NCBI GenBank assembly: GCA_903938485.1
Contig: CAJADF010000062.1
Span: 1 to 37,155 of the forward strand
Length of the DNA: 37,155 bases
Direction: 5' to 3'
From: an uncultured Methylococcaceae bacterium
Lineage (GTDB): Bacteria > Pseudomonadota > Gammaproteobacteria > Methylococcales > Methylomonadaceae
In this document: positions 1 to 37,155 of the stretch, piece after piece
Numbering within the stretch: position 1 is the stretch's first letter
Layout: the number at the start of each line of letters is the position of its first letter
Notes under the pieces: model-generated
What the model saw: only the letters and a program-made list of their open reading frames with translations
The model's database searches: none
Told to the model about the DNA's origin: nothing
Program-made: the position numbers and the translations under genes

Positions 1-12
1 ACAATCTTTATC

Positions 13-651
13 ATGCTTGATTATCAAAAAGAATTTATTACTTATGCGCTTGAATGTGGCGTCTTAAAATTTGGTGAGTTTCATTTAAAGTCTGGTCGTA
101 CCAGCCCTTACTTTTTTAACACCGGCTTATTCAATACCGGTGCGCAATTAGGTAAGCTAGGCCATTTTTATGCACAAGCATTAATACAATCAAAGCTTAA
201 TGTTGATATTCTGTACGGTCCTGCATACAAAGGTATTCCACTGGTCAGCGCTACCTCAATTGCTTATGCGCAAATTACCGGTAACGATATTCCTTTTGCC
301 TTTAACCGCAAAGAAGCCAAAGATCATGGCGAAGGTGGCAATTTAGTCGGCACACCGTTGCAAGGTAATGTGATTATTTTAGATGACGTGATTACCGCAG
401 GTACTTCTGTCAGAGAATCTGTTGAGATTATTAATGCTGCTAACGCAACACCTGCAGGTGTTCTCATTGCTTTAGACAGACAAGAAAAAGGCTTAAATGA
501 TTGCTCAGCGATTCAAGAAGTTGAAGCGAATTTTAACATGCCCGTAATTGCCATCATTACTTTAGAAAACATCATCGACTATTTAAAAGCTGAAGCGAAT
601 GCCGAGCAACTTAACGCTATTAAAGAATACCAAAGCCGTTACGGCATTTAA
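13..651 (+). CDS. pyrE: Orotate phosphoribosyltransferase
   Basis: Joins orotate to PRPP to form OMP in de novo pyrimidine synthesis, in the cytoplasm. The 212-residue product has the usual length of gammaproteobacterial PyrE (about 213) and begins with a family-typical N-terminus (MLDYQKEFI). The PRPP-binding loop [13 protein letters not shown] is at residues 120-132, and the flexible catalytic loop [13 protein letters not shown] at about 97-109. The ATG lies 12 bases into the window, so its promoter is outside. The gene runs convergently into waaC; the two coding regions overlap by four bases at their stop codons, leaving no room for a separate terminator. Identification is secure from the motifs and full length. 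Confidence 0.97.
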
Positions 652-1646
652 TACCGCAATAAGAGCTCAGCTAATTGAATGACATCCTGCTCAGCAATTT
701 CTTGAATTGAGAAATCTTGTTTATTTAACTTAAACGGATTAACAATAGAGGGTGATTTAAGCACTTTATTAATATCCGTTTGATAAACCCGACTTACCGG
801 CGTGGGACCAAATAAAGTAATAGATGGAACATTCAAGCCCCAAGCCATATGGGTAGGGCCCGTATCATTACCTATCAACAAATCCGCTTTGGCAATCAGA
901 GCTTTTACACTGTTTAAATCTAATCTAGGCAACACTTTAATGGTTTTGGTTTGTTGCGCCATCCACTCGGCTTTAGCTTGCTCTTCTGGACTACCCCAAA
1001 TCACCAAACAGTTTTGTTGCAAAGCTTCTGCTACTTTTACAAATTTGTCAGCAGGATAATTTCGACTTTCCCATGTTGAGCCTATCACCAACACAATATT
1101 ACGTTTATCTGGCGATAAGAAATCGTAAATGCGGTGATCTTCAGCTTTAAAAAACAAGAACGACACTTTATGATGAATTTGCTCTGGGGTAATAGTTAAA
1201 CCCAAAGGCTGCGCTAATACTGTGGCATTTCTATCAATTGTATTGGCATCATAAGCACTCGCCACTTTCACTTGATAAAACCAAGCTGCGGCTTTTTCTC
1301 TGATAGAATCGGCATCAAAACCAGCACGACGCTTACCTAATAAACCCGCTACCACAGCCGACTTAATTAGCCCTTGCGCATCAATCACTAGATCATATTC
1401 TTGAAGGGCCTGATGTCTTAAAGCTTTGATTTGGGCAAACACACCCCACTTATGCGTCTTTAAATCCTTTAAATTGACAGTAATAATATTGTCTATATCA
1501 GGATTATGTCTTAACACCTCAGCAAAGCGTGCTTCCACAATCCAATCAATTTGAGCAGTCGGTATCGTCGCTTTAATAAACTGCAAAGCCACCATGGCAT
1601 GCACGATATCCCCTAAGGCTGATAACTTTACGATGGCAATTTTCAT
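648..1646 (-). CDS. waaC: Lipopolysaccharide heptosyltransferase I
   Basis: GT9-family glycosyltransferase that adds the first L-glycero-D-manno-heptose to Kdo2-lipid A on the cytoplasmic face of the inner membrane. The 332-residue product starts [18 protein letters not shown], the family hallmark, and carries the nucleotide-sugar-binding stretch [14 protein letters not shown] near residues 260-273, followed by LFGPT. Its ATG overlaps the waaF stop codon by four bases (ATGA), which implies translational coupling within an ilvE-waaF-waaC operon. Its 3' end overlaps the convergent pyrE by four bases. WaaC rather than WaaF is called because the paired upstream gene carries the WaaF-specific Cys-rich region and this one does not. 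Confidence 0.93.
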
Positions 1647-2698
1647 AGTGGGGCGTTAATCAGCTTTAATACATTATCTGGACTAATATCCCTTAAACAC
1701 GCTAATGTACCCAAAGGACAATCTCGTTTAAAACACGGTGCACAAGCTAACTTTAAAGACAGAATCTGCGCCTTTGCATTTAATGGTGGAGTAAAACCAG
1801 GATCAGACGAACCATAAAGTGCCACCAAATTTTTATCTAAAGCAGCCGCCACATGCATTAAACCCGAATCATTAGATACCACAGTATGCGCTAAAGACAT
1901 TAAATCCACGGCTTCGGCTAACGCGGTTCTACCAGTAAAATCCACACAAGCATTCGATGCTAAGGTATTAATCTGTGCCGCACTGGCTTTATCTTTTTCT
2001 GAACCGAACAACCAAACCTGCCAGCCCTCCGCTAATTTTTGTTTAGCCACTGCGGCGTAATGCTCAACTGGCCAACGCTTCGCTTCTCCGTATTCTGCAC
2101 CTGGACAGAGCGCTAAAATAGGCTGTAATGCTTGAGGAGCTTCAGATTCAGACATCTTATAAAACATGGCACTTAAATCAAATTTTTCAATCACCTTAAC
2201 TTGTTGCTCAACACTAATAGACAAACTAGGTGTCGGACAAACTGGCGGTAAAGCCGCAGTACCCGGCAAGCCTAAAGCCACAAAACGCTGTACCGTCATG
2301 GTTAAGACTGATTTATCTAAACGCCTTGCATCATTTAATAAACCCCATCGACACTCACCGACATTACCAGTGCGTAACGGGATACTAGCAAAAAAAGGAC
2401 TTAAAGCAGACTTCCAAGAGTTGGGTAACAAAATCGTTTGATCATAAGCCGCAGATCCCAACGATTTCCCTAATTTGAGTCTAGCAAAAAAGTTGAACTG
2501 ACCATGCGCTAAGGGCATCGCAACTGCATGAGTGACTTCTGGCATTCGCTCCATGAGAGCCAATGACCAAGACGGAGCCAAAACATCAATTTGGCAGTCA
2601 GGGTGATTATTTTTTAAAGTGATGAACAAACTTTGCGCCATCACCATGTCGCCAACCCAAGATGGGCCGACGACCAGTATCTTAAATGGTTTTTTCAA
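1643..2698 (-). CDS. waaF: Lipopolysaccharide heptosyltransferase II
   Basis: GT9 glycosyltransferase that adds the second heptose of the inner LPS core. The 351-residue product (E. coli WaaF is 348) has the N-terminal VVGPSWVGDMVMAQSL, the donor-binding VSNDSGLMHVAAAL near residues 274-287, and the WaaF-typical cysteine segment ACAPCFKRDCPLG close to the C-terminus. The only reasonable in-frame start is TTG at 2698, three bases after the ilvE stop, with no clear Shine-Dalgarno. Translation is therefore probably coupled to ilvE. The gene overlaps waaC downstream by four bases. Function is certain from motifs; the exact start is less so. Confidence 0.93.
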   Translation of the reverse strand: MKKPFKILVVGPSWVGDMVMAQSLFITLKNNHPDCQIDVLAPSWSLALMERMPEVTHAVAMPLAHGQFNFFARLKLGKSLGSAAYDQTILLPNSWKSALSPFFASIPLRTGNVGECRWGLLNDARRLDKSVLTMTVQRFVALGLPGTAALPPVCPTPSLSISVEQQVKVIEKFDLSAMFYKMSESEAPQALQPILALCPGAEYGEAKRWPVEHYAAVAKQKLAEGWQVWLFGSEKDKASAAQINTLASNACVDFTGRTALAEAVDLMSLAHTVVSNDSGLMHVAAALDKNLVALYGSSDPGFTPPLNAKAQILSLKLACAPCFKRDCPLGTLACLRDISPDNVLKLINAPL

Positions 2699-2701
2699 AA
2701 G

Positions 2702-3625
2702 TTATTGTACGTAAGTTAACCAATCTGCATGATCATCTCTACGACCGTGCACATAATCAAAGTATAAAGACTGAAGTTTCTCAGTAATCACACCACGACT
2801 ACCGGTACCAATTTTACGATTATCTAATTCTCTAATCGGGGTTACTTCAGCTGCAGAACCAGTAAAGAACGCTTCATCAGACACATAAATTTCATCACGC
2901 GTAATGCGTTTTTCAATCACTTCAAACCCTTGTTCTCTAGCAATAGTAATAACAGTATCACGCGTGATACCTTCTAAAGCTGAAGTTGTTTCAGGTGTAT
3001 AAATTTTACCGTTACGAATTACAAATAAGTTTTCTGCACTGCCTTCTGCAGCAAAACCTTCATGATCTAACATTAAAGCTTCATCATAGCCATTTGCTAG
3101 TGCTTCTTGTAATGCCAAAATAGAATTGATGTAATTACCATTGGCTTTCGCTTTACACATAGTGCTGTTATGGTGGTTACGCGTATAAGAAGAAGTACGA
3201 ATACGAATACCTTTTTCAATACTTTCAGCGCCCAAATAAGCACCCCAAGGCCAAGCAGCCACGATCACATGTACTTTTAAATTATCAGCTCTTAAACCCA
3301 TCCCTTCTGAGCCATAAAAGCACATAGTACGAATATAGGCGCTATCTAATTTATTATTTTTTAAAGCATCTAATTGCGCTTGATTGATTTCTTCTTTAGA
3401 GAAAGACATCGGCATATTCATAATATGCGCAGATCTAAATAAGCGATCAGTATGTTCTTGATTTCTAAAAATAGCCGTACCTTTTGTAGCATGATAGGCT
3501 CTAATCCCTTCAAACACACCCAGTCCATAATGCAAAGTATGCGTCAACACATGGACTTTAGCTTCACGCCATTCTACCCAAGCGCCATCTAGCCAAATCA
3601 CGCCATCTCTATCGTCCATTGTCAT
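2702..3625 (-). CDS. ilvE: Branched-chain amino acid aminotransferase
   Basis: PLP-dependent class IV transaminase that interconverts valine, leucine and isoleucine with their 2-oxo acids. The 307-residue protein (E. coli IlvE is 309) shows the N-terminal THTLHYGLGVFEGIRAY, the PLP lysine in KANGNYINS (Lys160), the EGSAENLF motif and the cofactor-phosphate segment GITRDTV. The start ATG at 3625 is chosen over a second ATG two codons later because GAGGA lies about nine bases upstream of the first. It is first in a tight leftward operon with waaF (three-base gap) and waaC, an unusual coupling of amino-acid and LPS-core genes. No leucine-rich leader peptide is evident upstream. Confidence 0.95.
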   Translation of the reverse strand: MTMDDRDGVIWLDGAWVEWREAKVHVLTHTLHYGLGVFEGIRAYHATKGTAIFRNQEHTDRLFRSAHIMNMPMSFSKEEINQAQLDALKNNKLDSAYIRTMCFYGSEGMGLRADNLKVHVIVAAWPWGAYLGAESIEKGIRIRTSSYTRNHHNSTMCKAKANGNYINSILALQEALANGYDEALMLDHEGFAAEGSAENLFVIRNGKIYTPETTSALEGITRDTVITIAREQGFEVIEKRITRDEIYVSDEAFFTGSAAEVTPIRELDNRKIGTGSRGVITEKLQSLYFDYVHGRRDDHADWLTYVQ

Positions 3626-3925
3626 CTTTGGAATTCCTCAATCTGTTTAAAGTGTCGGTCTATCAAACACAGTCGGCATAGGACCTAAATAGACACGGTT
3701 AAAATGTGCGAATTGTACTATAAAGTTAGCATTAGCAGTACCTGTAAAATCTTAGACCTACTGATTTGCTATAAAAAACCATCTGATAATTATGGATAAA
3801 CATAGCAAAATTAATCATAAGCAACACATTGTTTAGCCTCAGTTATCCTAGTAAACTCCAACACTATAAAGACAACTTAAGTATTTAAAAACACCACCAA
3901 CCACATTTACTGGACATTGCCGCCA
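3626..3925. other. Intergenic region between divergent ilvE and chrA
   Basis: About 300 bases of AT-rich DNA between two divergent starts. It must hold the promoters of both genes. A TATAGT-like -10 is visible for the leftward direction near 3720, but no convincing -35 goes with it. No open frame, terminator, repeat or chromate-regulator gene is seen. Confidence 0.5.
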
Positions 3926-5290
3926 ATGAACCACACTCCAAATGCATCATCAAAACCACAGTTGGCCCGCCCTAACCCGGTTAATTTTTGGGTAGCCTTT
4001 CAATTCTGGCTAAAGATGGGGTTTATTAGTTTTGGTGGCCCAGCTGGCCAAATTGCCATCATGCACCAAGAGTTAGTTGAAAAGCGGCGTTGGATATCAG
4101 AACAGCGATTCTTGCATGCGTTAAATTACTGTATGTTATTGCCTGGCCCAGAAGCTCAACAACTTGCTATTTACATTGGTTGGTTAATGCATCGTAATAT
4201 CGGTGGCATTGTGGCAGGCAGTCTTTTTGTTATACCTTCTTTATTAATTTTAATTGCCTTAAGTTGGATCTATCTCGCTTTTGGACAGTTACCCGCCATC
4301 GCTAGTATTTTGTACGGCATTAAACCCGCAGTCACTGCCATTGTTATATTTGCCGCGTATCGTATTGGTTCTAGAGCCCTTAAAAACTCATTAATCTGGG
4401 CCATGGCTAGCTTAGCGTTTCTAGCTATCTTTTTTCTAAAAACGCCCTTTCCATTGATTGTGTTCAGCGCAGCTATATTAGGCGGACTTGGGGGGAAATT
4501 TTTGCCCGAAAAGTTCAGCTTAGGTGGCGGACATAGCAACAGTCAAAAGTCTTATGGCCCCGCCCTAATTGATGACGACACGCCCACCCCAACACATGCT
4601 GTCTTTAACTGGGTTAAACTGAGCAGCGTTATTATTACAGGTTTGTTGTTATGGATCGGCGCCATGGCTTATCTGTGTGGAAACTATGGCTGGAATGGTG
4701 CATTAACTCAGATGGCGTGGTTTTTTACTAAAGCCGCCTTAATGACATTTGGTGGTGCTTATGCGGTTTTACCTTATGTTTATCAAGGCGCTGTTGAACA
4801 CTTTCAGTGGCTAAGTCCACAACAAATGATTGATGGCTTAGCCTTGGGTGAAACTACACCAGGCCCCTTAGTAATGGTGAACACTTTTGTAGGATTTGTA
4901 GCCGGTTGGACTCAAGAAATTTTTGGCCCTGAGCATTTGTTACTCGCAGGCACAGTTGCGGCCATTATTGTGACTTACTTCACTTTCTTACCCAGCTTTT
5001 TATTTATTTTAGCGGGTGGCCCCCTAGTAGAATCCACACAGGGTAATTTAAAATTTACAGCGCCACTCACCGGCATAACCGCTGCTGTAGTCGGTGTTAT
5101 TTTAAATCTGGCCGTCTTCTTCGCAATGCATGTATTCTGGCCTACAGGCTTTAAAGGCCCTATCGATGTCCCGTCAATCATCATTAGCCTTGCGGCCTTT
5201 TTAGCGCTAATCCGCTTTAAAGTAGGTGTTATACCGGTCATAATTACTTGCGGAATAACAGGCTTGGCGATTAGCTTTATTAAAACCTGA
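3926..5290 (+). CDS. chrA: Long-chain chromate transporter (CHR family)
   Basis: Inner-membrane CHR-family protein; characterised long-chain members export chromate. From the ATG it is 454 residues and made of two homologous halves. The first contains FWLKMGFISFGGPAGQ and MLLPGPEAQQLAIYIGW; the second contains FFTKAALMTFGGAYAVLPY and LALGETTPGPLVMVNTFVGF. The paired FGG and PGP motifs are diagnostic. About ten to twelve hydrophobic segments are visible. An in-frame TTG three codons upstream (3917) exists, but the ATG at 3926 is preferred by codon; no strong ribosome-binding site supports either. No chrB regulator is adjacent. The substrate is inferred from family and not proven. Confidence 0.9.
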   Translation: MNHTPNASSKPQLARPNPVNFWVAFQFWLKMGFISFGGPAGQIAIMHQELVEKRRWISEQRFLHALNYCMLLPGPEAQQLAIYIGWLMHRNIGGIVAGSLFVIPSLLILIALSWIYLAFGQLPAIASILYGIKPAVTAIVIFAAYRIGSRALKNSLIWAMASLAFLAIFFLKTPFPLIVFSAAILGGLGGKFLPEKFSLGGGHSNSQKSYGPALIDDDTPTPTHAVFNWVKLSSVIITGLLLWIGAMAYLCGNYGWNGALTQMAWFFTKAALMTFGGAYAVLPYVYQGAVEHFQWLSPQQMIDGLALGETTPGPLVMVNTFVGFVAGWTQEIFGPEHLLLAGTVAAIIVTYFTFLPSFLFILAGGPLVESTQGNLKFTAPLTGITAAVVGVILNLAVFFAMHVFWPTGFKGPIDVPSIIISLAAFLALIRFKVGVIPVIITCGITGLAISFIKT

Positions 5291-5358
5291 AAAACGCCCT
5301 ATTTTAAGTGCTAAAATGCTCAGCCTTGATACCAAATGCAATCACTTATATCTTATAT

Positions 5359-5369
5359 GAGACCTTTGC
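5359..5369 (+). repeat. Left terminal inverted repeat of the IS
   Basis: GAGACCTTTGC, an exact inverted match of the right tip. Partial matching (GA and T) continues for about five more bases. Confidence 0.85.
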
Positions 5370-5468
5370 TTGATTAGGTGATCTCTGTAATACAATGGCC
5401 TAAAACTGATTTTTTAACTTATTTTGACGAAAAACAGACAAAATAAGCTAATTTATCCCCATAAATAA

Positions 5469-5501
5469 GGGGGATTTCCCCCTATCTCGCCTTTTTAGGC
5501 G
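5469..5501 (-). terminator. Tandem hairpins at the transposase 3' end
   Basis: Two short hairpins follow one another in the transcript direction. CGCCT-AAAA-AGGCG spans the transposase stop codon, and GGGGG-AAAT-CCCCC comes just after. Neither has a strong U-tract, so termination is plausible but unproven. Such structures inside an IS may also limit read-through. Confidence 0.4.
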
Positions 5502-6478
5502 TACATCTCCTGCTTAATGGATAACCCGCGTTTAATGTTATGCGCTACGCACATGATTTCTACGCGTGTGCGATTTCGACCTAAGCCAAGGTAACGCGCT
5601 TTACCCATGGCGTAATGGAGTTTAAGCACACCAAAGACGCGCTCTACTGTACTTCGAATACGCGACTGTATTTGATTAAATGCCTTATCTTCTTTTGTTA
5701 ACGGTCGGTTACGATAAGCCCGTTTAATCAAACAATTTTTAATACCGCGTTTTAATAACCATTCGCTGTGAGCCTGACTCTGATAAGCGCTATCCGCATA
5801 AACGCTCGTTTCATTGCCATGAAGTAACGTGGTGAATCGGTTGGAGTCATGAACATGACCGGCGGTGTAATCCATTGCTTTAATCAGGCCGTCTTCATCT
5901 ACATTGAGATGCGCTTTATAACCATAAGTGCTTTTACTTTTACCATCAGAGGCTACTTTAACGTTCCAACCCGCTTCTGGATCTTGTGTAGAGCTACCGT
6001 CTTTCTTTTTATTGGGCCGACATTGTTTGGCTTCAATGACGCTGGCATCGATAATACTGATTTCACCTGACTTGATGTATAAGCCTTGCTCAGTGAGCTG
6101 ATCATTGATAGCCGTTAGCAATGACCGCATTAAATACTTCTTTTCCAATAATTGACGAAAACGCCAGATCGTTGAATGATCGGGGACTGACTCCGAGATG
6201 CTTAGTCCAATAAAACGACGAAACAACAAATCACGTGCCAGTTGTTTTTCTAACGCAGGGTCACTTAAGGCATACCAACTTTGCAATAACAGCGCTTTAA
6301 ACATCAACAAGGGTGGCCAGGCTTTTTCTCCTCGCTTACTGGTATGTATACCGGAAAGTATCTTTTCTACACGAGACCAATCAATTAACTCATGGACGTC
6401 ATCGAGCTCTTTTAAGGCGGCATGCTCAATCAGCATCGCATCAACAAGTGTTGTTTGTTCTAGATTTTTCCACGCCAT
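5495..6478 (-). CDS. IS5-family transposase (DDE)
   Basis: Cut-and-paste transposase of the IS5 family, 327 residues, apparently intact. The N-terminal IS5 domain (about residues 45-120) includes FRRFIGLSISESVPDHSTIW. The catalytic triad can be placed at Asp144 (IIDASVIEAKQ), Asp229 (VYADSAYQ) and Glu279 (STVERVFGVLK), the last within the family's Y-2-R-3-E-like region. The ATG at 6478 lies 81 bases inside the right inverted repeat. The reading frame has no frameshift, so the element could still be active. Its stop codon falls inside a small hairpin. Confidence 0.94.
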   Translation of the reverse strand: MAWKNLEQTTLVDAMLIEHAALKELDDVHELIDWSRVEKILSGIHTSKRGEKAWPPLLMFKALLLQSWYALSDPALEKQLARDLLFRRFIGLSISESVPDHSTIWRFRQLLEKKYLMRSLLTAINDQLTEQGLYIKSGEISIIDASVIEAKQCRPNKKKDGSSTQDPEAGWNVKVASDGKSKSTYGYKAHLNVDEDGLIKAMDYTAGHVHDSNRFTTLLHGNETSVYADSAYQSQAHSEWLLKRGIKNCLIKRAYRNRPLTKEDKAFNQIQSRIRSTVERVFGVLKLHYAMGKARYLGLGRNRTRVEIMCVAHNIKRGLSIKQEMYA

Positions 6479-6548
6479 TTAAATACCTTTGAGAGTCATT
6501 TATGTTGTGCGTATTATCTCATTTATAGCTGACTTTGACTGGATTCGT

Positions 6549-6559
6549 GCAAAGGTCTC
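6549..6559 (-). repeat. Right terminal inverted repeat of the IS
   Basis: GCAAAGGTCTC, the reverse complement of the left tip. It marks the outer boundary next to the toxin gene. Confidence 0.85.
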
Positions 6560-6574
6560 GCATTAGCTAAATAG
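6560..6574 (+). pseudogene. Possible 3' tail of a deleted antitoxin gene
   Basis: Immediately outside the IS right end, the sequence reads GCA TTA GCT AAA TAG, four sense codons and a stop, ending two bases before the toxin ATG. In phd-doc-like modules the antitoxin gene lies directly upstream of the toxin and often nearly touches it. The natural reading is that the IS removed or displaced all but the last codons. The tail is too short for a homology call, so this rests on position and frame alone. Confidence 0.35.
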
Positions 6575-6576
6575 TT

Positions 6577-6966
6577 ATGCAGCAATGGCGCTGGATTGAT
6601 AAACAACTATTACTCATGCTACACGATGAAAGCCTAACATTACACGGTGGTGCCTCAGGCATCCGTTATGAAGGATTGCTAGATTCCGCTTTAAATCGTG
6701 CAATAAATTTGGCAAATTATGAGGATCCAGATTATGCAGACTTAGCGGCGGCCTACGCAGTTGGATTAGCTAAAAATCATCCTTTTATTGATGGTAATAA
6801 ACGCGTTGCCTTTTTGGCAGTGGGTTTGTTTTTAGGACTCAATGGATACAAACTTATAGCAACCCAAGTAGATGCTACGCTTACCATTCAAGCTATTGCT
6901 GGTAGCAAACTATTAGAGTCTGAATTTGCTATGTGGATACGTTCAAATTCATCCAAAAACAATTAA
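6577..6966 (+). CDS. doc: Doc/Fic-domain toxin of a type II toxin-antitoxin system
   Basis: Death-on-curing family protein, 129 residues, close to the usual 125-130. Phage P1 Doc phosphorylates EF-Tu and stops translation; other Fic proteins AMPylate targets. The Fic motif HPFIDGNKR is complete at residues 68-76, with the Doc-type lysine (K75) in place of the glycine found in AMPylating Fic enzymes. N-terminal features GGASGIRYEGLLDSAL and the DLAAAYAVGLAKNHPF helix are typical of chromosomal Doc proteins. No antitoxin gene is visible on either side; the IS ends 17 bases upstream. The toxin may be silent for lack of a promoter, or driven from within the IS. Confidence 0.88.
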   Translation: MQQWRWIDKQLLLMLHDESLTLHGGASGIRYEGLLDSALNRAINLANYEDPDYADLAAAYAVGLAKNHPFIDGNKRVAFLAVGLFLGLNGYKLIATQVDATLTIQAIAGSKLLESEFAMWIRSNSSKNN

Positions 6967-7003
6967 TAATTCCACCGCCCTCTTAAATAAGAATTAATTA
7001 TGT

Positions 7004-7031
7004 CAACCATGACTGACACGCCTCATCTGTT
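7004..7031 (+). repeat. 28-bp intergenic repeat, copy 1
   Basis: 22 of 28 positions match the segment at 7618-7645. Both copies begin CAAC, share CTGA and end ATCTGTT, and each lies a few tens of bases after a stop codon (doc here, the DUF1566-like gene there). A T-rich stretch follows. This may be a remnant of a small duplicated segment flanking the secreted-protein gene. Confidence 0.45.
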
Positions 7032-7139
7032 TGTGTTGGGCTTTTTTATTTGACCACGCCATGATAGTTTCTTGACCAATCCAAAGTTAGCGATAGGTTT
7101 AATCATAGTTTTTCATAAAAATGAATAAAGGATCAAAAA

Positions 7140-7580
7140 ATGATTAGTTTTAAAATAAGCGTGATTAGCACTTTATCAATCTGGGTATTATTACTTAGTA
7201 ATATTGCACTATCGACTGAAACTATTAATAGTTACAAAATAGGTGATACTGGCCCGCTAGGTGGTAAAGTTTATTTTATTGATAAATCGGGTGAGCATGG
7301 CTTAGAAGCAAAAACTACGGATGAATCTAACTCAGTAAACTGGAATGAGGCACTTACAGTTGCAAAGGCTAATAACGCCGACTGGCATTTACCAACAAAA
7401 ACTGAATTAAAGTTGCTGTATGAACAAAGAAATAGTGTGGGTGGTTTTACTAAAGACGACTATTGGAGTTCTACAGAGTTAGACAGCAACAGTGCTTGGA
7501 TACACGGTTTTTTGAATGGCGACCAAGACCGCTACAATAAATACAGTAAACTAAAAGTACGTGCTGTAAGATCATTTTAA
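7140..7580 (+). CDS. Secreted DUF1566 (Lcl C-terminal) domain protein
   Basis: A 146-residue exported protein. Residues 1-25 form a signal peptide (hydrophobic core STLSIWVLLLSNIALS). The rest is one DUF1566/Lcl-C-type domain, recognisable from WHLPTKTELKLLY, YWSSTE, the AW...F..GDQ spacing and the terminal VRAVRSF. This fold is C-type-lectin-like and occurs in surface or periplasmic proteins of uncertain role. AAAGGA lies seven bases before the ATG, a good ribosome-binding site. It stands alone between the toxin and the 42-bp repeat array, in a region that looks acquired. No enzymatic residues can be named. Confidence 0.8.
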   Translation: MISFKISVISTLSIWVLLLSNIALSTETINSYKIGDTGPLGGKVYFIDKSGEHGLEAKTTDESNSVNWNEALTVAKANNADWHLPTKTELKLLYEQRNSVGGFTKDDYWSSTELDSNSAWIHGFLNGDQDRYNKYSKLKVRAVRSF

Positions 7581-7617
7581 TAACGCCGAACTACTAAGCG
7601 ATTAGCCACTACCAGGT

Positions 7618-7645
7618 CAACTATGTCTGATACACTTAATCTGTT
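7618..7645 (+). repeat. 28-bp intergenic repeat, copy 2
   Basis: Second copy of the segment at 7004-7031, placed 37 bases after the DUF1566-like gene. See copy 1 for the match. Confidence 0.45.
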
Positions 7646-7720
7646 AAATAGGTTCCCAATCGGCTTTCTTATAATCCTTAACACTTATGGCAAATTGCCA
7701 TTGGGAGTTACAAAAAGATT

Positions 7721-8056
7721 AATCGTAAATCTCATAAGCACCATAGAATGTCCGAAAAGGGCCCATCGGACATCTTAAAAGCAACATAAGATACACAAAA
7801 AAAATAATCGTAAATTTCATAAGCAACATAGGATTTACAAAAAGGATAATCGTAAATCTTAAAAGCAATATAGAATTTACAAAAAGAGTAATCGTAAATC
7901 TCATAATCAAAATAAGATGTCCGAAAAGGCCCCATCGGACATCTTAAAAGCTAACTAAGATATACAAAAAAAATAATCGTAAATCTCATAAGCAACATAG
8001 GATTTACAAAAGTAATAATCCCGTACCTTTTAAGCAAAATAGCATTTAAAAAGAAT
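7721..8056. repeat. Array of eight 42-bp units with paired palindromic arms
   Basis: Units start at about 7721, 7763, 7806, 7848, 7890, 7932, 7975 and 8017 and are 42-43 bp long (the last is degenerate). All share a core close to AAAAGCAACATAGGAT. The flanking arms come in two pairs: GTAAATC with GATTTAC, and GGACATC with GATGTCC. Where one arm changes, its partner in the neighbouring unit changes with it, so hairpins persist across unit junctions. The best are 7748-7773 (8-bp stem) and 7914-7945 (11-bp stem, 10-base loop). Units 1-4 and 5-8 form a duplicated block of about 170 bp. Open frames through the array are repeat translations, not credible genes. The array lies between convergent genes, downstream of the DUF1566-like gene and of folP. 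Confidence 0.9.
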
Positions 8057-8111
8057 AATTTTTGTAGAATACGCTCTCATTTATTTAACAAAACGGCTGT
8101 TATAGCCTGCA

Positions 8112-8930
8112 TTAGCTTTGCTTGATTGCCCAAGCCAAATCTAAGGCTTGTCTATTTTCTTTAACATCATGAACGCGCATTATTTTCACCCCGGCCATCA
8201 CGGCTAAACCGGTTGTTATAGCCGTAGCAAGTACTAAGTCTTGAGGGACTTCTATTGAGGCAATATTTTTTAAAAACTTCTTGCGGCTGGCGCCTAACAA
8301 AATGGGATAACCACTATTAACAAACTGATCTAAATGCGCTAGAAGCTTAAGATCATGTTCACTTGTTTTACCAAAACCAATGCCTGGGTCTAGTATGATT
8401 TTTTCTTGCTTAATGCCTGCAACTTGGGCGTTTTCTACACTTTTTTGCAAACGTGCCAAAACATCAGCAACCACATGGTTATAGCTTGGATTATTCTGCA
8501 TGGTTTGAGGAGTACCCTGTATATGCATTAATATAATGGGGCAATCATAATCTGCAGCTATAGTTAATATGTTAGGGTCAGTTTGACCGGCGGAAATATC
8601 ATTAATAATGTTTGCACCTTCAGCCAAAGCCATTTTTGCAACCGTGCTAATTCGCGTATCTATACTAATGGGGACGGTGGTTGATAATTGTTGACGAATC
8701 GCTTTAATAACAGGTATTACCCGTTGAACTTGCTCGCCAGAAGAAACTGAAATGGAATACGGCCGGGTAGATTCCCCCCCAATATCGATAATATCTGCAC
8801 CATCATTCAACATTTTTTCAACATGTATTAAAGCAGAAGTAATGTTGTTAAAGTAACCTCCGTCAGAAAAACTATCTGGAGTAACATTTAATATCCCCAT
8901 AATTAGAGGCTTATTTGAGGCATTAAACAT
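8112..8930 (-). CDS. folP: Dihydropteroate synthase
   Basis: Condenses p-aminobenzoate with dihydropterin pyrophosphate in folate synthesis; the target of sulfonamides. From the ATG at 8930 it is 272 residues. The family motifs appear in order: GILNVTPDSFSDGG, IDIGGESTRP, SIDTRISTVA, DPGIGFGKT, GASRKKFL and MRVHDV. The frame extends ten codons upstream to a TTG (8960), but that codon would sit only about six bases from the predicted transcription start. The ATG is therefore preferred. The gene is separated from the usual ftsH and glmM neighbours and lies alone between the repeat array and a tRNA gene. Confidence 0.96.
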   Translation of the reverse strand: MFNASNKPLIMGILNVTPDSFSDGGYFNNITSALIHVEKMLNDGADIIDIGGESTRPYSISVSSGEQVQRVIPVIKAIRQQLSTTVPISIDTRISTVAKMALAEGANIINDISAGQTDPNILTIAADYDCPIILMHIQGTPQTMQNNPSYNHVVADVLARLQKSVENAQVAGIKQEKIILDPGIGFGKTSEHDLKLLAHLDQFVNSGYPILLGASRKKFLKNIASIEVPQDLVLATAITTGLAVMAGVKIMRVHDVKENRQALDLAWAIKQS

Positions 8931-8972
8931 AATGAGAGGGTATCCAAAACAATATAACAAGGCTAAATCAAA

Positions 8973-9001
8973 AGTATCCTACGATAACTATATTATCGCA
9001 A
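8973..9001 (-). promoter_or_regulatory. Predicted folP promoter
   Basis: On the minus strand TTGCGA (8996-9001) and GATACT (8973-8978) are separated by 17 bases. Transcription would start near 8966, giving a leader of about 36 bases to the ATG at 8930. The -10 has four of six consensus bases. Confidence 0.4.
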
Positions 9002-9035
9002 GCATCCGTTGTAGCGCCATAACGAATTTCAGGCA

Positions 9036-9068
9036 ATAAAAAAGGCCTAGATTTTACTCTAAGCCTTT
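9036..9068 (-). terminator. Intrinsic terminator of the tRNA-Lys transcript
   Basis: Minus-strand hairpin with an 11-bp stem (AAAGGCTTAGA pairing with TCTAGGCCTTT, one G-T wobble), a GTAAAA loop, and a run of T directly after. It begins about nine bases past the tRNA CCA end, so it closes that transcript and shields folP. Confidence 0.85.
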
Positions 9069-9076
9069 GAAATTAT

Positions 9077-9152
9077 TGGTGGGACGTCCGAGGCTCGAAC
9101 TCGGGACCCAAAGATTAAGAGTCTTCTGCTCTACCAACTGAGCTAACATCCC
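9077..9152 (-). tRNA. tRNA-Lys (anticodon CUU)
   Basis: A 76-base cloverleaf with CCA encoded. The acceptor GGGATGT pairs with ACGTCCC (one G-T), the D arm is GCTCAGTTGGTAGAGC, and the T arm is CCGAG-TTCGAGC-CTCGG. The anticodon loop is CTCTTAA, anticodon CTT at its centre, which reads AAG lysine codons. E. coli manages with UUU-type tRNA-Lys only, so this is the dedicated CUU isoacceptor. The 5' end is 27 bases from the ubiC stop in the same direction. Confidence 0.96.
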
Positions 9153-9163
9153 AATAGCTGTTA

Positions 9164-9169
9164 ATTATA
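9164..9169 (-). promoter_or_regulatory. -10 element for tRNA-Lys
   Basis: A perfect TATAAT on the minus strand ends 11 bases before the mature tRNA 5' end, the expected spacing for a short tRNA leader. The matching -35 would lie in the last codons of ubiC and is weak. Confidence 0.55.
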
Positions 9170-9179
9170 ACGTATTTTG

Positions 9180-9746
9180 TCACTTAAATTCATGTAATAC
9201 TTCTGGTAAAAAAAACTCACTGACTAACATGTGTTTACTAGCAATACCATAGACGGTGCGTCTTCCCCAAACGGGGGCATTTATTTCAACTTGCTCTAAC
9301 AAGCTAGACTTCCATGTCGGCATCTGTATTAATGTCACATCCATAGCGATACGCTCTAATTTTGGAGACGAAAAAATAATTTCTCCTAAGGGGCGATTGC
9401 CCAATTTGGATAAATTACTTTTTGCCGTTTTTACAGTTGATTTTGGAATAACCGTTCTAGCCAAAATTAAAGGCTTAGATTTAACATACAGCAACACTTC
9501 ACGGGTTAACACATACTCATGTGCGGGCAACTTGAGTAATCGATGCTCACTTAAATAGGGTGTTTTCCAACATTGCAATAAGACTTTAACGGCCACACCT
9601 GGCCCATAATAACTTCGCAAGCGCTGTGTTAAAGAACCCGATTCATAAGTCCAAGATTGCACAGTCTCTGGTAGATGATGACGCAAACCTGGACGACTTC
9701 CTAACCAATTTGGCTCTTGATTAAATAAAACACTTTTTGTTGTCAA
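9180..9746 (-). CDS. ubiC: Chorismate--pyruvate lyase
   Basis: Converts chorismate to 4-hydroxybenzoate and pyruvate, the first committed step of ubiquinone synthesis. The 188-residue product carries the UbiC signature: VLTREVLLY with the expected substrate-binding arginine (Arg82), the LG.RPLGE segment around 116-122, WGRRTVYGI, and LVSEFFLP with the key glutamate (Glu177). The frame opens with TTG at 9746, six bases after the recG stop; AGAGG lies about eleven bases upstream, inside the recG end. It is the last protein gene of a leftward ridA-recG-ubiC group. The partner ubiA is not adjacent. Confidence 0.9.
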   Translation of the reverse strand: MTTKSVLFNQEPNWLGSRPGLRHHLPETVQSWTYESGSLTQRLRSYYGPGVAVKVLLQCWKTPYLSEHRLLKLPAHEYVLTREVLLYVKSKPLILARTVIPKSTVKTAKSNLSKLGNRPLGEIIFSSPKLERIAMDVTLIQMPTWKSSLLEQVEINAPVWGRRTVYGIASKHMLVSEFFLPEVLHEFK

Positions 9747-9752
9747 GCGAAC

Positions 9753-11840
9753 TTAAACCTCTGCATAATCTGTTGATGCACCCAACCATCTATCACACAA
9801 GGGTTGTATAACTTGTGGTGAGTTAATAAAAATTTCTTCTGCCATTTGCTGGATAGTATCCAATAAATCCGCGTCTCTGGCTAAATCCGCTATCCTAAAA
9901 TTAATAGCACCGGTTTGCCGAGTCCCCATAACGTCCCCCGGCCCACGTAATGCTAAGTCTTTTTCGGCAATCACAAACCCGTCATTACTATCACGCAATA
10001 TACCCAAGCGTTGCCTAGCCACGTCTGACAAAGGTGTTTGATACATTAATAAACAATAACTGTCACCTTCTCCTCGCCCGACCCGGCCGCGCAATTGATG
10101 TAATTGTGATAACCCCAAGCGCTCTGGATTTTCTATCACCATTAAACCGGCATTGGGTACGTCAACACCCACTTCAATAACGGTAGTGGCAACTAACAAA
10201 TCTATTTGATGATTTTTAAACGCTTGCATCACTAACTCTTTATCCGCACTTTTCATCCGACCATGTATTAAGGCTACGCGCACCTTAGGCAAAGCCTGTG
10301 TTAATAGTTCGGCCGTTTTCTCCGCCGCCTCACATTCTAAAACTTCTGATTCTTCAATTAAGGTACACACCCAATAAACTTGCCGGCCTTTTTCTACCCA
10401 GTTGTTAATTCTATCAATCACATCAGATCTACGTTCAGCCGGTATAACACTGGTTACTATGGGTTTTCTGCCGGATGGTAATTCATCAATAATAGACACG
10501 TCTAAATCAGAGTATTGCAACATAGCTAAAGTTCTGGGTATGGGCGTTGCCGTCATAACCAATTGATGCGGACGCATATTACCCTGCTGGCCTTTTTCTC
10601 TTAAGGCCAAGCGCTGATTAACGCCAAACCGATGTTGCTCGTCAATAATTATCAAGCCTAAGCGTTTAAAATTTACACTTTCTTGAAACAAAGCATGGGT
10701 ACCTATAACAATACCCACCGAACCATCAACTAAGCCTTGTAAGATTTCTTTACGGGTATTGCCTTTAACTTGTCCCGTTAAAAATGCTACTTGGGTATTA
10801 AAATCTGCAAACCAGACACTAAAGTTACGCATATGCTGTTCTGCAAGCAATTCTGTCGGCGCCATAACGGCTACTTGATAGCCCGCAGACAAGGCCAATA
10901 AAGCGGCATAAGCCGACACGATGGTTTTACCAGAGCCCACATCACCCTGCACCAAGCGCATCATGGGGTGTGCAGAAGTACAATCTACGGATATCTCTTT
11001 AATTACGCGCTGTTGTGCGCCAGTTAATTTAAATGGCAATCTATTTAAAAACTGTTCGACAATAGCCGATTGATTATCATCAACAAAACGGGGCGCCTGC
11101 CATTGTCTCGCTTTGTTTCTAGTGATGCGTAGACTTAAATGATGCGCTAACAACTCTTCAAATGCTAAGCGTTTAAGCGCAGGTACACTGCCATTCTGAA
11201 GGGCTTCAACAGAAATCATCTCATCTGGCGCATGCAGCGTATTAATGGCTACTGCTAATGTTGGATAAGCGAATTTTTTTAATACTTTATCTGGCACCCA
11301 ATCCGTCAATAACTGGGGATTTAAATTACATAGATGCAGTGCCTGTTTAACCAATTTTCTTAAGGCGTTTTGACTAAGTCCTTCTGTTAAAGGATACACC
11401 GGGGTTAAGCGCGATTCCGTTACTTGAGCATCCGGTTGCGTCATAATCCTATAATCCGGATGGGACATTTCTAATCCACTAAAGCCCTGCCGCACTTCGC
11501 CAAAACAACTGATTAGGGTGCCTGGCTTTAGTGCGTTATGTTGATGGGCATTAAAATGAAAAAACCGTAAAGTAACATCCCCAGTATCATCAGTCATTCG
11601 ACACACTAAACTTTTACGCCCTCTGGGTAACACATCCACAAACTCAATTCGACCCCTAATTAATGCACTTATTCCCACACTTAAAGAGGCAATCGGAAAT
11701 ACTCGTGTCCTATCTTCGTAACGGTGGGGTAAATGAAAAATCAGATCGCTAATAACGCGAATACCCAGTTTATCAAGACGACTAAGGGTCTGAGCCCCTA
11801 CCCCCGATAAACTAACGACTGACTGGCTAAGATCATTCAC
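9753..11840 (-). CDS. recG: ATP-dependent DNA helicase RecG
   Basis: Superfamily 2 translocase that remodels stalled forks and Holliday junctions. At 695 residues it matches the family (E. coli 693). The N-terminal wedge/OB domain covers about residues 50-150. Walker A is GDVGSGKT at 299-306, Walker B DEQH at 400-403, motif III MTATPIPRTLAM follows at about 432-443, and motif VI QLRGRVGRGEGDSYC lies in the C-terminal half. The start is GTG at 11840. The gene is 39 bases after ridA and 6 before ubiC in the same direction, so one transcript is likely. Confidence 0.97.
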   Translation of the reverse strand: MNDLSQSVVSLSGVGAQTLSRLDKLGIRVISDLIFHLPHRYEDRTRVFPIASLSVGISALIRGRIEFVDVLPRGRKSLVCRMTDDTGDVTLRFFHFNAHQHNALKPGTLISCFGEVRQGFSGLEMSHPDYRIMTQPDAQVTESRLTPVYPLTEGLSQNALRKLVKQALHLCNLNPQLLTDWVPDKVLKKFAYPTLAVAINTLHAPDEMISVEALQNGSVPALKRLAFEELLAHHLSLRITRNKARQWQAPRFVDDNQSAIVEQFLNRLPFKLTGAQQRVIKEISVDCTSAHPMMRLVQGDVGSGKTIVSAYAALLALSAGYQVAVMAPTELLAEQHMRNFSVWFADFNTQVAFLTGQVKGNTRKEILQGLVDGSVGIVIGTHALFQESVNFKRLGLIIIDEQHRFGVNQRLALREKGQQGNMRPHQLVMTATPIPRTLAMLQYSDLDVSIIDELPSGRKPIVTSVIPAERRSDVIDRINNWVEKGRQVYWVCTLIEESEVLECEAAEKTAELLTQALPKVRVALIHGRMKSADKELVMQAFKNHQIDLLVATTVIEVGVDVPNAGLMVIENPERLGLSQLHQLRGRVGRGEGDSYCLLMYQTPLSDVARQRLGILRDSNDGFVIAEKDLALRGPGDVMGTRQTGAINFRIADLARDADLLDTIQQMAEEIFINSPQVIQPLCDRWLGASTDYAEV

Positions 11841-11879
11841 TCGCTTAGCACTTAGAATTTAAATGCCGACTCTTTAGCA

Positions 11880-12275
11880 CTAGGAATATTCTTGATCAGG
11901 TAATTGCATAATGCCATCCATTTCTACACCGACATTTTTAGGCAAAGCCGCCACACCAATAGCCGCCCTTGCTGGGTAAGGCGCCTGAAAATACTGCCCC
12001 ATAATTTCATTAACTAACGGAAAATGAGTTAAATCCGTTAAAAATATGTTTAATTTAACAATATCCGATAAATCTCCGCCTGCGGCTTGAGTTACCGCTT
12101 TTAAGTTATCAAACACTTGAGTAATTTGTGCCGAGATATCGCCCTCAATAACAAGCATTGTTTCTGGTACTAAAGGAATTTGTCCTGACAAGTAAACCGT
12201 TTGACCCACCTTAACTGCCTGAGAATAAGTGCCTATCGCTTGCGGTGCGTTATGAGTATGAATAATTTCTTTCAT
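11880..12275 (-). CDS. ridA: Reactive intermediate deaminase RidA (YjgF/YER057c/UK114 family)
   Basis: Hydrolyses reactive 2-aminoacrylate and other imines made by PLP enzymes, protecting targets such as IlvE. It is 131 residues, with VYLSGQIPL, the substrate-carboxylate arginine in [12 protein letters not shown] (Arg103) and the conserved glutamate (Glu118) of VEMDGI. The ATG at 12275 has an AGAGGA ribosome-binding site about seven bases upstream. It is the first gene of the leftward group with recG and ubiC. In many gammaproteobacteria ridA lies next to spoT; here the upstream neighbour is a divergent transporter. Confidence 0.94.
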
Positions 12276-12370
12276 AGATAATTCCTCTTAAATAGTGTGC
12301 CCACATTATATTTAATTTTATATGACTCGGCCGAACTAACTACGCCGGTATTAAGTTAAAATTAACGCCT

Positions 12371-13261
12371 ATGCGAATTTTATTAACTTATATCAGTGTT
12401 GTTTTACTATGGTCAACCACCCCACTCGCCATTAAGTGGAGCGGAGAAGGCCCTGGTTTTTTATTTGGTGTGACGTCTAGAATGACTATTGGGACTACCT
12501 GCCTGCTGCTGTTTATTGCCATTATGCGTAAGCCTATCGCATGGCATCGCAAAGCAATACTGACTTATTGTGCTGTGGCTCTCCAAATTTATGGCGCCAT
12601 GATGGCTGTTTATTGGGCGGCTCAATTTATGCCTTCTGGCTGGATTTCTGTTGTGTCTGGTTTAGTCCCGTTAACCACCGCTTTATTATCCGCCTTATTT
12701 TTAGGTGAACGTAGCTTAACTTTAGGTAAACTTTTATCCTATGGCATGGGCATTGGGGGGCTTTGCATTATCTTTGGTTCGGCCTTACAAATTAGCCTTA
12801 ATGCGGCCTTGGGTATTGGTGCGTTATTAATATCAACTTTTATCCAAGCAGGCAGTGCCGTCTGGATAAAACGTATATCGGCTAAACTTCCGGCTTTAAG
12901 TCAAGTAACTGGCGGCCTCATTATTGCTTTACCCTTGTACTTAATAACTTGGCTTATTTTAGATAAAGGACAGTTACCGACTACGCTATCTTTGATCAAC
13001 CTGGCGTCTATTCTTTATTTGGGTGTCATTGCCACCACATTAGGATTTATCTTTTATTATTATTTGCTCACGCATTTAACTGCTACCCGAGTTTCTTTAA
13101 TTAACCTAATCTCACCGATACTTGCCTTACTTATTGGATATTTTGTTAATCATGAACATCTCAGCGTTAACGTTCTATCGGGGACTTTATTAATACTTTC
13201 AGCATTATTTTTACACGAATTTTTTGAACGATTACCCCGTTTTAAAGCGCAGCAAAAATAA
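12371..13261 (+). CDS. EamA-family (DMT) membrane transporter
   Basis: A 296-residue integral membrane protein of the drug/metabolite transporter superfamily, probably exporting a small metabolite; the substrate cannot be told. About ten hydrophobic helices fall into two EamA repeats. The first ends with VVSGLVPLTTALLSALFLGER (within residues 96-116), and the second has the equivalent SLINLISPILALLIGYFV before a short basic tail. The start is the ATG at 12371, facing ridA across about 95 bases. It is monocistronic: the next gene has its own promoter. Confidence 0.85.
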   Translation: MRILLTYISVVLLWSTTPLAIKWSGEGPGFLFGVTSRMTIGTTCLLLFIAIMRKPIAWHRKAILTYCAVALQIYGAMMAVYWAAQFMPSGWISVVSGLVPLTTALLSALFLGERSLTLGKLLSYGMGIGGLCIIFGSALQISLNAALGIGALLISTFIQAGSAVWIKRISAKLPALSQVTGGLIIALPLYLITWLILDKGQLPTTLSLINLASILYLGVIATTLGFIFYYYLLTHLTATRVSLINLISPILALLIGYFVNHEHLSVNVLSGTLLILSALFLHEFFERLPRFKAQQK

Positions 13262-13330
13262 TCATATAGCGTCTAAACGCATAGAAATAGCGTTAGATAA
13301 AAAATATTCAAAAATTATTGAAAAACTTCT

Positions 13331-13360
13331 TTGCCCAAGTTGCATTTTTAGTGCTACTAT
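13331..13360 (+). promoter_or_regulatory. Extended -10 promoter of the cold-shock gene
   Basis: TTGCCC (13331-13336) and TACTAT (13355-13360) are 18 bases apart, and TGC directly precedes the -10 as an extended element. Transcription would begin near 13367, giving an untranslated leader of about 89 bases. Confidence 0.55.
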
Positions 13361-13412
13361 TAGGTCGCAGTTAAGTTAAGGCGGCTTCTTTATGGGGGCT
13401 GGTATTTGTTAA

Positions 13413-13435
13413 GCCAACATAAATTGGCGTTTTTT
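13413..13435 (+). promoter_or_regulatory. Terminator-like hairpin in the cold-shock leader
   Basis: GCCAA-CATAAA-TTGGC forms a five-base-pair stem followed by G and six T residues. It sits ten bases before the AAGAG ribosome-binding site of the cold-shock gene. It could act as an attenuator or temperature-sensitive element. The stem is short, so leakiness is expected. Confidence 0.5.
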
Positions 13436-13455
13436 CTATAGTTTAAGAGTGTATT

Positions 13456-13665
13456 ATGTCTGATCAAGTTGTAGGTACCGTTAAGTGGTTCAATGATGAA
13501 AAAGGGTTTGGTTTTATTGAACAAGAAGGTGGCAAAGATGTATTTGTGCACCACAGTGCAATTAACGGATCTGGACGCAAAACTTTGCGTGAAGGCCAAA
13601 AAGTAACCATGGAAGTAACTCAAGGTCAAAAAGGCCCGCAAGCTGAGAATGTAACCCCTGCGTAA
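13456..13665 (+). CDS. CspA-family cold-shock protein (RNA chaperone)
   Basis: Single-stranded nucleic-acid-binding OB-fold protein of 69 residues, the standard size. RNP1 is KGFGFI at residues 16-21 and RNP2 VFVHHSAI at 29-36; the N-terminus [13 protein letters not shown] is canonical. AAGAG lies six bases before the ATG. It is transcribed alone, with its own extended -10 promoter, a leader of about 89 bases holding a terminator-like hairpin, and a strong downstream terminator. Whether it is cold-induced or constitutive (CspA versus CspC/E type) cannot be told from the protein. Confidence 0.96.
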
Positions 13666-13677
13666 TAGTCTCAATTA

Positions 13678-13719
13678 TTGTTTCCTAGAAGCCGTTGGTT
13701 TTTAGGAAACAATCCTTTT
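13678..13719 (+). terminator. Intrinsic terminator after the cold-shock gene
   Basis: Perfect ten-base-pair stem TTGTTTCCTA / TAGGAAACAA with a 15-base loop, then TCCTTTT. It lies between the cold-shock gene and the convergent rlmG. Confidence 0.75.
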
Positions 13720-13738
13720 AAGCCATTCCAAAATAATT

Positions 13739-14899
13739 TTATTTATTTTTGGCTTTTAGAATAACAAATTTCTTATTCTCCGCTACACAATGATAATTAC
13801 CAAACACCCGCTTTAGGGTTACTTGATAATTAAGATGTCGATTGCCGACTATCCATATCTCCCCGCTGCCCTTTCTTAAAACATTTTTCGCCCCTTTAAT
13901 CATGCTGTTAGCTATTTGATCACCTATGGCATTTTGCTGATGAAACGGCGGATTACATAGAACAATATCGACACTTTCAGGCAAAAAGTCTTGCAGACCA
14001 TCACCTACCTTAAAAACGGCCCTGCGCTGTTTACCCAAAGCGCTTTCAAAATTATCTTGAGTAGAAGCGACCGCCATGTAAGACTCATCGACAAAATGCA
14101 CTAGCGCTTCTGAGTTTTTTTCCGCAACAATTAACCCCAGCAAACCATTGCCACACCCTAAATCGACAATATCAACAACACCCTTCGTAATAGGCAAATG
14201 TTGCAGAAAAAAACGAGTACCCATATCTAAACTATCCCTAGAAAACACATTAGCATGGTTACTAATAATAAAGTCGGTACCTTCTAATTGATAACGAACC
14301 GGATAAGGACTTTCGGAGGCTTGTATCGCAGAATCCGGTGTCACAAAAATCAGCCTTGCCTTTTTTTTAGCTAAAGACGTTGTCGTACCTCCTATCAATC
14401 GCTCTAATAACTTCCAAATTGTTGGCGTCATCGTTTTAACCATACCGGCGACAATAATCTGCGTATTAGGCTCAAGATGCGAATGGATGCGTATTAATTG
14501 ATCTTCTAACAAAGCCAAAGTTTTTGGGGCTTTAATCAGCACCCAATCATAAAAACCGGTCAAAGGCTCAAGACTGTTTGTGAGTATTAAATTATCTGTG
14601 GGTAGGTCATTGGCTAACAAATTTAGCCGAGTAGCTTGTTGAGAAAGATAAGAGTCAGAAACGGCTTGGGGCTTATAAGCATTTAACCCCAGCGCTAAAG
14701 CCCCAAAGCCATCATTTAAAATAAGTAATCTGGCATCATCGGCAATAACTTGCTCAGCCATATAGTTAAGCAAATATTCATCTGCTGCATCCCATGCACG
14801 TAATAACTCTAAAGATCGCTTAGGAAGTCGCTCTAAAACAAATTCACCTTGTGGAACTTTTAATAAGGTATCGGTTTCTGCCGTCATTAACTCGGTCAC
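13739..14899 (-). CDS. rlmG: 23S rRNA (guanine(1835)-N2)-methyltransferase
   Basis: SAM-dependent RNA methyltransferase of the RsmC/RlmG group; E. coli RlmG modifies G1835 of 23S rRNA. At 386 residues it has the two-domain build of this group: a degenerate N-terminal methyltransferase-like half and a C-terminal catalytic half with the SAM motif DLGCGNGLLG (246-255) and the target-base motif NPPFHQ (316-321). RsmC is the main alternative, but length and the N-terminal ERLPKRSLELLRAWDAADEY favour RlmG. The frame opens at GTG 14899, and an ATG four codons later (14887) is equally plausible; neither has a strong ribosome-binding site. It directly follows efpL. Confidence 0.85.
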   Translation of the reverse strand: MTELMTAETDTLLKVPQGEFVLERLPKRSLELLRAWDAADEYLLNYMAEQVIADDARLLILNDGFGALALGLNAYKPQAVSDSYLSQQATRLNLLANDLPTDNLILTNSLEPLTGFYDWVLIKAPKTLALLEDQLIRIHSHLEPNTQIIVAGMVKTMTPTIWKLLERLIGGTTTSLAKKKARLIFVTPDSAIQASESPYPVRYQLEGTDFIISNHANVFSRDSLDMGTRFFLQHLPITKGVVDIVDLGCGNGLLGLIVAEKNSEALVHFVDESYMAVASTQDNFESALGKQRRAVFKVGDGLQDFLPESVDIVLCNPPFHQQNAIGDQIANSMIKGAKNVLRKGSGEIWIVGNRHLNYQVTLKRVFGNYHCVAENKKFVILKAKNK

Positions 14900-14911
14900 T
14901 TCGACAGTAGT

Positions 14912-15478
14912 TTAAGCGCGGGACATAAATTTGCCGTTTTCTGTATTTACTTTAATCAATTCATCAGTTTCTAGATATTCAGGCACTTGAACTTCTAAAC
15001 CAGTAGGCAATCGTGCTGTTTTAGTTCTACCGGATGCGGTAGCACCCTTAATTGCTGGAGGTGTTTCAATAATAGGTAAAATAACTGAGCTAGGTAATTC
15101 AATACCAAAAATCTCATCATCAATCATTAAGGCAATAATCCCTTCTAAACCCTCTGTTAAGTAATAGACTTGATCATCTAAATCTTCACGACTCAAGCTA
15201 TATTGGGTATAGTCTTCGGTGTTCATAAAAATATAGTTTTCACCATCGAGATAAGAAAACTGTACCTTAGCTCTCACTAAATCTGCGTCTTTTAAAAAGT
15301 CATCACCTTTTAAAGATTCATCCAACTTTTGACCTGTCTTAAGATTAGTAAATCTAATTTTATAGAGTGTTGATGCTCCCCGAGATGAAGGACTTTTAGC
15401 ATCAAACTGTTTAACCATGTGCGGTATACCATTAATCTCAACCACCATCCCGCGCTTTAATTCACTTGCCTTTGCCAC
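14912..15478 (-). CDS. efpL: Elongation factor P-like protein EfpL (YeiP)
   Basis: Paralogue of EF-P that helps ribosomes stalled on proline-rich and related motifs. The three-domain protein (188 residues from this start) has the KOW-like N-domain, the OB region (FSYLDGENYIFMNTEDYTQY) and the C-terminal GATASGRTKTARLPTGL. The loop that carries the modified lysine in EF-P reads SPSSRGASTLYK, the EfpL form with arginine. The frame opens at GTG 15490, but the GTG at 15478 is preferred: it has GGAG six bases upstream, and it places the loop arginine at position 33 as in E. coli EfpL. rlmG follows within about 12-24 bases. Confidence 0.9.
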   Translation of the reverse strand: MAKASELKRGMVVEINGIPHMVKQFDAKSPSSRGASTLYKIRFTNLKTGQKLDESLKGDDFLKDADLVRAKVQFSYLDGENYIFMNTEDYTQYSLSREDLDDQVYYLTEGLEGIIALMIDDEIFGIELPSSVILPIIETPPAIKGATASGRTKTARLPTGLEVQVPEYLETDELIKVNTENGKFMSRA

Positions 15479-15586
15479 ACCACTCTCCACATTTGTTTAT
15501 AAGTTAGTCCTGTTGATTAACCAAAGGCAATTCAACTGCCAATATCCCCGATATTATAACGTAGAACTATTACAAAGACGGTGACT

Positions 15587-15625
15587 GAATTAGCTGCTAT
15601 TTTTTTTAAAAATTGCAGCTAATTC
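15587..15625. repeat. 11-bp perfect inverted repeat between divergent genes
   Basis: GAATTAGCTGC (15587-15597) and GCAGCTAATTC (15615-15625) are exact complements around an A/T-only centre. On the plus strand a T run follows five bases later. It lies between divergent efpL and the lipoprotein gene, so it may be an operator or a terminator-like leader structure. Confidence 0.55.
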
Positions 15626-15704
15626 TCGTGTTTTTTTATTAAAAGATGTTAAATTAGCAACTATAATTAATTTAACCCTTTAAAACATTCTTAGTGTGAT
15701 AACG

Positions 15705-16325
15705 ATGGACATCCGCTTAAAATTTTTACTTATTTTATTTTGCCTTAGTTTAACGGGTTGTACCTCTCAACCAGTCAAAGAATCTGATACTGCAAATAAC
15801 ACTATTACAGAATCTCACGAAGACCCAACACCATCAAAATACCCTCCACAGATGACCGGTATAAATCCACCGATGACCATCACAAAAGGTAAAAAGAAAT
15901 TAAATTTGATGCGAATATTAGACGGTGGGATTTGTAAAAATGATTTACAAGGTGCAAAGGGCACATTTTTACTGTACGCAGATAGTAGCGACATTGATAG
16001 GATAAAAAAAGAAAAAGGTAGCGCGATATTTAAAACCTTTGAAACCAAAATCCAAGAAATATCCAGTACCATTTTACAAACCGCTATTGATAATACTAAT
16101 CTTGGCGAAGACCCTTTTGCCTTAGGCCCAGACGAAGCCCAACAAAAACTGGCTTCTCAACTGATGCTTAATTTTGCAGATGCCGCATCTGAATCAATTA
16201 ATAAGTTTCAAAAAGAAACCTCTTTAACCATTGATATTACTGCTTTTAAACCGTCCTTGGTGTTTTTTCAAAAGGGCTGTGATGAATCAAAACTCGATGA
16301 GGAAACTAAAGACTCAGAGGGTTAG
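15705..16325 (+). CDS. Predicted lipoprotein of unknown function
   Basis: A 206-residue exported protein with a lipoprotein signal peptide: basic start MDIRLK, hydrophobic FLLILFCLSL and lipobox LTGC, so the mature protein would start at the cysteine near residue 19. A Pro/Thr-rich linker follows (about 20-55). The rest is a soluble, helix-rich domain of about 140 residues containing two further cysteines (ICKNDLQG and KGCDESK), which could pair. No family is recognised. The frame also opens at GTG 15696, but the ATG at 15705 gives a normal signal peptide. It converges on uspA with an eight-base gap. Likely periplasmic and membrane-anchored. Confidence 0.75.
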   Translation: MDIRLKFLLILFCLSLTGCTSQPVKESDTANNTITESHEDPTPSKYPPQMTGINPPMTITKGKKKLNLMRILDGGICKNDLQGAKGTFLLYADSSDIDRIKKEKGSAIFKTFETKIQEISSTILQTAIDNTNLGEDPFALGPDEAQQKLASQLMLNFADAASESINKFQKETSLTIDITAFKPSLVFFQKGCDESKLDEETKDSEG

Positions 16326-16333
16326 AAGTTCGC

Positions 16334-16771
16334 CTATTTTAATCTAACAGCTAGCACATCACACTTAGCCGTATGAAGAATACTGTTAGCTGTTGAGCCT
16401 AACAATAATGCTATTCCATGACGTCCGTGTGAACCGACTACAATTAAATCAACTTGCTGTTGCTCTGCAACATGAATGATTTGTTGCTTAGGAATCCCCC
16501 ATAACATCCACCTATTTGATAACTCCACATTCAACTGCTCGCCTATTACCATTAGCTTAGATTTTTCTGCTTCTAACAAAGGATCATCAGAGTTTTCAGT
16601 TAAAGAAATCACCGTGCCGTAATAAGCATCTGGCATAGGAATATTATCTAAGACATGAACAATACTTAATTTGGCTTGATGTTGAGTGGCTAGCGCTCGC
16701 GCTTTTTCTGCCACAAAGTCAGCTTGATTAGAAAAATCTACTGCTAATAAAATATGTCGATACTCACTCAT
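16334..16771 (-). CDS. uspA: Universal stress protein, UspA family
   Basis: Small cytoplasmic stress protein of 145 residues, one Usp domain. The N-terminus YRHILLAVDFS and the ATP-binding signature VVGSHGRHGIALLLGSTANSI (within residues 111-131), ending LAVRLK, match nucleotide-binding Usp proteins rather than the non-binding E. coli UspA subclass. AGGT lies seven bases before the ATG. It is divergent from dnaE across about 200 bases and convergent with the lipoprotein gene. Role beyond a general stress response cannot be stated. Confidence 0.9.
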   Translation of the reverse strand: MSEYRHILLAVDFSNQADFVAEKARALATQHQAKLSIVHVLDNIPMPDAYYGTVISLTENSDDPLLEAEKSKLMVIGEQLNVELSNRWMLWGIPKQQIIHVAEQQQVDLIVVGSHGRHGIALLLGSTANSILHTAKCDVLAVRLK

Positions 16772-16897
16772 TCGTTTTACCTGCGCGGATTGATAATCTT
16801 ATATTTATTTGAGACTTACGTTTAAAATAAGACCCTTATTAAACCATAAAGCTTAGTCGTTTAAGCAATCGGCTATCGAATCGCCCCAACATGAGTG

Positions 16898-16906
16898 TGA
16901 TAGAAT
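16898..16906 (+). promoter_or_regulatory. Possible extended -10 promoter of dnaE
   Basis: TGATAGAAT combines a TGn extension with TAGAAT (five of six consensus bases). It lies about 66 bases before the dnaE ATG. No good -35 is seen, as is common for extended -10 promoters. Confidence 0.4.
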
Positions 16907-16972
16907 ACACCTTGATAAGCTGAATTTGTTAAACAAAAACTTCCTCGTTACTTAATACTACAATCATTGACC

Positions 16973-19900
16973 ATGCAACCGGCATTTATCCATTTAAGAT
17001 TACATACCGAATTTTCAATGGTTGACGGTATCGTTAAAATTAAACCCCTGATAAAACGTTTAACTGATCTAAACATGCCTGCAATTGCAGTCACTGATCA
17101 CGCTAATTTATTTTCTTTAGTCAAGTTTTATAAAAGTGCCCAAAGCGCGGGTATAAAACCTATTGCGGGTGCTGATGTATTAATTTTTAACCCTGATGAC
17201 CCTACTACACCCTATCGTTTAACTTTACTGGTAAATAACCACACCGGTTACATTACCTTAACAGAGTTAACCTCCAAAGCTTACCAAGAAGGCCAACACC
17301 AAGGTGTTCCTATGCTCCAAAGAGCATGGATTGAAGCTAATCACAAAGGGCTAATAGCACTTTCAGGATCAATGCAAGGTGATATTGGTAGAGCGTTATT
17401 GGCAGAAAATATTGAAGAAGCTAACCGCCTAGCAGAGTACTGGAACGACTTATTTAAAAACAGTTTTTACCTTGAATTACAACGCATCGGTAAACCAGAA
17501 GAAGAGCGTTATATTGCGGGGGCTATTGAGCTTGCCTTAAAACATGATCTGCCTGTGGTTGCGACCAATGATGTACGATTTATTCATCAAGAAGATTTTG
17601 CCGCACACGAGGTCAGAGTTTGCATTAACCAAGGCCGAGTTTTGGATGACAATCGACGACCTAAAGACTATACCGATCAACAATACTTGCGTAGCACCGA
17701 AGAAATGCTGGCTTTATTTGCGGATATTCCAGAAGCATTACAAAACTCTGTTGAAATTGCTAAACGCTGCAATTTAAAACTTACCTTGGGTGAAAACTTT
17801 TTACCTGACTTTCCCGTTCCAGTAGGAATGACACTGGGTGAATTAATGGCCAGTGAAGCTAAAAAAGGTTTAGAAGATCGCTTACACCATTATCCTGCGG
17901 TGGGTAGCGGCACTCAAGAAGAAAACGAACAAATATACTACGATCGTTTAGCAACTGAACTTAAAGTAATTAACGAAATGGGTTTCCCAGGTTACTTTAT
18001 GATTGTTGCTGATTTTATTCAGTGGGCAAAAAATGAACTGATTCCAGTAGGTCCAGGTCGGGGTTCCGGCGCGGGATCTTTAGTCGCTTATGCCCTTAAA
18101 ATCACTGATTTAGATCCAATAGAATTTGATTTATTATTCGAACGATTCTTAAATCCAGAGCGGGTATCTATGCCCGACTTTGATATCGACTTCTGCATGG
18201 ATCGTCGTGATGAGGTCATTGATTATGTGGCAAGACATTATGGGCGAGACCATGTCGCTCAGATTATCACTTATGGTTCAATGGCCGCCAAAGCGGTTAT
18301 TAGAGATGTAGGAAGGGTGCTGGGATTTGGCTATGGTTTTGTCGATAAACTCGCCAAGCTAATCCCTTTTGAAATCGGCATGACGCTGACTAAAGCGTTA
18401 CAGGATAGTCCCGATCTTAAACACCTCTATGATACAGAAGAAGAAGTTAAAGCACTCATAGACATGGCCTTATCCTTAGAAGGCACGGTTAGAAACGCAG
18501 GAAAACATGCGGGTGGCGTTGTGATATCACCCACTAAACTGACCGACTTTACAGCGCTGTATTGCGAACAAGGCGGGGGCAACTTAGTCACACAGTTTGA
18601 CAAAGACGATGTAGAAGCCGTGGGGTTAGTTAAATTTGACTTCTTAGGCTTACGCACCCTGACTATTATCGATTGGGCTTTGCAGACCATTAACGCTAAA
18701 AAGAAATTAACCCATGATGATTTGGTTGATATCACTACGATCCCCCGTGACGACCTCGCCTCTTATGTCCTCTTAAAAAATGGCCTAACCACCGCGGTTT
18801 TTCAGCTTGAGTCTCGAGGTATGAAAGAGCTGATAAAAAAACTTAAACCCGATTGCTTTGACGATATTATTGCTTTAGTGGCGTTATTTAGACCGGGTCC
18901 TTTAGAGTCAGGCATGGTTGATGATTACATCAACGTTAAACATGGCGCCCAAGCCGAATATGCGCACCCCTTGCTCGAACCTATTTTAAAACCCACTAAC
19001 GGCGTTATTCTGTATCAAGAACAAGTCATGCAAATTGCCCGAGAATTAGCGCATTACACGCTGGGTGGTGCCGATATGCTGCGTAGAGCGATGGGTAAGA
19101 AAAAGCCTGAAGAAATGGCAAAAGAACGGGAGAAATTTACTTCCGGAGCGATTGCTAATCAAATTGATGAATCGATAGCTACCTATGTCTTCGACTTAAT
19201 GGAAAAGTTTGCTGGCTATGGTTTTAACAAATCACATTCAGCGGCTTATGCCTTAGTCGCTTATCAAACAGCCTGGCTTAAAACACATTATCCCTCTGAA
19301 TTTATGGCGGCGGTTTTATCTTCTGATATGGATAACACAGATAAAGTGGTTATCTTGATAGAAGAATGTCGACAAATGAAACTAACTGTTTTACCACCGA
19401 CTATTAACGTTTCAAATTATCGCTTTACTGCAAACGATCAAAATCACATTGTTTATGGTTTAGGCGCGATTAAAGGTGTGGGAGAAGCCGCAATTGAAGA
19501 CATTATTAAAGAACGTAATACAAACGGTGTTTTTTTAGACCTTTACGATTTATGCAAACGTGTCGATTTACGTAAAGTAAATCGACGTGTTTTAGATGCC
19601 CTAGTTAAAGCGGGAGCATTTGATGAGTTTAGTCCCAACCGAGCCAGTCACCTTGCCGAATTACCAACCGTCTTACGTGTAGCAGAGCATCATGAAAAAA
19701 TGCTAAAAACGGGGCAAAATGATTTATTTTCTTTATCAAACGCAGAGAGTTCTGAAGAAGAATCTAACAGAAACTATACCATGACCGTAGATCCGTGGAC
19801 TGACCGAGAGCGTTTAGCCGCAGAAAAACTCACTTTAGGTCTATTCTTAACGGGCCACCCTATTGATCAATATGAAGCAGAATTAAAGCACTTTACCCAT

Positions 19901-20455
19901 GGAAAAATAGGGGCTTTACAAGTATCACGAGGAAAAATGGAGGCCAGAGTAGCTGGCATGGTGGTTGAAGTGCGCACACGCCAAAATAAACAGGGTAAAA
20001 CGATGGGGTTTGCGACTTTAGACGATAAAACGGGAAGACTTGAATGCGCCCTATTTGGAGATAAATACGAACAATATCGTGAACTTTTTGCTAAGGATAA
20101 CCTTGTTATTGCTGAAGGCGGTCTAGCCATCGACAGCTTTTCTGGCGCACTACGTTTAACCGTAGAAAAACTATACGATATTAATCAAGCAAGAGAGCAT
20201 TTTGCAAGAGCAGTGGTCATAAATTGGACATGCACTGATGATGAAACGCTCAATACCGAGTTTATAAACAAACTCACCGAAACAATTAGCCCTAATAAAG
20301 GCGGAAATTGCCCAGTAGGTATCAATTACACATCAAATAAAGCGAAAGCCAGCCTGCAATTGGGGGACGCTTGGAGAGTCTATCCAACAGATGATTTGAT
20401 TACCCGATTAAGAGGGTTGTTAGGTACACATAACGTAGACGTACGCTACAAATAA
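16973..20455 (+). CDS. dnaE: DNA polymerase III alpha subunit
   Basis: Catalytic subunit of the replicative polymerase (C-family). From the ATG at 16973 it is exactly 1,160 residues, the E. coli length; a TTG two codons earlier is the alternative. Domains run PHP (about 1-275, start FIHLRLHTEFSMVDG), palm with the catalytic aspartates in PDFDIDFCMDRR near residue 400 and the GPGRGSGAGSLVAYAL loop, fingers, helix-hairpin-helix (KGVGEAAIEDI), and a C-terminal OB fold (RVAGMVVEVRTRQNKQGK). It is transcribed alone between a possible extended -10 promoter and a clear terminator. Confidence 0.98.
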   Translation: MQPAFIHLRLHTEFSMVDGIVKIKPLIKRLTDLNMPAIAVTDHANLFSLVKFYKSAQSAGIKPIAGADVLIFNPDDPTTPYRLTLLVNNHTGYITLTELTSKAYQEGQHQGVPMLQRAWIEANHKGLIALSGSMQGDIGRALLAENIEEANRLAEYWNDLFKNSFYLELQRIGKPEEERYIAGAIELALKHDLPVVATNDVRFIHQEDFAAHEVRVCINQGRVLDDNRRPKDYTDQQYLRSTEEMLALFADIPEALQNSVEIAKRCNLKLTLGENFLPDFPVPVGMTLGELMASEAKKGLEDRLHHYPAVGSGTQEENEQIYYDRLATELKVINEMGFPGYFMIVADFIQWAKNELIPVGPGRGSGAGSLVAYALKITDLDPIEFDLLFERFLNPERVSMPDFDIDFCMDRRDEVIDYVARHYGRDHVAQIITYGSMAAKAVIRDVGRVLGFGYGFVDKLAKLIPFEIGMTLTKALQDSPDLKHLYDTEEEVKALIDMALSLEGTVRNAGKHAGGVVISPTKLTDFTALYCEQGGGNLVTQFDKDDVEAVGLVKFDFLGLRTLTIIDWALQTINAKKKLTHDDLVDITTIPRDDLASYVLLKNGLTTAVFQLESRGMKELIKKLKPDCFDDIIALVALFRPGPLESGMVDDYINVKHGAQAEYAHPLLEPILKPTNGVILYQEQVMQIARELAHYTLGGADMLRRAMGKKKPEEMAKEREKFTSGAIANQIDESIATYVFDLMEKFAGYGFNKSHSAAYALVAYQTAWLKTHYPSEFMAAVLSSDMDNTDKVVILIEECRQMKLTVLPPTINVSNYRFTANDQNHIVYGLGAIKGVGEAAIEDIIKERNTNGVFLDLYDLCKRVDLRKVNRRVLDALVKAGAFDEFSPNRASHLAELPTVLRVAEHHEKMLKTGQNDLFSLSNAESSEEESNRNYTMTVDPWTDRERLAAEKLTLGLFLTGHPIDQYEAELKHFTHGKIGALQVSRGKMEARVAGMVVEVRTRQNKQGKTMGFATLDDKTGRLECALFGDKYEQYRELFAKDNLVIAEGGLAIDSFSGALRLTVEKLYDINQAREHFARAVVINWTCTDDETLNTEFINKLTETISPNKGGNCPVGINYTSNKAKASLQLGDAWRVYPTDDLITRLRGLLGTHNVDVRYK

Positions 20456-20469
20456 CCCAAACAGTTAGA

Positions 20470-20501
20470 ATGGGATGCAGTAGTTCTGCACCCCATTTTT
20501 T
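20470..20501 (+). terminator. Intrinsic terminator of dnaE
   Basis: ATGGGATGCAG and CTGCACCCCAT form an 11-bp stem with one mismatch and a short TAGTT loop, followed by six T residues. On the minus strand the mismatch becomes a G-U pair but the U-tract is poor, so it mainly serves dnaE. Confidence 0.8.
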
Positions 20502-20511
20502 AAACGTTTTA

Positions 20512-22992
20512 TTACGCTTCAGTATCCGGTTTTACCGATGCAACATCAACCGAAGTTGATACCTCTTTAACTGGAGCTTCTGCATTAACGACTACTGGGG
20601 CCTCTGTCTTTAGCACAACGGGCGCTACATAGTCTGGTACTGGAGATGGCGCTGACTGAGGTGTTACAACAACCGGTGCCGCTGTAGACTCAAATACCGG
20701 CGCTATATTTTGTGCGTCTGGTGGTGTAAATGCATTTTCCTGATCGACAATCGCATCTGGTTTCTTGTAATTAGGATTACGCGGGCGTCTACGATTGGGT
20801 CCTCGACGATTAGAATTTCTTTTTTCTACACCAGATCCTTGATCATCTGCGTTTACCACCGCTGATTCATTTACCACAATCGCTTCAATAGTCGACGCTT
20901 CATTAACCACTGAGGATTCTACTGGAGCCGACGAATCTACAGTCACTTCCTCAACATTATCACTGACTGGAGCAAGATTGCGTCTTACATTACGCCCTCT
21001 ACCACGCATCTTTCGATTTTGACGAGGCTCTTTAACTTCAGAAGTAATTTCGTTATTAGCCGTAGGTTCTTTATTATCGTTAGGGTCGTTGCGAACTGGC
21101 GCTGTTTCAGCTACTTTATTTCTATCTTGATTAGCCTCAGGCCCTCTATTTCTATCCTGTTGTGGTCTATTGTTATTACGATTGTCTTGATTTCTTTGAC
21201 CATTTTTACCGCGTCTATTGTTATTACGGTTTCTATTGCCTGAAGCACCTTCATCAAACGTATTTACTTTTTCAGCCACTGGCATAGGAACAATTTTAAC
21301 TTCTGGATCAGATGAACTTGAACCCACTAGTTTTTCCCAAAATCGCTTAATTAAACTAGCTGATTCATTTTTAGTTTGGGCAGGAGCAGGCGAGTCATGC
21401 ATAAACTCTTTAACAGCCGCTTTTTCTATTTTTGGCTTAACTTGTTGGGCAAACTCAGGAATCGCAATTTCTTCTGCCTTAATTTGCATATAACTAGGTT
21501 TTTCATCAGCAAACTCTTTTTCTTTAATTCGCTCAATATCATAAGCGGGCGTTTCAAGATGTTTACTCGGTAATACGATGATACCTACTTTTAAGCGCGT
21601 TTCAATTTGTTCTATTGCATGACGTTTTTCATTTAACAAGAACGTCGCACATTCTATCGGTAAATGCGCAATAACCTTCTCTGTACCTTTCTTCATGGCT
21701 TCTTCTTCAAGAATTCTTAATACAGAAAGCGCTACAGATTCCACATTACGGATGGTACCCTGACCTTTACAACGCGGACACGGTAATTGAGTTGCATCGC
21801 CCAACGATGGGCGCATTCTTTGGCGAGACATTTCTAATAAACCAAAACGAGAAATACGACTGGTTTGTATACGAGCTCGGTCAATTTTTAAAGCATCACG
21901 CAAATGATTTTCGACGGTACGTTGATTTTTATTAGATAACATATCAATAAAATCAATAACAAATAAACCACCTAGGTCACGCAATCTTAATTGACGCGCA
22001 ATTTCATCAGCGGCTTCAAGATTGGTATTTAATGCAGTTTCTTCAATATCACTCCCTTTAGTTGCACGGGCTGAATTGATATCAATAGAAGTTAAGGCTT
22101 CGGTATGGTCAATAACTATTGACCCCCCTGAAGGTAACGAAACTTCACGGCAGTAGGCAACCTCAATTTGAGACTCAATCTGATACCGGCTAAATAAAGG
22201 CACCGCATCTTGATACAACTTAGCTTTAGGTAGAAAATGCGGCATGACTTCTTTTAAGAAGTCTTGCACTAACTTAAAAGAATCTTCATTATCAATTAAA
22301 ATTTCATCAATATTGCCCCGTAAATGATCACGTAAAGCTCTGATAATGACGTTACTTTCTTGAAAAACTAAGAATGGCGCTTTTTGCTCAGTCGATGAAC
22401 GTTCAATCGCTTCCCAAAGTTGCAATAAATAGTTTAAATCCCATTGCAATTCTTCCGCATTTTTACCACAACCCGCCGTTCTTACAATCAATCCCATGCT
22501 ATCAGGGATTACTAAAGACGCCATCACTTCACGTAAGTCACTGCGTGTCTCGCCTTCAATACGCCTTGAAATACCACCTGCTTTAGGATTATTAGGCATC
22601 AATACCAAATAAGTGCCTGCTAGACTAATATAAGTCGTTAAAGCGGCACCTTTGTTTCCCCGCTCTTCTTTTTCTATCTGAACGATGATTTCTTGGCCTT
22701 CTTTAATGACATCCTTGATTGCTGGACGACGACCATCTTCAGTAGGTTCTTGCGGTTGACGATAAAGAGGTGAAATTTCTTTGAAGGGTAAAAAACCATG
22801 TTTCTCAGCGCCATAATTAACAAAAGCGGCTTCTAAACTAGGCTCTACCCGAGTGATAATACCTTTATAGATATTAGATTTTTTTTGTTCTTTTGAAGGG
22901 ATTTCAATGTCAAAATCATAAAGTTTTTGACCGTCTACCAAAGCAACTCGCAGTTCTTCAGCCTGCGTAGCGTTGATAAGCATTCTTTTCAT
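20512..22992 (-). CDS. rne: Ribonuclease E
   Basis: Endoribonuclease that starts mRNA decay and processes rRNA and tRNA; its C-terminus scaffolds the degradosome at the inner membrane. At 826 residues it is shorter than E. coli RNase E (1,061) but has the whole catalytic half: S1 domain (about 36-120), the magnesium-binding Asp304 ([14 protein letters not shown]) and Asp347 (FVIDFIDM), and the Zn-link CPRCKGQG (405-412). Residues after about 520 are disordered, with Arg/Asn-rich RNA-binding stretches near 610-680 and a Pro/Val/Ala-rich tail. AAGGA lies six bases before the ATG. It is divergent from rluC, as in E. coli. Confidence 0.97.
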
Positions 22993-23492
22993 AGTGTATC
23001 CTTGTAGTTACCTGCTCCATTCTCAGATTTTACTGAACTAGACTATACTTCGTATTGCATCAAATTTAGTGGCAATATAAACATTAAGCGCTATGTCTTT
23101 GACACGATCAGCTTAGTTTCTATGGTCTTATGTTCCATCCATCTGTGCGCTATATTAAGTGTATATGGTTTCATATGTTATGAATCCAGTCGGTCAGCGC
23201 AAACAGATGCTAATTTAATTTTTACAGTCTTTGGTGGTAAATTCTGTTTTAAGCAAGTGTTAAAAAATCGTGCATCTAGGGTCGAACGATGAACCCGAAA
23301 ATCGTATAATGGAGTATTGATTACGCAATTGGCGCTATTTCAACTTCCATTTAGTAGCTCATAGACAGTTTATTAATGAAACTTGCCGAGCTATAAGGCG
23401 TTTATTTAAAAACTTGCCTAATATAACAACCTTATTGAATTACTTCAATTTTAAAGCATCATTTATCGCGCTATGCTGTTATTATTTATACC
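22993..23492 (-). promoter_or_regulatory. Long leader and intergenic region of rne
   Basis: A 500-base gap with no credible gene separates divergent rne and rluC. With the predicted promoter at 23420-23448, the rne transcript would carry a leader of about 420 bases. In E. coli a 361-base rne leader lets RNase E control its own mRNA; a similar role is inferred here from position and length only. On the plus strand a TATAAT (23305-23310) without a good -35 might serve rluC. Confidence 0.5.
23420..23448 (-). promoter_or_regulatory. Predicted rne promoter
   Basis: TTGAAG (23443-23448) and TATATT (23420-23425) on the minus strand are separated by exactly 17 bases. Both hexamers are close to the sigma-70 consensus. 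Transcription would start near 23413. Confidence 0.5.
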
Positions 23493-24449
23493 ATGAGTAT
23501 ACTAGAAAACCCAACCCCACAAGTAGTCTATGTTGAAATAAACGCTGACAATTGTGACCAACGCTTAGATAATTTTTTAATCGCCCGCTTAAAAGGCGTG
23601 CCAAAGAGCAGAATTTATCGCTTAGTCAGAAAAGGCGAAGTCCGCGTAAACAAAGGTCGTAGTGATGTTAAATACCGCTTACTAGCGGGTGACATCATTA
23701 GAATCCCCCCCATTAGAGTGGCTGAACGCACCGAAGAATCCTATGTTCCACAGGGCTTACAGGAAGCCCTAGAAAAAGGCATTTTATTTGAAGATGACGG
23801 TTTTCTTATCATAAACAAACCGGCAGGCTTTGCCGTACATGGCGGTAGCGGTGTTAGCTCTGGGATTATTGAAGGCTTAAGATTAATTAGACCTGAATCA
23901 CGCTTTTTAGAACTCGTGCATCGTTTAGACAAAGATACCTCAGGTTGCTTATTAATTGCCAAAAAACGTAGCGCTTTACGCTTGTTGCAAGCGTTATTTC
24001 GTAATAACCAAATCCAAAAAACCTACCAAGCACTATTAGCCGGCCAATGGGCCAGAAAAAAACTCGTTGTTAATGCACCCTTATTAAAAAATATCAGTAA
24101 AGGGGGCGAGCGCATTGTGGTTATTAGTCAAGTAGGTAAAGCGGCTGAAACATTATTTACTCGTATACAAAGCTTTCCAGATGCCACCTTAGTGGAAGCT
24201 GCACCTAAAACGGGTCGCACGCACCAGATTCGAGTTCACGCCGCTAGTTTAGGCCATCCTCTCATTGGAGACGAGCGTTATGGCATTGATGAAGTCAATA
24301 AATTATTTAAAACTAAAGGCTGTAAGCGCATGTTCTTACATGCTGAGACCTTAAGGTTTGTACATCCTGTCACTGAAGTTGCCATGTCTGTTTCTGCGCC
24401 ACTACCTCTTGACTTAACTCGCTTATTAAAAAATGTTGCGACGCTTTGA
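23493..24449 (+). CDS. rluC: 23S rRNA pseudouridine synthase RluC
   Basis: Isomerises U955, U2504 and U2580 of 23S rRNA (E. coli numbering). The 318-residue protein (E. coli 319) has an N-terminal S4 RNA-binding domain (about 22-80: RLDNFLIARLKGVPKSRIYR) and a catalytic RluA-type domain with HRLDKDTSG, where Asp146 is the catalytic residue, and the KTGRTHQIRVH motif. Its last 17 bases overlap the next gene, so translation is coupled. The layout rne / rluC-HAD-sppA is conserved in many gammaproteobacteria, which supports RluC over other RluA-family members. Confidence 0.94.
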   Translation: MSILENPTPQVVYVEINADNCDQRLDNFLIARLKGVPKSRIYRLVRKGEVRVNKGRSDVKYRLLAGDIIRIPPIRVAERTEESYVPQGLQEALEKGILFEDDGFLIINKPAGFAVHGGSGVSSGIIEGLRLIRPESRFLELVHRLDKDTSGCLLIAKKRSALRLLQALFRNNQIQKTYQALLAGQWARKKLVVNAPLLKNISKGGERIVVISQVGKAAETLFTRIQSFPDATLVEAAPKTGRTHQIRVHAASLGHPLIGDERYGIDEVNKLFKTKGCKRMFLHAETLRFVHPVTEVAMSVSAPLPLDLTRLLKNVATL

Positions 24450-25080
24450 TTTAATTATTTTCGATTGGGATGGCACCCTAATGGACTCCATTGATTGGAT
24501 TAGCCGTTGCCTACAAAATGCGGGTCTAGACTATAACTGCCAAGTACCTGAAACTCAAGCCACCAAAAATGTGATCGGATTAAGTGCTATCAAGGCTATA
24601 TCACAGCTATATCCCGATGCTGATAGCCAATTACAAAGCCAGTTACTTAACCGTTACAGAGAATATTATCTATCCAGACAACTTAATCCTGATGACTTAT
24701 TTCCGGGTGTTAAAGAAATGCTCCTCAAGTTGAAAGCTGACGGTTATCTTCTTGCCGTGGCTACCGGTAAAACTCGAGCTGGTTTACAAGATGCGCTAAC
24801 AGCCACGCAAACAGAAGATTTATTTTGCATCACGCGCTGTGCGGATGAAACCCTCTCAAAACCAGACCCTAAAATGCTATTAGATATTATTGAACAGACA
24901 CAAATTAGCAAAGAGCGTTGTTTAATGGTCGGCGATTCTATTTTCGACTTGCAAATGGCTCAAAATGCCCAAATATCGGCAATTGCCGTAACTTGTGGCG
25001 CGCAACCAGCAGAACTATTAAAACCCTTAGAGCCTTTATTGTGCTTAGACCAACCCACAGAATTACTAAATTTTATTTAA
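24433..25080 (+). CDS. HAD-IA family hydrolase (phosphoglycolate-phosphatase-like)
   Basis: A haloacid dehalogenase superfamily phosphatase of 215 residues. Motif I FDWDGTLMDS holds the nucleophile Asp11 and acid/base Asp13; motif II is VATGKTRAGL, motif III is the lysine of LSKPDPKML, and motif IV is VGDSIFDLQMA. A small helical cap lies between motifs I and II, as in Gph/PgmB-like enzymes. The substrate is not deducible. It overlaps rluC by 17 bases and is followed 12 bases later by sppA. Homologues in Pseudomonas occupy the same slot between rluC and sppA. Confidence 0.88.
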   Translation: MLRRFDLIIFDWDGTLMDSIDWISRCLQNAGLDYNCQVPETQATKNVIGLSAIKAISQLYPDADSQLQSQLLNRYREYYLSRQLNPDDLFPGVKEMLLKLKADGYLLAVATGKTRAGLQDALTATQTEDLFCITRCADETLSKPDPKMLLDIIEQTQISKERCLMVGDSIFDLQMAQNAQISAIAVTCGAQPAELLKPLEPLLCLDQPTELLNFI

Positions 25081-25092
25081 GGTTAACGAATT

Positions 25093-26040
25093 ATGGATCA
25101 AAATCAAGAGTCAAAATGGGAACATAACGTCATTGAGAAAATCGCGTTAGCTTCTATAAAAGAACAATCTCGCGCTAGAAAATGGGGAATTTTCTTTAAA
25201 TCCCTATTCTTCATTTATGTGTTTAGCCTATTAGGCATGAACGCTTATCCAAAAATAAAAGCCAGCTTAGGTGGCGATGGTAAATATCATACCGCTGTAA
25301 TTGATATTTCTGGGGCCATTGCCGAAGATAAAGAAGCTAATGCCGCTGATATTATTGAAAGCCTAAGAGATGCGGTTAAAGATGATCAAACTAAAGGCAT
25401 CATCCTACATGCAAATTCACCGGGTGGCAGCCCTGTTCAATCTAACTATGTTTATGAAGAAATAAGAAGCATAAAAAAAGAACACCCTAACTTACCGATT
25501 TATGCGGTCGTTAGTGACATTTGCGCCTCTGGCTGTTATTACATTGCCTCTGCTACTGACAAAATTTATGTAAATCCATCTAGCCTGATAGGTTCTATAG
25601 GTGTAATTATGGATGGCTTTGGCTTTGTAGATGTCATGCAAAAATTAGGCGTAGAGCGCAGACTTTTAACCGCTGGCGCTCATAAAGCCATGTTAGACCC
25701 ATTTTCTCCGCCTAAAGCGGATGAAACTCAGTTTATGCAGTCTCTTATTAACCAAGTTCATCAACAATTTATTGACGCGGTTAAAAGCGGGCGTGGAGAT
25801 CGCTTAAAAGAAACCCATGACATGTTTTCAGGATTAGTATGGACTGGAGAGGAAAGCATAAAAATTGGTATTTCAGATGCCTACGGTAACGATGACTATG
25901 TAGCAAAAAACATCATCAGCGCCGAAAAAAAGGTTAACTTCTCACAACAAAAAAGTTTTCTGGATAAAATGAGTGGCAAATTAGGCGCATCTTTTGGCCA
26001 AGCGCTAGGAAGCTTAATTTTAAGCCCTAATCTTCGTTAA
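25093..26040 (+). CDS. sppA: S49 family signal peptide peptidase-like protease
   Basis: Membrane-anchored serine protease that degrades cleaved signal peptides. This is the short, single-domain form (315 residues) with one N-terminal transmembrane helix (about 32-50, GIFFKSLFFIYVFSLLG), so the catalytic part is periplasmic. The Ser-Lys dyad is visible: Ser146 in CASGCYYIAS and Lys198 in GAHKAMLDPF, 52 residues apart as in Bacillus SppA. AAGG lies about nine bases upstream. It is the last gene of the conserved rluC-HAD-sppA group; the maf-yceD-rpmF genes that often follow are absent. Confidence 0.92.
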   Translation: MDQNQESKWEHNVIEKIALASIKEQSRARKWGIFFKSLFFIYVFSLLGMNAYPKIKASLGGDGKYHTAVIDISGAIAEDKEANAADIIESLRDAVKDDQTKGIILHANSPGGSPVQSNYVYEEIRSIKKEHPNLPIYAVVSDICASGCYYIASATDKIYVNPSSLIGSIGVIMDGFGFVDVMQKLGVERRLLTAGAHKAMLDPFSPPKADETQFMQSLINQVHQQFIDAVKSGRGDRLKETHDMFSGLVWTGEESIKIGISDAYGNDDYVAKNIISAEKKVNFSQQKSFLDKMSGKLGASFGQALGSLILSPNLR

Positions 26041-26065
26041 TCGCATAAAATATTTCGAGACACTT

Positions 26066-26797
26066 ATGAGCAACAATACCCCCTATGACGCGATGTTCTC
26101 TAGCATCATTGGCAAAGAATATGACATGCTACAATTGATATGTCCGGCAGCTACTGAAATGAGTCGTTTAGTAGGTATTGCCGTTAACGCCTATGTAGGC
26201 ACTTCTGAACCATTACAAGTGGTTGAATTAGGTGGCGGTACTGGCATCACTACCTTAGCCATGTTATCAGGCAAAAATAATCTACATATCTTGAGTGTTG
26301 ATAATGAACCCACCATGCAAGATCAAGCTAAAGTCCATTTAAAACAATGGGTAGATGAAGGACAGTTGAGTTTTTGTGGCGACGATGCTCTAACCGCTCT
26401 GCAAAATTTAGCTAATAATAGTGTTGATATTATTGCCTCGGCTTATACCCTGCATAACTTTCTTAATAGTTATAGAGAAGACGTTCTTAAAGAAATATTT
26501 CGGGCACTTAAACCAAACGGTCAATTTATAAACGGCGACCGTTATGCCTTGAACGACAGTAGACAGCACACTCGTTTAATTCAGGAAGAAATTGGTCGAT
26601 ATTTTAATGTGCTGACACCTATGCAACGGAACGATTTATTAGAGCAATGGATAGTACATTTGTTTAATGATGAATCAGAAGATCATGTAATGCGCGAGAG
26701 TGTAGCTTTCCAGCAAATGCAATCGATTGGATTTATGCGTATTAATGTTAGCGATCGCATAGCGGGCAATGCTTTGGTAACCGCGGTAAAACCCTAG
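26066..26797 (+). CDS. Class I SAM-dependent methyltransferase
   Basis: A soluble methyltransferase of 243 residues with a Rossmann-type SAM fold. Motif I is VVELGGGTGITTLA, the acidic end of strand 2 is LSVDNEPTM, and a post-I segment IIASAYTLHNF is followed by ALKPNGQFINGD, typical of small-molecule (UbiE-like, Methyltransf_11/25) enzymes. No substrate can be named. GAG lies about six bases before the ATG. It follows sppA by 25 bases in the same direction, but it is not part of the usual neighbourhood and may have been added at the synteny break. Confidence 0.8.
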   Translation: MSNNTPYDAMFSSIIGKEYDMLQLICPAATEMSRLVGIAVNAYVGTSEPLQVVELGGGTGITTLAMLSGKNNLHILSVDNEPTMQDQAKVHLKQWVDEGQLSFCGDDALTALQNLANNSVDIIASAYTLHNFLNSYREDVLKEIFRALKPNGQFINGDRYALNDSRQHTRLIQEEIGRYFNVLTPMQRNDLLEQWIVHLFNDESEDHVMRESVAFQQMQSIGFMRINVSDRIAGNALVTAVKP

Positions 26798-26825
26798 TAA
26801 GGCTCCATACTATATTCACAGATTA

Positions 26826-26852
26826 AGGCTATGTTTTTAAAAAACATAGCCT
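26826..26852. terminator. 27-bp perfect palindrome between convergent genes
   Basis: Thirteen-base arms AGGCTATGTTTTT / AAAAACATAGCCT meet at one central base. It lies between the methyltransferase and the converging HTH gene, so it can end transcripts from both sides, although no U-tract lies outside the stem. A second A/T hairpin (AAAAAAC-TAATC-GTTTTTT) follows at about 26864-26880. Confidence 0.5.
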
Positions 26853-26892
26853 ATTCCAAATCAAAAAACTAATCGTTTTTTATTGAATCTGT

Positions 26893-27147
26893 TTACTGCC
26901 CACGAGGACTGGGGCCACGGGGCTTATCAAACAAACCACAAACACCTATTTTTTTCCAGGCATTTAACCAAGTTGCTACTGATTGTCTACAAACACTAAA
27001 CACTACAGCAATCTTTTGAACTTCAAAGCCAGAATCACTTAGCAAAACGGCTTGAGCTCTCGTTCTGGTTGAAATACTAGGATGATTTTTCTTCATGCTC
27101 TCAAGCATTAATCTTTCATCTTTAGTTAACTCTTTTACACGTAACAC
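26893..27147 (-). CDS. Stand-alone HTH protein, IS630-transposase N-terminal type (copy 1)
   Basis: An 84-residue protein consisting only of a helix-turn-helix domain like the DNA-binding end of IS630 transposases (RAQAVLLSDSGFEVQKIA, then CRQSVATWLNAWKKIGVCGL). It stops soon after the usual linker DKPRG, and no DDE domain follows. The GTG at 27147 is chosen over TTG 27162 because it aligns exactly with the ATG of its paralogue (both continue LRVKELT). The two proteins are about two-thirds identical by eye. A matching promoter module lies 48-89 bases upstream. It could be a domesticated regulator or a leftover transposase fragment; the intact frames and shared promoters favour a kept gene. 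Confidence 0.7.
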   Translation of the reverse strand: MLRVKELTKDERLMLESMKKNHPSISTRTRAQAVLLSDSGFEVQKIAVVFSVCRQSVATWLNAWKKIGVCGLFDKPRGPSPRGQ

Positions 27148-27194
27148 GCTTATAAATCTCAATATTAATTGATTTTAGTAATCTTATGGCGGGT

Positions 27195-27236
27195 AGTCTA
27201 AAGATTCTTAACAACAAAACAATTACCCCAAGGGGC
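27195..27236 (-). promoter_or_regulatory. Shared promoter module, copy A
   Basis: On the minus strand: box GCCCCTTGGGGTA (27224-27236), one base, -35 TTGTTT (27217-27222), 16-base spacer, -10 TAGACT (27195-27200). It is the most palindromic of the three copies (CCCC-TT-GGGG). Start of transcription would be near 27188, about 40 bases before the HTH copy 1 start. The rest of this intergenic stretch (27243-27383) is AT-rich with nothing recognisable. Confidence 0.65.
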
Positions 27237-27383
27237 AATCACTCTTAAACACAGTTTTATGATTTAAATCTAGATTTAGCATTTATATCAAAACTCGCGT
27301 GATGAATAAAAAAATGAAATAAACTTTGAAAAGTACAAGTACTATTTGATTAAAAAAATCATCCTATCTTAATGATTTAGTAA

Positions 27384-27407
27384 TGGGGTAGCATGTTTGT
27401 TACCCCA
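27384..27407. repeat. Hairpin TGGGGTA / TACCCCA after HTH copy 2
   Basis: A seven-base-pair perfect stem with a ten-base loop. Its TTACCCCAAA half matches the promoter-module box (compare 27961-27970). It lies about 75 bases past the stop of HTH copy 2 and lacks a good U-tract, so it may be a terminator or an extra protein-binding site. Confidence 0.5.
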
Positions 27408-27483
27408 AATTTGTATTTTTACTGTCAATCAGCTCAATCTATAATTGTTAATTCTTAAATTGTAAAATGAACTAACTCAATTA

Positions 27484-27741
27484 TTAAGCTACTTTACGTG
27501 GACGACCACTACGATGCTTATCAAGTAAACCACAAACACCTTTTTTTTCCCATGCACGTAACCACGTCGCCACAGTTTGTCTACATGCACCAAAAATAGT
27601 AGCCATTTCTTGCACTTCAAAGCCAGTTTCACTTAATAAAATAGCATGCGCTCTCATTCTTGGCATATTGCCTGGATGATTTTTCTTCATATTTTCAAGC
27701 ATTAACTTCTCGTCTTGAGTTAATTCTTTTACACGTAACAT
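27484..27741 (-). CDS. Stand-alone HTH protein, IS630-transposase N-terminal type (copy 2)
   Basis: Paralogue of the gene at 26893-27147: 85 residues, one helix-turn-helix domain (AILLSETGFEVQEMATIFGACRQ within residues 33-55, then TVATWLRAW), ending in the basic tail DKHRSGRPRKVA. The frame runs on to GTG 27786, but the ATG at 27741 has GAGG about 11 bases upstream and matches the paralogue's start. No catalytic transposase domain or inverted repeats are found around it. A promoter module of the same type lies about 190 bases upstream. Function unknown; DNA binding is very likely from the fold. Confidence 0.72.
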   Translation of the reverse strand: MLRVKELTQDEKLMLENMKKNHPGNMPRMRAHAILLSETGFEVQEMATIFGACRQTVATWLRAWEKKGVCGLLDKHRSGRPRKVA

Positions 27742-27932
27742 AATTTTATCCACCTCAACATCTATTGGAATAACATCCAAGACCACAACCCTATGACTGT
27801 CATTTAGCCTCTTAACAGGAATATCAGTCAGTCATTTACCTTAAAAAACATTAAACCAGCTACCTACCTATCCTTTAATGTATTAACAATTTGCTAGATA
27901 GACCCAACTTCTATTTAAAGTTCTTATTAACT

Positions 27933-27974
27933 AGTCTAAAGACTCTTAACAAAATAACAATTACCCCAAAGGGC
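27933..27974 (-). promoter_or_regulatory. Shared promoter module, copy B
   Basis: Minus strand: box GCCCTTTGGGGTA (27962-27974), one base, -35 TTGTTA (27955-27960), 16-base spacer, -10 TAGACT (27933-27938). The flanking bases also match copy A (TAGTCTAAAGA and CTTAACAA are shared). Transcription would begin near 27926, leaving a leader of about 185 bases before HTH copy 2 in which no gene is seen. Confidence 0.65.
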
Positions 27975-28086
27975 ATAATTAATAAAAAATTTTAACTTTT
28001 TTAGTTGCGTGTATTTTATGCGTAAGAATTACGGCTTTTAATTTGAAAATGCTAACTCATTAAGACATAAAAACAATATGAAAACT

Positions 28087-28419
28087 TTACTTAATGTTGT
28101 GTTGCTCACATTTATTTTTACTATTTAGATATGAATCAACAATACCATCACCAGGCAATTCAATCACATCATCAGTCCTATTTTGAATGACACCTTCGCT
28201 TTTAGCTGCATTATTACACTTTGATGGTGTGCTGCTATCTATTGATGAAGAGATATTCTCATTTGAGTTATCACTCATCTTTGATCTGGGCATTTGATTG
28301 ATAAAAAGTATATTTTCATCATTAGGCTTGTTCAACTCTACGTCATTTGAAAGTGTTTCAGCATTAGCTAATCCCCAAAAAATTGCCGTAACACAAATTA
28401 CAACCCGAGACGCTTTCAC
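28087..28419 (-). CDS. Small secreted protein of unknown function
   Basis: From GTG 28419 this is 110 residues with a clean signal peptide: MKASR, hydrophobic VVICVTAIFWGLA, and cleavage after LANA. The mature part of about 90 residues is hydrophilic, Ser/Asn/Asp-rich and probably disordered, with two cysteines (SKCNNA and KCEQHN). The frame stays open to TTG 28551, but that extension would translate the promoter module and put a second hydrophobic stretch before the signal peptide, so it is rejected. No family is recognised. It lies between a FixJ-type regulator and the HTH genes and has its own copy of the shared promoter. Confidence 0.6.
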   Translation of the reverse strand: MKASRVVICVTAIFWGLANAETLSNDVELNKPNDENILFINQMPRSKMSDNSNENISSSIDSSTPSKCNNAAKSEGVIQNRTDDVIELPGDGIVDSYLNSKNKCEQHNIK

Positions 28420-28507
28420 CTTTATCACCCATAAAAAACCTGTAAGCCTCTGTAATATATTAAATATTAAACAAAAACCTAAAGAACCATTGAAATACTT
28501 TAACGGG

Positions 28508-28549
28508 ACTATAAAAGATTTTAAAAAAATGACAACTACCCCAAAGGGC
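28508..28549 (-). promoter_or_regulatory. Shared promoter module, copy C
   Basis: Minus strand: box GCCCTTTGGGGTA (28537-28549), one base, -35 TTGTCA (28530-28535), 16-base spacer, -10 TATAGT (28508-28513). This copy has the best sigma-70 hexamers of the three. Transcription would start near 28501, about 80 bases before the secreted-protein start. It lies 50 bases after the stop of the FixJ-type regulator gene. Confidence 0.7.
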
Positions 28550-28598
28550 AAAAATTAATACGAAATAACGTGATGATATAAACAGATAAATAGCCGAG

Positions 28599-29273
28599 CT
28601 ACGCTTGTTTTGCTAATTCAACAACCTTAACAAGATCAACTATTTTTAAAACGCCTAACTTTTCAAAAGCGTGCTGCCGATGTAACTTAACAGTGCGTAG
28701 AGCAATCTCTAATTCTTCAGCAATTTCACGATTTAATTTACCCCGCATAAGCAAATTAATCACTTCTATTTCACGACTGGTTAAGCTTGAAAACCGTTCT
28801 TTAGCGTTAGAATGACTAAGCACAAACGCTTGACTCTCTGAACTCTTCCATAATGCAGACTCAACTGCCGCTAACAAAACATCTGTATCAAAAGGTTTAA
28901 TTAAAAAATCCAAGGCCCCAGTTCGTAAACCTGCTACTGCCTCATATGCACCACTGGCGCCACTCATGAGTATCAACGGTGGATTTTCTCTCTCAATTAA
29001 CAACTTTTGTAATGCTAAACCGTCCATGTCAGGCATTTTAACATCACTTAATACGCACCATGGACCAGGATATTTTGAAGTTGGACTGGCATCACTTTGC
29101 AGAAAGTCTTGTGCAGACAAATAACTTTCGCAATAATAACCTTCCATCTCAAACAAAACCAGCATTGCAGAAACAATTTCGGCATCATCATCAATCAATA
29201 CAATTCGCCCACGCAAACAACGCTCTGCTATTTTATAATCGCTCACGGTAATGGGTCTTTTTGTTCCCTTCAT
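28599..29273 (-). CDS. FixJ/NarL-type response regulator
   Basis: Two-component transcription regulator of 224 residues. The receiver domain (about 22-145) has the acidic pocket DDD (28-30), the phospho-acceptor Asp77 in LSDVKMPDMDG, Ser104 in LMSGASG and Lys126 in LIKPFD. A LuxR-type HTH follows (about 161-220: LTSREIEVINLLMRGK, then EIAEELEIALRTVKLHRQHA). The FixJ subgroup fits the linker and LTSREIEV. The first 20 residues are an extra N-terminal tail. Its ATG overlaps the kinase stop codon (ATGA), so the two are translated together and very likely are partners. Candidate targets are the three promoter modules just downstream. Confidence 0.9.
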   Translation of the reverse strand: MKGTKRPITVSDYKIAERCLRGRIVLIDDDAEIVSAMLVLFEMEGYYCESYLSAQDFLQSDASPTSKYPGPWCVLSDVKMPDMDGLALQKLLIERENPPLILMSGASGAYEAVAGLRTGALDFLIKPFDTDVLLAAVESALWKSSESQAFVLSHSNAKERFSSLTSREIEVINLLMRGKLNREIAEELEIALRTVKLHRQHAFEKLGVLKIVDLVKVVELAKQA

Positions 29274-30748
29274 GCAATCATTCCTAATGTATTAATATCA
29301 TCAATCATTGGCAATTCTATAATAAATGCCACGCCACCGTTCGATTGGTTCTCATAGACCAATACCCCCCCATGACGCTCAACGATATAACGCGATAACC
29401 ATAGTCCAACACCCATACCCGTGGATTTAGTTGTACTCATTAACTCAAATATCTGTTGTCCTATATGTTCCGGTATTCCAACACCATTATCTAGCACCAC
29501 AATGCGAGTTAATGTCGCTGACTGCTCAGTCTTTACAGTAATTTGTTTAACACTGATATCTATCGCATCCAGAGCGTTAATAGCATTATTTAATAAATTA
29601 ATAAAAACCTGCTGAAACTCGCTCACGTTTACTTTTATAGCCCTAGGGGCATTCAAGTCATAAACAACATTTATAGCCTTCTTTTTAACAGTAGCCTGAA
29701 AAATGATCCCAATAGTCTCAATTAGACTATCCATTAATATATTTTCGTTTTTAATGACAGGTCCGACAAAAATATTTTTCAACGCATCAATCGTTTCAGC
29801 GGCTCTATCTACGTTATGGCTAATTCTTAGTAAAGCATCATCCAACAACACGTTTTTTTGATCACGCACTAAACGTGTCATCGATTGAGCATTAATTTTA
29901 ATCGCGCACAGAGGCTGGCTTAGCTCATGCGCAATAGTCGCGGATAAAACACCTGTTTCTACTATTTTTTCTGATTTCACTAAAGAATGCAGAAGCTGCT
30001 CTCGCTCCGCTAACAACAGCTTGATTTGATCTTTTTCTTCGGTAACTTGCTCAAGCTGAATAAGCTTAAACTCTAATTCGCTTACTGCCTTCATCTCACT
30101 AAGCATTAATTTTTCGTAAAAATAACTACTGATAGTTAACAGTATCGCAAAATAAATAAGCGTCATAACAACTCTAACAAATAAGCCCGAAGCTGATTCT
30201 TCATAAACATAATGTACATTAAATGCCTCATGTAAATTAAATATTCGCAAACTCACTAAACCCATAAAAAGCCCCTGTAGCACAGTAATAAACTTTAAAT
30301 GTATTGAACTATCTCTTTTAATTCTCTTAAGCACTTCAATTAGATGCAAACAAATAACTATAAATATACAGCCACCCACAAATAAATATCGATACACATA
30401 AGATATGTTGAACAAGCTTATAAATACTAGGGCATACACGACTATAAACCCATAACAGAGACGCTTAATTTTTTTATCAACAGAATAATCAAGAGCCTTA
30501 TATAATAAGTATAGGTTGATTAGACTCATCATTAATGCGATATTCGATACAACTAATAGTAAAGGCCAGCCAAACGAGGCGATCAAATAACCTATATTAG
30601 ATACTAGAAAAGCCAGAATTGAATTAATCCAATAAGTTTTTTGATCAGGACTAATTCTTAAATTTTTTATTTCAAATAACGCTTTAAAAAAGATAGCCAT
30701 TATAAAAAAAACAATAATGACATAAGTTACTTGATTAATATTTTCCAT
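29270..30748 (-). CDS. Membrane histidine kinase, cognate of the FixJ-type regulator
   Basis: Sensor kinase of 492 residues. The N-terminal half (about 5-212) has seven hydrophobic helices and no sizeable periplasmic domain, so it probably senses within the membrane. A coiled linker (about 215-262) leads to HisKA with the phospho-accepting His274 (ATIAHELSQPLCAI) and a HATPase_c domain with N-box NLLNNAINAL, G1 DNGVGIP and G2 GMGVGLWLS. The kinase core is of the FixL/DctB-like type (HELxQPL). It overlaps the response regulator by four bases. It lies 95 bases after the TonB-dependent receptor, with no terminator between them. Confidence 0.9.
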   Translation of the reverse strand: MENINQVTYVIIVFFIMAIFFKALFEIKNLRISPDQKTYWINSILAFLVSNIGYLIASFGWPLLLVVSNIALMMSLINLYLLYKALDYSVDKKIKRLCYGFIVVYALVFISLFNISYVYRYLFVGGCIFIVICLHLIEVLKRIKRDSSIHLKFITVLQGLFMGLVSLRIFNLHEAFNVHYVYEESASGLFVRVVMTLIYFAILLTISSYFYEKLMLSEMKAVSELEFKLIQLEQVTEEKDQIKLLLAEREQLLHSLVKSEKIVETGVLSATIAHELSQPLCAIKINAQSMTRLVRDQKNVLLDDALLRISHNVDRAAETIDALKNIFVGPVIKNENILMDSLIETIGIIFQATVKKKAINVVYDLNAPRAIKVNVSEFQQVFINLLNNAINALDAIDISVKQITVKTEQSATLTRIVVLDNGVGIPEHIGQQIFELMSTTKSTGMGVGLWLSRYIVERHGGVLVYENQSNGGVAFIIELPMIDDINTLGMIA

Positions 30749-30843
30749 GACACATCACTGTATTATCTGTTTCTAACCCAATTTTTCTATTTGAAAACGC
30801 TAGCCAATAGTTATTTATTAAACATCCAGTGACGCCCTGTAAA

Positions 30844-32739
30844 TTAATAATTGACATTAACCCCCCCATAAACCCCGACACCCAAATAATTAAATCCAAT
30901 TAAATCAGGTGTGCGCTCATTATTTAAGTTTTCGCCCCGCAAATAGACTGCCAATTTTGGATTTACTTGATAATTTATATTCGCATTTAAGCGCGGCGCA
31001 GCTTGTAAGCGTAATTTATTAGCCGCATCCGCCCAATAGCCATCCCGATAAGTTAAATCAACTTTTACCGTAACGGGCTCTAAGAGCTGATATTGCGTCC
31101 AAAATAGACCTTGATTATTCGGCCGACCGGGAATGTCTAAGCCCGTTTTAGGATCATTAGCTTCCATATAAGAATAGCTTAAACCACTGGTCCATTTGTA
31201 AGACCACTGATGTTTAGCTTGCAGTTCTGTACCCCATACCTGAGCTTGTTTAGCATTTAGGCTGTTGATAACACCATTAGGCTGTTGCTGTAAAACTATT
31301 AGGTTTTGATAATGCTGAATATAACCGGATAAGCTGAGTTCAGATTTCTGATTAACTTGCCAGCGCCAGCCAACTTCCCCGCCTCTATTAGTTTCTGGTA
31401 GTAAATTAGGATTACCGAATAAAGGATGTAATCGCTCATTGACTGCTGGTGCTCTATAACCCGTCCCCCCTTTTAACCATAGCAACATTTCAGGATTAAA
31501 GCGCCAGCCAATATTGGCATTAAACACGGTATGATCACCAAAATAATCATAATGATCATAACGTGCTTCAGCCCCCGCCAACCAATTACCATAAACCCAT
31601 TCTGTTCTAGTTAAAGGGCTTATTAGATGGGTGGTTAACCTATGGTCTTTGGCTTTATTATCAATACTATCACCTTGCTGATGCTGGGTATCGACCCCCC
31701 AAATCATCTTGAAAGCATCTTTAGGGCTATTATTTATTGCAAACTGGTGGGTATTTTCCCAATTAGCCAGCCATAATTGACTCGTTAAATCCATAGAGCA
31801 ACAATAGGGTTGTTTGGTCGTCTTAAGTGTGCCAATACGCCCGGTCTGTTTATCTTGGGTATAGCCTACGTTTAAAGCTGTCTCCCAATTATTTAAAACC
31901 TGATAACTAGCCCTACTTTGTGCAACCCAGGTTTGTTGATTAAGTAGACCATTCGGATCATCTTTCCAGCCCAGTCTGCGCTTAGATAAGAATCCAGGTC
32001 CATCGTAATCATCACGTGTTTCAACAAAATAAACCGAACTATCTAAATTTACTTTATCAAAACCTTTATTCCAATTGAGCATAGCATTGGTCATTTGAGC
32101 GTTATCGGGTTCAACTCCACCATTCTGCGGCCCTGCTTGACTAATACCCTGAAAAATATCCGTGCGCCCACCGGCAAAAGACCAATCACCTAACAGATTA
32201 TGCGTGCCAACACCTAAGTTATTACGAAGTGTTCCGTAAGAGCCACCTTCGGTATGTAAAAAAACTTTTTCCTCTGACAGCTTTCGGCTTAAAAGATTAA
32301 TGCTCCCCCCTAAAGCACGGCTACTGTTTTGCTCACCGTTAAAACCACGAGAAACAGTAACTTTATCCAATAAATCTAAGGGATAATGGCTTAAAGGAAA
32401 AAAACCGGTAAAGTTGCCAAATAACGGCACTCCATCAAAATTAACCAAGCCTAAGCCCCCACTGGCACCGCGCAGAATCACATTTGTTGCTGTACTGGGT
32501 GAACCTTGACTGATACCGACACTACCCAGACCTCTTAAAACAGAATTTAAATCCGGTTTATATAAACGGCTTAATGTGTCTCGATTAAAGTGTGTAGTAA
32601 CGCTTGTTAGTTGCGCTTCAGTGGGTTCTATTGATTCTGAAATAACCCAATCAGGCAAAGATACCAGTTCATCTGCGATTACCGACGAAATAGGCATCAC
32701 CCATAGCGTGAAAAAAGACAGGGCTTTTAACTTTAGCAT
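30844..32739 (-). CDS. TonB-dependent outer-membrane receptor
   Basis: Outer-membrane active transporter of 631 residues. A signal peptide (1-22, cleavage near VIA-DE) precedes a plug domain (about 45-155: LNSVLRGLGSVGISQG, VILRGASGGLGLVNFDGVP, RALGGSINLLSRK) and a 22-strand-type barrel ending YGGVNVNY. BtuB/siderophore-type architecture, but the ligand cannot be told; a Cys-Cys pair (PYCCSMD) near the middle of the barrel is unusual. Its ATG immediately follows the stop of the upstream kinase (TAAATG), so receptor and kinase are translationally coupled. No ECF sigma or anti-sigma gene is present, so regulation is likely through the neighbouring kinases. Confidence 0.88.
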   Translation of the reverse strand: MLKLKALSFFTLWVMPISSVIADELVSLPDWVISESIEPTEAQLTSVTTHFNRDTLSRLYKPDLNSVLRGLGSVGISQGSPSTATNVILRGASGGLGLVNFDGVPLFGNFTGFFPLSHYPLDLLDKVTVSRGFNGEQNSSRALGGSINLLSRKLSEEKVFLHTEGGSYGTLRNNLGVGTHNLLGDWSFAGGRTDIFQGISQAGPQNGGVEPDNAQMTNAMLNWNKGFDKVNLDSSVYFVETRDDYDGPGFLSKRRLGWKDDPNGLLNQQTWVAQSRASYQVLNNWETALNVGYTQDKQTGRIGTLKTTKQPYCCSMDLTSQLWLANWENTHQFAINNSPKDAFKMIWGVDTQHQQGDSIDNKAKDHRLTTHLISPLTRTEWVYGNWLAGAEARYDHYDYFGDHTVFNANIGWRFNPEMLLWLKGGTGYRAPAVNERLHPLFGNPNLLPETNRGGEVGWRWQVNQKSELSLSGYIQHYQNLIVLQQQPNGVINSLNAKQAQVWGTELQAKHQWSYKWTSGLSYSYMEANDPKTGLDIPGRPNNQGLFWTQYQLLEPVTVKVDLTYRDGYWADAANKLRLQAAPRLNANINYQVNPKLAVYLRGENLNNERTPDLIGFNYLGVGVYGGVNVNY

Positions 32740-34182
32740 TTAGGCAGGCATAGCATAATCACTGTATAACTTATCAACCGCATTTTTTACTGGGGGTAAC
32801 ATGATTTTAAAGCAAGCCCCCCCTGCTTCTGCATTGCTAATAAGCAACTGTCCGCCATGTTGCTCAATAATAGTTTTTGAAATGGATAACCCTAGACCTA
32901 AACCCTCGTTTTTTGTAGAAAAGAACGGCTCACCAATGTTGGCTAATAAGTGCTCTGCTATACCAGGCCCATTATCTTGAACAGTAATGACTAAATATTC
33001 ATCAGAATGGCTAATAGACACGGTTATTTTTCCTAACACCGTTTCATGCAAAGCTTCTAAAGCATTACGATATAAGTTAACTAAAACTTGTGAAAGCTGA
33101 GTAGCATCGCCCAAAACGAGCAAATCACCTTCCGCTTTGCTAAAATTAAAATCAACATCAAGCACCATAAGCTTCTGATTTATAAACTTAACTGAATCCA
33201 GCACTAACTCACCCAGATCTACTTTATTTTTCTCCAAGGAAGTCGGTTTAATAAAGCCTCTAATATTTTCCACTATTGCATTAGCGCGCTGCGTGTTAAA
33301 AATTATTTTATCCAATACCTCTATAACTTCTGAAGAATTAAGCAATCCTCTATTAACACCTTGTTTAACCAATTGCGCATTACTCATTATCGCAGTGAGT
33401 GGTTGATTAATTTCATGGCCTAACGAGGCCGACATAGCACCTAAACTTCTCTGACGATCTAATTGCGCAATAATCTGTTGTTTTTGGTTGAGTGCAACCC
33501 ATCCAGTTGTTTTTAATTGTGTCTCACTACTTATCAACCGATCTAGAGAAATACCAATATAACCAAAATGACTAATGACCACACTTAATGCTCCCAACAT
33601 ACCTAGCTTTAAAGATAAAACGCCTGAAACAGCAGATTCGACCTGAATGCCATTGTTAATCAGAAATATAAATTGATAGACCATCACAATTAATAAAACA
33701 ACATGAACTAATCCGATAAAAAAGGTGTTAAACATTTTTAACTTAAATCCCACCTCAAATGCCAAATAAATAATAACCGCACTCATTGCTAAATGATAAA
33801 TGATGACAAATTCAAAGCGTAATAATTGATCACCCAAACCCACTCGAATACCTTCAAAAACAAGCAAAAAGAGTACTATTGATACGCACGGCCAAAATAA
33901 TTTCCAAGCCGCATATAACTCCATTCTTAAGGCCTGTATCCGTGCCAAATATGCCGTAAAAAACAAAACATTAGGCAAAGGATATGTTGCCCAGTCTGGC
34001 AATACATTGCGTTGTAAAATAAGAAAAACTCCGAATCCAAAACACAAACCACCAAAGCACCAATAGGTAACACGTAGTGATCTAACACCATTGAGCAATA
34101 TCCACGTCATAACCGGTAATAAAAAAAACAATAAACAACTTATCAAGTAAGTATCAGGAATATTCAATCCGCCATGGCTCAT
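32740..34182 (-). CDS. Membrane histidine kinase upstream of the TonB receptor
   Basis: Sensor kinase of 480 residues from ATG 34182; a GTG three codons earlier is the alternative, but the ATG has GAG about ten bases upstream. About seven transmembrane helices fill residues 8-215 with no large extracytoplasmic domain. The HisKA domain has His256 (LGAMSASLGHEINQPLTAIM); HATPase_c has N-box NLYRNALEAL, G1 DNGPGIAEH and G2 EGLGLGLSISK. The C-terminal half closely resembles that of the kinase at 34390-36738, a clear paralogue. It abuts the receptor gene (stop TAA directly before ATG), which suggests a shared signal or substrate. Confidence 0.88.
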   Translation of the reverse strand: MSHGGLNIPDTYLISCLLFFLLPVMTWILLNGVRSLRVTYWCFGGLCFGFGVFLILQRNVLPDWATYPLPNVLFFTAYLARIQALRMELYAAWKLFWPCVSIVLFLLVFEGIRVGLGDQLLRFEFVIIYHLAMSAVIIYLAFEVGFKLKMFNTFFIGLVHVVLLIVMVYQFIFLINNGIQVESAVSGVLSLKLGMLGALSVVISHFGYIGISLDRLISSETQLKTTGWVALNQKQQIIAQLDRQRSLGAMSASLGHEINQPLTAIMSNAQLVKQGVNRGLLNSSEVIEVLDKIIFNTQRANAIVENIRGFIKPTSLEKNKVDLGELVLDSVKFINQKLMVLDVDFNFSKAEGDLLVLGDATQLSQVLVNLYRNALEALHETVLGKITVSISHSDEYLVITVQDNGPGIAEHLLANIGEPFFSTKNEGLGLGLSISKTIIEQHGGQLLISNAEAGGACFKIMLPPVKNAVDKLYSDYAMPA

Positions 34183-34293
34183 ATAAAACACTCAATTAAG
34201 TTGACACTGTTTAAAAATTTACAGGTTTGTATTTTAAAGACAGAGTAAGTAATACTTTCTCTTAAAACAGTTAAAATCTAATTTTTTGTTGAT

Positions 34294-34321
34294 ATTATCA
34301 TCAGTACAACATTAATCACAA
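34294..34321 (-). promoter_or_regulatory. Predicted promoter of the kinase-receptor operon
   Basis: TTGTGA (34316-34321) and GATAAT (34294-34299) on the minus strand are 16 bases apart. Transcription would start near 34287, about 105 bases before the kinase ATG. The surrounding 200-base gap is very AT-rich; the GCCC..GGGGTA box of the downstream modules is absent. Confidence 0.4.
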
Positions 34322-34389
34322 TAATTTTGTTAAAAAATTTAATTTAACAACAACAAAACAACATTACTATTTATCGAAATTATAATCAG

Positions 34390-36738
34390 TTAAACATGTA
34401 AAATCGGTAGCCTTATCTCAAAACAAGCGCCGCCTTGCTCAGCATTACTTATGAGTAACTGACCATGATGTTGCTCAATAATATCTTTAGAAATTGACAG
34501 ACCTAAGCCTAGACCAGATGATTTAGTCGTATAAAAAGGCGTAAAAACTTTAGTTAAGGCCTCTTTCGTAAAACCAAGGCCACTATCCGTAATAGTTAAC
34601 ACGACCCAATCATCTAAGTGAGAAATAGTGATAAATATATCTCGCGTATCCGAATGCTGCAAAACCTCTATCGCATTTCGATAAATATTTAATAAAACTT
34701 GTGATAACTGTAAAGCATCACCCAACACAAACAACTTTTCATCATTGATAAAAAAATGCACCTTAATCTGCGCAACCATCAAATCCTGAGTTAAAAAACC
34801 TAAAGTTTCTTTAACCAACGCTACAACATCAATGGCAAATCTTTCCAATTGAGATGGCTCGATGAAACTACGTATTTTTTCAATAATTAAATTTGTACGC
34901 CGCGTATTAAAGATAATCTTTTCTAATAACCCTCCCAATAAGACCGGTGATACATCACCTTTTGCTAAACCACGTATGGCGACTTGAGCATTAGTCATAA
35001 TGGCAGTTAAAGGTTGATTTAATTCATGTCCTAAAGAAGCAGCCATGGCACCAAGACTTCGCTGCCGATCTAAATGCGCAATAAATTGGCTTTGCCGGGC
35101 TTTTTCTTGTAACTGATCACCCAACAACACTTCTCTACCAGAAACCACCCAAATAAAAGCCCCTGCAATACCCGTTAAGATTAACCCTGATAGTAATATA
35201 ATCTCATCATAATGATGATGATGCGCCATAAGCCAAGACGCTGATGGCGCGACTTCAAATTGCCAAAGTCGATTTGCTACTGGAATATTAAACACTCCTT
35301 GTAAAGAAAACTTTTCTCCAAAATAACTGTGCTCTTGTTCATCTATGGAATATGCCAAGTCCCACGCTTTTTCAAAAAGCAATTGCTCGCCAACTACCTC
35401 ATCCTTATCTATGGCTCTATAAGAAATACCCTCTATATTTAAACCTTCAAAAGCGGAATCAGATAATTTATTTAAATAAAATACCAATGAGACATAAGAA
35501 GTAATATTTTTTTCTCTGTCAACCCATGTGCCACTAGGCATACCATATTTGTATATAGGCATTACCGCAAAAACACCTTTTAGCTGTTCATGTCCTTGCA
35601 CTAAAATCAAAGGACCGCTCACAGCGATATTAGCAGTCAATTTTGCCTGTTCAAATACCGCACGACTATTAACATCTGAATAACTATCGAAGCCTAAAGC
35701 TACTTCATTATCTTCTAACGAATCTGTATAAGTAATTGGCGCGTAGATCTCCCGATGCCCAGCCTCTACTATTTGATTATTAAGATTATGCTCCGTTATT
35801 TGGAAATACGGATAACCATGAATACGCATATTATTGATAAAGTCTTGTCTATCAACATCATTAATAATAGGGTTCCAACTCAATGCCTGAATTGATTTAC
35901 TTTCTTTTTTATAGTGACTCACAAAAGACTGAAACTCTTGTCTGTCTACATTAATCGAACTGGCATAAAACCTTTCTAGGGAATACAAAGTATTTATATG
36001 CGCCAAAATATCCTTTTCTAAAGCGGACTTCATTGCAGACGCTTGCAAATTAAAATCACCTTTTAACTCTTCATGGCTATGACGTTTGGCGGAATAAACC
36101 CCAACGCCTGTTAATAAAGATAAGGCGCAAAAAGTTGCGGTTAAAACTAATCGTCTAGTAGACCATAGTTGCAATGGCCATAACCAGACTAAAACTAATG
36201 GTGTAAAGATCAAAACGCCTAGAAAATCTCCGCTCCACCAAGTTGCCCATTTATAGAAAACATCTACTGCAGGTGTCCTGCCTGTTAATATTAATGTCGC
36301 AACTGAGAGTGTCGAATTAACTAAAACACTGAGTCCACCACCATATAAAAAAAACAGAAAAACTCTATTTCCGTTAATAAACTCTAAAGGAAACCCTGCA
36401 AAACGCCGCACTAAATAAGCGCCTAGAATAGCCTGCAAGCTAGCGCCGAAACTGATAACTAAAGTGATTAATACAGAAAGACTATTGTCTAAGATTTGAT
36501 TAGACCAAGATGCAATTAAAGCATTAGTAAAAAAAGCGCCCATAAAAATACTTGGCCAAAAACGATAGCCATAAAGAAGTATAATAGCTAAAGCAAGACC
36601 GGAAGCGGGCCCTATTGCCGTGTCATATCCTGGGCTGATAACTGAAAAATAACGTAGTTGACCTGCAATAAAATAGGCTAATGCAACACCTATAAAATAA
36701 TACCCGCGCGCATAACCCTTATCAGGGACTTTTATCAT
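34390..36738 (-). CDS. MASE1-CHASE sensor histidine kinase
   Basis: Large sensor kinase, 782 residues. Residues 10-215 form a MASE1-type multi-helix membrane domain (GPASGLALAIILLYGYRFWP). Residues about 225-500 are a periplasmic CHASE domain (QALSWNPIINDVDRQDF, HGYPYFQITE, ISGP-like VSGPLILVQG), followed by a helix (about 512-532). HisKA has His571 (ASLGHELNQPLTAIM); HATPase_c has N-box NIYRNAIEVL, G1 DSGLGF and G2 SGLGLGLSISKD. A run of four histidines (506-509) sits at the periplasmic edge of the last helix. CHASE domains bind small extracellular molecules. It lies 12 bases after the receiver-only regulator, its probable operon partner. Confidence 0.92.
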   Translation of the reverse strand: MIKVPDKGYARGYYFIGVALAYFIAGQLRYFSVISPGYDTAIGPASGLALAIILLYGYRFWPSIFMGAFFTNALIASWSNQILDNSLSVLITLVISFGASLQAILGAYLVRRFAGFPLEFINGNRVFLFFLYGGGLSVLVNSTLSVATLILTGRTPAVDVFYKWATWWSGDFLGVLIFTPLVLVWLWPLQLWSTRRLVLTATFCALSLLTGVGVYSAKRHSHEELKGDFNLQASAMKSALEKDILAHINTLYSLERFYASSINVDRQEFQSFVSHYKKESKSIQALSWNPIINDVDRQDFINNMRIHGYPYFQITEHNLNNQIVEAGHREIYAPITYTDSLEDNEVALGFDSYSDVNSRAVFEQAKLTANIAVSGPLILVQGHEQLKGVFAVMPIYKYGMPSGTWVDREKNITSYVSLVFYLNKLSDSAFEGLNIEGISYRAIDKDEVVGEQLLFEKAWDLAYSIDEQEHSYFGEKFSLQGVFNIPVANRLWQFEVAPSASWLMAHHHHYDEIILLSGLILTGIAGAFIWVVSGREVLLGDQLQEKARQSQFIAHLDRQRSLGAMAASLGHELNQPLTAIMTNAQVAIRGLAKGDVSPVLLGGLLEKIIFNTRRTNLIIEKIRSFIEPSQLERFAIDVVALVKETLGFLTQDLMVAQIKVHFFINDEKLFVLGDALQLSQVLLNIYRNAIEVLQHSDTRDIFITISHLDDWVVLTITDSGLGFTKEALTKVFTPFYTTKSSGLGLGLSISKDIIEQHHGQLLISNAEQGGACFEIRLPILHV

Positions 36739-36750
36739 ATATAGCTAATA

Positions 36751-37119
36751 TTATTTGATGGGAGTTTGAAACAAAATCCTTTCCAATTCATCCAAATCAT
36801 AGGGTTTTCTTAGTAACGTGGAATCCGCGGGAAGAGCACCTAAATTTTCAACCTCTTCAAAACGCAAAGCAGTTACCATAATAATAATTAATTCAGGAAA
36901 CCATACGCGAAGCTGCCTGCCTAGTTCTAAACCATTAATTCCAGGTAAATTAATATCTAGAATAGCTGCCGTATAGTGAGTGTGTTTAATATCGGTGTCT
37001 TTTATACTTGCTAATAAGTCTTCAGCGGAATAATGCACGGTAGTCTTAACACTTAACATTTTAACCCAAGCGCCAATAGCATCAGCTATTTCTTTATCAT
37101 CATCAACTATAGCAATCAT
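36751..37119 (-). CDS. Receiver-only response regulator (CheY/FixJ-like receiver)
   Basis: A 122-residue receiver domain with no output domain. The acidic pocket is DDD (6-8), the phospho-acceptor Asp55 in AILDINLPG, the conserved Thr83 in VTAL, and Lys105 in LRKPYD. It directly precedes the MASE1-CHASE kinase (12-base gap) and probably takes part in a relay with it. The ATG at 37119 has no ribosome-binding site, and the frame stays open upstream through the CAAC repeats to the window edge. The true start may therefore lie outside, or the protein may be longer. Confidence 0.8.
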   Translation of the reverse strand: MIAIVDDDKEIADAIGAWVKMLSVKTTVHYSAEDLLASIKDTDIKHTHYTAAILDINLPGINGLELGRQLRVWFPELIIIMVTALRFEEVENLGALPADSTLLRKPYDLDELERILFQTPIK

Positions 37120-37135
37120 GATATTAGCGTTAGCA

Positions 37136-37155
37136 GTTGGTTGGTTGGTTGGTTG
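37136..37155 (-). repeat. CAAC tetranucleotide repeat, at least five units
   Basis: On the minus strand five perfect CAAC units run to the window edge and may continue. They lie 16 bases before the receiver-only gene's ATG, with no in-frame stop between. Reading through gives Gln-Pro-Thr-Asn repeats. Tetranucleotide tracts of this kind often change length by slippage. Confidence 0.8.

Follow-up and report, generated by a model that had tools for sequence, protein, structure and literature searches.

A predicted operator of a FixJ/NarL-type response regulator at the promoters of small transposase-like HTH genes in a genus of Methylococcales

Results and Discussion

Organization of the locus

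The window, by which we mean the whole stretch of 37,155 nucleotides that was analyzed, derives from an uncultured Methylococcaceae bacterium that, judging from its kinship with relatives, probably oxidizes methane. The region of interest contains two small helix-turn-helix (HTH) genes, a gene for a secreted-like protein, three promoters that share a sequence element (the box), and a series of signaling genes that includes a response regulator (RR). These features are listed below.

26893–27162, minus strand: HTH gene 1, carrying HTH_29/HTH_23 domains and resembling the N-terminus of IS630 transposases; likely start GTG at 27147
27195–27236, minus strand: promoter 1, 5′ of HTH gene 1; box at 27224–27236, −35-like TTGTTT at 27217–27222, −10 TAGACT at 27195–27200
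27484–27741, minus strand: HTH gene 2, IS630-like HTH; 85 aa from ATG
27933–27974, minus strand: promoter 2, 5′ of HTH gene 2; box at 27962–27974, −35-like TTGTTA at 27955–27960, −10 TAGACT at 27933–27938
27992–27999, minus strand: AAAGTTAA element, 25 bp 5′ of box 2
28087–28428, minus strand: small orphan protein with a signal-peptide-like start; 113 aa when read from GTG
28508–28549, minus strand: promoter 3, 5′ of the orphan secreted-like gene; box at 28537–28549, −35 TTGTCA at 28530–28535, −10 TATAGT at 28508–28513
28599–29273, minus strand: FixJ/NarL-type RR, the proposed binder of the box
29270–30748, minus strand: sensor histidine kinase, overlapping the start of the RR gene
30844–32739, minus strand: TonB-dependent receptor, BtuB-like by its best NCBIfam match, which is far under the cut-off
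32740–34191, minus strand: sensor histidine kinase, a homolog of which adjoins the RR in other loci
34390–36738, minus strand: MASE1-CHASE histidine kinase, from domain matches
36751–37119, minus strand: stand-alone receiver protein, the first gene of an operon type found in other genera

The window contig stops 36 bp 5′ of the stand-alone receiver gene. A strong inverted repeat at 27384–27407, called terminator-like on the plus strand, is located between HTH gene 2 and box 1.

With respect to the genes themselves, the first-pass annotation required some correction. The two HTH proteins are indeed paralogous (66% identity over 82 residues), and what had been described as a secreted protein is an orphan of ~113 aa whose start resembles a signal peptide as judged by eye. 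At E 0.001 this orphan matched nothing in Pfam or NCBIfam, and it has no convincing homolog in the genus: the 34 other congeneric genomes yielded only a pair of matches, with E values of 0.01 and 0.05 and 24% identity. The RR contains Response_reg (4.6e-17) and GerE (2.9e-16) domains, both over their gathering cut-offs, and this combination of a receiver with a GerE/LuxR-type HTH places it in the FixJ/NarL type.

Three promoters with a common core

All three promoter segments have the 42-bp architecture that had been claimed for them, in which the box is followed by one base, a −35-like hexamer, 16 bases, and a −10 hexamer, and their coordinates and strand were borne out. This three-promoter pattern exceeds chance in the window: the box is found at four sites when up to two mismatches are allowed (0.91 expected), and four or more sites were seen in none of 100 shuffles. 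At genome scale (2,513,124 bases in 134 contigs), the only three exact copies are those in the window. Three more copies have one mismatch and are located on contigs C5 and C104. In terms of promoter quality, the promoters of both HTH genes are weak relative to the sigma-70 consensus and are missed by a promoter scanner; promoter 3 agrees with the consensus at 10 of 12 positions. The mRNA of HTH gene 2 is predicted to carry a leader of ~185 nt when initiated from promoter 2.

It is hardly credible that the three copies lack a regulatory role, whether as leftovers of a repeat that was duplicated or mobile or as short terminator hairpins. HTH genes 1 and 2 are paralogous, so their promoters may share descent, and two boxes are indeed classed by a scanner as weak terminator-like hairpins. 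Pairwise identity of the 42-bp cores is 38, 30, and 33 of 42. Beyond the core, five of six comparisons between 60-base flanks give 14–18 identities of 60, which is background (mean 17), and the sixth, between the downstream flanks of HTH gene 2 and promoter 3, reaches 26 of 60, or the 99th percentile of background. Resemblance restricted to the 42-bp core argues against the recent repetition of a larger segment, and the mobile-repeat origin raised in the first-pass annotation as a challenge to its own proposal is disfavored. Moreover, as described below, the core is kept across genera at a fixed −10 distance and tracks the RR.

Co-occurrence of the box and the RR in the genus

The congeneric sample comprised 35 genomes including that of the window (G000). 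An 18-base pattern that includes no −10 (box-N-TTGT, at most one mismatch) produced 10 matches in 7 of the 35 genomes and none in the control. When extended to 42 bp (box-N-TTGT-N18-TANAMT, at most three mismatches), the pattern produced 14 matches in the same seven genomes, compared with one match in the 35 genomes for a reversed-pattern control. Orthologs of the RR (58–77% identity) are present in exactly those seven genomes, and the next best protein by score is 39% identical. The probability of this co-occurrence by chance would be 1/C(35,7) = 1.5e-7 for independent genomes, which these are not. On a DnaE tree covering 30 of the 35 genomes, including six of the seven carriers, the box-plus-RR trait needs five gains or losses, forced by the branches starred on that tree, and shared ancestry alone is therefore an insufficient explanation. 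By our reading, one change fewer is needed if G034 is left out; this genome (84% complete) contains neither box nor RR, and the relevant contig may simply be missing. The sharpest contrast comes from G022, which is 99% complete and whose DnaE is 93% identical to that of the window genome, yet which is also without box and RR.

The box shares a contig with the RR in six of the seven carriers, and in G024 each is found at a contig end. Autoregulation is not a general feature of the genus. Specifically, a good box precedes the RR gene in G019 only, and no box with two or fewer mismatches was found upstream of the kinase–RR operon in G001, G012, G014, or G024. A weak two-mismatch box between the receiver and kinase genes of G028 (L054 4995) is a possible weak autoregulatory site, and the contig of the window genome ends too near to tell.

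The box and the RR beyond the genus

An order-wide search of 311 genomes (E ≤1e-42) identified 14 carriers of the RR, seven in the genus and seven elsewhere. The RRs of these seven other Methylococcales genomes are 47–55% identical to that of the window, and in five of the seven loci (L261, L262, L265, L266, and L267) a box of the form GCCCC(A/T)TGGGG is found 5′ of a receiver–kinase–RR operon or its remaining genes. L263 has the RR and no box in the ~1.5 kb of upstream sequence covered, and the contig of L264 ends ~177 bp before the operon, too early to tell. The same expression also matches four other places in those seven loci. The 42-bp pattern matched 27 times in 20 of the 311 genomes, and its control 15 times in 12. 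Outside the genus, these matches include two RR carriers, both at the RR locus (G094 and G281), along with one three-mismatch match in each of 11 of the 297 RR-less genomes, which the control shows to be background.

More distant RRs (40–50% identity) are carried by nine betaproteobacterial genomes. There, an exact 17-bp palindrome, a pattern formulated after the sites at those loci were known, occurs at two places, both at the RR locus (G061 and G064). With up to one mismatch it occurs at five places, three of them at the RR locus (the third being G063), and with up to two mismatches it gives 92 strand-wise matches versus 22 for the control. Looser boxes are located 5′ of the RR or of its neighbor gene at L061 and L062 (211), and at L064–L066 the palindrome is directly 3′ of the RR stop, in an unclear direction. 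The L062 7873 and L063 1482 sites fall within ORFs of a crude gene calling; no box was found at the betaproteobacterial RR loci L067 and L068. A three-base periodicity, as judged by eye, indicated that L064 9540 and L065 4505 are probably coding, and these two candidate sites were not retained. A PWM scan did not separate the betaproteobacterial RR loci from 65 control loci, with best scores at L060–L063 of 11.2–16.7 against a control 95th percentile of 13.3 and maximum of 17.8.

Promoter geometry

At 12 sites of the genus, a TANNNT hexamer starts 23 bp past the box, and in 11 of the 12 this is the best-scoring place. Ten of these sites had been found by the pattern that lacks a −10, and two matches of the 42-bp pattern (G019 C117 and C139) were left out of the test. 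Outside the genus, 10 sites were selected by eye among the box matches at RR loci; their best −10 starts at offset 23 or 24, and shuffles of the downstream bases never scored as high (0 of 20,000). Because L261 and L262 had also been found by the pattern containing a −10, the test was repeated with the eight sites chosen by box alone, and also with five less related ones, with 0 of 20,000 in each case; L064–L066 were omitted because of their unclear direction. A fixed distance from operator to −10 over unrelated promoters, as expected of a class II-like activator site abutting the −35, is thus what the geometry reveals.

An activator-type operator abutting the −35 had been proposed in the first-pass annotation, and comparative genomics argues strongly for it. 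A precedent is offered by CrbR/ErdR of the Gammaproteobacteria, a LuxR-family RR with an ACTU motif, whose site is an imperfect inverted repeat from −52 to −36 that is directly before the RpoD promoter and needed for activation (PMC5715377). Since the box is directly before a poor −35, the simplest reading would be that the bound regulator contacts RNA polymerase and thereby activates transcription, as CrbR does. The opposite sign of regulation, in which the RR binds the box and represses by blocking RNA polymerase at the −35, is unlikely: the box does touch the −35, a position compatible with repression, and the consensus match of promoter 3 is fair, but poor −35 hexamers combined with a −10 spacing that is fixed across genera typify promoters dependent on an activator, and CrbR, itself a LuxR-family RR, activates from a site at the stated position (PMC5715377).

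Targets of the box and the small HTH family

Within the genus, an IS630-like HTH protein is encoded by the gene that immediately follows the box in G000 (two), G012 (two), G014, G024, and G028. Other targets differ. The third box of G000 precedes the gene of the orphan secreted-like protein; in G019, one box precedes an EAL-domain gene that is itself preceded by a 72-aa ORF, and a separate box precedes the RR; and in G001 the box precedes a 122-aa protein with sub-threshold winged-HTH matches only. Sites on other contigs (G012 C42; G019 C117 and C139) precede small uncharacterized ORFs. We do not claim the 72-aa ORF of G019 as an HTH protein, since HTH gene 2 alone matches nothing there and the single alignment that pairs the ORF with the HTH part of an HTH–EAL protein is carried by the EAL part. 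Elsewhere in G019 (C21:31035, L169), an IS630-like HTH and an EAL-like domain are fused in one 365-aa ORF, the EAL-like label being based on how this ORF aligns with the EAL gene of G019.

The HTH proteins were the second candidate binder named in the first-pass annotation, and the genus-wide distribution does not favor them. Matches to these proteins were found in 16 of the 35 genomes at E ≤0.001, 13 of them below 1e-12. If the small HTH proteins bound the box as an autoregulatory operator, the RR would be a mere neighbor, and the presence of the box before HTH genes in the window, G028, G024, G014, and G012 would be accounted for. Yet no HTH match was obtained in G001, which contains both box and RR, and the box is missing from seven genomes whose HTH matches fall below 1e-12. 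Three of these (G018, G022, and G029) have stand-alone HTH genes; in G015 and G021 the HTH is inside longer, transposase-like frames, in G006 the match has 39% identity, and in G017 it is partial. The HTH ortholog of G029 (a 75% complete genome) adjoins the same methyltransferase and protease genes, with no box and no RR. In addition, many HTH copies have a different conserved promoter block, and in other genera the box precedes the RR operon. Taken together, these observations make HTH proteins very unlikely as the binder.

The other promoter block is found at boxless HTH paralogs on G000:C52 and G000:C65 (two) and at places in G012, G014, G022, G024, and G028. Among 11 aligned upstream regions of boxless paralogs, nine contain TTGAACCTTT and GCAATTAA, and seven contain TTAACTTTTTT 9–10 bp before that block. 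The combination TTGAACCTTT-N9-16-GCAATTAA has 12 occurrences in the 35 genomes and none in the control, and 10 of the 12 are situated ~160 bp ahead of an HTH gene. At L282 (G014:C12, 3726–8463), a second pair of kinase-like and FixJ-type RR genes is located 5′ of an HTH gene that has this other block, an arrangement that parallels that of the window, with gene labels assigned by BLAST against the window proteins.

A further element, AAAGTTAA, is present 23–25 bp 5′ of the box in six of seven box-driven HTH promoters (0.4 expected), namely window promoter 2, G012 (two), G014, G024, and G028, and is not present at promoter 1. In 7 of 17 cases from the other HTH promoter class, its reverse complement is found 181–185 bp ahead of the gene. 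Given its presence in both classes, AAAGTTAA may function as an operator common to the HTH family.

With respect to their origin, the two HTH proteins score 30.5 and 44.5 bits against an IS630 transposase model with a cut-off of 100, and match only positions 2–55 of its 299 positions, the catalytic part being absent. A full-length IS630 transposase was accordingly rejected as their identity, leaving the N-terminal HTH. The HTH_29/HTH_23 domains are common to both; unlike IS630 transposases, the genes described here stand alone at ~85–100 aa, have several copies per genome, and show low dN/dS. Specifically, dN/dS ranges over 0.05–0.32 in nine comparisons (0.19–0.32 for HTH gene 1 and 0.05–0.20 for HTH gene 2), values that are rough because dS is >1 in six of the nine. 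On this basis, the box-driven HTH genes look conserved by selection.

Relationship to known regulators

The recognition-helix motif RTVKLHR is present in 16 of 17 aligned RRs of the subfamily, an alignment that excludes the RRs of L261–L267, and the remaining one (L059) has RTVKHHR. Three non-orthologous FixJ-type RRs of the genus have RTVEAHR or RTIEIHR instead. The best NCBIfam model for the RR is FixJ, and the best solved chains are 1yio and 5xso. Nonetheless, its 131.3 bits fall short of the FixJ equivalog cut-off of 255, and the tetrathionate RR TtrR was likewise rejected (116.8 bits versus an equivalog cut-off of 290). FixJ-, StyR-, and TodT-type RRs of the NarL superfamily have the same receiver–GerE domain order; the RR described here differs from them in having its own recognition-helix and FPGP signature.

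In terms of operators, the FixJ-like repeats quoted in PMC5408782 are unlike the box (GCCC-N4-GGGY). The CrbR system is similar in that an RR with a LuxR-type output is paired with a repeat just before the promoter, and both systems were found by the same comparative reasoning. The ACTU letters are unlike the box (for example, TACTACCATCGTCGAAT at acs; PMC5715377), the CrbR targets are acetate genes, and the CrbR kinase is an SLC5-STAC hybrid, from which the kinases here differ. Identity with the CrbR regulon was thus rejected, as the box letters differ from the ACTU sequences that this paper lists and the genes adjoining the box are not acetate genes. Within a literature search whose scope left most subscription journals and preprints outside, four spellings of the box letters appeared in no relevant paper, and no paper describing an operator of this kind in methanotrophs was apparent. 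Overall, the RR appears to represent a distinct, undescribed FixJ/NarL-type subfamily whose operator and targets appear new, the kind of regulation being known.

A model for regulation by the RR

NarL/FixJ-type regulators bind as dimers to inverted repeats. We consider it highly probable, from comparative sequence evidence, that the box serves as operator for a dimer of the RR encoded at 28599–29273, which would activate transcription beside a poor −35 and which, in this genus, would mostly drive other promoters, chiefly those of small HTH genes. The co-occurrence within the genus, the DnaE tree, and the loci of other genera all argue strongly for the FixJ-type RR as binder, the first of the two candidates originally named. 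In this model, one or more of the neighboring kinases would phosphorylate the RR, presumably upon receipt of a signal, and the RR dimer on the box would help sigma-70 RNA polymerase at the adjacent −35, such that transcription would start from the −10 that follows the box at a distance of 23 bp.

In other genera, the position of the box 5′ of the receiver–kinase–RR operon suggests autoregulation. In this genus, regulation would mostly be directed at other promoters: those of one or two HTH genes in five genomes, and, as targets in single genomes, those of the orphan secreted-like protein, the EAL-domain gene, the winged-HTH-like gene, and the RR gene. The result would be a two-tier circuit in which a sensor kinase acts through the RR on a small DNA-binding protein. 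The compact circuit envisaged in the first-pass annotation holds for this genome, though the system extends beyond the window.

As a more tentative proposal, which we regard as possible and somewhat doubtful, an ancestral autoregulated receiver–kinase–RR two-component system may have been rewired in one methanotroph genus, capturing as its second tier of regulators DNA-binding domains that stand alone and stem from IS630 transposases. Since the same HTH family has a second, equally conserved promoter class, these transposase-derived HTH proteins may form a hub-regulator network.

Our analysis provides an uncharacterized RR subfamily with a predicted operator and promoter geometry that are directly testable, in a lineage represented here mostly by metagenome-assembled genomes. 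It would also constitute a case of regulatory rewiring, in which regulator and operator have stayed constant as targets changed, and it offers an example of small transposase-like HTH proteins that may have been recruited as regulators.
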